38,956 nucleotides of DNA from Deltaproteobacteria bacterium (lineage in GTDB: Bacteria; Myxococcota_A; UBA9042): the NCBI GenBank assembly GCA_016218865.1, contig JACRCU010000218.1, positions 1-38,956 of the forward strand. Direction: 5' to 3'. Below, piece after piece: positions 1 to 38,956 of this stretch. Below the pieces are notes generated by a model. The model worked only from the letters and a program-made list of their open reading frames with translations, was not told where the DNA came from and searched no databases. The first letter of the stretch is position 1. Each line of letters opens with the position of its first letter. The translations under genes and the position numbers were made by a program.

Positions 1-690
1 CGGCAGGGCGAGCCCGGGCAGCACCTGTGCTGGCTCGCCGACGGGCGGGTGCGGGTGCGCGTCGAGGACGAGGCGGGGCTGGTCTACGACGTGGCAAGTC
101 TGGGCCCGGGCGCGCTTTTTGGCGAGACCGCCCTGCTGCAAGCCGTGCCGCGCACCGCCACCGTTCTGGCCGACGGTCCCGTGCAGGTGGTGACGCTGAG
201 CCGCGACGCTTTTGCCCGCTTGTGGCAGGGCCAGGCCGCCTCGGCCGGCGAGGTGCGCGAGCATATCCGCACCGCCGCGGCCCTGCGCAGCCATCCGTTG
301 TTCCAGGCGCTGGATGCCGAGGGGTTGCGCGGGGTTTTGGGCGCGGCCGAGGTGGTGCAGTGCGCTGCGGGCGACGACGTGGTCACGCAGAACCAGGCGG
401 GCGACCACCTGTACGTGGTGCGCGAAGGCAGCCTGCGGGTGCACCGGTCGACGCCCAAGGGTCCAAAGCTGCTGGCCAAGCTGCAGGCAGGCGACTGGTT
501 CGGCGAGCTGGCCCTGCTGGGCGCCGGTGCGCGCACTGCCACGGTCACCGCCGAGACCCCGTGTGGGGTGGTGCGCTTGCATCGCGACGCCGTGGACCGG
601 GCGCTGTCGCGCGATGTAGCCGGGGCGCTCGTGCTGCTCGAAGCTGCGGCGGAGCGGATGGCGCGCCTGCGGGCCGGGGAGGTTGCATGA
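1..690 (+). CDS. Tandem cyclic-nucleotide-binding-domain protein (5' end outside window)
   Basis: The frame is open from the first base, so the N-terminus lies outside the window. The visible 229 residues hold two cNMP-binding (CAP_ED / Crp-like) domains. The first has the classic tail LGPGALFGETALL...PRTATV (phosphate-binding-cassette-like FGE-x-ALL and PR-T-A). The second runs from HPLFQALD to GDWFGELALLG...ARTATV. No HTH output domain follows, so this is more likely a regulatory or sensor protein than a transcription factor. Whether it binds cAMP or cGMP cannot be decided from the sequence. Its stop overlaps the next start (ATGA at 687-690), which implies translational coupling to the pseudopilin-like gene. 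Domain identity is secure; the role is not. Confidence 0.85.
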   Translation, partial: RQGEPGQHLCWLADGRVRVRVEDEAGLVYDVASLGPGALFGETALLQAVPRTATVLADGPVQVVTLSRDAFARLWQGQAASAGEVREHIRTAAALRSHPLFQALDAEGLRGVLGAAEVVQCAAGDDVVTQNQAGDHLYVVREGSLRVHRSTPKGPKLLAKLQAGDWFGELALLGAGARTATVTAETPCGVVRLHRDAVDRALSRDVAGALVLLEAAAERMARLRAGEVA

Positions 691-1127
691 CCCCGGCTCG
701 GCTCGTTCCCTTGCTGCTGATGGGCGCGGGTGCGCTGACGGCGGTCAAGCGCGGCCCTGCGGTCGCCGATCACCTGTTCGACGCGGTGAAGGTGGCGCTG
801 ACCCGCTACGAGCTGTCGCAGCTGGTCAAGGGCTATCAGCTGGATGCGGCGGTGAGCACCGCGCCGGCGCCCGAGAATCCGCAGGGTTTCCGCAACTGGG
901 CCGCCGAGACGCTCCGCACCAGCGCCGCGCGCGACGCCACCTTGGACCTGTGGGGTCAGCCGTGGCGGTTCGAGCGCGACGGGCGCCAGGTCGTGTTCAA
1001 GAGCACGGGCCCCAATACGGCGCCGGATGCCTGTGCCGACGGCGCCGCCCCGGCCGAGGCCGCGCCGGACGGCGAGCCGCTGCCCCCCGACGACGACATC
1101 TGCGAGTGGGTGGACGCCGCCCGCTGA
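687..1127 (+). CDS. Small membrane-anchored protein with a GspG-like (pseudopilin) C-terminal part
   Basis: A protein of 146 residues, translationally coupled to the cNMP-domain gene by an ATGA overlap. The N-terminus has a short hydrophobic segment (LVPLLLMGAGALTAV), which could be a membrane anchor. The centre and end contain DLWGQPWRF...VVFKSTGPN followed by a PPDDDIC stretch. This resembles the C-terminal part of type II secretion major pseudopilins (DPWGNPY...S.GpDG...DDI). The usual prepilin peptidase site (G-F-T-L-x-E) is not visible, so it is not a standard pseudopilin. It may be a structural relative. Function unknown. Confidence 0.65.
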   Translation: MTPARLVPLLLMGAGALTAVKRGPAVADHLFDAVKVALTRYELSQLVKGYQLDAAVSTAPAPENPQGFRNWAAETLRTSAARDATLDLWGQPWRFERDGRQVVFKSTGPNTAPDACADGAAPAEAAPDGEPLPPDDDICEWVDAAR

Positions 1128-1238
1128 CAGGCACTTCACCGGATTCGCGCCTGCACGGCTCGGCGGATCCGCTGCGCAACTGGCAGGAAGCAGGCGCGGA
1201 TCCCGATCCGGGCCCGGGACAACGCCGAGGGCTGCGAG

Positions 1239-1267
1239 CCGAATTGGGCCGAATTGGGCCGAATTGG
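1239..1267. repeat. Short tandem repeat (10-bp unit, about 2.7 copies)
   Basis: The unit GAATTGGGCC occurs at 1241-1250 and 1251-1260, with a partial copy at 1261-1267. It lies in the 252-bp gap between the pseudopilin-like gene and the fatty-acid-hydroxylase gene. The rest of this gap (1128-1379) is GC-rich and shows nothing else I can support, apart from the ribosome-binding site next to 1380. Confidence 0.7.
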
Positions 1268-1379
1268 CGTGCGCCGGGTGCGCGGGTTGCCGGCAGGCAT
1301 CCTATCGCGTAGGCTTTGGGGCAAGCAGCCGCGAAAAGTTCGCGCAATCGCAAGCGTTCGCCCAGGGAGGCGGGTCCAC

Positions 1380-1943
1380 ATGTACGTCGAACTCGCCGCC
1401 GCTGTGCTCGGCATGGCCACCTGGACGCTGGCGGAGTACGGCCTGCACCGCTTCCTGGGCCACGACCGGCGCACCTGGCCGAATCCGTTCGCCGCCGAGC
1501 ACACCCGCCACCACAGCGAGGGCAACTACTTCGCTCCGGCGCGGGTCAAGGTGGCAGTTGGCCTGGCCGTGGTGACGATGCTGACGGCGGCGGCCAGCCT
1601 GCTGGTGGGGACGACGCTTGGCGCGATCTATTCCGCTTCGTTTACAGTGATGTATGCGGCCTACGAGGTGCAGCACCGCCGGATGCACACCCACGCCGGC
1701 CGCGGTCGCTGGTTTCGCCTGCTGCGGCGCCACCACTTCCACCACCATTTTGCCAACCCCAAAAGCAACCACGGGGTGACGTCGCCGCTGTGGGACGTGC
1801 TGTTCGGCACCTACGAGCCGGCGCCGCGGGTGCGGGTGCCGCGCCAGCTCGCAATGGCGTGGCTGCTCGATCCCGCCACGGACGACGTGCAGGGCGACTT
1901 GGCCGGCGAGTACGAGGTGCCGCCGCGCCGCCGCGATGCGTGA
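1380..1943 (+). CDS. Fatty acid hydroxylase / sterol desaturase superfamily membrane protein
   Basis: A 187-residue integral membrane protein of the FA_hydroxylase (sterol desaturase) superfamily, which uses a di-iron centre bound by His clusters. The His motifs are present in order: EYGLHRFLGHD (about residues 19-29), AEHTRHH (about 37-43), QHRRMHTH in the middle and RRHHFHHHFANPKSNHG near residue 120. Hydrophobic helices lie between them. The ATG at 1380 is preceded by AGGGAGG at good spacing, so the longer frame starting at 1254 is not favoured. It is short for the family but carries the complete His set. The substrate (fatty acid, sterol or carotenoid-like lipid) cannot be assigned. It stands alone between unrelated genes. 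Confidence 0.85.
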   Translation: MYVELAAAVLGMATWTLAEYGLHRFLGHDRRTWPNPFAAEHTRHHSEGNYFAPARVKVAVGLAVVTMLTAAASLLVGTTLGAIYSASFTVMYAAYEVQHRRMHTHAGRGRWFRLLRRHHFHHHFANPKSNHGVTSPLWDVLFGTYEPAPRVRVPRQLAMAWLLDPATDDVQGDLAGEYEVPPRRRDA

Positions 1944-2003
1944 CGCTCGCTGGCTGGACCGGCGGGACCACCCGGCAAGTTGTTGTGCGCGTGCGCTTTT
2001 TGC

Positions 2004-2033
2004 TTGACGGTGCCCTCCAGAGCGGCGTAGCGT
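2004..2033 (+). promoter_or_regulatory. Predicted sigma70-type promoter of lipoprotein paralogue 1
   Basis: TTGACG (2004-2009), an 18-bp spacer, then TAGCGT (2028-2033), 27 bp before the ATG at 2061. The same arrangement (TTGCGC, 17 bp, TAGCGT or TAGCTT) sits at the same distance before the other two paralogues at 10578 and 20276. The GTAGCGTG-type core and the GGC..AGGAA ribosome-binding block are also shared. Conservation among paralogues is the main support. Confidence 0.55.
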
Positions 2034-2060
2034 GCGCAGTGCACTTTGGCTCAGGAAATC

Positions 2061-3458
2061 ATGGCGCGCGTTTGGCACATTGCAGTTCTGGTTGCGCTGG
2101 CAGGGGTGGCTGGCTGCGGTGCATCCGCGGTCCCGCCCGCGACCGTGGCGGATGCCAGCGCCAGCGGCGCCGATAGCCAGGACGCCGGCAGCATCTGCCT
2201 GCAAGTCCAGCCGAATACTCTGCATTTCGGCTCGATCGGCATCGGCACGGCCCAGGTCCAACAGCTGAAGCTCTGCAACTGCGGCACGGCCGAGCTGGCG
2301 GTGGTCCAGCTGGCGCTGGCGGCGACGCCGGGCGACTCGACCGAATTCCACCTGCAGCTCAGCGGACTTCCCCCGCTGCCGGATTTCGACGCGGGGCAGC
2401 CGGCCAGCGCCAGCAACCCGCTGAAGATCGGTGCGGGCAGCTGCCAGAAGCTGAGCGTGAGCTACAAGCCGCAGGCGGGTGGGCCGGTCACGGGCGGCCT
2501 GGACACCGGTACCTTGCTCGTGGCGACCCAGGACGGCAGCTCGGCCAAGGTCCTGCTCGAAGGCAGCCACCCCGCGCCGGAGCCTGGTTCGTGGTGCCCG
2601 GCGCAGCTGGTGGCGGTGCAAGAGGGCGACGCCGTTCCGACCAAGACCACGCTGCACCTGCTCAGCAACACCAACTGGTTCAAAGGTGGCGGAGAGAAGT
2701 ACCACTGGACCGCCAAGCTGCCGGCGGGCTCCAGCGCGCAGCTGCTGCCCAACGACTCCGTGCCGAACCCGGTGCTGCCCGCGGATGTGGCGGGCCAGTA
2801 CGAGCTCTGTGTCACGGTCAGCGCACCAAGCCTGCCGGGGGATTGCAGCGCGTGCGTGACGGTGGAGGCCGTGCCCGACCCCAGCGTGGTCGTCGAGCTG
2901 TCTTGGGACACGCCAGCGGCCGCGACGCCCACGGGAACCGGGCCAGGGAGCGGTGCCGACCTGGACCTGCACCTGGCCCATCCGAACGCGGTCGGCCCGG
3001 ACAAGGACTGCGACGGGGCGCCCGACCCGTGGTTTGCCGCCAAATTCGACGCCTTTTGGGCCAATCCCAAGCCGGACTGGGGCGCACCCAACAGCACGCT
3101 GGACAACCCCTACGTGGGCAGCAGCGGCGCCAGCGGCGAGTACGCAACCCTGCTGGAACCCGAGGGAAGCGCTGCCAATCCCGTGGCCTACAGCGTGGGC
3201 GTGCACTACTGGAAGGACAACGGCTTCGGCCCGTCGAACGCGACCGTGCGCATCTACGTCCAGGGATCGCTCGCCGCTTCGTTCGACAAGGTCAAGCTGG
3301 TCCAGAACGACCTGTGGTTCGTGGGCAAGCTCTGGTGGCCGGATAGTGTGGATGGCAGCAAGCCGCTGTTCCAGGCCTGCTTCCAGGGCGGTTCGTCGTG
3401 CGCGGCCAAGCAGAACCGGATGTGGCAGCCCAAGGGCGACTGGTGCATCGCTAAGTGA
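2061..3458 (+). CDS. Secreted lipoprotein with ASH-like (choice-of-anchor D) domain, paralogue 1 of 3
   Basis: A 465-residue lipoprotein. The lipobox is LAGVAGC, followed by an Ala/Asp-rich linker. Residues of about 50-180 form an ASH/HYDIN-like Ig domain (LQVQPNTLHFGSIGIGTAQVQQLKLCNCG...). The rest is a conserved C-terminal module with GADLDLHLAHP, DCDGAPDPWF, VAYSVGVHYW and W-C motifs, resembling DUF2135/YfaP-type beta-sandwiches. The same domain order is found in the genes at 10578 and 20276, which are closer to each other than to this one. ATG 2061 is chosen because of the AGGAA just upstream and the signal peptide; a TTG at 2046 is possible. Probably surface-exposed; substrate or partner unknown. 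Confidence 0.85.
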   Translation: MARVWHIAVLVALAGVAGCGASAVPPATVADASASGADSQDAGSICLQVQPNTLHFGSIGIGTAQVQQLKLCNCGTAELAVVQLALAATPGDSTEFHLQLSGLPPLPDFDAGQPASASNPLKIGAGSCQKLSVSYKPQAGGPVTGGLDTGTLLVATQDGSSAKVLLEGSHPAPEPGSWCPAQLVAVQEGDAVPTKTTLHLLSNTNWFKGGGEKYHWTAKLPAGSSAQLLPNDSVPNPVLPADVAGQYELCVTVSAPSLPGDCSACVTVEAVPDPSVVVELSWDTPAAATPTGTGPGSGADLDLHLAHPNAVGPDKDCDGAPDPWFAAKFDAFWANPKPDWGAPNSTLDNPYVGSSGASGEYATLLEPEGSAANPVAYSVGVHYWKDNGFGPSNATVRIYVQGSLAASFDKVKLVQNDLWFVGKLWWPDSVDGSKPLFQACFQGGSSCAAKQNRMWQPKGDWCIAK

Positions 3459-3521
3459 CACTGGCGCCCGAAACATTGGATACCGGAGAGAATCTGCGTC
3501 GCGGCGCGGCGAGTCGCTGTA

Positions 3522-3537
3522 GGCGCTCGCTTGCGCC
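3522..3537. terminator. Possible hairpin between convergent genes
   Basis: GGCGC (3522-3526), loop TCGCTT, GCGCC (3533-3537). It lies in the 157-bp gap between two convergent genes (ends at 3458 and 3616), where a bidirectional terminator would be expected. There is no T-tract, so support is weak. A block around it, CGGCGCGGCGAGTCGC, recurs downstream of paralogue 2 near 12175. Confidence 0.3.
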
Positions 3538-3615
3538 CCACCCAGTAGACAGGGCCGCCCGCGAAAAAACCCATGCGGTCGGATCGCTTGTTCTGGGCGG
3601 CACGGTGAGATGGCC

Positions 3616-4929
3616 TCAGCGCCGATCGGCCGCCAATTCGTCCTCCACGGCCCCCGCCGCGCGACCGTCCAGGGCCGCCGGGCTGCCGCGCACCACGCCG
3701 TAGCCGGTGATGAGGCGCGCGCCGCTGCGAAAGGCCAGGTACTGCCAGCACCATTGCAGCAGCACCAGCACGCGGTTGCCCCAGCCGACCAGCAGCAGCA
3801 GGTGCACGCCCAGCCAGGCCAGCCACGCGACCAAGCCGGTCAGCTGCAGCCGCGGGAATTGCGCCACCGCGCGCGAGCGGCCGATGGTGGCCATGGTGCC
3901 TTTGTCCTTGTAGCGGAACGGCTTTCTTGGCCGTCCCAGCGCCGTCGCCAGGATGTTGGCGCCCACCACCGGCCCCTGCTGCAGTGCCACCGCCCCCAGA
4001 CCGGGCAGCGCCGCGCCGTCCTGCTCCAGGCGGGCGGCGTCGCCGACCACGAAAACCTCGGGTGCGTCGGGCAGCGACAGGTCGGGGTTCACCGCGATGC
4101 GCCCCTGCGGGTCGAGCGGCAGCCCCAGCGACTGCAGCAGCGGACTGGCCGCCACGCCCGCCGCCCAGACCACCGTCCGCGTCGGCACCCGCCGGCCGTT
4201 CATCGTCACGCTGCTGGCGTCGATGGCCTGCACGCGCGTGCCCAGGAACACCTCGACCCCCAGCTCGCGCAGGTCGCGCAACGCCGCAGCGGACAAGGCG
4301 GGATCGAACGCCGCCAGCACCCGCTCGCCGGCCTCGACCAGCAGCACCCGCGGCTCGGTCGGCGCCACCCGCCGGAAGTCGCGGGCCAGCAAGGTCTTGG
4401 ACAGCTCGGCCAACGTCCCGGCCAGCTCCACCCCGGTGGGACCGGCGCCGATGATGACGAAGGTGAGCAACTGCCGGCGCCGCTCGGGGTCGTGCTCGCG
4501 CTCCGCCGTCTCGAAGTCGAGCAGGATGCGCGTGCGGATCTGCAGTGCGTCGTCCAAGGTCTTGAGGCCAAAGGCATGCTCGGCCCACTCGGGATGGCCG
4601 AACCAGCCGCTTTGGGCCCCCGGCGCCAGCACCAGATAGTCGTAGTCCAGCGCCGTGCCGTCGCGCAGGCGCACTTGGCGGGCGGCGCGGTCCACGGCGG
4701 CCACCTCGCCCATCAGCACCTGCAGGTTGCGGGCCTTGCGCAGAACACTCCGAATCGGCGCGGCAATGTCGGCGGGCGACAGGCCGGCCAGCGCCACCTG
4801 GTACAGCAGGGGCTGGAATAGGTGGTGGTTCGAGCGGTCGAGCAACGTCACCGCAACGGGCTGATTGGCCAGGGCCTTGGCCACCCCTAGCCCGCCGAAC
4901 CCGCCGCCGACGATGACCACTCGCTGCAT
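3616..4929 (-). CDS. ndh: Type II NADH dehydrogenase (NDH-2-like FAD oxidoreductase)
   Basis: A 437-residue single-subunit NADH:quinone oxidoreductase that transfers electrons from NADH to quinone without pumping protons. The FAD-binding Rossmann motif is at the N-terminus (VVIVGGGFGGLGVAKAL). The second, NAD(H)-binding motif (FVIIGAGPTGVELAGTLAEL) starts near residue 155. VFVVGDAARL closes the FAD site near 295. The C-terminal 100 residues carry hydrophobic and amphipathic stretches (LVAWLAWLGVHLLLLVGWG) typical of the membrane-binding part of NDH-2. The length fits the family. It is monocistronic. A perfect inverted repeat lies 15 bp upstream of the start codon. Confidence 0.93.
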   Translation of the reverse strand: MQRVVIVGGGFGGLGVAKALANQPVAVTLLDRSNHHLFQPLLYQVALAGLSPADIAAPIRSVLRKARNLQVLMGEVAAVDRAARQVRLRDGTALDYDYLVLAPGAQSGWFGHPEWAEHAFGLKTLDDALQIRTRILLDFETAEREHDPERRRQLLTFVIIGAGPTGVELAGTLAELSKTLLARDFRRVAPTEPRVLLVEAGERVLAAFDPALSAAALRDLRELGVEVFLGTRVQAIDASSVTMNGRRVPTRTVVWAAGVAASPLLQSLGLPLDPQGRIAVNPDLSLPDAPEVFVVGDAARLEQDGAALPGLGAVALQQGPVVGANILATALGRPRKPFRYKDKGTMATIGRSRAVAQFPRLQLTGLVAWLAWLGVHLLLLVGWGNRVLVLLQWCWQYLAFRSGARLITGYGVVRGSPAALDGRAAGAVEDELAADRR

Positions 4930-4943
4930 GGTGCCCCCTGGTC

Positions 4944-4958
4944 CCAGGGTAACCCTGG
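4944..4958. promoter_or_regulatory. Palindrome in the ndh leader (operator or leader hairpin)
   Basis: CCAGGGT-A-ACCCTGG is a 7-bp perfect inverted repeat around one central base. It lies 15 bp upstream of the ndh start codon (ATG at 4929, minus strand). The position fits a repressor operator, or an mRNA hairpin near the ribosome-binding site. No regulator gene is adjacent. Confidence 0.45.
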
Positions 4959-5149
4959 ATGGCGGTTGGGTTCAAGAAGGGGCGGGCGAAGGTCACGGGC
5001 ACTTCCCCTCCGGGCCACAGCACGGGCAAGTCGGTGGCCGTGGCCGGGAAGCGTCCCAACGAACCTGTTGCGGGGCACGCACTTGCGACCCATCCAGCTG
5101 CATAGCGGGCGGCGACAACGTGGACACGAGTCGGTTGCCGTCCTTGCCC

Positions 5150-5312
5150 AAGGTCCCAGAGACCGTGACTTGATGAACAATCACTTGGGCGTCCCGCTGC
5201 GGCAAACCCCGGACCATCGCCCGACCCGGCCTTTCGCGCCGCACCGTCGCGCCACGGTCGCCGGGCCGACGCAACCTCGTTCGCCATCCGGACTTCCTCC
5301 GGCCCCGGCGAA
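5150..5312 (-). ncRNA. Candidate structured RNA downstream of the retron RT gene
   Basis: The 663-bp stretch 4930-5592 has no convincing gene. On the minus strand, 5150-5312 can form a chain of stems. These are TTCGCC/GGCGAA enclosing CCGGA-GGAAG-TCCGG (5280-5312); GGCCCGG/CCGGGTC (5261-5267 with 5223-5229) enclosing ACCGT/ACGGT (5243-5258); GGGCG/CGCCC (5187-5191 with 5218-5222); and GGTC/GACC (5152-5164). I recognise no family. It is either a structured RNA or GC-rich sequence that folds by chance. The rest of the gap (5313-5592) shows nothing supported. Confidence 0.25.
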
Positions 5313-5592
5313 GGCAGCGCTCCGTCGCGCTACCTCGCTGCGCGCACGTGTCGCTGACGCGGGGACCCGGCTCTCGGCGTTTGCGGTTCGCCGGCGGACC
5401 ACAACTCCAGCAGCCGCATAGCTCCACCTATCCCAGCGATACAAAGCAGCTTTTTGGCGGTCATGCGGCCCTGGCCCGCCGCCAAAATCCGCACCCGGCT
5501 CCGCGTTGGCGGCGTTCGCCGGACCCGGCCACGGCCTCCGAAACGCGTGCCGCCACGCGGTGGCATGGGATGGCCGCGGGCCCGGGCGACGC

Positions 5593-6930
5593 CTACCACG
5601 CGATGCGGTCGAACAGGGCCCGCAGCTTGGCGCCGTGACGCGGGTCGCCGGCCGCCACCCAACCCAGCCGGCCCAGCAGGTGGGCGCGGAAGTCGGGGTG
5701 ATTTTCACGGTTTTGACCGGCGGGACCGTGGCGCACGCAGTTGTGCAGGATCGCCTTGAGCTGGTCTCGCTCGGCTCGCGCGACGTGCGGTCGCTCGTTG
5801 ACCACCAGACCGGTGACGACTTGCCGCGCCCCCGACCGCACCACCCGCGTCTTGCCGTGGCGCACCGCAAAACCGCACGCATACGCAGCAAACATCGCGA
5901 GCTCGACCAGGTGGCCGGCCCGCCGCGCCACCTCTGGCCCGCCCGAGAAGGTCAGGTCGTCGGCATACCGCGAGTAGCGCGCGCCAAAGGTCGTCGCCAG
6001 TGCCGTGAGCCGCACGTCGAGCTCCCAGGCGCACAAGTTGGCGATGGCCGGCGAGGTCGGCGCTCCCTGCGGCAGGTGCGGGGCCAGCAGGTGGCGACGC
6101 TGGCTGGCTGCGTAGGGCACCTCGGCGGCGTCGACCGGCCGCGGCAGCCGCGCCACCACCAGCGGCGGAGTCGCAGTGGTGCACAGCCCGGCCAGCGAGC
6201 GGGCCACCGGGCGGGGATATCCCGCGGCCTCGAACAGGGCCCGCACCCGGGCGCGGCCAATGCTGCCAAAGAAGTCAGCCAGATCGATGCGAATGACCAC
6301 AGCTTGGCCGGCGTGCAACGCCGCGTGGCTGTGCACCGAGCGCCCACTGCAGAACGCCTGCGCGGCAGCGTGGGGCGGCAGGTGGGCCAAAAGGCCAGCT
6401 AAAATCCGCCGTTGGGCCTGCTTCAACAGGGGCTTGGGCTCCTCCAGCAGCCGCACGCCGCCGTGGGCCTTGGGCAGCCAGCGCGGGTGGTAGTTGTGCA
6501 GGCGTGCCTCGGCAGTGCGTCGGTTCAGGCCGCGGACGTCGGCCAGCCAGGCGAGGAGCGGCTCGGGAATCGCCAGCCAGCGGGCCAGTGCCCCATCCGA
6601 GGGCAGGGGCGGCACGGCGAATCTCGCCACCGGGTCGGGCGGCACGTACAGGAAGGCCTTGCGCCACTTCGGCGTGGGCGGCCGGCCAGTCGTCGCCAGC
6701 TGGAAGGACGGCAGGCGCAGCAGGCGCTCGACCACGGGCTCGATGCTCGCCGGGGGCGACGGAAAAGCGTGGCGGGTCCACCGCGCAGCAATCGGCAACC
6801 ACGGCGGTTTTTCGCCCAGGCAGGCCGCGCCGCGGGCCACCAGCTCGGCGTGGCGCCAGGGGCCGCACAGGAAGGCAGCGGCAAGGGCGCGGGCCAGGCG
6901 GTGGCGCCAGAGCGGCCGCGAGGCATTCAT
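5593..6930 (-). CDS. Retron reverse transcriptase (myxobacterial type, with long N-terminal extension)
   Basis: A 445-residue reverse transcriptase that should prime from the 2'-OH of a branching G in the msr RNA to make msDNA. Motifs in order: LPKAHGGVRLLEEPKPLLK (about 152-170), the retron-like SHAALH (about 201-206), DLADFF with the first catalytic Asp (216-221), HLPQGAPTSPAIAN (285-298), the catalytic RYADDLTFSG (321-330), and VTGLVVN (372-378), the retron signature bound to msr. The C-terminus ILHNCVRHGP...RALFDRIAW is characteristic of this RT family. About 150 residues precede the RT domain, as in Mx162-type RTs. ATG 6930 is chosen because the retron RNA lies directly upstream at 6957-7115; the longer frame to 7221 would read through it. 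No separate effector gene is adjacent. Confidence 0.93.
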   Translation of the reverse strand: MNASRPLWRHRLARALAAAFLCGPWRHAELVARGAACLGEKPPWLPIAARWTRHAFPSPPASIEPVVERLLRLPSFQLATTGRPPTPKWRKAFLYVPPDPVARFAVPPLPSDGALARWLAIPEPLLAWLADVRGLNRRTAEARLHNYHPRWLPKAHGGVRLLEEPKPLLKQAQRRILAGLLAHLPPHAAAQAFCSGRSVHSHAALHAGQAVVIRIDLADFFGSIGRARVRALFEAAGYPRPVARSLAGLCTTATPPLVVARLPRPVDAAEVPYAASQRRHLLAPHLPQGAPTSPAIANLCAWELDVRLTALATTFGARYSRYADDLTFSGGPEVARRAGHLVELAMFAAYACGFAVRHGKTRVVRSGARQVVTGLVVNERPHVARAERDQLKAILHNCVRHGPAGQNRENHPDFRAHLLGRLGWVAAGDPRHGAKLRALFDRIAW

Positions 6931-6956
6931 GCGGCAAACCGATGAACTGGGAAGGA

Positions 6957-7115
6957 TTGCGGCACGCGCCAACCTCGCTCGTCGTGCAGGACCGGACGCG
7001 TGCGGAGCGACGCTGCGGGTCCTGCGGTGGCCGGGCAGGCCGATGAATTTGCCCTGGGGTAGCCCCAGAGAGACCGCGGCAGGGCTGCCGGTGGTCTGCT
7101 TGGCGCGTGCCGCAA
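6957..7115 (-). ncRNA. Retron msr-msd RNA
   Basis: Between the promoter and the RT start lies a 159-nt element bounded by a perfect 16-bp inverted repeat: TTGCGGCACGCGCCAA (a2, 6957-6972) and its complement at 7100-7115 (a1). On the RNA strand, a1 runs directly into AGC, whose G (position 7099) is the expected branching guanosine. Then come two msr hairpins: an 11-bp-class stem AGACC-CGGCAG/CTGCCG-GGTCT (7071-7097) and CTGGGG/CCCCAG (7054-7068). The msd follows, with stem GCAGGACC/GGTCCTGC (7018-7025 with 6986-6993). a2 ends 27 nt from the RT start. The order matches known retrons. The msDNA end points are inferred only. Confidence 0.88.
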
Positions 7116-7124
7116 CCCGCGGCG

Positions 7125-7153
7125 AGTCTAGAAGGCCGCACTGGCGGTGTCTA
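7125..7153 (-). promoter_or_regulatory. Predicted promoter of the retron
   Basis: On the minus strand, TAGACA (7153-7148), a 17-bp spacer, then TAGACT (7130-7125). Transcription would begin near 7118, only a few bases before the a1 repeat at 7115. That is where the primary transcript of a compact retron should start. Confidence 0.55.
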
Positions 7154-7184
7154 CCGGGGCGTCCGGCCGCAGTGTCAGGCCGCG

Positions 7185-7385
7185 GTGTCAGGTATTTCCT
7201 TTTGCCCAATGCACTCGGCAATCGCGGAATTTATCTTTGCTATGTCAATATGTTCTTGTGCAGTCGATGCGAGCCGCAACCAGCAGGCACAGCCCAGCGC
7301 CCAGCTGTGACGCGCTGCCGAGTGCGCTTGGCCCTAAACAATTAGGTAGTTATGATGCAGTTTGGCAATGGGAAATACCTGACAC
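7185..7385. repeat. MITE-like element with 15-bp perfect terminal inverted repeats
   Basis: GTGTCAGGTATTTCC at 7185-7199 and its exact complement at 7371-7385 bound a 201-bp, comparatively AT-rich segment with no supported ORF. With a few mismatches the arms extend inwards (both continue to TTGCC). The element fills the space between the retron promoter and the lipoprotein stop at 7396. The end sequence belongs to the same GTGTCAGGTATT family found elsewhere in the window. A direct repeat GTGTCAGG at 7172-7179 lies just outside. Confidence 0.65.
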
Positions 7386-7395
7386 TCGCCCGCAG

Positions 7396-9447
7396 TCATG
7401 GGCACATTCCTCCGGCCGGCAGCACGCGGCGCACGCGCGCCTGCATGTTCTGGACCCCGGCAAGCAGCAGTCCGCCGTCGCCGTAGGGCTCGTAGGCCAG
7501 CCCGCTGCCGGTGATCAGCAGGGAGCTCGGCACGGCGAGGCCGTCCGTCAAGCTCCCGCCAGCCCCGATTTCCTGCACGGACAAAGCCTTGTCGGTCCAG
7601 TGCAGCAGCCACGGCTGGGGCGCGGCGGCGACCACGCCAAAGGCAGTGCTGGCCACGGCCTTGGACCACAGCACCGCGCCGTTGTCGTCGAGCAAGAACA
7701 AGCTGAACGCGGACGGCTTGCCGGTGGCGCCGCCCGCCACAGTGCCGCGCACTCCCGCCAGCCAGCCCTGGGTGTGGGCGACCAGCCCGCCCGGCTGCGT
7801 GTCGCCCTGCCCGGCCGACAGCTGCTTTTCGCCGACGACCTTGCCGGCTGCGTCCAGTCGGAGCCAGCGGACGTCGCCCATGCTGTCGCCGGGCGTGGAG
7901 CTGGGGCCCGCCACAGCCTGCAAGACCGCATGGCTGCTACCCTTGCTGGCGGCCACTGCCGCCTTGCCGTAGCCAGCCCCTGGCCCCAAGTCCGCGGTGA
8001 AGGCAACCTTGCCAGAGTCCTCTAGCACCGCCAACCAGGTGTGCCACGAATTGGGCATTTGTGGCTGATAGCCACCCAGCGCGAGCCACCCGCCGCTGGG
8101 CAAAGCCTCCAACAGGCTGGGCATGCCGCCCTGCAGCGGCAATTCCTGAGTCCACAACAGCTTGGCCGACGCGTCCCAGCGCAGAACGTTCGGTTTCTGG
8201 TTCGTCCAGGTCTTGGTGTAGCTGAAGCCGGTCGTGGCGAAACCGCCGTCGGCCGCCGCCGCCACGGCATCGGCAACGGGCGCGGCAACGGTGGTCGTCA
8301 GCAGCACGGCGCCCGCAGCACTCAGGCGCACCGCGTACATCTGGTCCTGTTTCCCGGTCGCGCTGGTGTACAGCACGCCGCCGTCGGCCAAGCGCCGCAC
8401 CCGCGGCGTACCAGGGATGATGCCAAGTTGCGTGACGCTCGCGTCCCAACCCTTCACGCCCAGGTCCGTGCAAGTGCCCATCATGCACTGGGCGCCGGCG
8501 CTGCACGCCAATGTGGCGGGACACGGAACGGAAAGTGGCTTGTGACCGCAACCGCCGGTCGCGCTGCAGGTGTCCTGGGTGCAAGGGTTGCCGTCGTCGC
8601 AATCGACAAGCTTGCCTGCGCATTTTCCTGGGCCGCTGCACACGTCGCCGCTGGTGCAGGCGTTGTTGTCGTTGCAGGGCGTGCCGGGGCCGCCTAGAAG
8701 CGGGTCGCAGAGGCCGACCAAGTGGCAAACACCCTGGACACACGCCGGTTGGCCCGATTCCGGGCACGGCAAGTTGCACGGACCTGCCGGGCCGGTGCAC
8801 CAGGTTTTCTTCATCTTGGCAAGGGCTTGTGTGGCCGTAGCCTGCTGGGCCAGGGCGACGCCGTAGGAGCACCAGCCGCACACGTCGGCTCCCTGCAGGG
8901 TTCCACAGTCGGCATCGGCCGCACAGGTGCGCAAAGGCGCCAAAGTTGCAGAGATTTCGGCCGGGAGTGCGACGCCGATGGCCGCGCAGGTCTTGCAGCC
9001 CGATGGAGTCTGGAACTGGTCCATGGAACAGCCCGGCGAGCACTTGGCCCCAAAGCACAAGTCTGTGGCGCCACAACTGAATTGCCCGGCAGTGCAGTGG
9101 CACTGGGTCGAAGCGCCGCATATACCGCAGCAGCACTCTTTGCCAAAGGTGCACGAGAAGCTGCCAGTGCAGGCCAGCGGCATGGAGTAGCTGGGCTGGC
9201 TCGGGCACTTGGTGATCGCATCGACCTCGGCGTCGGGCGCGGCGGTGGGGGCGTCGCTGACTTCCCATGTGCCGCCATCGCTGCCGCTCGCACTGTCCTC
9301 GGCGGACAGATCCTCGCCCAGCTTTGCATCCAGCTGGTTCGCCGACGTGTCGCTTGGCACGGCAGCGGGACCCTGGTCGCACGCGGATACCCCGACCGCG
9401 AACGCGGCGAAGGCGGCCAACCTACAGGGCAGTGGGCTGAATTTCAT
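7396..9447 (-). CDS. Secreted Cys-rich lipoprotein with a beta-propeller-like C-terminal half
   Basis: A 683-residue protein. The signal peptide ends at the lipobox-like VGVSAC (Cys 23), followed by an Asp/Ser-rich linker. Residues of about 80-330 hold many cysteines (GKECCCGICG, TQCHCTAGQFSC, DCGTLQGADVCGWC) and end in repeats such as ACTSGDVCSGPGKC and DCDDGNPCTQDTC. These match the CTxDxC-type repeats common in Myxococcota exoproteins. The C-terminal half (about 340-680) has regularly spaced WD/LRLDAAG-like beta motifs (VRWLRLDAAGKVV, LFLLDDNGAVLW), suggesting a propeller. It is monocistronic. Function unknown; cell-surface location is inferred. Confidence 0.85.
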   Translation of the reverse strand: MKFSPLPCRLAAFAAFAVGVSACDQGPAAVPSDTSANQLDAKLGEDLSAEDSASGSDGGTWEVSDAPTAAPDAEVDAITKCPSQPSYSMPLACTGSFSCTFGKECCCGICGASTQCHCTAGQFSCGATDLCFGAKCSPGCSMDQFQTPSGCKTCAAIGVALPAEISATLAPLRTCAADADCGTLQGADVCGWCSYGVALAQQATATQALAKMKKTWCTGPAGPCNLPCPESGQPACVQGVCHLVGLCDPLLGGPGTPCNDNNACTSGDVCSGPGKCAGKLVDCDDGNPCTQDTCSATGGCGHKPLSVPCPATLACSAGAQCMMGTCTDLGVKGWDASVTQLGIIPGTPRVRRLADGGVLYTSATGKQDQMYAVRLSAAGAVLLTTTVAAPVADAVAAAADGGFATTGFSYTKTWTNQKPNVLRWDASAKLLWTQELPLQGGMPSLLEALPSGGWLALGGYQPQMPNSWHTWLAVLEDSGKVAFTADLGPGAGYGKAAVAASKGSSHAVLQAVAGPSSTPGDSMGDVRWLRLDAAGKVVGEKQLSAGQGDTQPGGLVAHTQGWLAGVRGTVAGGATGKPSAFSLFLLDDNGAVLWSKAVASTAFGVVAAAPQPWLLHWTDKALSVQEIGAGGSLTDGLAVPSSLLITGSGLAYEPYGDGGLLLAGVQNMQARVRRVLPAGGMCP

Positions 9448-9484
9448 AAGGCACCCTGTATTCCGTGTGGGATACCCAGTCTAG

Positions 9485-9754
9485 CCTAGGCGCCACCCAG
9501 AGGTTGGTCAAGCCACGCGCCAACAGATACGGTGCCTCGTTCGCCCTTCGGTCGCAGGCGCGGAGGCCTACTCGTACCCAAATTCGACGCCGGCCCACGA
9601 CGCGGACGCGGCGGCTGGCGGCGGCAAGCGCGATCCCGCCTTCGCCATTGACATCAAGATCCCGCCCTTTATCCTCGTCCCCATCCGCCGCGCGGACCGC
9701 GAACTCGAAGCGTATAGACGTCTAGAAGCTTGCCGCTGGAGGCCCAGCCCATGA
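9485..9754 (+). pseudogene. Open frame without start, possible remnant of a gene end
   Basis: The gap 9448-9750 holds a plus-strand frame open for about 90 codons with no ATG, GTG or TTG in frame. It ends with a TGA that overlaps the next ATG (ATGA at 9751-9754). Its last third reads like protein (FAIDIKIPPFILVPIRRA). It could be the tail of a decayed gene formerly coupled to the gene at 9751. Support is weak. Confidence 0.22.
9708..9731. promoter_or_regulatory. Operator-like palindrome before the gene at 9751
   Basis: A perfect core TAGACGTCTA (9715-9724) is flanked symmetrically by AAGC (9708-9711) and GCTT (9728-9731), so 18 of 24 positions obey dyad symmetry. It lies 19 bp upstream of ATG 9751, which suggests an autoregulatory operator. 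Confidence 0.5.
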
Positions 9755-10440
9755 CCGACCACCCAATGACCACCAACGATTACAATCACATCCTGGCCGA
9801 GCTAGCCAAGCTGTCGCGCAACCACCTGCTGTACTTCCGGCTGGAGGTCGGCCGGCTGCTGCTCGACCGCTTCTTCGACGGCGACATCGCCACCTACCGC
9901 AGCGTGGCGCCCAACAAGGGCACGTCCTTCGCGGCCTTTGCCAGCAGCTGCGCGGACCAGCTGGGCGAGCTCGGCTTGGGCGAGCAGGTGCTGCGCCAGT
10001 GCATCCTGGCCCACGTGACGGTGCGCGAGCTGCCGGCCGCCGCGGCGCATCAGCTGGGCTTCAGCCAAGTGGTCGAGCTGACGCGGGTGCCGGATGCCGC
10101 CAACCGCCGCGCGCTGGCCCAGGCTGCGGTGGACAACCACTGGACCAGCAGGCAGATCAAGGACGCAGCCGCCGCCATCGCCGCTGGCAAGTGGATCGAC
10201 GGCGACCCGCACACGCCGGGCCTACAGCCGCCGGCCGCGGACCCCGAGGAACCGGGCGCGCCCCAGCAAGGGCGGGTAATTACGCGGGTCGAGAAGGCCG
10301 CAGCGCAGTTGGGCGAGCTGGCCGCGCAGCTGGAGGCGGTGGCGGAGCACAAGCTGTCCGGCCCGCGGCGAGCGCGGTTGCAGGCGGCGCTGGACCAGCT
10401 GGAGGCGCGGCTGCAGGCGATGCGGGCGCGGTTAGGGTAG
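9751..10440 (+). CDS. Uncharacterised helical protein, DUF1016-N-like, with coiled-coil tail
   Basis: A 229-residue protein with no signal peptide. Residues of about 10-140 (LLYFRLEVGRLLLDRFF...LPAAAAHQLGFSQVVELTRV...ALAQAAVDNHWTSRQIKDAAAAI) have the helical pattern of the N-terminal, DNA-binding-type part of DUF1016/YhcG proteins (IG..I...LS..H...L......A......WS.R.L). The PDDEXK nuclease half is absent. A Pro-rich linker follows, then a C-terminal coiled coil (VEKAAAQLGELAAQLEAVAEHK...LEARLQAMRARLG). ATG 9751 has GGAGG about 9 bp upstream; a TTG at 9730 is less likely. The palindrome just upstream suggests it may be a DNA-binding autoregulator. That role is inference. Confidence 0.75.
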   Translation: MTDHPMTTNDYNHILAELAKLSRNHLLYFRLEVGRLLLDRFFDGDIATYRSVAPNKGTSFAAFASSCADQLGELGLGEQVLRQCILAHVTVRELPAAAAHQLGFSQVVELTRVPDAANRRALAQAAVDNHWTSRQIKDAAAAIAAGKWIDGDPHTPGLQPPAADPEEPGAPQQGRVITRVEKAAAQLGELAAQLEAVAEHKLSGPRRARLQAALDQLEARLQAMRARLG

Positions 10441-10521
10441 CGGGCGACCCGGCCGTGGGCATCGGCGACCTCGCCGGCGGCTTCCGCCTGCGGGCCAAAG
10501 AGGTCCTCATGCAAGTTCCCG

Positions 10522-10550
10522 TTGCGCCGCGCCGCCCACAGGAGTAGCGT
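10522..10550 (+). promoter_or_regulatory. Predicted promoter of lipoprotein paralogue 2
   Basis: TTGCGC (10522-10527), 17 bp, TAGCGT (10545-10550). About 65 bp before this gene are clearly similar to the block before paralogue 3 (20210-20275), including GTTGCGCCGCGCCGC and the ribosome-binding block AGGAA next to the ATG. Confidence 0.55.
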
Positions 10551-10577
10551 GACCCAAGCCACCAGGCAAAGGAACTC

Positions 10578-12125
10578 ATGCCACGCCAAGCCCTTTTGCC
10601 AGCTCTCTTTGCCGTGTTTCTGTCCCTTGCGTGCGGGCCCGCCGCCGTGCCGCCGTCGGCCAAGCCGGACGCGGCGAGCGACGCGAGCAACCTTGCCGCC
10701 ACCGACACCGCCGACAGCAGCGCCAGCGCCGCCGACGTGCCGCCCGACGCCACAGCCCCGGTGAGCGATGTCAGCTCAGGCCAAGACACCAGCGGCGGCG
10801 CCTGCATGACCGTCCAGCCCAAGTCGGTGGTTTTCGGCGCCGTGGCGGTGGGCAGTAGCCAAGGCGCTGGCGTGCTGGTCTGCAACTGTGGCGCCAGCGA
10901 GCTGCTGATCACCAGCCTGGCCCTGGCCGGCGCACCCAAGGACTCCAGCGAATTCAGCGTGAATGTCGACGATCTGGTTGCGCAGGGCCTGCTGGCCAAT
11001 CCGCCGCCGGTCAGCACCGCCAACCCGCTCGACCTCGCGCCGGGCAAATGCGTGCCGATCAAGGTGAAGTATGCGCCAACCGACACCACGCCCAGCAACG
11101 GCCTGGCCGACAGCGGCACCCTGGTCATCGGAGCCAGTGGTGCAGACACCGTCGCGATCCCGGTGTCGGCCAACATGGCGTCCGGCCAGTGCCCCGGCAA
11201 CATCGTGTCGGTAGCCGAAGGCGCGATGGTGATACCCCAGACTTTGCTCCACCTGCACTGCGACATCAGCTGGCTGCCGATCGGCCAAGCCAAGTGCCAG
11301 TGGAGTCTCAAACAGCCCGCCGGGTCTGGACAGGCCCTGGAGGTGGGCAGTACCGGCAATGACCGAACGCTACTGGCCAATGTCGCGGGCGAGTACGAGA
11401 TCTGCGTCGACGTCTACGGGCCGGACGCGGGCGTGCAGTGCACCTCGTGCGTCACGGTGCTGGTGATACCCGACAGCGCGATCCACATCGAGTTGCTGTG
11501 GCACACGCCCGCCGACCCCGACGAAAGCGACGTCGGCCCCGCGGCAGGCGCCGACCTGGACCTGCACTTTGCCCACTCGATGGCGGCGAACGACGACCTG
11601 GACTGCGACGGCAAGCCCGACCCGTGGTTCAGCAATCCCTTTGACACCTTCTGGTACAACGCCGCGCCGCAATGGGGCAAGCCGAACTACTCGCCCGACA
11701 ACCCGACCCTGGACCTGGACGACACCGACGGCGCCGGGCCCGAGAACCTGAACCTGGCGGCGCCCGAAGGCACCGCCGCCGATCCCATGGCGTACACGGT
11801 CGGCGTGCACTACTGGAACGATCACGGCTACGGGACCTCGTATGCCGCCCTGAATCTATGGTTGTACGGCAGCCTCTTTGTCCAGTACACCAAGGTCAAG
11901 CTGGATCCGCTGGACATGTGGACCGTGGGCAAGCTGTGGTGGCCGAACAAGGTCTCGGGCGGCAGCAAGCCGTTGTTCGAGCCGTGCTGGCAGTCGGGCG
12001 ACTCGTGCGCGGCGAAGAAGGACTTGATGTGGCAGAGCGCGGGCCAGTCGTGCATCGCCAAGTGCTACATGAACGTGTCGGCGCTGGGGCCGAACGTGAT
12101 CATCGCTCCGCCCAAGTGCCCATGA
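10578..12125 (+). CDS. Secreted lipoprotein with ASH-like domain, paralogue 2 of 3
   Basis: A 515-residue lipoprotein with signal peptide and lipobox-like LSLAC near residue 20, then an Asp/Ser/Ala-rich linker to about residue 75. The ASH-like domain begins at MTVQPKSVVFGAVAVGSSQGAGVLVCNCGASELLI. The C-terminal module carries GADLDLHFAHSMAANDDLDCDGKPDPWFSNP, LDLDDTDGAGPENLNL, YTVGVHYWNDHGYG and the closing Cys-rich EPCWQSGDSCAAKKDLMW. Nearly the same residues and DNA recur in paralogue 3, implying recent duplication or gene conversion. AGGAACTC directly precedes the ATG. Function unknown; likely outer-surface. Confidence 0.87.
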   Translation: MPRQALLPALFAVFLSLACGPAAVPPSAKPDAASDASNLAATDTADSSASAADVPPDATAPVSDVSSGQDTSGGACMTVQPKSVVFGAVAVGSSQGAGVLVCNCGASELLITSLALAGAPKDSSEFSVNVDDLVAQGLLANPPPVSTANPLDLAPGKCVPIKVKYAPTDTTPSNGLADSGTLVIGASGADTVAIPVSANMASGQCPGNIVSVAEGAMVIPQTLLHLHCDISWLPIGQAKCQWSLKQPAGSGQALEVGSTGNDRTLLANVAGEYEICVDVYGPDAGVQCTSCVTVLVIPDSAIHIELLWHTPADPDESDVGPAAGADLDLHFAHSMAANDDLDCDGKPDPWFSNPFDTFWYNAAPQWGKPNYSPDNPTLDLDDTDGAGPENLNLAAPEGTAADPMAYTVGVHYWNDHGYGTSYAALNLWLYGSLFVQYTKVKLDPLDMWTVGKLWWPNKVSGGSKPLFEPCWQSGDSCAAKKDLMWQSAGQSCIAKCYMNVSALGPNVIIAPPKCP

Positions 12126-12150
12126 AGACTCGATCAATTTGACAGTTCTT

Positions 12151-12165
12151 CGCGCGATTCGCGCG
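12151..12165. terminator. Possible hairpin between convergent transcription units
   Basis: CGCGCG-ATT-CGCGCG (12151-12165) lies 26 bp after lipoprotein paralogue 2. For the leftward Ehr operon it would be a distal hairpin followed by A/T-containing sequence (AAGAACTGTCAAATTG on the minus strand). There is no clean T-tract, so this is tentative. Confidence 0.3.
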
Positions 12166-12360
12166 CGGACTTCGGCGCGGCGAGTCGCCGTATGGCGTGT
12201 GCGCGGCTGGATGTCCCAGGCACTCCAGGTACTGCACATCCGTGCAGAGCGCCCCCGGCCCGCTCAAGCTACAGCCGCCCAGTAGGCGCAAGCGAGCACC
12301 ACCAGCGGCGTGCAGCACGCCCCACCCGCCGGCCCGCCGCCCACAAAGCCTGCGCAATTC

Positions 12361-12476
12361 TGCGAGCCCGAACCGGGGGCCGCGCTCGACTCCTGCCGGC
12401 TGCCGATCGGGTCCGCAACACCGTTCCCGCGCGACTCTGCTGGGGTGTCGGTCAAGTGTCGATACCGGGCACCTTT
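12361..12476. repeat. Dispersed repeat, copy overlapping the end of the Ehr small-subunit gene
   Basis: About 115 bp aligning with 20096-20212. Shared blocks are CCCGAACCGGGG, GCCGATCGGGT, CGCGCG-CTC and the terminal GGTCAAGTGTC-AT-CC-G-CACCTT. The terminal part (12450-12476) contains the last codons and TGA of the small-subunit gene (VPGIDT-stop). The rest of the 12126-12451 gap holds only the hairpin at 12151 and GC-rich sequence. Confidence 0.6.
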
Positions 12477-13240
12477 CCCAGCAGCCGCAAGATCCCTTCC
12501 AGAATCGTGAGCGGGTGCGGCGGGCAGCCGGCAATGTACAGGTCAAAGGGAATGTCCGTCCCGGGAGCGCCGTGCAAGCCCGCGGTTTGGCTGCCGTAGG
12601 GCCCGCCCGACAGCGCACAGGCGCCCACGGCGATGGCGATCTTGGGTCCAGGGATGGCCGCCCAGGTTTTTTCCAGGCCAAGGCGCATGTTGTCGGTCAC
12701 CGGTCCGGTCAGGACCAGGCCGTCGGCGTGACGCGGCGAGGCGACGAACTGGATGCCGAAGCGCCCCAAGTCCCAGCCGATGGTGCCCAGGACGTTCAGA
12801 TCGGCCTCGCAGGCATTGCAGCCGCCCGCGCTGACCTGGCGCAGCTTGAGCGAGCGGCCCAGCAGAGACCGCAGTTCGCTGCCCATGGCCTCGGCCCGGC
12901 GCAATTCGGCCCCGTAGTCGCCGCCGATGCGCAGGTCGGCCAAGTGGCGCACGGCCAAGCGGTGGTCGCCAGTGGGCTGGATCGCGCCGGTACCGCACTG
13001 CTCGTGGCAGGCGCCGCAGAACAGGCAGCGGCCCTGGTCCAAGACGGTGGTGGCGCCGACTTGGATGGCCGCGGTGGGGCACACGTCGGCGCAAGCCGTG
13101 CAACCCGGGGTGCAGCGGGCACTATCCAAGCGCAGGGCGCCGCCATGCCGGTCGGGCAGGCTGGGGGCCGGTCCGCGCGGATAGGCCATGGTCTGCGAGC
13201 CAAGGCGCAGGCGGCGGGCAAGGATTTCGAGTGTGTACAT
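12452..13240 (-). CDS. hyfI: Ehr/Hyf-type small subunit fused to a 2x[4Fe-4S] ferredoxin domain (NuoB/HyfI-like)
   Basis: A 262-residue electron-transfer subunit of the membrane complex, also nameable ehrS. Residues of about 38-90 form a ferredoxin-like domain with CTPGCTACADVCP and CLFCGACHEQC. Two four-Cys clusters are thus possible, as in HyfH/HycF. The rest is the NuoB/HycG fold with all four ligands of the N2-type [4Fe-4S] cluster: GGCNACEADL, VGACALSGG and AGCPPHP. Homologues of HyfH and HyfI are therefore fused. It is the last gene of the operon, 3 bp after the large subunit. The last six residues come from a dispersed repeat. Confidence 0.9.
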   Translation of the reverse strand: MYTLEILARRLRLGSQTMAYPRGPAPSLPDRHGGALRLDSARCTPGCTACADVCPTAAIQVGATTVLDQGRCLFCGACHEQCGTGAIQPTGDHRLAVRHLADLRIGGDYGAELRRAEAMGSELRSLLGRSLKLRQVSAGGCNACEADLNVLGTIGWDLGRFGIQFVASPRHADGLVLTGPVTDNMRLGLEKTWAAIPGPKIAIAVGACALSGGPYGSQTAGLHGAPGTDIPFDLYIAGCPPHPLTILEGILRLLGKVPGIDT

Positions 13241-13243
13241 GGC

Positions 13244-14719
13244 CTACAGGTCGTGCCCACAATAGGACAGGTTAAAACTCTTGTTGCACAAAGGAAAATC
13301 TGAAATCGCCTGGTCGCGCAGCGCCATCGCCAGACCCGGCCAGTTCAGGAAGGACGGGTCCACCACTTTGTAGTGACGCCACTGGCCGGCGCGACCGGTC
13401 AGGCCCACGTGGCAAATCTGGCCGCGCCAGCCCTCGACCAGCGCCACCGCCAGGTGGTCGGCCGGCAACGTGGCTGGCTCGCCGAGCAGCGGACCGTCTG
13501 GCAAATTGTGCAGCAGCCGCGCCAGAAAGTCCGAGGTTTCGTGGATCTCCAATCGACGCACGGCCGCCCGCGCGGCCACGTCGCCGTGGCGATCGACCTG
13601 CGGCGCCACCGGCATCTCGGCGTAGGCACCCCACGGATGGTCGGCACGAACGTCGGTGGTCCGCCCCGAAGCGCGCGCCGCCGGTCCGACCAGACCCAGC
13701 TGCGCAGCAATCTCGCCGCTCAGCGTGCCGGTGACATCGAAGCGGGCGCGCACCGAGCCGCTCGCCCAGAGCCAGCGCGCGGCCGACTCGACGTCCGCCA
13801 GGGCCGCGTGCAGGCGCTCCACCGAGTCGCGCAGGCGATCCCCCGCCAAATCCCAGCGCACCCCGCCCGCGCGCAACCAGTGGCGGCCGAAGCGATTGCC
13901 GCACAACAGCGCCGTAAGGTTCAAGAAATCGCCGCGCACCTTGCCGCACACCGCGCTGGTGGGGGCAAACGCGACGTCGTTGGCCAGGGCGCCCAGGTCG
14001 CCGGTGTGGTTGGCCAGGCGCTCCAATTCCAGAGCATAGGCGCGCAGGTACTGCGCCCGCGGCGGCGCCTGGAACCCGCCCAGGGCCTCCTGCACGCCAG
14101 CGTAGGCCAGACCGTGGCCGATGCTGGTGTCGCCCGCCAAGGTCTCGATCAGCGGCCAGCGCGCGGCGGGCGGCGCCGCCAAGAAGGCGGCCTCGGCGCC
14201 GCGATGCTGATAGCCCAGGGCAATCTCCAGGTTGCGGACCAGCTCGCCCTCGCACTGGAAGCGGAAGTGCCCCGGCTCGATGATGCCGGCGTGGACCGGC
14301 CCCACCGCGACCTCGTGCACTTCGCCGCCGCCGAGCGAATAGAAGGCGATGGGCCCGCCATCGGCACCGGTCACCCGCCGCAGCGGCTTGAGCCACGGGT
14401 GCCCCAACGGCTCCAAGCCGTACTGCTCGAAGACTTCGCGCTCGAACGCCTGGGCCTGCGGGTGCTGCGCGGTCAGCGAAGGCAGCGGGCCGCGGTGGGG
14501 CTCGCTGCGGGCAATCCCCACCTGATGCTGGGCGTCGAAGGCGAGCACCGCGACCAGCACGGTGTTGGCGCCGTCTGGCACCCCGAACCAGGCGCACAGG
14601 CGCGCGCCCGTCTGCAGCGCCGCGGCGGTTTCGCTCACCAGGTCGGCGACGGGTCGGCACGGTACGGCATCCCAGGCGATGGCCGCTGGGTTGCACAACA
14701 GGGCGCGCACATTCGTCAT
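13244..14719 (-). CDS. hyfG: Ehr-type large subunit (HyfG/HycE/NuoCD-like) lacking the NiFe ligands
   Basis: A 491-residue homologue of group 4 NiFe-hydrogenase large subunits, also nameable ehrL. Residues of about 30-115 resemble the NuoC-like N-terminal domain of HycE; the rest is the NuoD-like domain (EPGHFRFQCEGELVRNLEIALGYQHRGAE). Where hydrogenases have RxCGxC, this protein has TLAGDTSIGH (about 193-202). Where they have DPCxxC near the C-terminus, it has DPSFLNWPGL and ends FPLCNKSFNLSYCGHDL. All four NiFe-binding Cys are thus missing, so it cannot be a hydrogenase. This is the defining trait of Ehr complexes. Its start overlaps the preceding gene (ATGA). Confidence 0.92.
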   Translation of the reverse strand: MTNVRALLCNPAAIAWDAVPCRPVADLVSETAAALQTGARLCAWFGVPDGANTVLVAVLAFDAQHQVGIARSEPHRGPLPSLTAQHPQAQAFEREVFEQYGLEPLGHPWLKPLRRVTGADGGPIAFYSLGGGEVHEVAVGPVHAGIIEPGHFRFQCEGELVRNLEIALGYQHRGAEAAFLAAPPAARWPLIETLAGDTSIGHGLAYAGVQEALGGFQAPPRAQYLRAYALELERLANHTGDLGALANDVAFAPTSAVCGKVRGDFLNLTALLCGNRFGRHWLRAGGVRWDLAGDRLRDSVERLHAALADVESAARWLWASGSVRARFDVTGTLSGEIAAQLGLVGPAARASGRTTDVRADHPWGAYAEMPVAPQVDRHGDVAARAAVRRLEIHETSDFLARLLHNLPDGPLLGEPATLPADHLAVALVEGWRGQICHVGLTGRAGQWRHYKVVDPSFLNWPGLAMALRDQAISDFPLCNKSFNLSYCGHDL

Positions 14720-16155
14720 GGCACGTCCCCCAGCCACGCAGCGGCCTGGCGCCAGGTGTCTGCCAGCAGCTGCGGCGGCGCCAGGCCCAGCCACAGCGCC
14801 GCGAGCAAACACGCCAGCGGCGGACCGATGACGCCAAGCGTATCGCGCAGCTCGGGGCGCGGCGGCGCGACAGTCTTCGGTTCGCCGTCCACGATGGCAA
14901 AGACCAGGCGCGTCAGCCCAAAGAACGCCACCAACAGACAGGCGACGAAGCCGCCGGCCACGGCGGGGCGCCCGCTGTCCAGCGCGGCACGCAAGATCTG
15001 AATCTCGGAGAAGAATACCCCAAAGGGCGGACACGCCGTGACGGCGAACAGGCCGGTGACGAAGAGTGCGGCCGACGCCGGCGCCACGTGGCGCAGCCCG
15101 CCCACCTCGTCGGCAGTCCGGCCGCCGCCGATGCGGCGCAGATTCCCAGCCGTAAAGAACAGTGCCCCCTTGGTCATACCGTTGGTCCACACGTGGAACA
15201 GCGCCGCCGCGGTGCCCGCCCGGCCCAGGGCCGCGCCGATCGCTAAGATGCCCATATGCTCCACGCTGGAGTAGGCCAAGAGACGCTTGAAATCCCTGGT
15301 TCGCAACAGGAACAACGCGGCGAGCGCCATCGACAGCAGCCCCAGACCCAGCAGAGTCCGCGTGGTCATAGCCGGCCCCATGGCGCGGTCCACCACAGCC
15401 TTGACCCGCAGCACCGCCACGAACGCCATGGTGGTCATGCCGCCTGCCAGCATTGTACCCACAATTCCAGGAGCTTCACCGTAGGCGTCCGGTTTCCAAG
15501 TGTGCATCGGCGCCACACCCATCTTGGTGCCGTAGCCGGCGAGCAGCAACACCCAGGCCAGCGTGAGCCACGGCGGCGACCACGAATGCACCTGCTGGCT
15601 GAGCGACAGGAAGGTCAGGTCGCCCGCGCCCCCGGCCTGCAACGACGCATAACCCAAGCCAAATGTCCCCATCAGCGACAGCGCCAGACCGGTACCGCCC
15701 ACCAACAAGTACTTCCAGGTCGCCTCGTAGGCGCGCGCCGAGCGGTTGAAGTGCAGCAGCGGCACTGTGACCATCGTCGCCGCCTCGGCCGCTACCCACA
15801 GCAGGCCCAGGTGCTGCGCCTGCAGCGCCAGACTGAGGAGCGCCAGCATGCCGAGCAAGGCGGCGACGAAGATGCGGTTGTTGCGCTCGGCCCGCAGCTT
15901 CAGGTAGGCCACCGCGTACAGGGCGGCCACCAGAAAAAGCAGGGAAACCAAAGGAAGAACCGCGCGGGCCACCACATCCATGGCCAGCCAGGCGGCGGGC
16001 ACGGGCGGCCCCGGGTCGATCAGGCACCACAGCGCCAGCAGCAGATGCGGGAAGGCGGCCACTGGCAGGAGCAGCGGTCGCGTCGCTTGCTTGGGCCAAG
16101 CCAATGCCGCGATGCTCGCCACCGCTGGCACGGCGACCAGGCCGAGCGCCCTCAT
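14716..16155 (-). CDS. hyfF: Proton-translocating membrane subunit (HyfF / NuoN-like)
   Basis: A 479-residue polytopic membrane protein of the Mrp antiporter/NuoL-M-N family, one of two such subunits here. Diagnostic stretches are GYGTKMGVAPMHTWKPDAYGEAPGIVGTML (about 220-250, with the key Lys and the loop before helix 8) and HVWTNGMTKGALFFTAGN (with the lysine of the second half-channel). ATG 16155 is preferred because of the GGAG 6 bp upstream; ATG 16170 and TTG 16191 are alternatives. Its stop overlaps the large-subunit start. Confidence 0.9.
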   Translation of the reverse strand: MRALGLVAVPAVASIAALAWPKQATRPLLLPVAAFPHLLLALWCLIDPGPPVPAAWLAMDVVARAVLPLVSLLFLVAALYAVAYLKLRAERNNRIFVAALLGMLALLSLALQAQHLGLLWVAAEAATMVTVPLLHFNRSARAYEATWKYLLVGGTGLALSLMGTFGLGYASLQAGGAGDLTFLSLSQQVHSWSPPWLTLAWVLLLAGYGTKMGVAPMHTWKPDAYGEAPGIVGTMLAGGMTTMAFVAVLRVKAVVDRAMGPAMTTRTLLGLGLLSMALAALFLLRTRDFKRLLAYSSVEHMGILAIGAALGRAGTAAALFHVWTNGMTKGALFFTAGNLRRIGGGRTADEVGGLRHVAPASAALFVTGLFAVTACPPFGVFFSEIQILRAALDSGRPAVAGGFVACLLVAFFGLTRLVFAIVDGEPKTVAPPRPELRDTLGVIGPPLACLLAALWLGLAPPQLLADTWRQAAAWLGDVP

Positions 16156-16192
16156 GGCCGGCTCCTGCATGGATCGGGGATGGGCGCGCAAA

Positions 16193-16834
16193 TCATTCGT
16201 GCAATTCCGTTAGGTTGCGTGTATCCAGGGAGTCAAATTCGCGCTGGATGCGGTCGACGACGATGCCAATCACGAAGATGCCGACGGTCAAATCGAGCAG
16301 GATGCCGGCTTCGACCAGCAGCGGCGTCGAGCGCAGCAGCAGCAACCCGAAGAGATACGCGCCGTTCTCCAGCACCAGATAGCCGCAAACCTGCGAGATC
16401 GCCTTGGTTCTGGCCATGATCAGCAGCGCTCCGCAGATGGCGGTGGCCAAGGCCCCGGGGAGCAACAAGGTGCGCGAGTGCTCGGGCAGCAGCGGCAAGG
16501 AACGCGAGAGAAGCATGGCCAGAATCGTGGCCAGCGCGCCGAGCAGCAGCGACGGCACAAAGCCGATGAGCGGCTCGACTTCGCGGTCGATCGAGGCGGC
16601 ATGCATGGCCCGGCGCAGCAGGCTGGGGATGACGAAGCCCTTGGCGAGCGCGGTCCCCGCGGCCATCGCCACGAGCAGCACGCTCCAGTCGTCCTCCAAA
16701 AGCAGAGGCAGAACGCCGAGTACCAACCCCTGCAGCGCGGCCGCGCGAATCATCGACGGCAGGCGGCTGCTGGCCAAGGCCAGAAGGTTGAGGCCGGCGG
16801 CAATGCCGATGAGCAGGTTCAAGGTGTCCGTCAT
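16193..16834 (-). CDS. hyfE: Membrane subunit HyfE-like (NuoK-related)
   Basis: A 213-residue protein with about six hydrophobic helices. It resembles HyfE, which corresponds to NuoK plus additional helices. A Glu in a hydrophobic context (YLVLENGAYLFGL, about residue 155) and LVEAGILLDLTVGIFVIGI (about 175-190) match the conserved acidic residues of the NuoK channel. It overlaps the NuoH-like gene by ATGA and precedes the NuoN-like gene by 37 bp. Confidence 0.88.
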   Translation of the reverse strand: MTDTLNLLIGIAAGLNLLALASSRLPSMIRAAALQGLVLGVLPLLLEDDWSVLLVAMAAGTALAKGFVIPSLLRRAMHAASIDREVEPLIGFVPSLLLGALATILAMLLSRSLPLLPEHSRTLLLPGALATAICGALLIMARTKAISQVCGYLVLENGAYLFGLLLLRSTPLLVEAGILLDLTVGIFVIGIVVDRIQREFDSLDTRNLTELHE

Positions 16835-17754
16835 CGCAGCCGGCCTCCCTCGACCTCGACCAAAAGCGCGAACAGATTCAGCAGGAATGCCGTCGTCAAC
16901 AGCAGCGGCACCCGCCGAAACGCCAGGCGCGCCATCAGGCTCTCGGCGATGCCGACGCCCACGCCCACGCCCGCCGCCGCGGCACCCAACACGGCCACGG
17001 CGACCAGCGGGCTGTGCTGGCCCAGCGGGACCACGGCCTTGACCAAAAGCACAGAGAAGATGGCAAGTTTCAGCGACGCGCCGTGCAGGATCACCGCCAG
17101 CGGCGGACCGCTGTGATCAAGGACCATGACCTCGTGCACCATGGTGAGTTCCAGGTGGGTGTTGGGATCGTCAAACGGTACGCGACAATTCTCAGCCAGC
17201 AGGACCACAAAGAGCCCGCCCGCCAGCAGCGCCGAGCCCACGCCACCCGAGGCGTCGAACATGTGGGCCAGCGACGCCGAGCCCCCGTGGACGCTGAGGG
17301 CCAAAAGCCCCGTAACCAACGCCACTTCGCTCAGCACGGCGTAGCTCACCTCGCGGGCCGCCCCCATGCCTTCAAAGGCCGAACCGGTGTCCATCGCCGC
17401 GGCCGCCGTGCCAAAGCGCGCCAGGGCCAGCAGGTACACAAAGAGGATGGCGCTGCCGGGCAGGTCGAGGCCGGCGTGGGCGGCGTCGGTCGGCACGAGC
17501 AGGGCGGCGCCGAGCACCGCGACCCAGGCCACCGCCGGTCCGAGCAGGTGCATGGGCGAAGCGACACTGGACCAGACCACCTCCTTGCGCCACAGCCTGG
17601 CAAGATCATAATACAACTGCAGAATCGGCGGACCGCGCCGGCCGGCAATCCAGGCCTTGGTGCGGTGGATGATGCCGGGCACCAGCGGCGCCAGGGCAAT
17701 CCAGGCGATCGCGCGCAGCAGGGTGCTGGCCACCGGCTCGGCCCAGGCGATCAT
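16831..17754 (-). CDS. hyfC: Membrane subunit HyfC-like (NuoH-related)
   Basis: A 307-residue membrane protein of the NuoH/HycD family, the subunit that joins the quinone/redox module to the membrane arm. Typical motifs are GIIHRTKAWIAGRRGPPILQLYYDLARLWRKE (about 25-56, the cytoplasmic loop of HycD/HyfC), ALARFGTAAAAMDTGSAFEGMGAAREVSY and ENCRVPFDDPNTHLELTMVHEVMVLDHSG (the family signature EN-RxPxDxPxTHLELTM). The start overlaps the previous stop (ATGA at 17751-17754). A longer upstream frame to 18288 is a shadow of that gene. Confidence 0.93.
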   Translation of the reverse strand: MIAWAEPVASTLLRAIAWIALAPLVPGIIHRTKAWIAGRRGPPILQLYYDLARLWRKEVVWSSVASPMHLLGPAVAWVAVLGAALLVPTDAAHAGLDLPGSAILFVYLLALARFGTAAAAMDTGSAFEGMGAAREVSYAVLSEVALVTGLLALSVHGGSASLAHMFDASGGVGSALLAGGLFVVLLAENCRVPFDDPNTHLELTMVHEVMVLDHSGPPLAVILHGASLKLAIFSVLLVKAVVPLGQHSPLVAVAVLGAAAAGVGVGVGIAESLMARLAFRRVPLLLTTAFLLNLFALLVEVEGGRLR

Positions 17755-19691
17755 GGCGCCCCCCCGTGCAGGGCCAGCGCGGCGATGAAGGCAACCCCCA
17801 CAAGGATATAGAGCACATAGGCCTGGACGCGGCCGTGCTGCATCCGCCGCGCCAGGTCGCCAAGCAGCAGCACCGCTCGCGCCAGCGGCTCGACCGCCAG
17901 CTGCATCACGGTCTCGCCGGTGTGTTCGGTAACCCGGGTGGGCTGGGCAAAGATGCCGTGCACCGGCTCGCCGTGCCGCTGCGGGCGCAGAATCCAGCGG
18001 AACCACCCCGTCATGGTCGCGGCATAGGAACCGGCCGTGTACTGCATCGTAGCCTGTGGTGCCGCATAGCCGCAGTCCCAAGTGGGCGCCCGCCGCACGC
18101 CGACCCGCCGCAGGCGCGCCATCAGCAGCGCCGCCGCCGCCACCCCAGCGCAACCCAGGGCCAGGTGCAGCGAGCCCAAATAGGTCAGCAGCAGCGGGGT
18201 GTTTTGGACTGGCTGCCCCTGCCACTGTGCGGCGACCATCGCCACCAGCGGCCAGGCGCCGGCAGGCAGCAACCCGATGATCACACACAGGCCGGCGAGC
18301 ACGGCCATCGCGGTCCGCTGTTCCGGTCCAGCTTCATGGGCGTGGGCGGCGGCGGCGGTGCGCGGCGCGCCCAAGAACACGACACCGACCACCTTGGAGA
18401 AGCAGGCCAGTGCCAGGGCGCCGGTCAGGCCCAGCAGCACCGCGGATCCCACCGCCGCGTAGGCCGGGTGGCCGCTGGCAAAAGCGTCGAAAAGCCCAAC
18501 GTAGATCAGGATCTCGCTGACGAAGCCGTTGAGCGGCGGCAGCCCGGCGATGGCCATGGCACCCAGGGCAAAGAAGCTGGCTGTCCACGGCATGCTGCGC
18601 CACAACCCGCCGAGCTGGCTCATGATACGCGTCCCAGTGGCGTGATGCACCGAGCCAGCCCCAAGGAACAGCAGCGACTTGAATAGACCGTGGTTCCACA
18701 CGTGGAGCAAGCCGCCGGCCAGCACCAGATTGCCCCACGCTGGCTGCCCGTACTGGCGCGCCAGAATAGCGAAACCAAGTCCGATCAGGATGATGCCGAT
18801 GTTTTCGACGCTGTGGTAGGCGAGCAGGCGCTTGAGGTCGTGCTGGGCGAGGGCAAAGGCCACCCCCAGGACACCGCTGGCCAGCCCCAAGCCCAGGACC
18901 ACCCAGCCCGCCTGCGCCGGCAACGGCAACCACTCGGAAAAACGGAACAAACCGTACATGCCAATCTTGATGGCCACACCGGACAGCAGCGCCGAAACAT
19001 GGCTGGGCGCGCTGGCGTGCGCACTGGGCAGCCACACGTGGCCGGGCCAGACGGCCCCCTTGATGCCGAAGCCGATGAGCGCCAACCAGAACAGCGGCGC
19101 GACGGCCGGGTCGCGAACGGGGCCGAGCTCCCAGGTGCCGGTGCGACTGGCCAGCGCGGCAAAGAACAGGAACAGGGACAGGGTCGCGGTGTGCGACGCG
19201 GCCAGGTACAGCCAGCCGGCCGCGCGGGCCTCGGGGTCGCGGCGGTCCAGGGTGATCAAGAAGTACGCTGTAATCGCTAGAAGTTCCCAACCAAGCAAGA
19301 AATGCAAACCGTTGCGGGTGAGCAACAACCAGCCGACGCTGAGCAAGAAGGCCGCCCACCACAGCCGGCCGCGCGCCGCCGATGAGCCGCGCTCGCGGTC
19401 GGACCAGTAACCGCGGGCGAACCACGACCCAGCGCCGCCGACCGTTGCCAGCAGGGCCAGAAAAAAGGCCGACATCGGGTCAAGTTGCAGGTGGATCGGC
19501 TGGCCGCCAAGGGCCAGACCCGGCTGCCAATCCCAGGTGCCGGCGCCAGTCAGCGTCCACAGGGCGGCAGCTGCCGCCGCGCCACAGGCCGCCAGGGTGG
19601 CCGCCACCGACGCTCGGGCCCAGCGCCAGGCCAGCGCGCCCGCGGTTACCAGCGCCGCAGAAGCTCCCGCAAGGAGCCATCCCGCAGTCAT
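17751..19691 (-). CDS. hyfB: Proton-translocating membrane subunit (HyfB / NuoL-like)
   Basis: A 646-residue polytopic subunit of the Mrp-antiporter/NuoL family and the first gene of the operon. Key stretches are FLLGWELLAITAYFLITLD (near 130-150), GHVWLPSAHASAPSHVSALLSGVAIKIGMYGLFR (about 225-260) and HVWNHGLFKSLLFLGAGSVHHATGTR (about 330-355, helix-12-type Lys). These correspond to HyfB/HycC. GAGG lies 7 bp before the ATG. The long C-terminal part carries additional hydrophobic helices. With hyfF it gives two presumed ion pathways. Confidence 0.93.
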   Translation of the reverse strand: MTAGWLLAGASAALVTAGALAWRWARASVAATLAACGAAAAAALWTLTGAGTWDWQPGLALGGQPIHLQLDPMSAFFLALLATVGGAGSWFARGYWSDRERGSSAARGRLWWAAFLLSVGWLLLTRNGLHFLLGWELLAITAYFLITLDRRDPEARAAGWLYLAASHTATLSLFLFFAALASRTGTWELGPVRDPAVAPLFWLALIGFGIKGAVWPGHVWLPSAHASAPSHVSALLSGVAIKIGMYGLFRFSEWLPLPAQAGWVVLGLGLASGVLGVAFALAQHDLKRLLAYHSVENIGIILIGLGFAILARQYGQPAWGNLVLAGGLLHVWNHGLFKSLLFLGAGSVHHATGTRIMSQLGGLWRSMPWTASFFALGAMAIAGLPPLNGFVSEILIYVGLFDAFASGHPAYAAVGSAVLLGLTGALALACFSKVVGVVFLGAPRTAAAAHAHEAGPEQRTAMAVLAGLCVIIGLLPAGAWPLVAMVAAQWQGQPVQNTPLLLTYLGSLHLALGCAGVAAAALLMARLRRVGVRRAPTWDCGYAAPQATMQYTAGSYAATMTGWFRWILRPQRHGEPVHGIFAQPTRVTEHTGETVMQLAVEPLARAVLLLGDLARRMQHGRVQAYVLYILVGVAFIAALALHGGAP

Positions 19692-19914
19692 CTTGCGACC
19701 TCAGATGAGCATAATGAGCCAGACATGTCCCCGGCGATTCCCGCACAGCCAGTGCGGCCCGTAACGGCCGACCGAATCAAGCGTCCGCGCTGGAGGAACC
19801 CGAATGGGCGGCCAGCAGTGCGCGGTGCCCCTCAGTCCATCTGGCCCCAGAAGCGGGACCGCGGTCACGATACGCCGGTGGCTGGCGCGGTGCAAGCGGC
19901 CATCGTGCGGCGTG

Positions 19915-19945
19915 GGTGTCAGGTATTGACACCTGACATCTTTTG
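19915..19945. repeat. Dispersed inverted repeat, isolated copy
   Basis: GTGTCAGGT and ACCTGACAT flank ATTGAC, followed by a CTTTT stretch. The core is the same as at 20183-20212 and 34371-34397. It lies in the 584-bp gap between the divergent hyfB and paralogue 3 genes. The remainder of 19692-20220 shows no gene. Confidence 0.65.
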
Positions 19946-20095
19946 CGACAAGCCTATGACATCCGGTGATCCTGGGCGCGGCCACCGACGGCAGTCCCAG
20001 TGCGGAGGCCGGACCTTCGGCGGGGTTCCGGCGGGTCCCGGCGAAGTGATGGCACACCGAATCCGTCCGGTCCGGATCGGAAGCCTTGGCGATGC

Positions 20096-20212
20096 CCCGG
20101 GCCCGAACCGGGGTCCCTGTCTGATCTTTGGCCGTTGCCGATCGGGTTCGGGAAGTCGCTCGCGCGCGGCTCCGGTAGGGTGCAGGTCAAGTGTCAATGC
20201 CTGACACCTTCT
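20096..20212. repeat. Dispersed repeat, copy upstream of lipoprotein paralogue 3
   Basis: Aligns with 12361-12476 (CCCGAACCGGGG, TGCCGATCGGGTTCGG, CGCGCGGCTC) and ends with GGTCAAGTGTCAATGCCTGACACCTT-type sequence (20183-20212). It is in the opposite orientation to the copy at 19915, so the two cores bracket about 270 bp. Confidence 0.6.
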
Positions 20213-20220
20213 GGTTCCCG

Positions 20221-20249
20221 TTGCGCCGCGCCGCGCGCAGGAGTAGCTT
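20221..20249 (+). promoter_or_regulatory. Predicted promoter of lipoprotein paralogue 3
   Basis: TTGCGC (20221-20226), 17 bp, TAGCTT (20244-20249), and 26 bp to the ATG. The geometry and most of the surrounding sequence match the promoter of paralogue 2. Confidence 0.55.
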
Positions 20250-20275
20250 GACTCTGCCACCAGGCTCAGGAACGC

Positions 20276-21835
20276 ATGCCGCGCCAAACCCTTTTTCCAG
20301 CCGTTCTGTCGCTCGTGCTCGCCATGGCGTGCGGAACCCCCGCCGTGCCACCCGCCGCCAAGCCCGACACGGTGAGCGACGCGACCCCGGCCGACACCGC
20401 CAGCCCGGATGCGGCCAGTACGGATAGCACCCCCGCCGACGTACCGCCCGACGCCGCGCCACCCGCGAGCGACGTCAGTGCCAGTCAGGACGCCGGTAGC
20501 GGCGCATGCATGAAAGTCCATCCCTCGTCGCTGGATTTTGGCCCCACGTTCGTCGGGGACACCGCGACCAAGAACGTGCAGATCTGCAACTGCGGCGCCA
20601 GCGCGCTGGCTGTAGGCAACCTCGAACTGGACGGCGCACAGGCGAATTCCAACGAATTCAACGTCGACACGGGCGCGCTGTACACCAAGGGTCTGCTCGC
20701 CAATCCGCCGCCGGTCAGCACCGGCAATCCGCTGACCCTTCTCGCTGGCCAATGTGTGGACGTGAAGCTCCAGTACGGCCCGGCCGACGTCACGCCAGAG
20801 GCCGGCAAGCTCGACAGCACCAACCTGGTCGTCGCGGCCGACGGAGTGCCGAACGCGCAGGTGGTCGCGACCGGCAGTGGCGCGGCCCTTGAGTGCCCAA
20901 AGACGGTATTCAAGATTGCCGAAGGCGACCAAGTGCTGCCACAGACGACATTGCACCTCAAATGCGAGGCCAAAGGGCTACCCGGCGGCCAGGCCCCGTG
21001 CAAGTGGACCATCAAGCAGCCCGCCGGCTCGAACCAGCCACTGAAGCCGAACGACACCTTCCCCAACCCTACGCTGCAGGCCAACACCGCGGGCGAGTAC
21101 ACGATCTGCGCCGAGGTCGCCGTGGCGGGTCTGCCCGACCCGTGCACGTCGTGCGTCACGGTGCTGGTGATCCCCGACAACGCGGTCCACGTGGAACTGC
21201 TGTGGGACACGCCGGCGGACCCCGACCAGACCGACGTCGGCCCAGCCATGGGCGCCGACCTGGACCTGCACTTTGCCCACCCCATGGCGGCGAGCGACGA
21301 CCTGGACTGCGACGGCAAGCCCGATCCTTGGTTCAGCAATCCTTACGACGCATTCTGGTTCAACAACGCGCCCGACTGGGGCAAGCCGAACTACCAGCCC
21401 GACGACGCCACCTTGGACCTGGACGACACCGACGGCGCCGGGCCCGAAAACCTGAACCTGGAGGCACCCGAAGGCACCGCTGCCGAGCCGGTGGCGTACA
21501 CGGTGGGCGTGCACTACTGGAACGACCACGGCTACGGTCCGTCGTATGCCACTTTCTCGCTGTACATCCAGGGCACGCTGGTGCTGACATCGCAAAAAAC
21601 CAAGCTGAACCCGCTGGACATGTGGACCGTGGGCAAGGTGTGGTGGCCCAACACCGCCTCGGGCGGCGGCAAGCCGGTGTTCGAGCCGTGCTGGCAGTCG
21701 GGCGACTCGTGCGCGGCCAAGAAGGACTTGATGTGGCAGAGTTCGGGGACATCGTGCATCGCCAAGTGCTACAACAACAATACCTTTCTGGCGGCTGTAA
21801 GCGGCGGTGCCGCGGCGGCCAGCAAGTGCCCTTGA
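20276..21835 (+). CDS. Secreted lipoprotein with ASH-like domain, paralogue 3 of 3
   Basis: A 519-residue lipoprotein: signal peptide with lipobox-like LAMAC near residue 17, Asp/Thr/Pro-rich linker, ASH-like domain (MKVHPSSLDFGPTFVGDTATKNVQICNCGASALAV), and the same C-terminal module as paralogue 2 (GADLDLHFAHPMAASDDLDCDGKPDPWFSNP, LDLDDTDGAGPENLNL, GVHYWNDHGYGPSYA). Similarity to paralogue 2 extends to the nucleotide level across 21250-21560. The gene ends 10 bp from the convergent lipoprotein gene. It is preceded by a shared promoter block. Function unknown. Confidence 0.87.
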   Translation: MPRQTLFPAVLSLVLAMACGTPAVPPAAKPDTVSDATPADTASPDAASTDSTPADVPPDAAPPASDVSASQDAGSGACMKVHPSSLDFGPTFVGDTATKNVQICNCGASALAVGNLELDGAQANSNEFNVDTGALYTKGLLANPPPVSTGNPLTLLAGQCVDVKLQYGPADVTPEAGKLDSTNLVVAADGVPNAQVVATGSGAALECPKTVFKIAEGDQVLPQTTLHLKCEAKGLPGGQAPCKWTIKQPAGSNQPLKPNDTFPNPTLQANTAGEYTICAEVAVAGLPDPCTSCVTVLVIPDNAVHVELLWDTPADPDQTDVGPAMGADLDLHFAHPMAASDDLDCDGKPDPWFSNPYDAFWFNNAPDWGKPNYQPDDATLDLDDTDGAGPENLNLEAPEGTAAEPVAYTVGVHYWNDHGYGPSYATFSLYIQGTLVLTSQKTKLNPLDMWTVGKVWWPNTASGGGKPVFEPCWQSGDSCAAKKDLMWQSSGTSCIAKCYNNNTFLAAVSGGAAAASKCP

Positions 21836-21845
21836 CCCCGCGCCG

Positions 21846-23555
21846 CTACTGCCCGCAACCGCCCAGCAGGCTTTGCATTTTGACCGAGAACACCGCGCGC
21901 TCGCCCGCGTCTTCGGTCAGGCACCACAGGTTGTCGCTGCTGGGCGAATAGGTAAAGTCTTCGGGGTGATGCGGCCACTCGTGCACCGCGACGCTGCCGC
22001 CGACCGTGGCGCGGAACAGGCTGCCGGCGCCCTTGGGCGTACTGGTTTTGGCGGCGCTGCTCGACAGGAAGTAGTGGCCGTTCCACGACTGCCCGCCCTG
22101 CAGCTTGACCATGCCCGGGAACAGCACTTCGCTGGCGTGCACGGTGTTCGCCACGGTGACCAGCCGGCCGGTCTGCGGGTCCAGCGGCCAGCGGTGCAGC
22201 CGGCCCAGGATCGTGTCGACCGAGTACTCGCCCGCCAGCAGCGACGGCGGATTGGTCGACATGTCCGCTTCTACGAACGAGAACCGCGCGCAGCAGCTGC
22301 CGCCGCACAGCGTGTAGCGCCCGACCTGCGGCAGCACGTACTTGTAGCCGTAGGCGTAGAAACTGCCGGATTTCGCGCCCAAAGTGTCCGAGTCGGTGGT
22401 CTGCACCTGCAGCATCTGGTTCCAGTCGAACACCCGGAAGCCGTGCGAGGTGTCTGCCACGTACAAGTAGTTGTTCTGCCACGAGATGCCGCCGGCATGC
22501 ACCTCGACGGGCTGCAGCGTCGCCACGCCGTTCTTGGTCACGGGCTCGGCCAGCAGCACCAGCCGGTACTTGGCGTTGGCCAGGCTGGTCACGTCGACCA
22601 CGGCGAGGCGCACGCCCTTGCTCAGGTTGGGCGTGGCGGTGGCGGCGGGGTCGTGATACCACGAAACCACAAGGACTTTCTTGCCGGCCCAGCTGTTGCC
22701 GGCATTGGCGGTGGCGGTGCCGGCGATGCCCTGCGGGATCCAGTAGGCCACGTCCTGGTCGCTGGGCTCCCACTTGAAACCGCTATTGAAACAAGGCACA
22801 TCGGGGTGCGAGCTGATCGCCGTCGCCACGCGGTTCAGGTCGCCCAGCACGGTGTCGAGGGTCACGGCGCTGGCGGTGGTCTGGGCGGCGATGCTGGCGA
22901 TGAGCGCGGCGTTGCTGGCCCAGGTGCCCGTGTCGCGGAGCAGGAAGCCGGCCGGCGACACCGACACCAGCTTGCCGGCGGTGGGGCCGCTGCCGCCGCC
23001 AGTCTGGTTGCATTCCGCCGGCGCCTTGGGGCATTGCGCGGCCACGGGCTGGCATTCGACCGGGGGCGGCGGACCGGTGTCCGGGGCGGCTGTGTCCGGT
23101 GGCGCAGCGTCCTGGGGCGCGGTGTCCTGGGGTGCGGTGTCCTGTGCAGCGGTATCGGGCGGCGTCACGTCGGGTGGCAGCACATCCGCTGCGGGCGTGT
23201 CGGCCACGGCGGCATCCGGCAACCCCGCGTCCGGCCAAGCACTATCCACCCATGGCCCGGCATCGGCCGGTTCGGGGTCGGGCGGGGCGGTCTCCGGTTC
23301 CGCGTCCTCGCCGGGGAGCGCGAGGTCGACCACGGCCAAGTCCAAGGCCGCGGCATCGGCGTCGTCGTAGGTGTCCGGCGGCGATCCGCTGTCCTCGTGG
23401 GCAGTTTCAGCATCCCCGGCCGTCGCGTCGCCGGCTCGCGCGGGGCTACCGGAGTCGGTCTGGGCGTCGAGCACGGCCTGGGCCGGACTTGGAGACGGAA
23501 CGGCGTTGCTACAGGCGGCGCTAAAGACGAGCAGGTAGATCAAGTTCTTGTGCAT
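21846..23555 (-). CDS. Secreted lipoprotein with repetitive Pro/Asp/Thr linker and beta-rich domain
   Basis: A 569-residue protein. The signal peptide has the lipobox-like FSAAC (Cys about 15). About 160 residues of low-complexity linker follow, with repeats such as PQDTAPQDAAPPDT. The C-terminal 390 residues form a beta-rich domain (VLVVSWYHDPAATATPNLSKGVRLAVVDV, GGISWQNNYLYVADTSHGFRVFDW, VHEWPHHPEDFTYSPSSDNLWCLTEDAGERAVF) with propeller-like spacing. Conserved Cys pairs (CGGSCCARF) suggest disulfides. ATG 23555 has GGTGG 7 bp upstream; ATG 23558 is possible. No enzymatic motif seen. Probably surface-anchored. Confidence 0.8.
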   Translation of the reverse strand: MHKNLIYLLVFSAACSNAVPSPSPAQAVLDAQTDSGSPARAGDATAGDAETAHEDSGSPPDTYDDADAAALDLAVVDLALPGEDAEPETAPPDPEPADAGPWVDSAWPDAGLPDAAVADTPAADVLPPDVTPPDTAAQDTAPQDTAPQDAAPPDTAAPDTGPPPPVECQPVAAQCPKAPAECNQTGGGSGPTAGKLVSVSPAGFLLRDTGTWASNAALIASIAAQTTASAVTLDTVLGDLNRVATAISSHPDVPCFNSGFKWEPSDQDVAYWIPQGIAGTATANAGNSWAGKKVLVVSWYHDPAATATPNLSKGVRLAVVDVTSLANAKYRLVLLAEPVTKNGVATLQPVEVHAGGISWQNNYLYVADTSHGFRVFDWNQMLQVQTTDSDTLGAKSGSFYAYGYKYVLPQVGRYTLCGGSCCARFSFVEADMSTNPPSLLAGEYSVDTILGRLHRWPLDPQTGRLVTVANTVHASEVLFPGMVKLQGGQSWNGHYFLSSSAAKTSTPKGAGSLFRATVGGSVAVHEWPHHPEDFTYSPSSDNLWCLTEDAGERAVFSVKMQSLLGGCGQ

Positions 23556-23728
23556 CATCGCGCCACCGAGGGGCCAGTGCCACGACCAGCGCCCACTGCC
23601 CAGACTAGCACGCTGACTCCAGGCGTTGCCATGATGGTCAGCAGGGCCGGCGCGACCGCCTCCGGCCACCGGAACACGGGCACGTCGCCACGAATCCAAG
23701 GCAGTCCCTTGCCCAGCCCTTGCCCAAT

Positions 23729-23746
23729 CCGTACACTACCCGTACA
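23729..23746 (+). promoter_or_regulatory. Tandem operator inside the toxin-antitoxin promoter
   Basis: The heptamer CCGTACA is repeated at 23729-23735 and 23740-23746, one helical turn (11 bp) apart. It lies within a possible promoter TTGCCC (23720-23725), 17 bp, TACAGG (23743-23748). Ribbon-helix-helix antitoxins commonly bind such tandem sites to repress their own operon. Confidence 0.5.
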
Positions 23747-23776
23747 GGAGTCCCGTTGCGGACTCATTTCGAAGAC

Positions 23777-24085
23777 ATGGAGCTGAATACCCATCCTTAT
23801 GTAGACTTGCCGGCCGACGACCGCCTGGAGGCCCGCCTGCCCCGCCGCCTGAAGGCGGATGCGGAGGCGTTGGCGCGCGCCCGCGGCCAGACCCTGACGC
23901 AGTGGCTGCTCGCTGCCATGGCGGAAAAGATCAGTGCCGATCACGCGCAAGGCCTGCAGTGGCAACTGACGCCCGCCGAAACCGAGACCATGCTGCAAGC
24001 CTTGGCCGCCCCGTACGTGGCGCCGAGCGGACTGCTGGCTGCGCGGGCCAAGGCCGAAGCCCTGCTGGGGCCAAATCCGCAGTGA
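23777..24085 (+). CDS. tacA: DUF1778 / TacA-like antitoxin
   Basis: A 102-residue protein with an N-terminal ribbon-helix-helix region (DRLEARLPRRLKADAEALARARGQTLTQWLLAAMAEKI) matching DUF1778 antitoxins (R-LPR-LK...A...RG.SLT.FLL.A), and a C-terminal part (LTPAETETMLQALAAPYVAPSGLLAARAKAEAL) like the toxin-neutralising tail. It should block the acetyltransferase toxin and repress the operon. The start is uncertain. A TTG at 23756 has AGGAG 5 bp upstream but would begin at the predicted transcription start; ATG 23777 gives a family-like length. The stop overlaps the toxin start (GTGA). Confidence 0.85.
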   Translation: MELNTHPYVDLPADDRLEARLPRRLKADAEALARARGQTLTQWLLAAMAEKISADHAQGLQWQLTPAETETMLQALAAPYVAPSGLLAARAKAEALLGPNPQ

Positions 24086-24597
24086 AGCTCCAGCTCGAAC
24101 GGCTGACGCCGCACCATCCCGTTCATGCCTTCGACTGCGGCACTTCGCCAGCGGGGCACGCCATCGGCGCGTTCTTGCGCGAACAGGCCCTGACCGAGCA
24201 GGCGGCCGGCTGGAGCGCAACCACGGTGGCTGTGGACTTGGATGCCCAGGAAACCAAGAGGCAGCTTGCGGGCTTCTACACGCTTGCCCCGCTGGGCCTG
24301 CGGGCCGACACGGCCGTGCTCGCCGCGTTGGGCTTGGGTGGACGCTACCCGCAGGTGGGCGGCTATCTTCTGGGCCGCCTGGGCGTGGCTGGCCACCTGC
24401 AGCGGCGCGGCCTGGGTGCACTCTTGGTCGAGCGCGCAATCGATGCCGCCAGCCGGGCGCGCACCGTGGGTGGCGGCGCGTTCCTGGCTGTGGATGCCAA
24501 GACCGAGGCACTGGTGGCCTGGTACCTTGGCCTGGACTATGGTTTCTTCCGCCTGTCCCCGGATCGGCCTCGGCTGGTGTTGCGGCTGCCGGGATAG
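24082..24597 (+). CDS. tacT: TacT-like GNAT acetyltransferase toxin
   Basis: A 171-residue GNAT-family protein starting with GTG at 24082, overlapping the antitoxin stop. The family start pattern FDCGTSPAGHAIGAFLREQA corresponds to F-CG...L..FL...A. GFYTLAP matches the strand 4 motif. The acetyl-CoA-binding pyrophosphate loop is LGRLGVAGHLQRRGLGALLVERAI (about 100-123). The end KTEALVAWYLGLDYGFFRL matches FY...GF. Toxins of this type acetylate the amino group of charged tRNA to block translation. Which tRNA cannot be predicted. Confidence 0.87.
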   Translation: MKLQLERLTPHHPVHAFDCGTSPAGHAIGAFLREQALTEQAAGWSATTVAVDLDAQETKRQLAGFYTLAPLGLRADTAVLAALGLGGRYPQVGGYLLGRLGVAGHLQRRGLGALLVERAIDAASRARTVGGGAFLAVDAKTEALVAWYLGLDYGFFRLSPDRPRLVLRLPG

Positions 24598-24697
24598 GTG
24601 CGTGCCCAGGATGGTCGGAACCTCAGGCTTGCCCTGTCGTCAGGCCGGGGCTCGGCACGCGACCCGCCGTAGCGCTTCAAACTACGCAGGATTCTCG

Positions 24698-24726
24698 TTG
24701 ACGTCGAACACGCACAGACCTAGGCT
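24698..24726 (+). promoter_or_regulatory. Predicted sigma70-type promoter
   Basis: TTGACG (24698-24703), 17-bp spacer, TAGGCT (24721-24726). It places transcription start near 24733, suitable for the coding region starting at 24788. This is the main content of the 190-bp gap after the toxin gene. Confidence 0.55.
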
Positions 24727-24787
24727 ACGGCGAGCCATGGCGTGCCGCGGACCAGACGAGAAGCCAATCCCGGACGCGGAGGTCGTG

Positions 24788-26533
24788 TTGGCAAGTCCGG
24801 ATCAGGGGAAGAGGGCGCGCACGACGCTCCAGACTTCGGGGATGGCCCTACTACTCCTCGCCCTACTCTGCGCGCCAGCCCTGGCCGGCGAACGCGGCCC
24901 TGCCAGGTTCGGCCCCTTCGACGCCAGTCGCTCCCACCACGCCGATTCCACGACCGCAGGTGTGGGCCTGAGCATGGTGCGCAACGGTGGAAGGGTGGTT
25001 GTCGACCGCGTCGAACCGGCGGGGCCGGCGGCGGCGGCTGGGATCAAGATCGACGACCAGGTCCTGACCGTGGGCAGGTGGTCCGTCACGGAGGACACGG
25101 ACGTAGAGGCCCTGCAGGCGTCTCTCACCGGGCCAACAGGCAGTTCCCTCCACATCGAGGTCGACCGCTCCGGCCAAGTCCTGCCATTCCAGCTCGCGCG
25201 CAGCCCGCTCGACACCATCTACGCAGGCGAACACCTTGTCAATGTTCAGCTTTGGGCAGGCACCGTGCTCCAGGCCCAGGTTGCGAACGAGTGGTTCGCC
25301 CTGCGGGTTCTGGAGCCCAGGCTGCCTCCCGACCGTCGCGGACGTCTGCAGATGTACAAGACCGGAGCCCTCGACCAGATCCGCTACCAGTGGTGGCGCA
25401 CGCGCTTGCGGGTCGCCATGCGCAGTCCGCATGTCGAAACCGGAATCGCGACGGTGGACAAGGACGCTGCAGAGGTCGAGGTCGGGCCATGGCGAGTCGT
25501 GCTCAAGAGACTGGTGGGGGTGTGGCTGGCGTGCTGGACCAGCCTGCCCGTGCGCCTGGGTGGCCGCGACTGGAGTGAGCAATCGCCGCCCTGGCACGGC
25601 ATGCACTACCTCCGCGCGGACTCTGGAGGATTTCGTTGCGCGAACTCCGTGGAGGAACAACGCCAACAATGGTCGGTTGGTGAGCGCGCCAGTCCGTTCG
25701 CCCAGCCGCGACGAGGACTGCATGGTGCGCGGCCCGTGCGAGTGCGCCTGCTAGGCGACGGCAAGCCGCTATCCAACCAGCGATTCCGCTTCGAACTCGA
25801 CGTGGGCCGGAGGGCTATCTTGCCGGGTCCTACCGCAGTCACCGACGGCAAAGGCGAAGCGCTGGTTCGGCTCCCGGCAGGCACGTACTTCGTGCGGGGT
25901 CTCTTGCCGGCTGATCCTGGGCCCCATCGCGACGTTGCGCTGGCCCAACCCGGCTGGCGCTTGGCAAAGACGGGAGACGCAAGCGCTGCCATCGAGACGG
26001 CAGGTGGGCCAGCGGTGACCGTAGAGCTGGTCCGGGACGCCACAACGGCAGCCGGGCTCGCGGATGACCCGACCGAGTCCGCGCCTCGAAGTGATCGGGG
26101 ACCGCCAGGTGGAATCGAACTTGTCGGCAAGCCGATGCCAGAACTTGAAGTATTGCGTTGGCTTGCACCCCCAATGGCGAGCGGTGTGGCCAAGCCGAGG
26201 CTGTTCGCCGTCTGTATGTTCGCGAGCGAGCGCGCGGACGGCGCCGCGTTCGCCGCACTATGCAGCGAGGTCCAGGCCAGGATAGGGGGCGAAGGGGTCA
26301 CGACGGTACTTGCGAGTCTGGATCGGTCATGGCGGAGCATTCAGTCGACGACGCTGGACTGGGTGCCGGGCCACCCTGCCGTCGCGTGGCTCGGTCCCAA
26401 CGGCAGATCCATCTTCGCGACGCTGCCTGCGGCTGCGCTCGTCCTGATTCGGGGTGACGGGGTGGTTTGCAGCACGGTGGGGGCCGGTGCCAGCGTCGAC
26501 CGCATGCTGGAAGCCGCCCGCCGATGTCTGTAA
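24788..26533 (+). CDS. Exported protein with PDZ domain and redox-inactive thioredoxin-like C-terminus
   Basis: A 581-residue protein. The signal peptide core is MALLLLALLCAPALAGE. A PDZ domain follows (VDRVEPAGPAAAAGIKIDDQVLTVGRWSVTEDTD). A middle region without known family has Trp/Arg-rich stretches and a carboxypeptidase-regulatory-like segment (VTDGKGEALVRLPAGTYFVRGLLP, about 365-390). The C-terminal 130 residues look like a thioredoxin fold (FAVCMFASERADGAAFAALC...LVLIRGDGVVCSTVGAG) but have no CxxC. TTG 24788 is chosen for its GGAGG at 5-bp spacing; ATG 24842 (start of the hydrophobic core) and ATG 24737 are alternatives. Function unknown. Confidence 0.72.
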   Translation: MASPDQGKRARTTLQTSGMALLLLALLCAPALAGERGPARFGPFDASRSHHADSTTAGVGLSMVRNGGRVVVDRVEPAGPAAAAGIKIDDQVLTVGRWSVTEDTDVEALQASLTGPTGSSLHIEVDRSGQVLPFQLARSPLDTIYAGEHLVNVQLWAGTVLQAQVANEWFALRVLEPRLPPDRRGRLQMYKTGALDQIRYQWWRTRLRVAMRSPHVETGIATVDKDAAEVEVGPWRVVLKRLVGVWLACWTSLPVRLGGRDWSEQSPPWHGMHYLRADSGGFRCANSVEEQRQQWSVGERASPFAQPRRGLHGARPVRVRLLGDGKPLSNQRFRFELDVGRRAILPGPTAVTDGKGEALVRLPAGTYFVRGLLPADPGPHRDVALAQPGWRLAKTGDASAAIETAGGPAVTVELVRDATTAAGLADDPTESAPRSDRGPPGGIELVGKPMPELEVLRWLAPPMASGVAKPRLFAVCMFASERADGAAFAALCSEVQARIGGEGVTTVLASLDRSWRSIQSTTLDWVPGHPAVAWLGPNGRSIFATLPAAALVLIRGDGVVCSTVGAGASVDRMLEAARRCL

Positions 26534-26569
26534 TCGCCTGCTTGCAGCGTCCAGGCCAAGCACGCCTGG

Positions 26570-27718
26570 CTAGTCATCCGCCGCCTGAATCACGGTATTG
26601 ACCGCCTTCTCGAACGCCCCCATGTCCAGGTTGCCGTTGCCGCTGGGCTGGAAGTACATGATCGGCGCGCCGTTTTTGGCAAAGCCGTAGCCGCTGTTGC
26701 GGATCTCGGACCCCTTGAACTTGCTGGCGTGGCCCTCGTTCATCTTGGCCCAGGCGTCGACCTGCGGCACGTCTTGGAACAGCGGAATGGTCTTGATCAC
26801 CTTGGTCAAATCGGCGGGGTTCGACGACTGCTTGTCGGCAATCAGCACCATCACCGTGTCGCTGTGGCCGGTGTTGTTGGCCTGATCCTGCAGCTTTTGC
26901 ATGAGCTGCGCCTGCGAGCGGCACGACGCGCACCAGTCCGAGACCAGCGCCACCACGATCTTCTTGCCCTTGAAGGCATCCAGGCCGTAGGTGGTGTTGT
27001 AGAACGGGCTGCCGGGGTTGATGTCCTGCAGCTTCCAAGCCGGCAGGTCGTGGAAGGTCTTGACGCACTGGGCGTTCTCGTCGCCGGTGCTGGTGATGTC
27101 GCCCTTGAAGGTGAGCTGCGACAGGTCCACGTTGAAGTGGCGGCCCAGGTACTTCATGTTGACGATGCCGCCGAACTGCGGCTGGAGCGTCCGGTTGCGC
27201 AGGATCGCTTTGGCCATGCCGGCTTCGGGCTGCCCCAGGGCTTCGAGTGGCATGCTGCCGGTGGCGCCGACCGAGGTGTAGACCACTTCGCTGCTGCTCG
27301 GTTCCTTGCTGCTCCAGCCCGGGCACAGGGCGAACGAGCTGGTGCCGTCGGCCTTGGTGACCTTGGCGCGCGCCCAGAATTTCACGCTTTTCAGCTGCAG
27401 CCCCTCGCCCTGGAAGCCGGCCTGGTACTCCAGCTCCAGCTTGCAGGTACCGTCGGGCTGGGCGGCGGACACCGTCAGCGCCGGCACACAGGCCAAGCCG
27501 CCGGGATCCTTGTTGATCTGGTGGGTCATCGTCGCGGTGGCCTTCAGGCCCTGGTACGAGACGCTGAAGTCGCCGTTGTCGATGCTGGTGGAAAACGCCC
27601 CGCTGGCGGTGAGCGGCGTGTCGACGGGCGCAACCGTTGTCACTCCCGCGCTGGCACAGCCGCCAAGGGCCGCCACCAGTGCGAGCCACAGAACCCGAAT
27701 CCAGCCCTTGCCAACCAT
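26570..27718 (-). CDS. TlpA-like thioredoxin-domain lipoprotein
   Basis: A 382-residue lipoprotein (LVAALGGC lipobox, Cys about 18) preceded by GGAGG 5-6 bp from the ATG. Residues of about 25-200 form an unrecognised beta-rich domain with scattered Cys (CVPALTV, DGTC, CPGW). The C-terminal 180 residues are a thioredoxin/AhpC-TSA fold with active site DWCASCRSQ and cis-Pro region NGAPIMYFQ. It should act as an extracytoplasmic thiol-disulfide oxidoreductase. It lies 89 bp downstream of the barrel-thioredoxin gene on the same strand, so the two probably work together. The substrate is unknown. Confidence 0.85.
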   Translation of the reverse strand: MVGKGWIRVLWLALVAALGGCASAGVTTVAPVDTPLTASGAFSTSIDNGDFSVSYQGLKATATMTHQINKDPGGLACVPALTVSAAQPDGTCKLELEYQAGFQGEGLQLKSVKFWARAKVTKADGTSSFALCPGWSSKEPSSSEVVYTSVGATGSMPLEALGQPEAGMAKAILRNRTLQPQFGGIVNMKYLGRHFNVDLSQLTFKGDITSTGDENAQCVKTFHDLPAWKLQDINPGSPFYNTTYGLDAFKGKKIVVALVSDWCASCRSQAQLMQKLQDQANNTGHSDTVMVLIADKQSSNPADLTKVIKTIPLFQDVPQVDAWAKMNEGHASKFKGSEIRNSGYGFAKNGAPIMYFQPSGNGNLDMGAFEKAVNTVIQAADD

Positions 27719-27807
27719 GCCATCCTCCTGACCGACGCCCCGCCGCGCGGGACGCGGTGCAATCACGCTAACACGGGACGAGGACTGGCGAAAGCGCCAA
27801 GTCGCCG

Positions 27808-29172
27808 TCACGGTGCCGTCGCCGTGGCGAGCTCGGGCAAAGCCGCCGCATAATCAAAAGCTTCGGCCCCCACCAACCGCCGCCGCAGGCTGCCGTCGCC
27901 GCCGTAGACATCCACCACGGGCAGGCCCGCCACCGCCGGCAGCAGGCGCTGCATCTGCGCGGCGTCCCAATCGCTCGCGTCCACGCGGACCACCAGCAAC
28001 TCGGGGTGCGCTTTGGCGAATTCCTCCAGCTGCGCCGACAGCTTTTGGCACGGCGCGCACCAGGTCGCCCAGTAGTCCACCAGCGCGACCCGGCCCGGCT
28101 GCAACAGCGCGGCGATCTCGGGCTGCGGCCGATCCCCGGGCTGCGCCGGCTGCGGTTGCGGCTTGGCCGCCTCGCCCAGCGGCTGACTCCAGGACAGGCC
28201 CACGAACACCCAGTAGGCAGGCGGGGTTTGCAGGCCCAGCACGTCGCGCCGCAGCGGCTTGCGTCCCGTCAGGTCCAGGGCAAGCTGGTCGGTCAGCTGG
28301 CCGCGCAGCGAGGCGGTCAGGTCCAGGTACTCGCCGCCCACGCTGGCCGAGTCGACCCGCACGCCCTGCCAGTCCAGTTCGCTCGGCATCTTGCGCTGCA
28401 GCCAGTCCAGGGAGACGCTCGCCTGCACCCGCTTGGGCCACACCTGCCCCGCCAGACCGCCGCTGATCACCGTCTCGCGCTCCCAGCGGAAGCCGTCCTC
28501 GCAGTCGGCCAGCGGCGTGCGGGTGCGCAGGGCGGCAAACCAGCCCAGTTGCTCAAAAAAGCGGCCGTACACCTCGGCGTCGGCCAACAGCCACCACGTG
28601 CCGCGGCCCAGCGACAAAGTCTTGTCCAGCTGCTGACCGGGCTGCAGTTGCGTCACCTGCAGCTTGGAGATGTACGGGCCGGTCGGCGCCGCCATACCGG
28701 CGTTCACCTGCAGCTTGGGCAGCCAGCGAGCGTCCAGGCCCAACAGACGAAAAACGTCGGCGCGCGCCCGCAGTTCCAGGTCGCCGATGCCGAAGTCGTC
28801 GGTGTGGCGGCTGTCCGAGTCGCTGCGGATCCGCCCACTGGGCAGCAGCAGGCCGGCGCCCAGACCGCTCGCGAAGTCGATGCCGGCAGACAACGTAACC
28901 AGCTGCAGCCGAATCGAGAGATGGTCGAAGTTGGTCTTCGCCTGCGTGCCGCCGTAGGGCTGGTCGCCGTAGGCATAGGCGTAGCTGAGCCCAGCGCGCA
29001 CGCGAGTCTGCGGGGCAGCGGCGGCACCGTCAAAGGCGCGCGCCATGTCGGTGTCTCCCACCGGGAGAGCGGGGTTGCCTCAGGCCGAGCACTGCGCCTG
29101 GGCCGGCTGGCTCGCCACGGCCAGCGCCACCAGACTGAGCGCCAGGAGCCCCATGAGCTTGCAAGGTTTCAT
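27808..29172 (-). CDS. Putative selenoprotein: signal peptide, CxxU motif, beta-barrel-like domain and C-terminal thioredoxin
   Basis: Read from ATG 29172, the frame encodes a signal peptide (MKPCKLMGLLALSLVALAV... cleaved near QPAQA|QC) and then Cys28-Ser-Ala-[TGA 31]-Gly-Asn-Pro. After this single TGA (29082-29080) it continues in frame for 423 more codons. The remainder is an outer-membrane-barrel-like domain (repeated amphipathic strands, aromatic and Gly-rich, about 55-330). A Pro/Gln-rich linker follows, then a thioredoxin domain with active site YWATWCAPCQK (CAPC at about 372-375). A CxxU redox motif at the mature N-terminus, plus a hairpin of suitable spacing after the TGA, suggests selenocysteine insertion. 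Otherwise translation would begin at ATG 29046 (GGGAG, 8 bp upstream) or GTG 29061. That would leave an outer-membrane protein with no signal peptide. Homologous Cys versions would settle this. Confidence 0.68.
29054..29068 (-). promoter_or_regulatory. SECIS-like hairpin after the in-frame TGA
   Basis: On the mRNA strand, UCUCCC-GGU-GGGAGA (29068-29054) starts 11 nt after the UGA. The loop GGU lies 17 nt after it, close to the 18-nt spacing between UGA and GGUC in E. coli fdhF. A competing hairpin, CGGTG-GGAGA-CACCG (29063-29049), is also possible. Structure supports, but does not prove, a bacterial SECIS. Confidence 0.5.
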
Positions 29173-29224
29173 GATGTGATCCGCAGGCAGGCGGGGTGCA
29201 CCAGCCTTTGGGCAGCTTGGCACC

Positions 29225-29245
29225 GAATTGAGTTCAACTCAAATC
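29225..29245. promoter_or_regulatory. Operator-like palindrome upstream of the putative selenoprotein gene
   Basis: The core TTGAGTT-C-AACTCAA (29228-29242) is perfect. GA (29225-29226) and TC (29244-29245) extend the symmetry with one mismatched pair between. It lies 53 bp upstream of ATG 29172, in the 150-bp gap before the Uma2 gene. This is typical of a TetR/MarR/MerR-class operator. It is the only supported item in the gap. Confidence 0.55.
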
Positions 29246-29322
29246 CCGCGGCGCCTGGACTGGTCGGCCTGCAGCGCCGGAGCCAGCGTCCACAACCGCT
29301 TGCAAGGACTAGCCTTACGGAA

Positions 29323-29916
29323 CTAGCTGGCCGCCGCCAGCTCGCGCAGCGCCTCTACGTCGGCGTACACCTCGGCCACGGTCAGCTCCACCGCGGCCCC
29401 CGTCAGGCGCAGCGTCTCGCCGTCGCCGCAAGCGCGGAAGGTCCAGCTGCCGTCGTCGTTGCGGGCAAAGTGCTCCACCAGGTTGCGGTCCTGGTTGACC
29501 AGCAGGTAGTCGCGCAGGCTGGGCAGGCGGCGGTACAGCTCGAACTTGCCGCCGCGATCGTACATTTCGGTAGTCGGCGACAGGACTTCGACCAGCACGG
29601 CCGGGTTCACCACGCCGTTGGGGTCGCGCGGGTCGGTCTGCAGCGGCCCGCACACCACGCTGGCGTCGGGGTAGCAGGCGTCGCCCAGCAGCGGAATGAC
29701 GATGCGGAGCTCCGAATTGAACGGCCGACAGGGCTTTCCGGCCAGCGCCTGCCGCAAAGCCGCGTAGGCGTTGCCGGCAAGGTGAGCATGGACGATCGAA
29801 CCGCCCGTCATCGCAAAGATTTCGCCGCCGTGGAACTCCAGCTTGACCGGACTGCGGGCGCAGGCGTCCAGGTAGTCGGCGTAGGTGATCGGCAGGACTC
29901 GTGCGGCTTGGGCCAT
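29323..29916 (-). CDS. Uma2-family (DUF820) putative endonuclease
   Basis: A 197-residue protein of the Uma2/DUF820 family, which has a PD-(D/E)xK nuclease fold. Family features: ITYADYLDACARSPVKLEFHGGEIFAMTGGSIVHAHLAGN at the start, PDASVVCG (the PD of the catalytic motif, about 102-103), and PAVLVEVLSPTTEMYDRGGKFELYRRLPSLRDYLLVNQD (E and K completing the site). GAGG precedes the ATG. Biochemical activity is rarely shown for this family. It stands alone. Confidence 0.88.
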   Translation of the reverse strand: MAQAARVLPITYADYLDACARSPVKLEFHGGEIFAMTGGSIVHAHLAGNAYAALRQALAGKPCRPFNSELRIVIPLLGDACYPDASVVCGPLQTDPRDPNGVVNPAVLVEVLSPTTEMYDRGGKFELYRRLPSLRDYLLVNQDRNLVEHFARNDDGSWTFRACGDGETLRLTGAAVELTVAEVYADVEALRELAAAS

Positions 29917-30064
29917 GGGCGCCTCGGGTGGCCGGCGACGGCCGGACCTGCCATGGAGTGTAGGCACGGCGCAAGGTTCCAGCAAGTTGCGGCGGCGCTT
30001 GCCCCCGGCCCGCGGCTGCCCCATCATCGGCCGGCGCGCAGCCCACTGCCGCGACCCCACGGCC

Positions 30065-30880
30065 ATGACCGACCCCACGCAACTGCAGACTCACACCCAC
30101 GTTTTTGGCGGGCGCCCCACCCAGATGCTCCAGCTCGGCCAGGGTCCGGTGGCCGTGCTGATCCACGGCTCGGCCGACAAACCGACCACCTGGCTGCCGG
30201 TCATGCAGGCGCTGGCCGGCCAGTTCCAGTTGCTGGCGCCGGGCTTGCCACCGATCGCAGTGGAGGAACCCGCGGGCGGTAGGCGGGCCCTGGACCTGGA
30301 CCTGCCTTGGCTCGACGAGGTGCTGACCCTTTCGGGCGCGCGCATCCTGGCCGCCCACTCGTACGGGGCGCTGCTGGCGCTGCGCTGGGCGCTGGCGCAT
30401 CCGGGCCGGCTGGACCGGCTGGTGCTCATCGAACCGATCTGCTGGGGAATGGTGGCGGGCCACGGCACCGCCGGCCAAAAGCTGGACGAACTCCGCGACT
30501 TGTGCCTGCACGCCTTTGCCCGCGGCGAGGTGGAATCGGCGATGCACTGGCTCGTCGACTACTGGAATGGCCAGGGCTTCTTTGCCCGGCTGCCCGAGCG
30601 GATCCGCGCCGGCTTGGTGACGCACTACGGGCGGACCTGGGCCGAGGTGGCCAGCGGCGGCGGCGACCAAACCAGCGCCGCGGAAGTACGCACGCTGACG
30701 ATGGAAGTGCAGCTGCTGGCCGGCGAGCACACGACCCCAGAGTCGCTGGCCGTCATGCGCGCCCTGGCGGCTGCTCTGCCCCGCGCGCCGTTCCAGGTGC
30801 TGCCGGGCGCCACCCACCAGTGCTTGAAAAGCCACGCGGCGCGGGTCGCGGCAGCGATCGCCGGCACCACGCAACTCTAG
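30065..30880 (+). CDS. Alpha/beta hydrolase
   Basis: A 271-residue alpha/beta-hydrolase-fold protein. The oxyanion motif LIHGSADKPTTW is near residue 33. The nucleophile elbow AHSYGA (Ser about 100) is clear. Candidate acid and His are in the C-terminal third (GEHTTPES and GATHQCLKSH). No signal peptide. It is 18 bp before the enoyl-CoA hydratase gene, so they are likely cotranscribed. ATG 30065 has no strong ribosome-binding site; an upstream start in the frame from 29885 is not supported. Substrate unknown, possibly a thioester or lactone given its partner. Confidence 0.85.
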   Translation: MTDPTQLQTHTHVFGGRPTQMLQLGQGPVAVLIHGSADKPTTWLPVMQALAGQFQLLAPGLPPIAVEEPAGGRRALDLDLPWLDEVLTLSGARILAAHSYGALLALRWALAHPGRLDRLVLIEPICWGMVAGHGTAGQKLDELRDLCLHAFARGEVESAMHWLVDYWNGQGFFARLPERIRAGLVTHYGRTWAEVASGGGDQTSAAEVRTLTMEVQLLAGEHTTPESLAVMRALAAALPRAPFQVLPGATHQCLKSHAARVAAAIAGTTQL

Positions 30881-30898
30881 ACGATTCCAGGTGAACCC

Positions 30899-31693
30899 AT
30901 GAGCGAGCACATCCAGATCCTGCGCCAAGGCGACTTGGCCGAAGTGCGCCTGAACCGGCCCGACAAGCGCAACGCCCTCAGCTTCGCCATGCTGCGCGAC
31001 CTGATCGATGCCGCCGATTCCCTGGGCAAGGACAAGAACCTGCGCGCCGTGCTGGTCAGCGGCGAAGGCGAGTGCTTCAGCGCCGGCATCGATCTGGGCG
31101 ACCTGCGCGACAAGAAGCAGGCCCTGCGCGCGGCCTGGGAGCTGGCGCAGCCGACCGCCAACCTGTTCCAGCGCGCCTTCTTGTGTTTTCGCGATCTTCC
31201 GGTGCCGGTGGTGGCGGCGATCCACGGCCACTGCCTGGGCGCGGGCCTGCAGCTGGCCCTGGCGGCCGACTTCCGCATCGCCCGGCCCGACGCGCAACTG
31301 GCCATCATGGAAGCCAAGTGGGGCCTGGTGCCGGACATGGGCGCCAGCGTGACCTTGCGCGGCCTGCTTGGCGCCGACAAGGCCCGCGAGCTGATGATGA
31401 CGGCGCGCCTGGTCAGCGGCGAGACGGCCCGCGAGCTGGGGTTGGTCAGCTACGTGGACCTGGACCCGCGCGGCCGGGCGCTGGCGCTCGTCGACGAACT
31501 GCGCACGCGCTCGCCCGACGCCGTGGCCGCCGCCAAGCGCCTGTGCAACGCCATGGAAACTCAAGGCGCATCGGCGACTTTGGGCCTGGAGCGGCGCCTG
31601 CAGACGCGGCTACTGCTGGGCAAGAACTTTGGCATCGCCGCCAAGCGCGCCAAGCAGCCCGAGCTGGCGTGGAAGCCGCGCACCTTGGGTTGA
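30899..31693 (+). CDS. Enoyl-CoA hydratase/isomerase (crotonase family)
   Basis: A 264-residue crotonase-superfamily protein acting on CoA thioesters. Signatures: LNRPDKRNALSFAMLRDL (about 19-36), SGEGECFSAGIDLGDL with the oxyanion-hole FSAG (about 55-70), and AIHGHCLGAGLQLALAADFRIA (about 105-125, the second oxyanion glycine). EAKWGLVPDMGAS corresponds to the position of catalytic acids in isomerases and hydratases. AGGTGA lies 4 bp before the ATG. The specific substrate is not assignable. Confidence 0.9.
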   Translation: MSEHIQILRQGDLAEVRLNRPDKRNALSFAMLRDLIDAADSLGKDKNLRAVLVSGEGECFSAGIDLGDLRDKKQALRAAWELAQPTANLFQRAFLCFRDLPVPVVAAIHGHCLGAGLQLALAADFRIARPDAQLAIMEAKWGLVPDMGASVTLRGLLGADKARELMMTARLVSGETARELGLVSYVDLDPRGRALALVDELRTRSPDAVAAAKRLCNAMETQGASATLGLERRLQTRLLLGKNFGIAAKRAKQPELAWKPRTLG

Positions 31694-31836
31694 TGGGCTG
31701 GGCTGACGCAAGTGTGGCAAACCCGGGACGCAACGGGGCGGGTACGCGGTCGAATTCGGGCGACTTGCCCGTCGGGAACGGGTATCCTGCTGGCGTTTGT
31801 GGTTCACCCCTGAACCCGCTGGCCCTGACCCACCTG

Positions 31837-34359
31837 ATGAAAACCTGCCAAGTTCGCGCTGTTTCGACCCAGGCCCTCTCCTTCTTCCAGTCCATCGCCA
31901 CACTGAGCCGTGCGCCCCGCGTGGTGTTGCTCGCCAGCGCGGCCTACTTCGCCGTGGCCTGCTCGAGCGACACCGGCAGCAGTGCCGCAGCCAAGGACGG
32001 CGGCGGCGACAGCGGCAACCTGGACTCCACCGCCCTGAGCGACTCCTTGGGCGGCAGCAACACCGCCAACGCGAACGGGCCCAGCGTGGTCACCTGCCCC
32101 AAGGCCCTGCCCGCGCCCAAGGCGGCCGGCAGCTGCGACGTCGGCAAGGGCTCGACAACCAAGGTGCTCCGCGGCACGGTCCTGGCCACCGACCACGTCT
32201 ACGTCGGCGGCGAAGTGGTCATCGACGCCAAGGGCGCCATCGCCTGCGCGGCCTGCGACTGCTCCGCGACCGAGGGCTACAGCGGCGCCACCACCTTGCA
32301 GTGCGGCGACGCGGTCATCTCGCCGGCGCTCATCAACAGCCACGACCACATCACCTTTGCGCAGAACGGGCCCAAGGCCCACAGCCAGAAGTACGACCAC
32401 CGCCACGAGTGGCGCAAGGGTGCCAACAGCAAACAGAAAATCACGGTGCCCGGCGCGCCCAACGGCACCACCGAGGAAGTGACCAGCTGGGGCGAGCTGC
32501 GCTTCGTCATCGGCGGCGCGACCTCCACGGTCGGCTCGGGCGGCGTCAACGGCATGCTGCGCAACCTGGACAAGTCCGGGTCGATGCAGGGCAATTTGGG
32601 CAAAACTCCGGTGGACTTCGAGACCTTTCCTCTGGGCGACTCCAGCCCGGATACCAGCAAGCCGCTGCCCACCACCTGCAACTACAAGATCGCGGTCAAC
32701 GACTCGGAAGTGGCGAAGATGACCTCGTTCTTCCCGCACATGAGCGAGGGCGTCGACCAGTCGGCCCACAACGAATTCGACTGCACCGACGGCATCAACG
32801 CCCAGGCCAACTACGAGCGGCCGCAGACCGCGCTGATCCACGCCGTGGGCCTGCGCGCCGCCGACATCTACCTGGCCGCCAAGACCGGCGTGTCGCTGAT
32901 CTGGTCGCCGCGCTCGAACATCGACCTGTACGGCTTTACCGCCAACGTCTCGCTCTTTGCCAACCTGGGCGTGCCGATCGCCCTGGGCACCGACTGGAGC
33001 GCCTCGGGCAGCATGAACATGCTCCGCGAGCTGGCCTGCGCCGACAGCTTCAACCAGAAAAACCTGGGCGGATACTTCACCGATTACCAGCTGTTCATGA
33101 TGGTCACCGGCACCGCTGCCGACGCCGCCAAGATGGGCGACGTGCTCGGGCGCATCGCCGCGGGTCGCCCGGCCGACATCACGATCTTCGCCAGCCACGG
33201 CAAGGCCCCCTATGCCGCGGTGGTGCGGGCCGCCGTGGAAGACGTGGCGCTGGTGCTGCGCGGCGGCGTGGTGCTGCACGGCGACTCGGCCCTGGTCGAC
33301 GCGCTGTCCAGCGACGGCGGCGCCGGCTGCGAACCGCTGAAGGACTGCCTGTCCGGCAAGAAGCTCTGCGCCAAGCGCGAGTTCGGCAAGGACACCGGGG
33401 CGTTGGCCAGCACCATCGGCAGCCCCTACGAGCTGTATTTCTGCGGCGTACCCAAGGGCGAGCCGTCGTGCGTCCCGTCGCGCGCCGGGGTGTTCAGCGG
33501 CGAACCCAGCGCCACCGACAAGGACGGCGACGGCATCGAAGACAGCAAAGACCTGTGCCCCGCGGTGTTTTCGGCGGTCCGCCCGATGGACGGCGGCCAG
33601 CAGATCGACAGCGACGGCGACGGCAAGGGCGACAGCTGCGACGTGTGCCCGCTGACCGCCAACAGCAGCGACTGCAGCAAAGTGACCGTTCCCGTGGATG
33701 TTCCGGACACGACCTCGGGCGGCGACACCCTGGGTGATGGGACAGGGGGCGGCGTTGACGCCGGCAGCAGCGACGTCAAGCCCACGGCGGTCACCATCCC
33801 CGAGCTGAAGAAGCTGGCGGTCGGTTCCGTGGTGGAATTGAAGGGCCTGTGCATCACGGCGATCCGCACCGTGGCCAGCGGCAGCACGGTCTGGGTGCAA
33901 CAGCCCGGCCTGACCAGCGACGGCGGCTACGTGGTCTACAGCAAGTCCGCCGTGGACAACAAGGTCGGCGACATGATCGACGTCATCGGCGCCGTGGGCG
34001 ACTTCAAGGGCCTGCCCGAGCTGCTGACCCCGGCCATCACCGCCAAGGGCGCCTGCAGCGAGGTGATCCTGCCCGTGGCGGTCTCGCCGTCCGACATCGC
34101 CACCGACGGCGCCAAGGTCAAGGCGCTGATGAGCATGCTGGTCGAAGTGAGCGACGTGACCGTGACCGCGGCCGCCGCCACCGCCAAAGACGACTTCTTC
34201 GTCACCGGCGACCTGCGCATCTCGCCGTTCGTGTACGCCTTCGACGGCACCAAGTATCCGGTGGGGACCCAGTGGAAGAGCATCCGCGGCGTCCTGGATT
34301 GGTACACCGACCACAGCAAGATCAATCCGCTGTCGGCCGCGGACCTGGTCGAGCCCTGA
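31837..34359 (+). CDS. Multidomain amidohydrolase lipoprotein with thrombospondin type-3 repeats and an OB-like domain
   Basis: An 840-residue lipoprotein; the lipobox-like FAVAC ends at Cys 42, followed by a Ser/Gly/Asp linker. About 100-510 is an amidohydrolase (metal-dependent hydrolase) domain. It has NSHDHITF (H-x-H), FPHMSEG, LIHAVGL and ALGTDWSASGS, giving the expected His/Asp metal ligands. About 565-620 are Ca-binding thrombospondin type-3 repeats (DKDGDGIEDSKDLCP, DSDGDGKGDSCDVCP). A linker precedes a C-terminal OB-like domain (ELKGLCITAIRTVASGSTVWVQQPG...GDMIDVIGAVGDFKGLPELL). An exported, surface-anchored enzyme of this architecture is unusual. No ribosome-binding site is evident before ATG 31837. 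Confidence 0.85.
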   Translation: MKTCQVRAVSTQALSFFQSIATLSRAPRVVLLASAAYFAVACSSDTGSSAAAKDGGGDSGNLDSTALSDSLGGSNTANANGPSVVTCPKALPAPKAAGSCDVGKGSTTKVLRGTVLATDHVYVGGEVVIDAKGAIACAACDCSATEGYSGATTLQCGDAVISPALINSHDHITFAQNGPKAHSQKYDHRHEWRKGANSKQKITVPGAPNGTTEEVTSWGELRFVIGGATSTVGSGGVNGMLRNLDKSGSMQGNLGKTPVDFETFPLGDSSPDTSKPLPTTCNYKIAVNDSEVAKMTSFFPHMSEGVDQSAHNEFDCTDGINAQANYERPQTALIHAVGLRAADIYLAAKTGVSLIWSPRSNIDLYGFTANVSLFANLGVPIALGTDWSASGSMNMLRELACADSFNQKNLGGYFTDYQLFMMVTGTAADAAKMGDVLGRIAAGRPADITIFASHGKAPYAAVVRAAVEDVALVLRGGVVLHGDSALVDALSSDGGAGCEPLKDCLSGKKLCAKREFGKDTGALASTIGSPYELYFCGVPKGEPSCVPSRAGVFSGEPSATDKDGDGIEDSKDLCPAVFSAVRPMDGGQQIDSDGDGKGDSCDVCPLTANSSDCSKVTVPVDVPDTTSGGDTLGDGTGGGVDAGSSDVKPTAVTIPELKKLAVGSVVELKGLCITAIRTVASGSTVWVQQPGLTSDGGYVVYSKSAVDNKVGDMIDVIGAVGDFKGLPELLTPAITAKGACSEVILPVAVSPSDIATDGAKVKALMSMLVEVSDVTVTAAAATAKDDFFVTGDLRISPFVYAFDGTKYPVGTQWKSIRGVLDWYTDHSKINPLSAADLVEP

Positions 34360-34370
34360 CGGCGGGGGGG

Positions 34371-34397
34371 GTCAGGTATTGACACTTGACACCTTTT
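34371..34397. repeat. Dispersed inverted repeat, copy after the amidohydrolase gene
   Basis: GTCAGGTATTGACACTTGAC and the following ACCTTTT match the repeat core at 19915 and the reverse complement of the copy at 20183-20212. It follows a run of eight G (34364-34371). The rest of the gap to 34570 shows no supported feature. Confidence 0.6.
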
Positions 34398-34570
34398 GGC
34401 ACGCGGACAGGGTCCTGCGCCCGCCGCCGACCGCGCTCGAGCCAGCTAAGCCTGTGATTCTACCTGCCTCTCTCAACGTTCTCGCCTTGACCCACCGTGG
34501 GCGCCCGGCACGGGACAGCGCCGCGCGCCGCTGGGCAACCGCCCCGGTGGTGTGATACAGCGCAGCACGC

Positions 34571-35851
34571 ATGACGACACCCCTGCCATCGCCGAGACAC
34601 CCCGTGGTTGCGCGCCTGCGCTTTGACCGCCACGAGCTGGCCGGCGCGTTCGGCGATGTCGGCACGGACCTGCCGCTGCTCATGGCGCTCATTGCCACCT
34701 GCGGCCTGGACGCCGCCAGCGTGTGCATCGCCTTTGGTGTACTGCAGATCGCCACCGGCGTGGTCTACGGGCTGCCGATGCCGGTGCAGCCGCTCAAGGC
34801 CATGGCGGCCATCATGCTGGCGCAGCGTCTGTCGGCCGGCACGCTCGCGGGCGGCGGCCTGGTCATCGGCGTAGTGATGTTGCTGCTGGCGGTGAGCGGC
34901 GGTCTGGATTGGCTGGCCCGGGTGGTGCCCAGGGCGGTGGTGCGCGGCATGCAGCTGGGCCTGGGCATCACGCTGGCGACCTTGGCGCTCAAGCAGTACG
35001 CCGGTTCCGACGGCGCCAGCGGCTACGTCATCGCCGGCATCGCGACCGTGGTGCTGATCCTGTTTCGCCGGCAAAAGCGCGTGCCGGCGCCTCTCGTGGT
35101 CATGGGGCTGGGGGCGCTGTATGCCGTTGCCGTCAAACTCGACCTGACCGCCTTTGCCGGGGCGCACCTGCAATTGCACTTGCCCAGGCTGCAGGTTCCG
35201 ACCCAGCACGAGCTCTGGCAGGGCGCGGTGCTGCTGGCCCTGCCGCAAATCCCTCTGTCGCTTGGCAATTCTGTGATTGCGACCAGCCAGACCTCGTACG
35301 ACCTGTTCCCGGACCGCGGCGTGCCGGTGCGCAAGATCGGCCTGACGTACGGCCTGCTGAACCTGATTGCTCCCTGGTTCGGTGGAGTTCCGGTGTGCCA
35401 CGGCTGCGGCGGCCTGGTGGGCTTCTACGGCTTCGGCGCCCGCACCGGCGGCGCGGCAGTGCTCTACGGCGCCATGTACCTGGTGCTGGGTCTAGTGTTT
35501 TCGCCGTGGTTCTCGATTCTTACCCAGTCCTTCCCCATGCCGGTGCTGGGCGTGGTGCTGCTGTTCGAGGCGGTGGCGCTGATGACGCTGATTCGCGACG
35601 TGGCCAACCAGCCGACCGCGCTGTGGATTGCCCTGCTGGTGGCGGCAGCGGTGGTCGGGCTGCCCTACGGCTACGTGGTGGGGATGGTGGCGGGCTCGGC
35701 GGTGGCGTGGGCCGCGCAGCGCGGCTGGATCGGCGTGCCGGCGCTGGACAACCCGGCGAGTCAAATCGGCAAGTCTGACGAATCGACCCGCCAGTCCAGC
35801 CCGGCGATCCGCCCGCCCTCGGCGGAGAACACAGCCGAAAGGGACGGATAG
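34571..35851 (+). CDS. Putative sulfate/molybdate transporter (MOT1/SulP-like)
   Basis: A 426-residue polytopic membrane protein of the MOT1-type molybdate/sulfate transporter family. It has the two family signatures: GAFGDVGTDLPLLMALI (about 26-42) with PMPVQPLKAMAAIML (about 69-83), and GGVPVCHGCGGLVGFYGFGARTGG (about 273-296). No STAS domain follows; the C-terminal 40 residues are hydrophilic. It lies tail to tail with a molybdopterin-enzyme operon, so uptake of molybdate for the cofactor is a reasonable inference. Substrate preference cannot be read from the sequence. Confidence 0.88.
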   Translation: MTTPLPSPRHPVVARLRFDRHELAGAFGDVGTDLPLLMALIATCGLDAASVCIAFGVLQIATGVVYGLPMPVQPLKAMAAIMLAQRLSAGTLAGGGLVIGVVMLLLAVSGGLDWLARVVPRAVVRGMQLGLGITLATLALKQYAGSDGASGYVIAGIATVVLILFRRQKRVPAPLVVMGLGALYAVAVKLDLTAFAGAHLQLHLPRLQVPTQHELWQGAVLLALPQIPLSLGNSVIATSQTSYDLFPDRGVPVRKIGLTYGLLNLIAPWFGGVPVCHGCGGLVGFYGFGARTGGAAVLYGAMYLVLGLVFSPWFSILTQSFPMPVLGVVLLFEAVALMTLIRDVANQPTALWIALLVAAAVVGLPYGYVVGMVAGSAVAWAAQRGWIGVPALDNPASQIGKSDESTRQSSPAIRPPSAENTAERDG

Positions 35852-35881
35852 CCGGACGGACGGCAGCCGTGGGGGCTGCGG

Positions 35882-36223
35882 TCAGTCGACGCCGCGCTCG
35901 ATCTGGACGCGGGCCCAGCTCCAGGCGGCGACCGTGCGCGGGAAGCCGAGGGTGTTCATCGCCAGCAGCACCGCCTGCTCGATTTCCTCCGGCGTGGCGC
36001 CGTGCTGCATAGCGCGCCGGACGTGACTCCGCACCGCGGACTCCAGGCCGGCGCCCACCGACAACCCGACCTTGATCAACTCGCAGGTCTTGCGGTCCAG
36101 CGGCCCGACCGCGTCGACCGCCTTGGCGACCTGCTCGTGGGCCTCGCCCAGCTCGGGGTACTTCTGGATGAACTGCAGGTACGTCCCAGGCAGTTTGCCC
36201 GGTTTGGGCTCGGTGTTCGCCAT
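35882..36223 (-). CDS. Carboxymuconolactone decarboxylase (AhpD-like) family protein, lacking CxxC
   Basis: A 113-residue all-helical protein of the CMD/AhpD superfamily (LDRKTCELIKVGLSVGAGLESAVRSHVRRAMQHGATPEEIEQAVLLAMNTLGFP). The characteristic position of the AhpD CxxCxxH redox motif reads ESAVRSH, so the thiols are missing and only the His is kept. Peroxidase-type activity is therefore unlikely. GGGAG lies 5 bp before the ATG. It is the third gene after the molybdopterin oxidoreductase and ferredoxin, 21 bp downstream. Its role there is unknown. Confidence 0.88.
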   Translation of the reverse strand: MANTEPKPGKLPGTYLQFIQKYPELGEAHEQVAKAVDAVGPLDRKTCELIKVGLSVGAGLESAVRSHVRRAMQHGATPEEIEQAVLLAMNTLGFPRTVAAWSWARVQIERGVD

Positions 36224-36244
36224 GGCAACTCCCAGCAGCGTCGA

Positions 36245-36850
36245 CTAGAACCGCTTGTTCGAGAAGCGGATCGACGGGTTGGTCTTGGTCGGATCGGCGA
36301 TGTCCGGCGCCGAGCCGATCACCTTGGTGGCCTCGCCAAACCCGCCGCCGTCGATGTCGCTCAGGGGCACAAAGTGCAGGGCGTTCGACGAGCAGCTGAG
36401 CACACAGGCCGGAATGCGCTTTTGGGCCGGCAAGGTGGCCGAGGTCAAGCGGTGCAGACAACCCGTGCACTTGTCCATCGTCATGGTGTCCACATCGAAC
36501 TGCGGCGCCCCGTACGGGCAGGCCGCCTCGCAGCGCCGGCAGCCCAGGCAGTCCACGCCGTTGACCGGGTCCTCGGCCTTGGACGGCTTGATGTAGACCA
36601 CTCCGGTGGTGGGGTCCTTGGCATAGCGCTGCACCGGACAGGCGTTGAGGCACGCCGGCACCTCGCAGTGGTTGCACGCCAGCGACAGGAAGCGCCGGAA
36701 CGGCTTGTTCTGCGGGGTGGTGCCTTCGGTGACGATCACCGCGCGGCGGCGAATCTTGGGCTTGCTGTTGTATTCCTGGTTGCACGCGCCCTCGCAAGCG
36801 CGGCAGCCGATGCAGTTGGCAAGGTTGACGTGAAATCCATACTGCGGCAT
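36245..36850 (-). CDS. DmsB/PhsB-like ferredoxin subunit with four [4Fe-4S] clusters
   Basis: A 201-residue electron-transfer subunit. Its four Cys clusters are CIGCRACEGAC (about 13-23), CNHCEVPACLNACP (about 58-71), CLGCRRCEAACP (about 99-110) and CTGCLHR plus CVLSC (about 126-155). This is the canonical arrangement in the B subunits of molybdopterin oxidoreductases (DmsB, PhsB, NrfC type). It passes electrons between the quinone pool and the molybdopterin subunit. GGAGG precedes the ATG, 15 bp after the catalytic gene. The membrane anchor (C subunit) is absent downstream. Confidence 0.93.
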   Translation of the reverse strand: MPQYGFHVNLANCIGCRACEGACNQEYNSKPKIRRRAVIVTEGTTPQNKPFRRFLSLACNHCEVPACLNACPVQRYAKDPTTGVVYIKPSKAEDPVNGVDCLGCRRCEAACPYGAPQFDVDTMTMDKCTGCLHRLTSATLPAQKRIPACVLSCSSNALHFVPLSDIDGGGFGEATKVIGSAPDIADPTKTNPSIRFSNKRF

Positions 36851-36865
36851 GGCTGACCTCCTGCG

Positions 36866-38956
36866 CTAGGCGACCTTGAAGATGCGGCAGCCGGCTTCTT
36901 TGTGCACGGCTTGGCCAGAGTGGAGTTCGGCCCGCCCCTTGAGCAGCCAGCCGTCGTGAACGCCCTTGCCCTTGGCGATGCGCCCCAGGGCCCAGTGGCC
37001 AAAGCCGCGCACCCAGCCGACGCACTCCTTGTGGATGCCCGTCGAAATGTGGGCGCGCGCTTCGATGAGGCCATTCTCGGTCTCGACCATCACGCGATCC
37101 GCCTCGCCAATGCCCAGCGGTGTCGCCACATCCGGGTGGATGACGCAGCGGTTTTCGCCGCGCATGCCCATGAGCCAGGGGTTGTTGAAGGTGCGGGTGT
37201 GGGTGTGCTCGACCTCTTTCCAAGACAGGAAGTAGAGCGGGTAGGCGGGCGTCGGTTTGTCCAAGGGCTCGGTAAAGACGGGCAGCGGCAGGTACTCCAC
37301 CTTGCCGCTGACATCGATGCCGGCGGGCTTGACCGCACCGGTGTAGGCGTTGTTCAAGACCGGATCCCAGAACTGGCCGTAGCGACTGGTCGTTTTGAAG
37401 CCGACTTCGCATGACGTGCCGTCCGGCAGCGAGTACACGCCCGCGGTGTAGATGACCTTGCTGTTGTCGGTGACGATGCCGACCGCCGACGCGCCGTCCA
37501 TCACCGTGTATTTTACCTCGCTGCCGACCGTGTACTTCTTCAACGTGTGGGTGGCCGCGGCGTAGGTGAGCTTGGCCGCCGTTTGGCCAAAGGCGGTCAA
37601 CCCGGTCGCATCGCTCCAGTAGCCCTTGGCCTTGAGCTCGTCCCATGTCAGGGGGTTGGCGAAGGCCTTGCCGCCGTTGCCGGTCTTCATGAAGCGATCC
37701 CACTCCTCCTTGTTGAAGTTCTCGTCGATGTCGTTGACGCCGGGCTGGTCCTTGAAGCCCTTGAACCCCATGGCCTGCCCGAGATCCAGGAAGAACTGGG
37801 CCTCGCTGCGGCCGCCGATCCAGCTCTGCACCACCGGCTGGCGCAGGCCGACCGAGCGCTGGCTGACCCAGGCGGCGTTGAAGTCGAAGCGCTCCAGGAA
37901 GTTCGATCCCGGACTGACCAGGTCCGCCATCAGCGCCGTCTCGGACAAGTGGGTGTCCACGCACAGGATGAAGTCCATCTTGTTCAGCGCGTTGGCCACC
38001 TTCTGGGTGTTCGGCGTGCTCATCAGCAGGTTCTGGAACACGATCACACAGGACTTGATCGGATAGTCGTTCCCCAGAAAGTCCTTCTGGTTGATCATGC
38101 AGTCGATCGTCTCGACGTAGATGCCCGAGCCGTGACTGTACAAGTACTTCTTGGCAAAGGTCTTCTTGCTGCCGTCGGGCTGGGGAATGCCGACGTCGTC
38201 GCGCCCGTCCAGGCGCCACTTGTCCTTGGCCGGCCAGCCAAAGCCCGACGCCGGGCGCCGCCCCGGACCGGCCCGCTTGGTGAAGATCAGGGACCCGGGC
38301 TTGTCGACCGCGCCGAGCAGCAGCGCCAGCGCGACGATGGCGCGCCCGCCTTGGGTCGCATTGGTGTGGTGCCCTGGCCCGCTCCACGAGTCGATGAGGA
38401 TCTTCTTGCCCGCGGTGTAGGCGGTCTCGAGCTTGATCGCAAGCGCGTCGATCTCCGCCGCGGGAATGCCGCAGATCTTCTCGGCCCACGCCGAGTCCTT
38501 GACGACCTTGTCGTAGGTCTGGCCATTCAAGAACTTGGCGTACTCGTCGAAGCCCAGGGTGTACTTGGCCACGTAGGTGGCGTCGTACTTGCCCGAAGCG
38601 ATGATGTGCCGCGCCAGCGCCATCGCCAACGCCCCGTCGGTGCCCGGTCGGGGGGCCACCCACTGGTCGGCCTTGCTCGCGGTGGTGTTGAACACCGGGT
38701 CGACGTAGATGAATTCCCGTCCCGGCTTGGCCATGCCCCGCTGGAACACAGCCGCCAGGTGAATCCACTTGATGGCCGACAGGAAGTTCCAGCCCCAGAC
38801 GAACAACAGCTCGGCGCTCTCGAAGTCGACCAGCGGCCGCTCGTCGCCGATGACACTCTTGAACGTGGACTTGCGCGAGGTATCGCACAGGTTCGCGTGA
38901 TTCGAGTAGTTGGGGGTGCCGTAAGCGTCGGTGAAGTCCTGTTGGATGTGCGTGAA
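36866..38956 (-). CDS. Molybdopterin-dependent oxidoreductase catalytic subunit (5' end outside window)
   Basis: The last 696 codons of a DMSO-reductase-superfamily catalytic subunit; the N-terminus, including any [4Fe-4S] site, TAT signal and the Mo ligand, lies beyond the window. Visible features are GTPNYSNHANLCDTSRK (the pterin-proximal conserved stretch), FVWGWNF, PVFNTTASKADQWVAPRPGTDGALAMALARHI (typical molybdopterin-domain motif P-T...AD.w...PGTD.ALA.A), HLSETALMADLVSPGSNFLER, and the C-terminal pterin-binding region from NNPWLMGMRGENRCVIHP onwards. Context with a DmsB-type ferredoxin points to a PhsA/PsrA-like respiratory reductase. The substrate (sulfur or selenium or arsenic oxyanion, DMSO) cannot be decided. 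Confidence 0.9.
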   Translation of the reverse strand, partial: FTHIQQDFTDAYGTPNYSNHANLCDTSRKSTFKSVIGDERPLVDFESAELLFVWGWNFLSAIKWIHLAAVFQRGMAKPGREFIYVDPVFNTTASKADQWVAPRPGTDGALAMALARHIIASGKYDATYVAKYTLGFDEYAKFLNGQTYDKVVKDSAWAEKICGIPAAEIDALAIKLETAYTAGKKILIDSWSGPGHHTNATQGGRAIVALALLLGAVDKPGSLIFTKRAGPGRRPASGFGWPAKDKWRLDGRDDVGIPQPDGSKKTFAKKYLYSHGSGIYVETIDCMINQKDFLGNDYPIKSCVIVFQNLLMSTPNTQKVANALNKMDFILCVDTHLSETALMADLVSPGSNFLERFDFNAAWVSQRSVGLRQPVVQSWIGGRSEAQFFLDLGQAMGFKGFKDQPGVNDIDENFNKEEWDRFMKTGNGGKAFANPLTWDELKAKGYWSDATGLTAFGQTAAKLTYAAATHTLKKYTVGSEVKYTVMDGASAVGIVTDNSKVIYTAGVYSLPDGTSCEVGFKTTSRYGQFWDPVLNNAYTGAVKPAGIDVSGKVEYLPLPVFTEPLDKPTPAYPLYFLSWKEVEHTHTRTFNNPWLMGMRGENRCVIHPDVATPLGIGEADRVMVETENGLIEARAHISTGIHKECVGWVRGFGHWALGRIAKGKGVHDGWLLKGRAELHSGQAVHKEAGCRIFKVA

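Follow-up and report, generated by a model that had tools for sequence, protein, structure and literature searches.

A conserved, apparently undescribed selenoprotein family of Myxococcota with a CxxU motif ahead of a predicted outer-membrane barrel and a thioredoxin domain

Background

The closest described counterparts of the gene reported here are the bacterial CxxU and UxxC selenoproteins (PMC13188914), which share with it an in-frame UGA, a bacterial SECIS (bSECIS) hairpin, homologues with cysteine, the CxxU motif, and the machinery of SelA, SelB and tRNA-Sec. The published constraints on a bSECIS are a loop of 3-9 nt with G in the first two loop positions, a spacing of 16-37 nt, a stem of 4-16 bp and an energy of -7.5 or below (PMC13188914). 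Selenocysteine (Sec) has also been found in outer-membrane barrel proteins, namely the TonB-dependent receptor FCYXU (NF049945) and GSU2204/MtrB-PioB (NF041027), although these belong to other barrel families. By fold, the nearest relatives are the 12-strand barrels of FapF and the COG4313 channel (PDB 5o65, 5o67 and 4rl8), with which our protein shares a PTG motif; they differ from it in that identity is only 12-15%, FapF has an N-terminal coiled coil in place of CxxU, and the matches stop at the barrel, without a thioredoxin domain. Opening of FapF is controlled by a helical plug that precedes strand 1 directly and is inserted from the periplasmic side; its N-terminus is periplasmic, and PTG motifs are conserved (PMC5557850).

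Here we describe a gene that joins these elements in one reading frame, found in a window of 38,956 nucleotides (by which we mean the whole stretch of DNA analysed, contig JACRCU010000218.1) from a deltaproteobacterial metagenome-assembled genome (MAG) placed in Myxococcota_A. It had been predicted from the letters of the window alone to be a selenoprotein. We examine its homologues, RNA signal, decoding machinery, predicted structure and neighbours, and weigh what the protein might do.

Results

One reading frame with an in-frame TGA

The gene occupies 27808-29172 on the minus strand and carries a signal peptide, an in-frame TGA, a barrel and a thioredoxin domain in a single frame. From the ATG at 29172, 30 codons (MKPCKLMGLLALSLVALAVASQPAQAQCSA) ending in ...AQAQCSA lead to a TGA at 29082-29080, from which 423 codons run to the terminal TGA at 27810-27808, so that reading through codon 31 gives a product of 454 residues. 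Every coordinate of this layout, as originally predicted, was verified. Residues 1-26 (MKPCKLMGLLALSLVALAVASQPAQA; 29095..29172, minus strand) form the signal peptide, with a predicted cleavage between AQA and Q27 that was called by inspection under the AxA rule, without a signal-peptide program. The leader that had been claimed is borne out by the homologues: wherever a homologue extends to the motif, a hydrophobic leader stops just before it, and none starts within the barrel frame. Right after the cleavage site stands the redox motif C28-S-A-U31 (29080..29091, minus strand), in which U31 is the TGA.

The same codon in the homologues, and two other spellings

When about 85,000 species genomes were scanned, 28 homologues emerged, and 27 of them have a TGA at exactly the same codon, which is conservation far beyond chance. 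Their motif consensus is QC[SATV][ATV]U.[NS]P, and in the family alignment Q27, C28 and the Sec/Cys column do not vary at all. Most (26/28) come from records titled as myxococcal or deltaproteobacterial MAGs; the remaining two, L021 and L029, are titled Proteobacteria and cluster among the myxococcal sequences in the tree.

A search of the phylum added more distant homologues and, after duplicates were removed, left 65 distinct myxococcotal genes: 46 with CxxU (CxxTGA), 10 with UxxU (TGAxxTGA) and 9 with CxxC. The prediction had proposed an alignment across the TGA as its own check, and every homologue that reaches the motif has either Sec or Cys at the position of codon 31. The UxxU form, exemplified by TUTAUVNPNLPVGG, was seen in distant relatives (L125-L128, L150-L152, L154, L155 and L158) that are likewise barrel and thioredoxin proteins; their genes have two TGA codons 9 nt apart, followed by a single hairpin. 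In a maximum-likelihood tree the Cys genes make up three clades inside the CxxU genes (minimum number of changes, 3), from which it follows that Sec is the older state and that Cys was derived by three separate Sec-to-Cys losses. This sets the family apart from the bacterial CxxU/UxxC selenoproteins cited above, as here Sec is ancestral and the Cys forms are derived.

Seven further genomes, outside the phylum or distant within it, had no full-length member. Two additional barrel relatives, L129 and L156, match only short of the N-terminal motif, with no stops read, and their host genomes (G346 and G377) are not among the listed SelA-positive genomes.

A hairpin frozen in Sec genes and lost in Cys genes

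The original prediction placed a hairpin with loop GGU behind the TGA at the spacing known for bacterial SECIS elements. The hairpin UCUCCC-GGU-GGGAGA (29054..29068, minus strand) lies 12-26 nt after the UGA and codes for LPVGD; its stem has 6 bp, 11 bases separate UGA from stem and 17 nt separate UGA from loop, and it satisfies all of the published bSECIS constraints (PMC13188914). Folded by themselves, the local 20 nt take up this hairpin as their minimum-energy structure, at -8.3 kcal/mol. This much of the proposed SECIS search succeeded, but when RNAfold was given a 61-nt piece it preferred another fold and did not pick the hairpin (z -1.2), and Rfam has no matching bacterial-SECIS family, so that its scan yielded chance matches only. 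The call of a SECIS therefore rests on comparative evidence.

That evidence begins with silent sites, which are nearly frozen. The bases +13 to +19 after the UGA (CTCCCGG) do not vary across 28 Sec genes, nor do +22, +23 and +25. Leu in the hairpin is written CTC in 28/28, against 27% usage elsewhere in the same genes, and Gly is written GGA in 25/28, against 7%. Where the stem does vary, compensatory changes are seen: in the genes with LPGG after the Sec, pair 11-27 occurs as C-G, A-U and G-C and pair 12-26 as G-C and C-G, and the UxxU type has U-A, C-G and G-C at pair 15-24. In these two types six to seven pairs are formed in 98-100% of cells, while genes of the LPVG type show no variation at the inner pairs and frequently leave the outermost ones unformed. 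The Cys genes have lost the hairpin: only 38% of cells pair, the mean local folding energy is -3.1 kcal/mol as against -8.2 or -10.3 in the Sec types, and LPVG/LPGG is replaced by AFAS, GLNV, AFSA and others. We infer that the amino-acid motif following Sec is in part an imprint of the RNA signal.

Sec machinery in the genome

The source MAG (5.35 Mb, 82% complete) was searched for selA, selB, selC and selD, and the first three of these were found. The tRNA-Sec scores 73.3 bits against a cut-off of 47 and is also called by ARAGORN (SeC, tca); SelA matches at E 1e-123; SelB is a full-length frame of 658 aa (E 1.4e-68) with a second match in its C-terminal part, the matched parts scoring 232.5 and 20.2 bits, the first slightly below the cut-off of 242. 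SelD was the exception, with no match above cut-off in this incomplete MAG. A weak TIGR00476 match in an 803-aa frame was set aside, because that length points to some other AIRS-family protein, such as PurL. SelD is present in all five congeners and in 20/22 genomes of the same taxonomic family, so we read its absence as an assembly gap. In three genomes of that family (L160-L162) SelD itself has one in-frame TGA; a SelD with Sec is a known form.

Across the phylum, SelA occurs in 34/34 genomes with UGA forms of the gene, compared with 250/379 genomes overall (Fisher p 4.5e-7). These 34 genomes are not independent, since most come from one family, and the SelA of one of them (G186) is a weak partial match.

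Taken together, the TGA/Cys conservation, the frozen and compensating hairpin that is lost in Cys genes, and the Sec machinery make it nearly certain, in our judgement, that SelB and tRNA-Sec, directed by a bSECIS hairpin, insert selenocysteine at the UGA of codon 31. All that speaks against it is the lack of any protein sequencing and of a selD gene in this MAG. The prediction had held that it would fall if the genome had no Sec machinery, if homologues had no Cys or Sec at this position, or if they began at the downstream Met without a leader; all three were checked, and none held.

One might still suppose that the TGA simply terminates a short peptide and that the barrel is a gene of its own, or else that the TGA is a sequencing error or the mark of a decaying gene, since the standard code reads TGA as stop and possible starts follow closely 3' of it (ATG at 29046, GTG at 29061). 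The 423-codon downstream frame, however, has no signal peptide of its own, the same TGA recurs across dozens of assemblies of independent origin (29-75% identity), and the hairpin is frozen while sister proteins have Cys, which leaves these readings scarcely any room. Two-gene organisation, gene decay and a changed code were all rejected. That UGA is read as some other amino acid, by Trp suppression or a changed code, is just as far-fetched, as only the open frame speaks for it, while non-TGA homologues always have Cys at the aligned position, the genome has the high-scoring tRNA-Sec, and the gene and many homologues end in TGA, so the codon has not simply been reassigned.

A predicted 12-strand barrel fused to a thioredoxin domain

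The original prediction also described an outer-membrane barrel joined to a thioredoxin with a second redox site, CAPC, at its C-terminus, and the modelled structure agrees. The AlphaFold model made from the family alignment (mean pLDDT 85.5, pTM 0.70) shows twelve long strands followed by a thioredoxin fold. The barrel, residues 56-332 (28177..29007, minus strand), is FapF/COG4313-like and has pLDDT mostly above 90; its best Foldseek matches are FapF (5o67/5o65) and the COG4313 channel 4rl8, with E down to 1.8e-13 and TM-scores of 0.70-0.79 (target). A PT(G) motif is nearly invariant in the family alignment. The Pfam family PF13557 matches weakly, in 5/29 members at E up to 0.1 (best 0.0015), and does not match the window protein. 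On this modelled fold the barrel is very probably an outer-membrane channel, its channel activity being inferred.

In front of the barrel, residues 17-36, which include CxxU, have pLDDT below 50 and appear as a flexible segment, and a short helix is predicted at 42-48, just before strand 1 and 11 residues past the Sec. Behind it, the thioredoxin domain (about residues 348-444; 27841..28131, minus strand) matches PF00085 at E 9e-10 (38.9 bits, gathering score 23.5) and is found in 29/29 aligned members; a family profile matches solved thioredoxins at E down to 2e-14, and pLDDT is about 90-96 over most residues. Its site C372-A-P-C375 (28048..28059, minus strand) lies within VDYWATWCAPC, and VDYWATWCxPC is unvaried in 29 members. 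In the UxxU group most barrels are likewise followed by a thioredoxin site of the form CxxC.

Neighbouring thioredoxin-fold genes and a second copy

Downstream lies a gene for a secreted lipoprotein (26573..27718, minus strand; probable start ATG 27718) with a lipobox LGGC and a C-terminal redoxin whose active site is W-CASC-R. It matches NF053656 (redoxin_TUGYCR, 'TUGYCR motif thioredoxin fold (seleno)protein') at E 9.4e-10, and the Sec forms share U-x-x-C-R with that family; its 38.6 bits, however, fall below the cut-off of 100, so it is a relative and not a member. In another clade, orthologues at 12 loci (L031, L032, L036-L040, L042, L043, L045, L046 and L117) have a TGA at the first Cys, giving GFUxxCRSQ, and their own hairpin after it, at -9.8 to -12.2 kcal/mol. 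At each of these loci (L039:7289-7840, for example) it stands in tandem with the barrel gene as a second selenoprotein and is the Sec form of our downstream gene.

The window genome holds a second family member, L100 (G000:C272:1792-2760, minus strand), with a TGA, a hairpin and the sequence CATUTNPSLPVGD; in the further clade that includes it, a TlpA/redoxin-like Cys protein lies upstream rather than downstream. A thioredoxin-fold gene with a Cys or Sec site thus stands beside most members, upstream or downstream, with none seen at, for example, L021 and L035. In the few neighbourhoods inspected, no common gene beyond it hinted at a substrate. The original prediction had anticipated neither this second selenoprotein in another clade nor the paralogue L100, the UxxU sister group or the ancestral use of selenium in the family.

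Other neighbours in the window are a 763-aa frame with a PDZ domain (24242-26533, plus strand), convergent with the redoxin lipoprotein gene and with a C-terminus that by eye resembles a degenerate redoxin, and a gene of the Uma2 family (putative restriction endonuclease fold; 29323-30078, minus strand) about 150 bp upstream on the same strand. Elsewhere, a 1094-aa protein with five matches to Cys-rich repeats of the Dicty_CTDC type lies directly downstream of the barrel selenoprotein in one relative (L030:7377-10661, plus strand).

Discussion

What the protein does can only be inferred. We think it probable that it is a single exported selenoprotein serving as a redox relay at an outer-membrane channel, and we lean, with somewhat less assurance, towards a relay running between the thioredoxin domain and CxxU. 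On the computational evidence the mature protein begins Q-C-S-A-U; a flexible segment and a short helix then lead to the 12-strand channel, and the thioredoxin domain closes the chain. Since the number of strands is even, both termini are inferred to be periplasmic, and CxxU and the thioredoxin CAPC should therefore be able to meet. The CAPC would reduce the Cys-Sec bond of the N-terminal motif (Sec-Sec in sister proteins), the neighbouring redoxin lipoprotein would perhaps re-reduce the thioredoxin domain, and a selenol of low pKa at the periplasmic mouth of the channel would act on a passing substrate or on a plug segment. In support, the thioredoxin CxxC is kept together with CxxU or UxxU, and most members have a neighbouring thioredoxin-fold gene. 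The low confidence over residues 17-36 is the reason that no contact between CxxU and thioredoxin was modelled, and our searches turned up no characterised redox channel of the outer membrane with a comparable sequence.

A different possibility, which we regard as tentative at best, is that CxxU is a switch and not a catalyst: the segment before strand 1 would plug the pore, and its own thioredoxin domain, by driving formation or reduction of the Cys-Sec or Sec-Sec bond, would close or open it for export or uptake, making a channel gated or powered by selenium chemistry. That the best structural match is FapF, with its plug just before strand 1, and that a short helix occupies the same place here, 11 residues after the Sec, are both in keeping with such gating. 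Yet the CxxU stretch is not reliably modelled, the long periplasmic coiled coil of FapF is missing, and Cys-only switches are common, so that the strong retention of Sec favours catalysis. If gating were nevertheless correct, the redox state of the periplasm would control what passes the outer membrane, or how electrons flow across it.

More doubtful still is a role in handling metals or metalloids, in which the Cys-Sec or Sec-Sec pair at the pore mouth would bind or reduce soft ions in passage (selenium, arsenic, mercury or copper, for example) with electrons given by the thioredoxin. Channels of the COG4313 type are thought to be uptake channels, which counts in its favour. So does the presence of CxxU and UxxU in metal-binding selenoproteins of the published inventory (PMC13188914). 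The only steady neighbour, however, is a thioredoxin-fold protein, and no metal-resistance or metal-transport gene recurs in that way.

Returning to the family as a whole, which the original prediction took to be non-standard, the inventory of 119 prokaryotic selenoprotein families of 2026 (PMC13188914) contains no N-terminal CxxU or UxxU on a thioredoxin-fused outer-membrane channel. In NCBIfam 20.0 (June 2026) only generic thioredoxin-type models match, and none covers the N-terminus or the barrel; searched by HMM, the window protein has no match to NF049945 or NF041027 at E up to 1. Because other barrel families of the outer membrane are already known to include selenoproteins, we regard the family and its architecture as new, but the kind of protein as known. 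It is a conserved selenoprotein family that is apparently undescribed, although an earlier mention elsewhere in the literature is not excluded.

Standard annotation cuts such genes at the UGA. Signal peptide and redox motif are then lost from view, and the database entry would be a barrel-thioredoxin protein that has no export signal. The genes described here add a family of exported selenoproteins, with Sec as the ancestral state, from a phylum, Myxococcota, that goes unmentioned in the review consulted. The three parallel Sec-to-Cys losses, which free codons otherwise bound by the SECIS, amount to a clean natural experiment on the limits that an RNA signal sets to a protein sequence, LPVG/LPGG being retained for as long as Sec is retained. 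The UxxU group is a test case for double Sec decoding before one hairpin. In functional terms the family points to redox chemistry of the thiol/selenol type at a pore of the outer membrane, a function that remains inferred.
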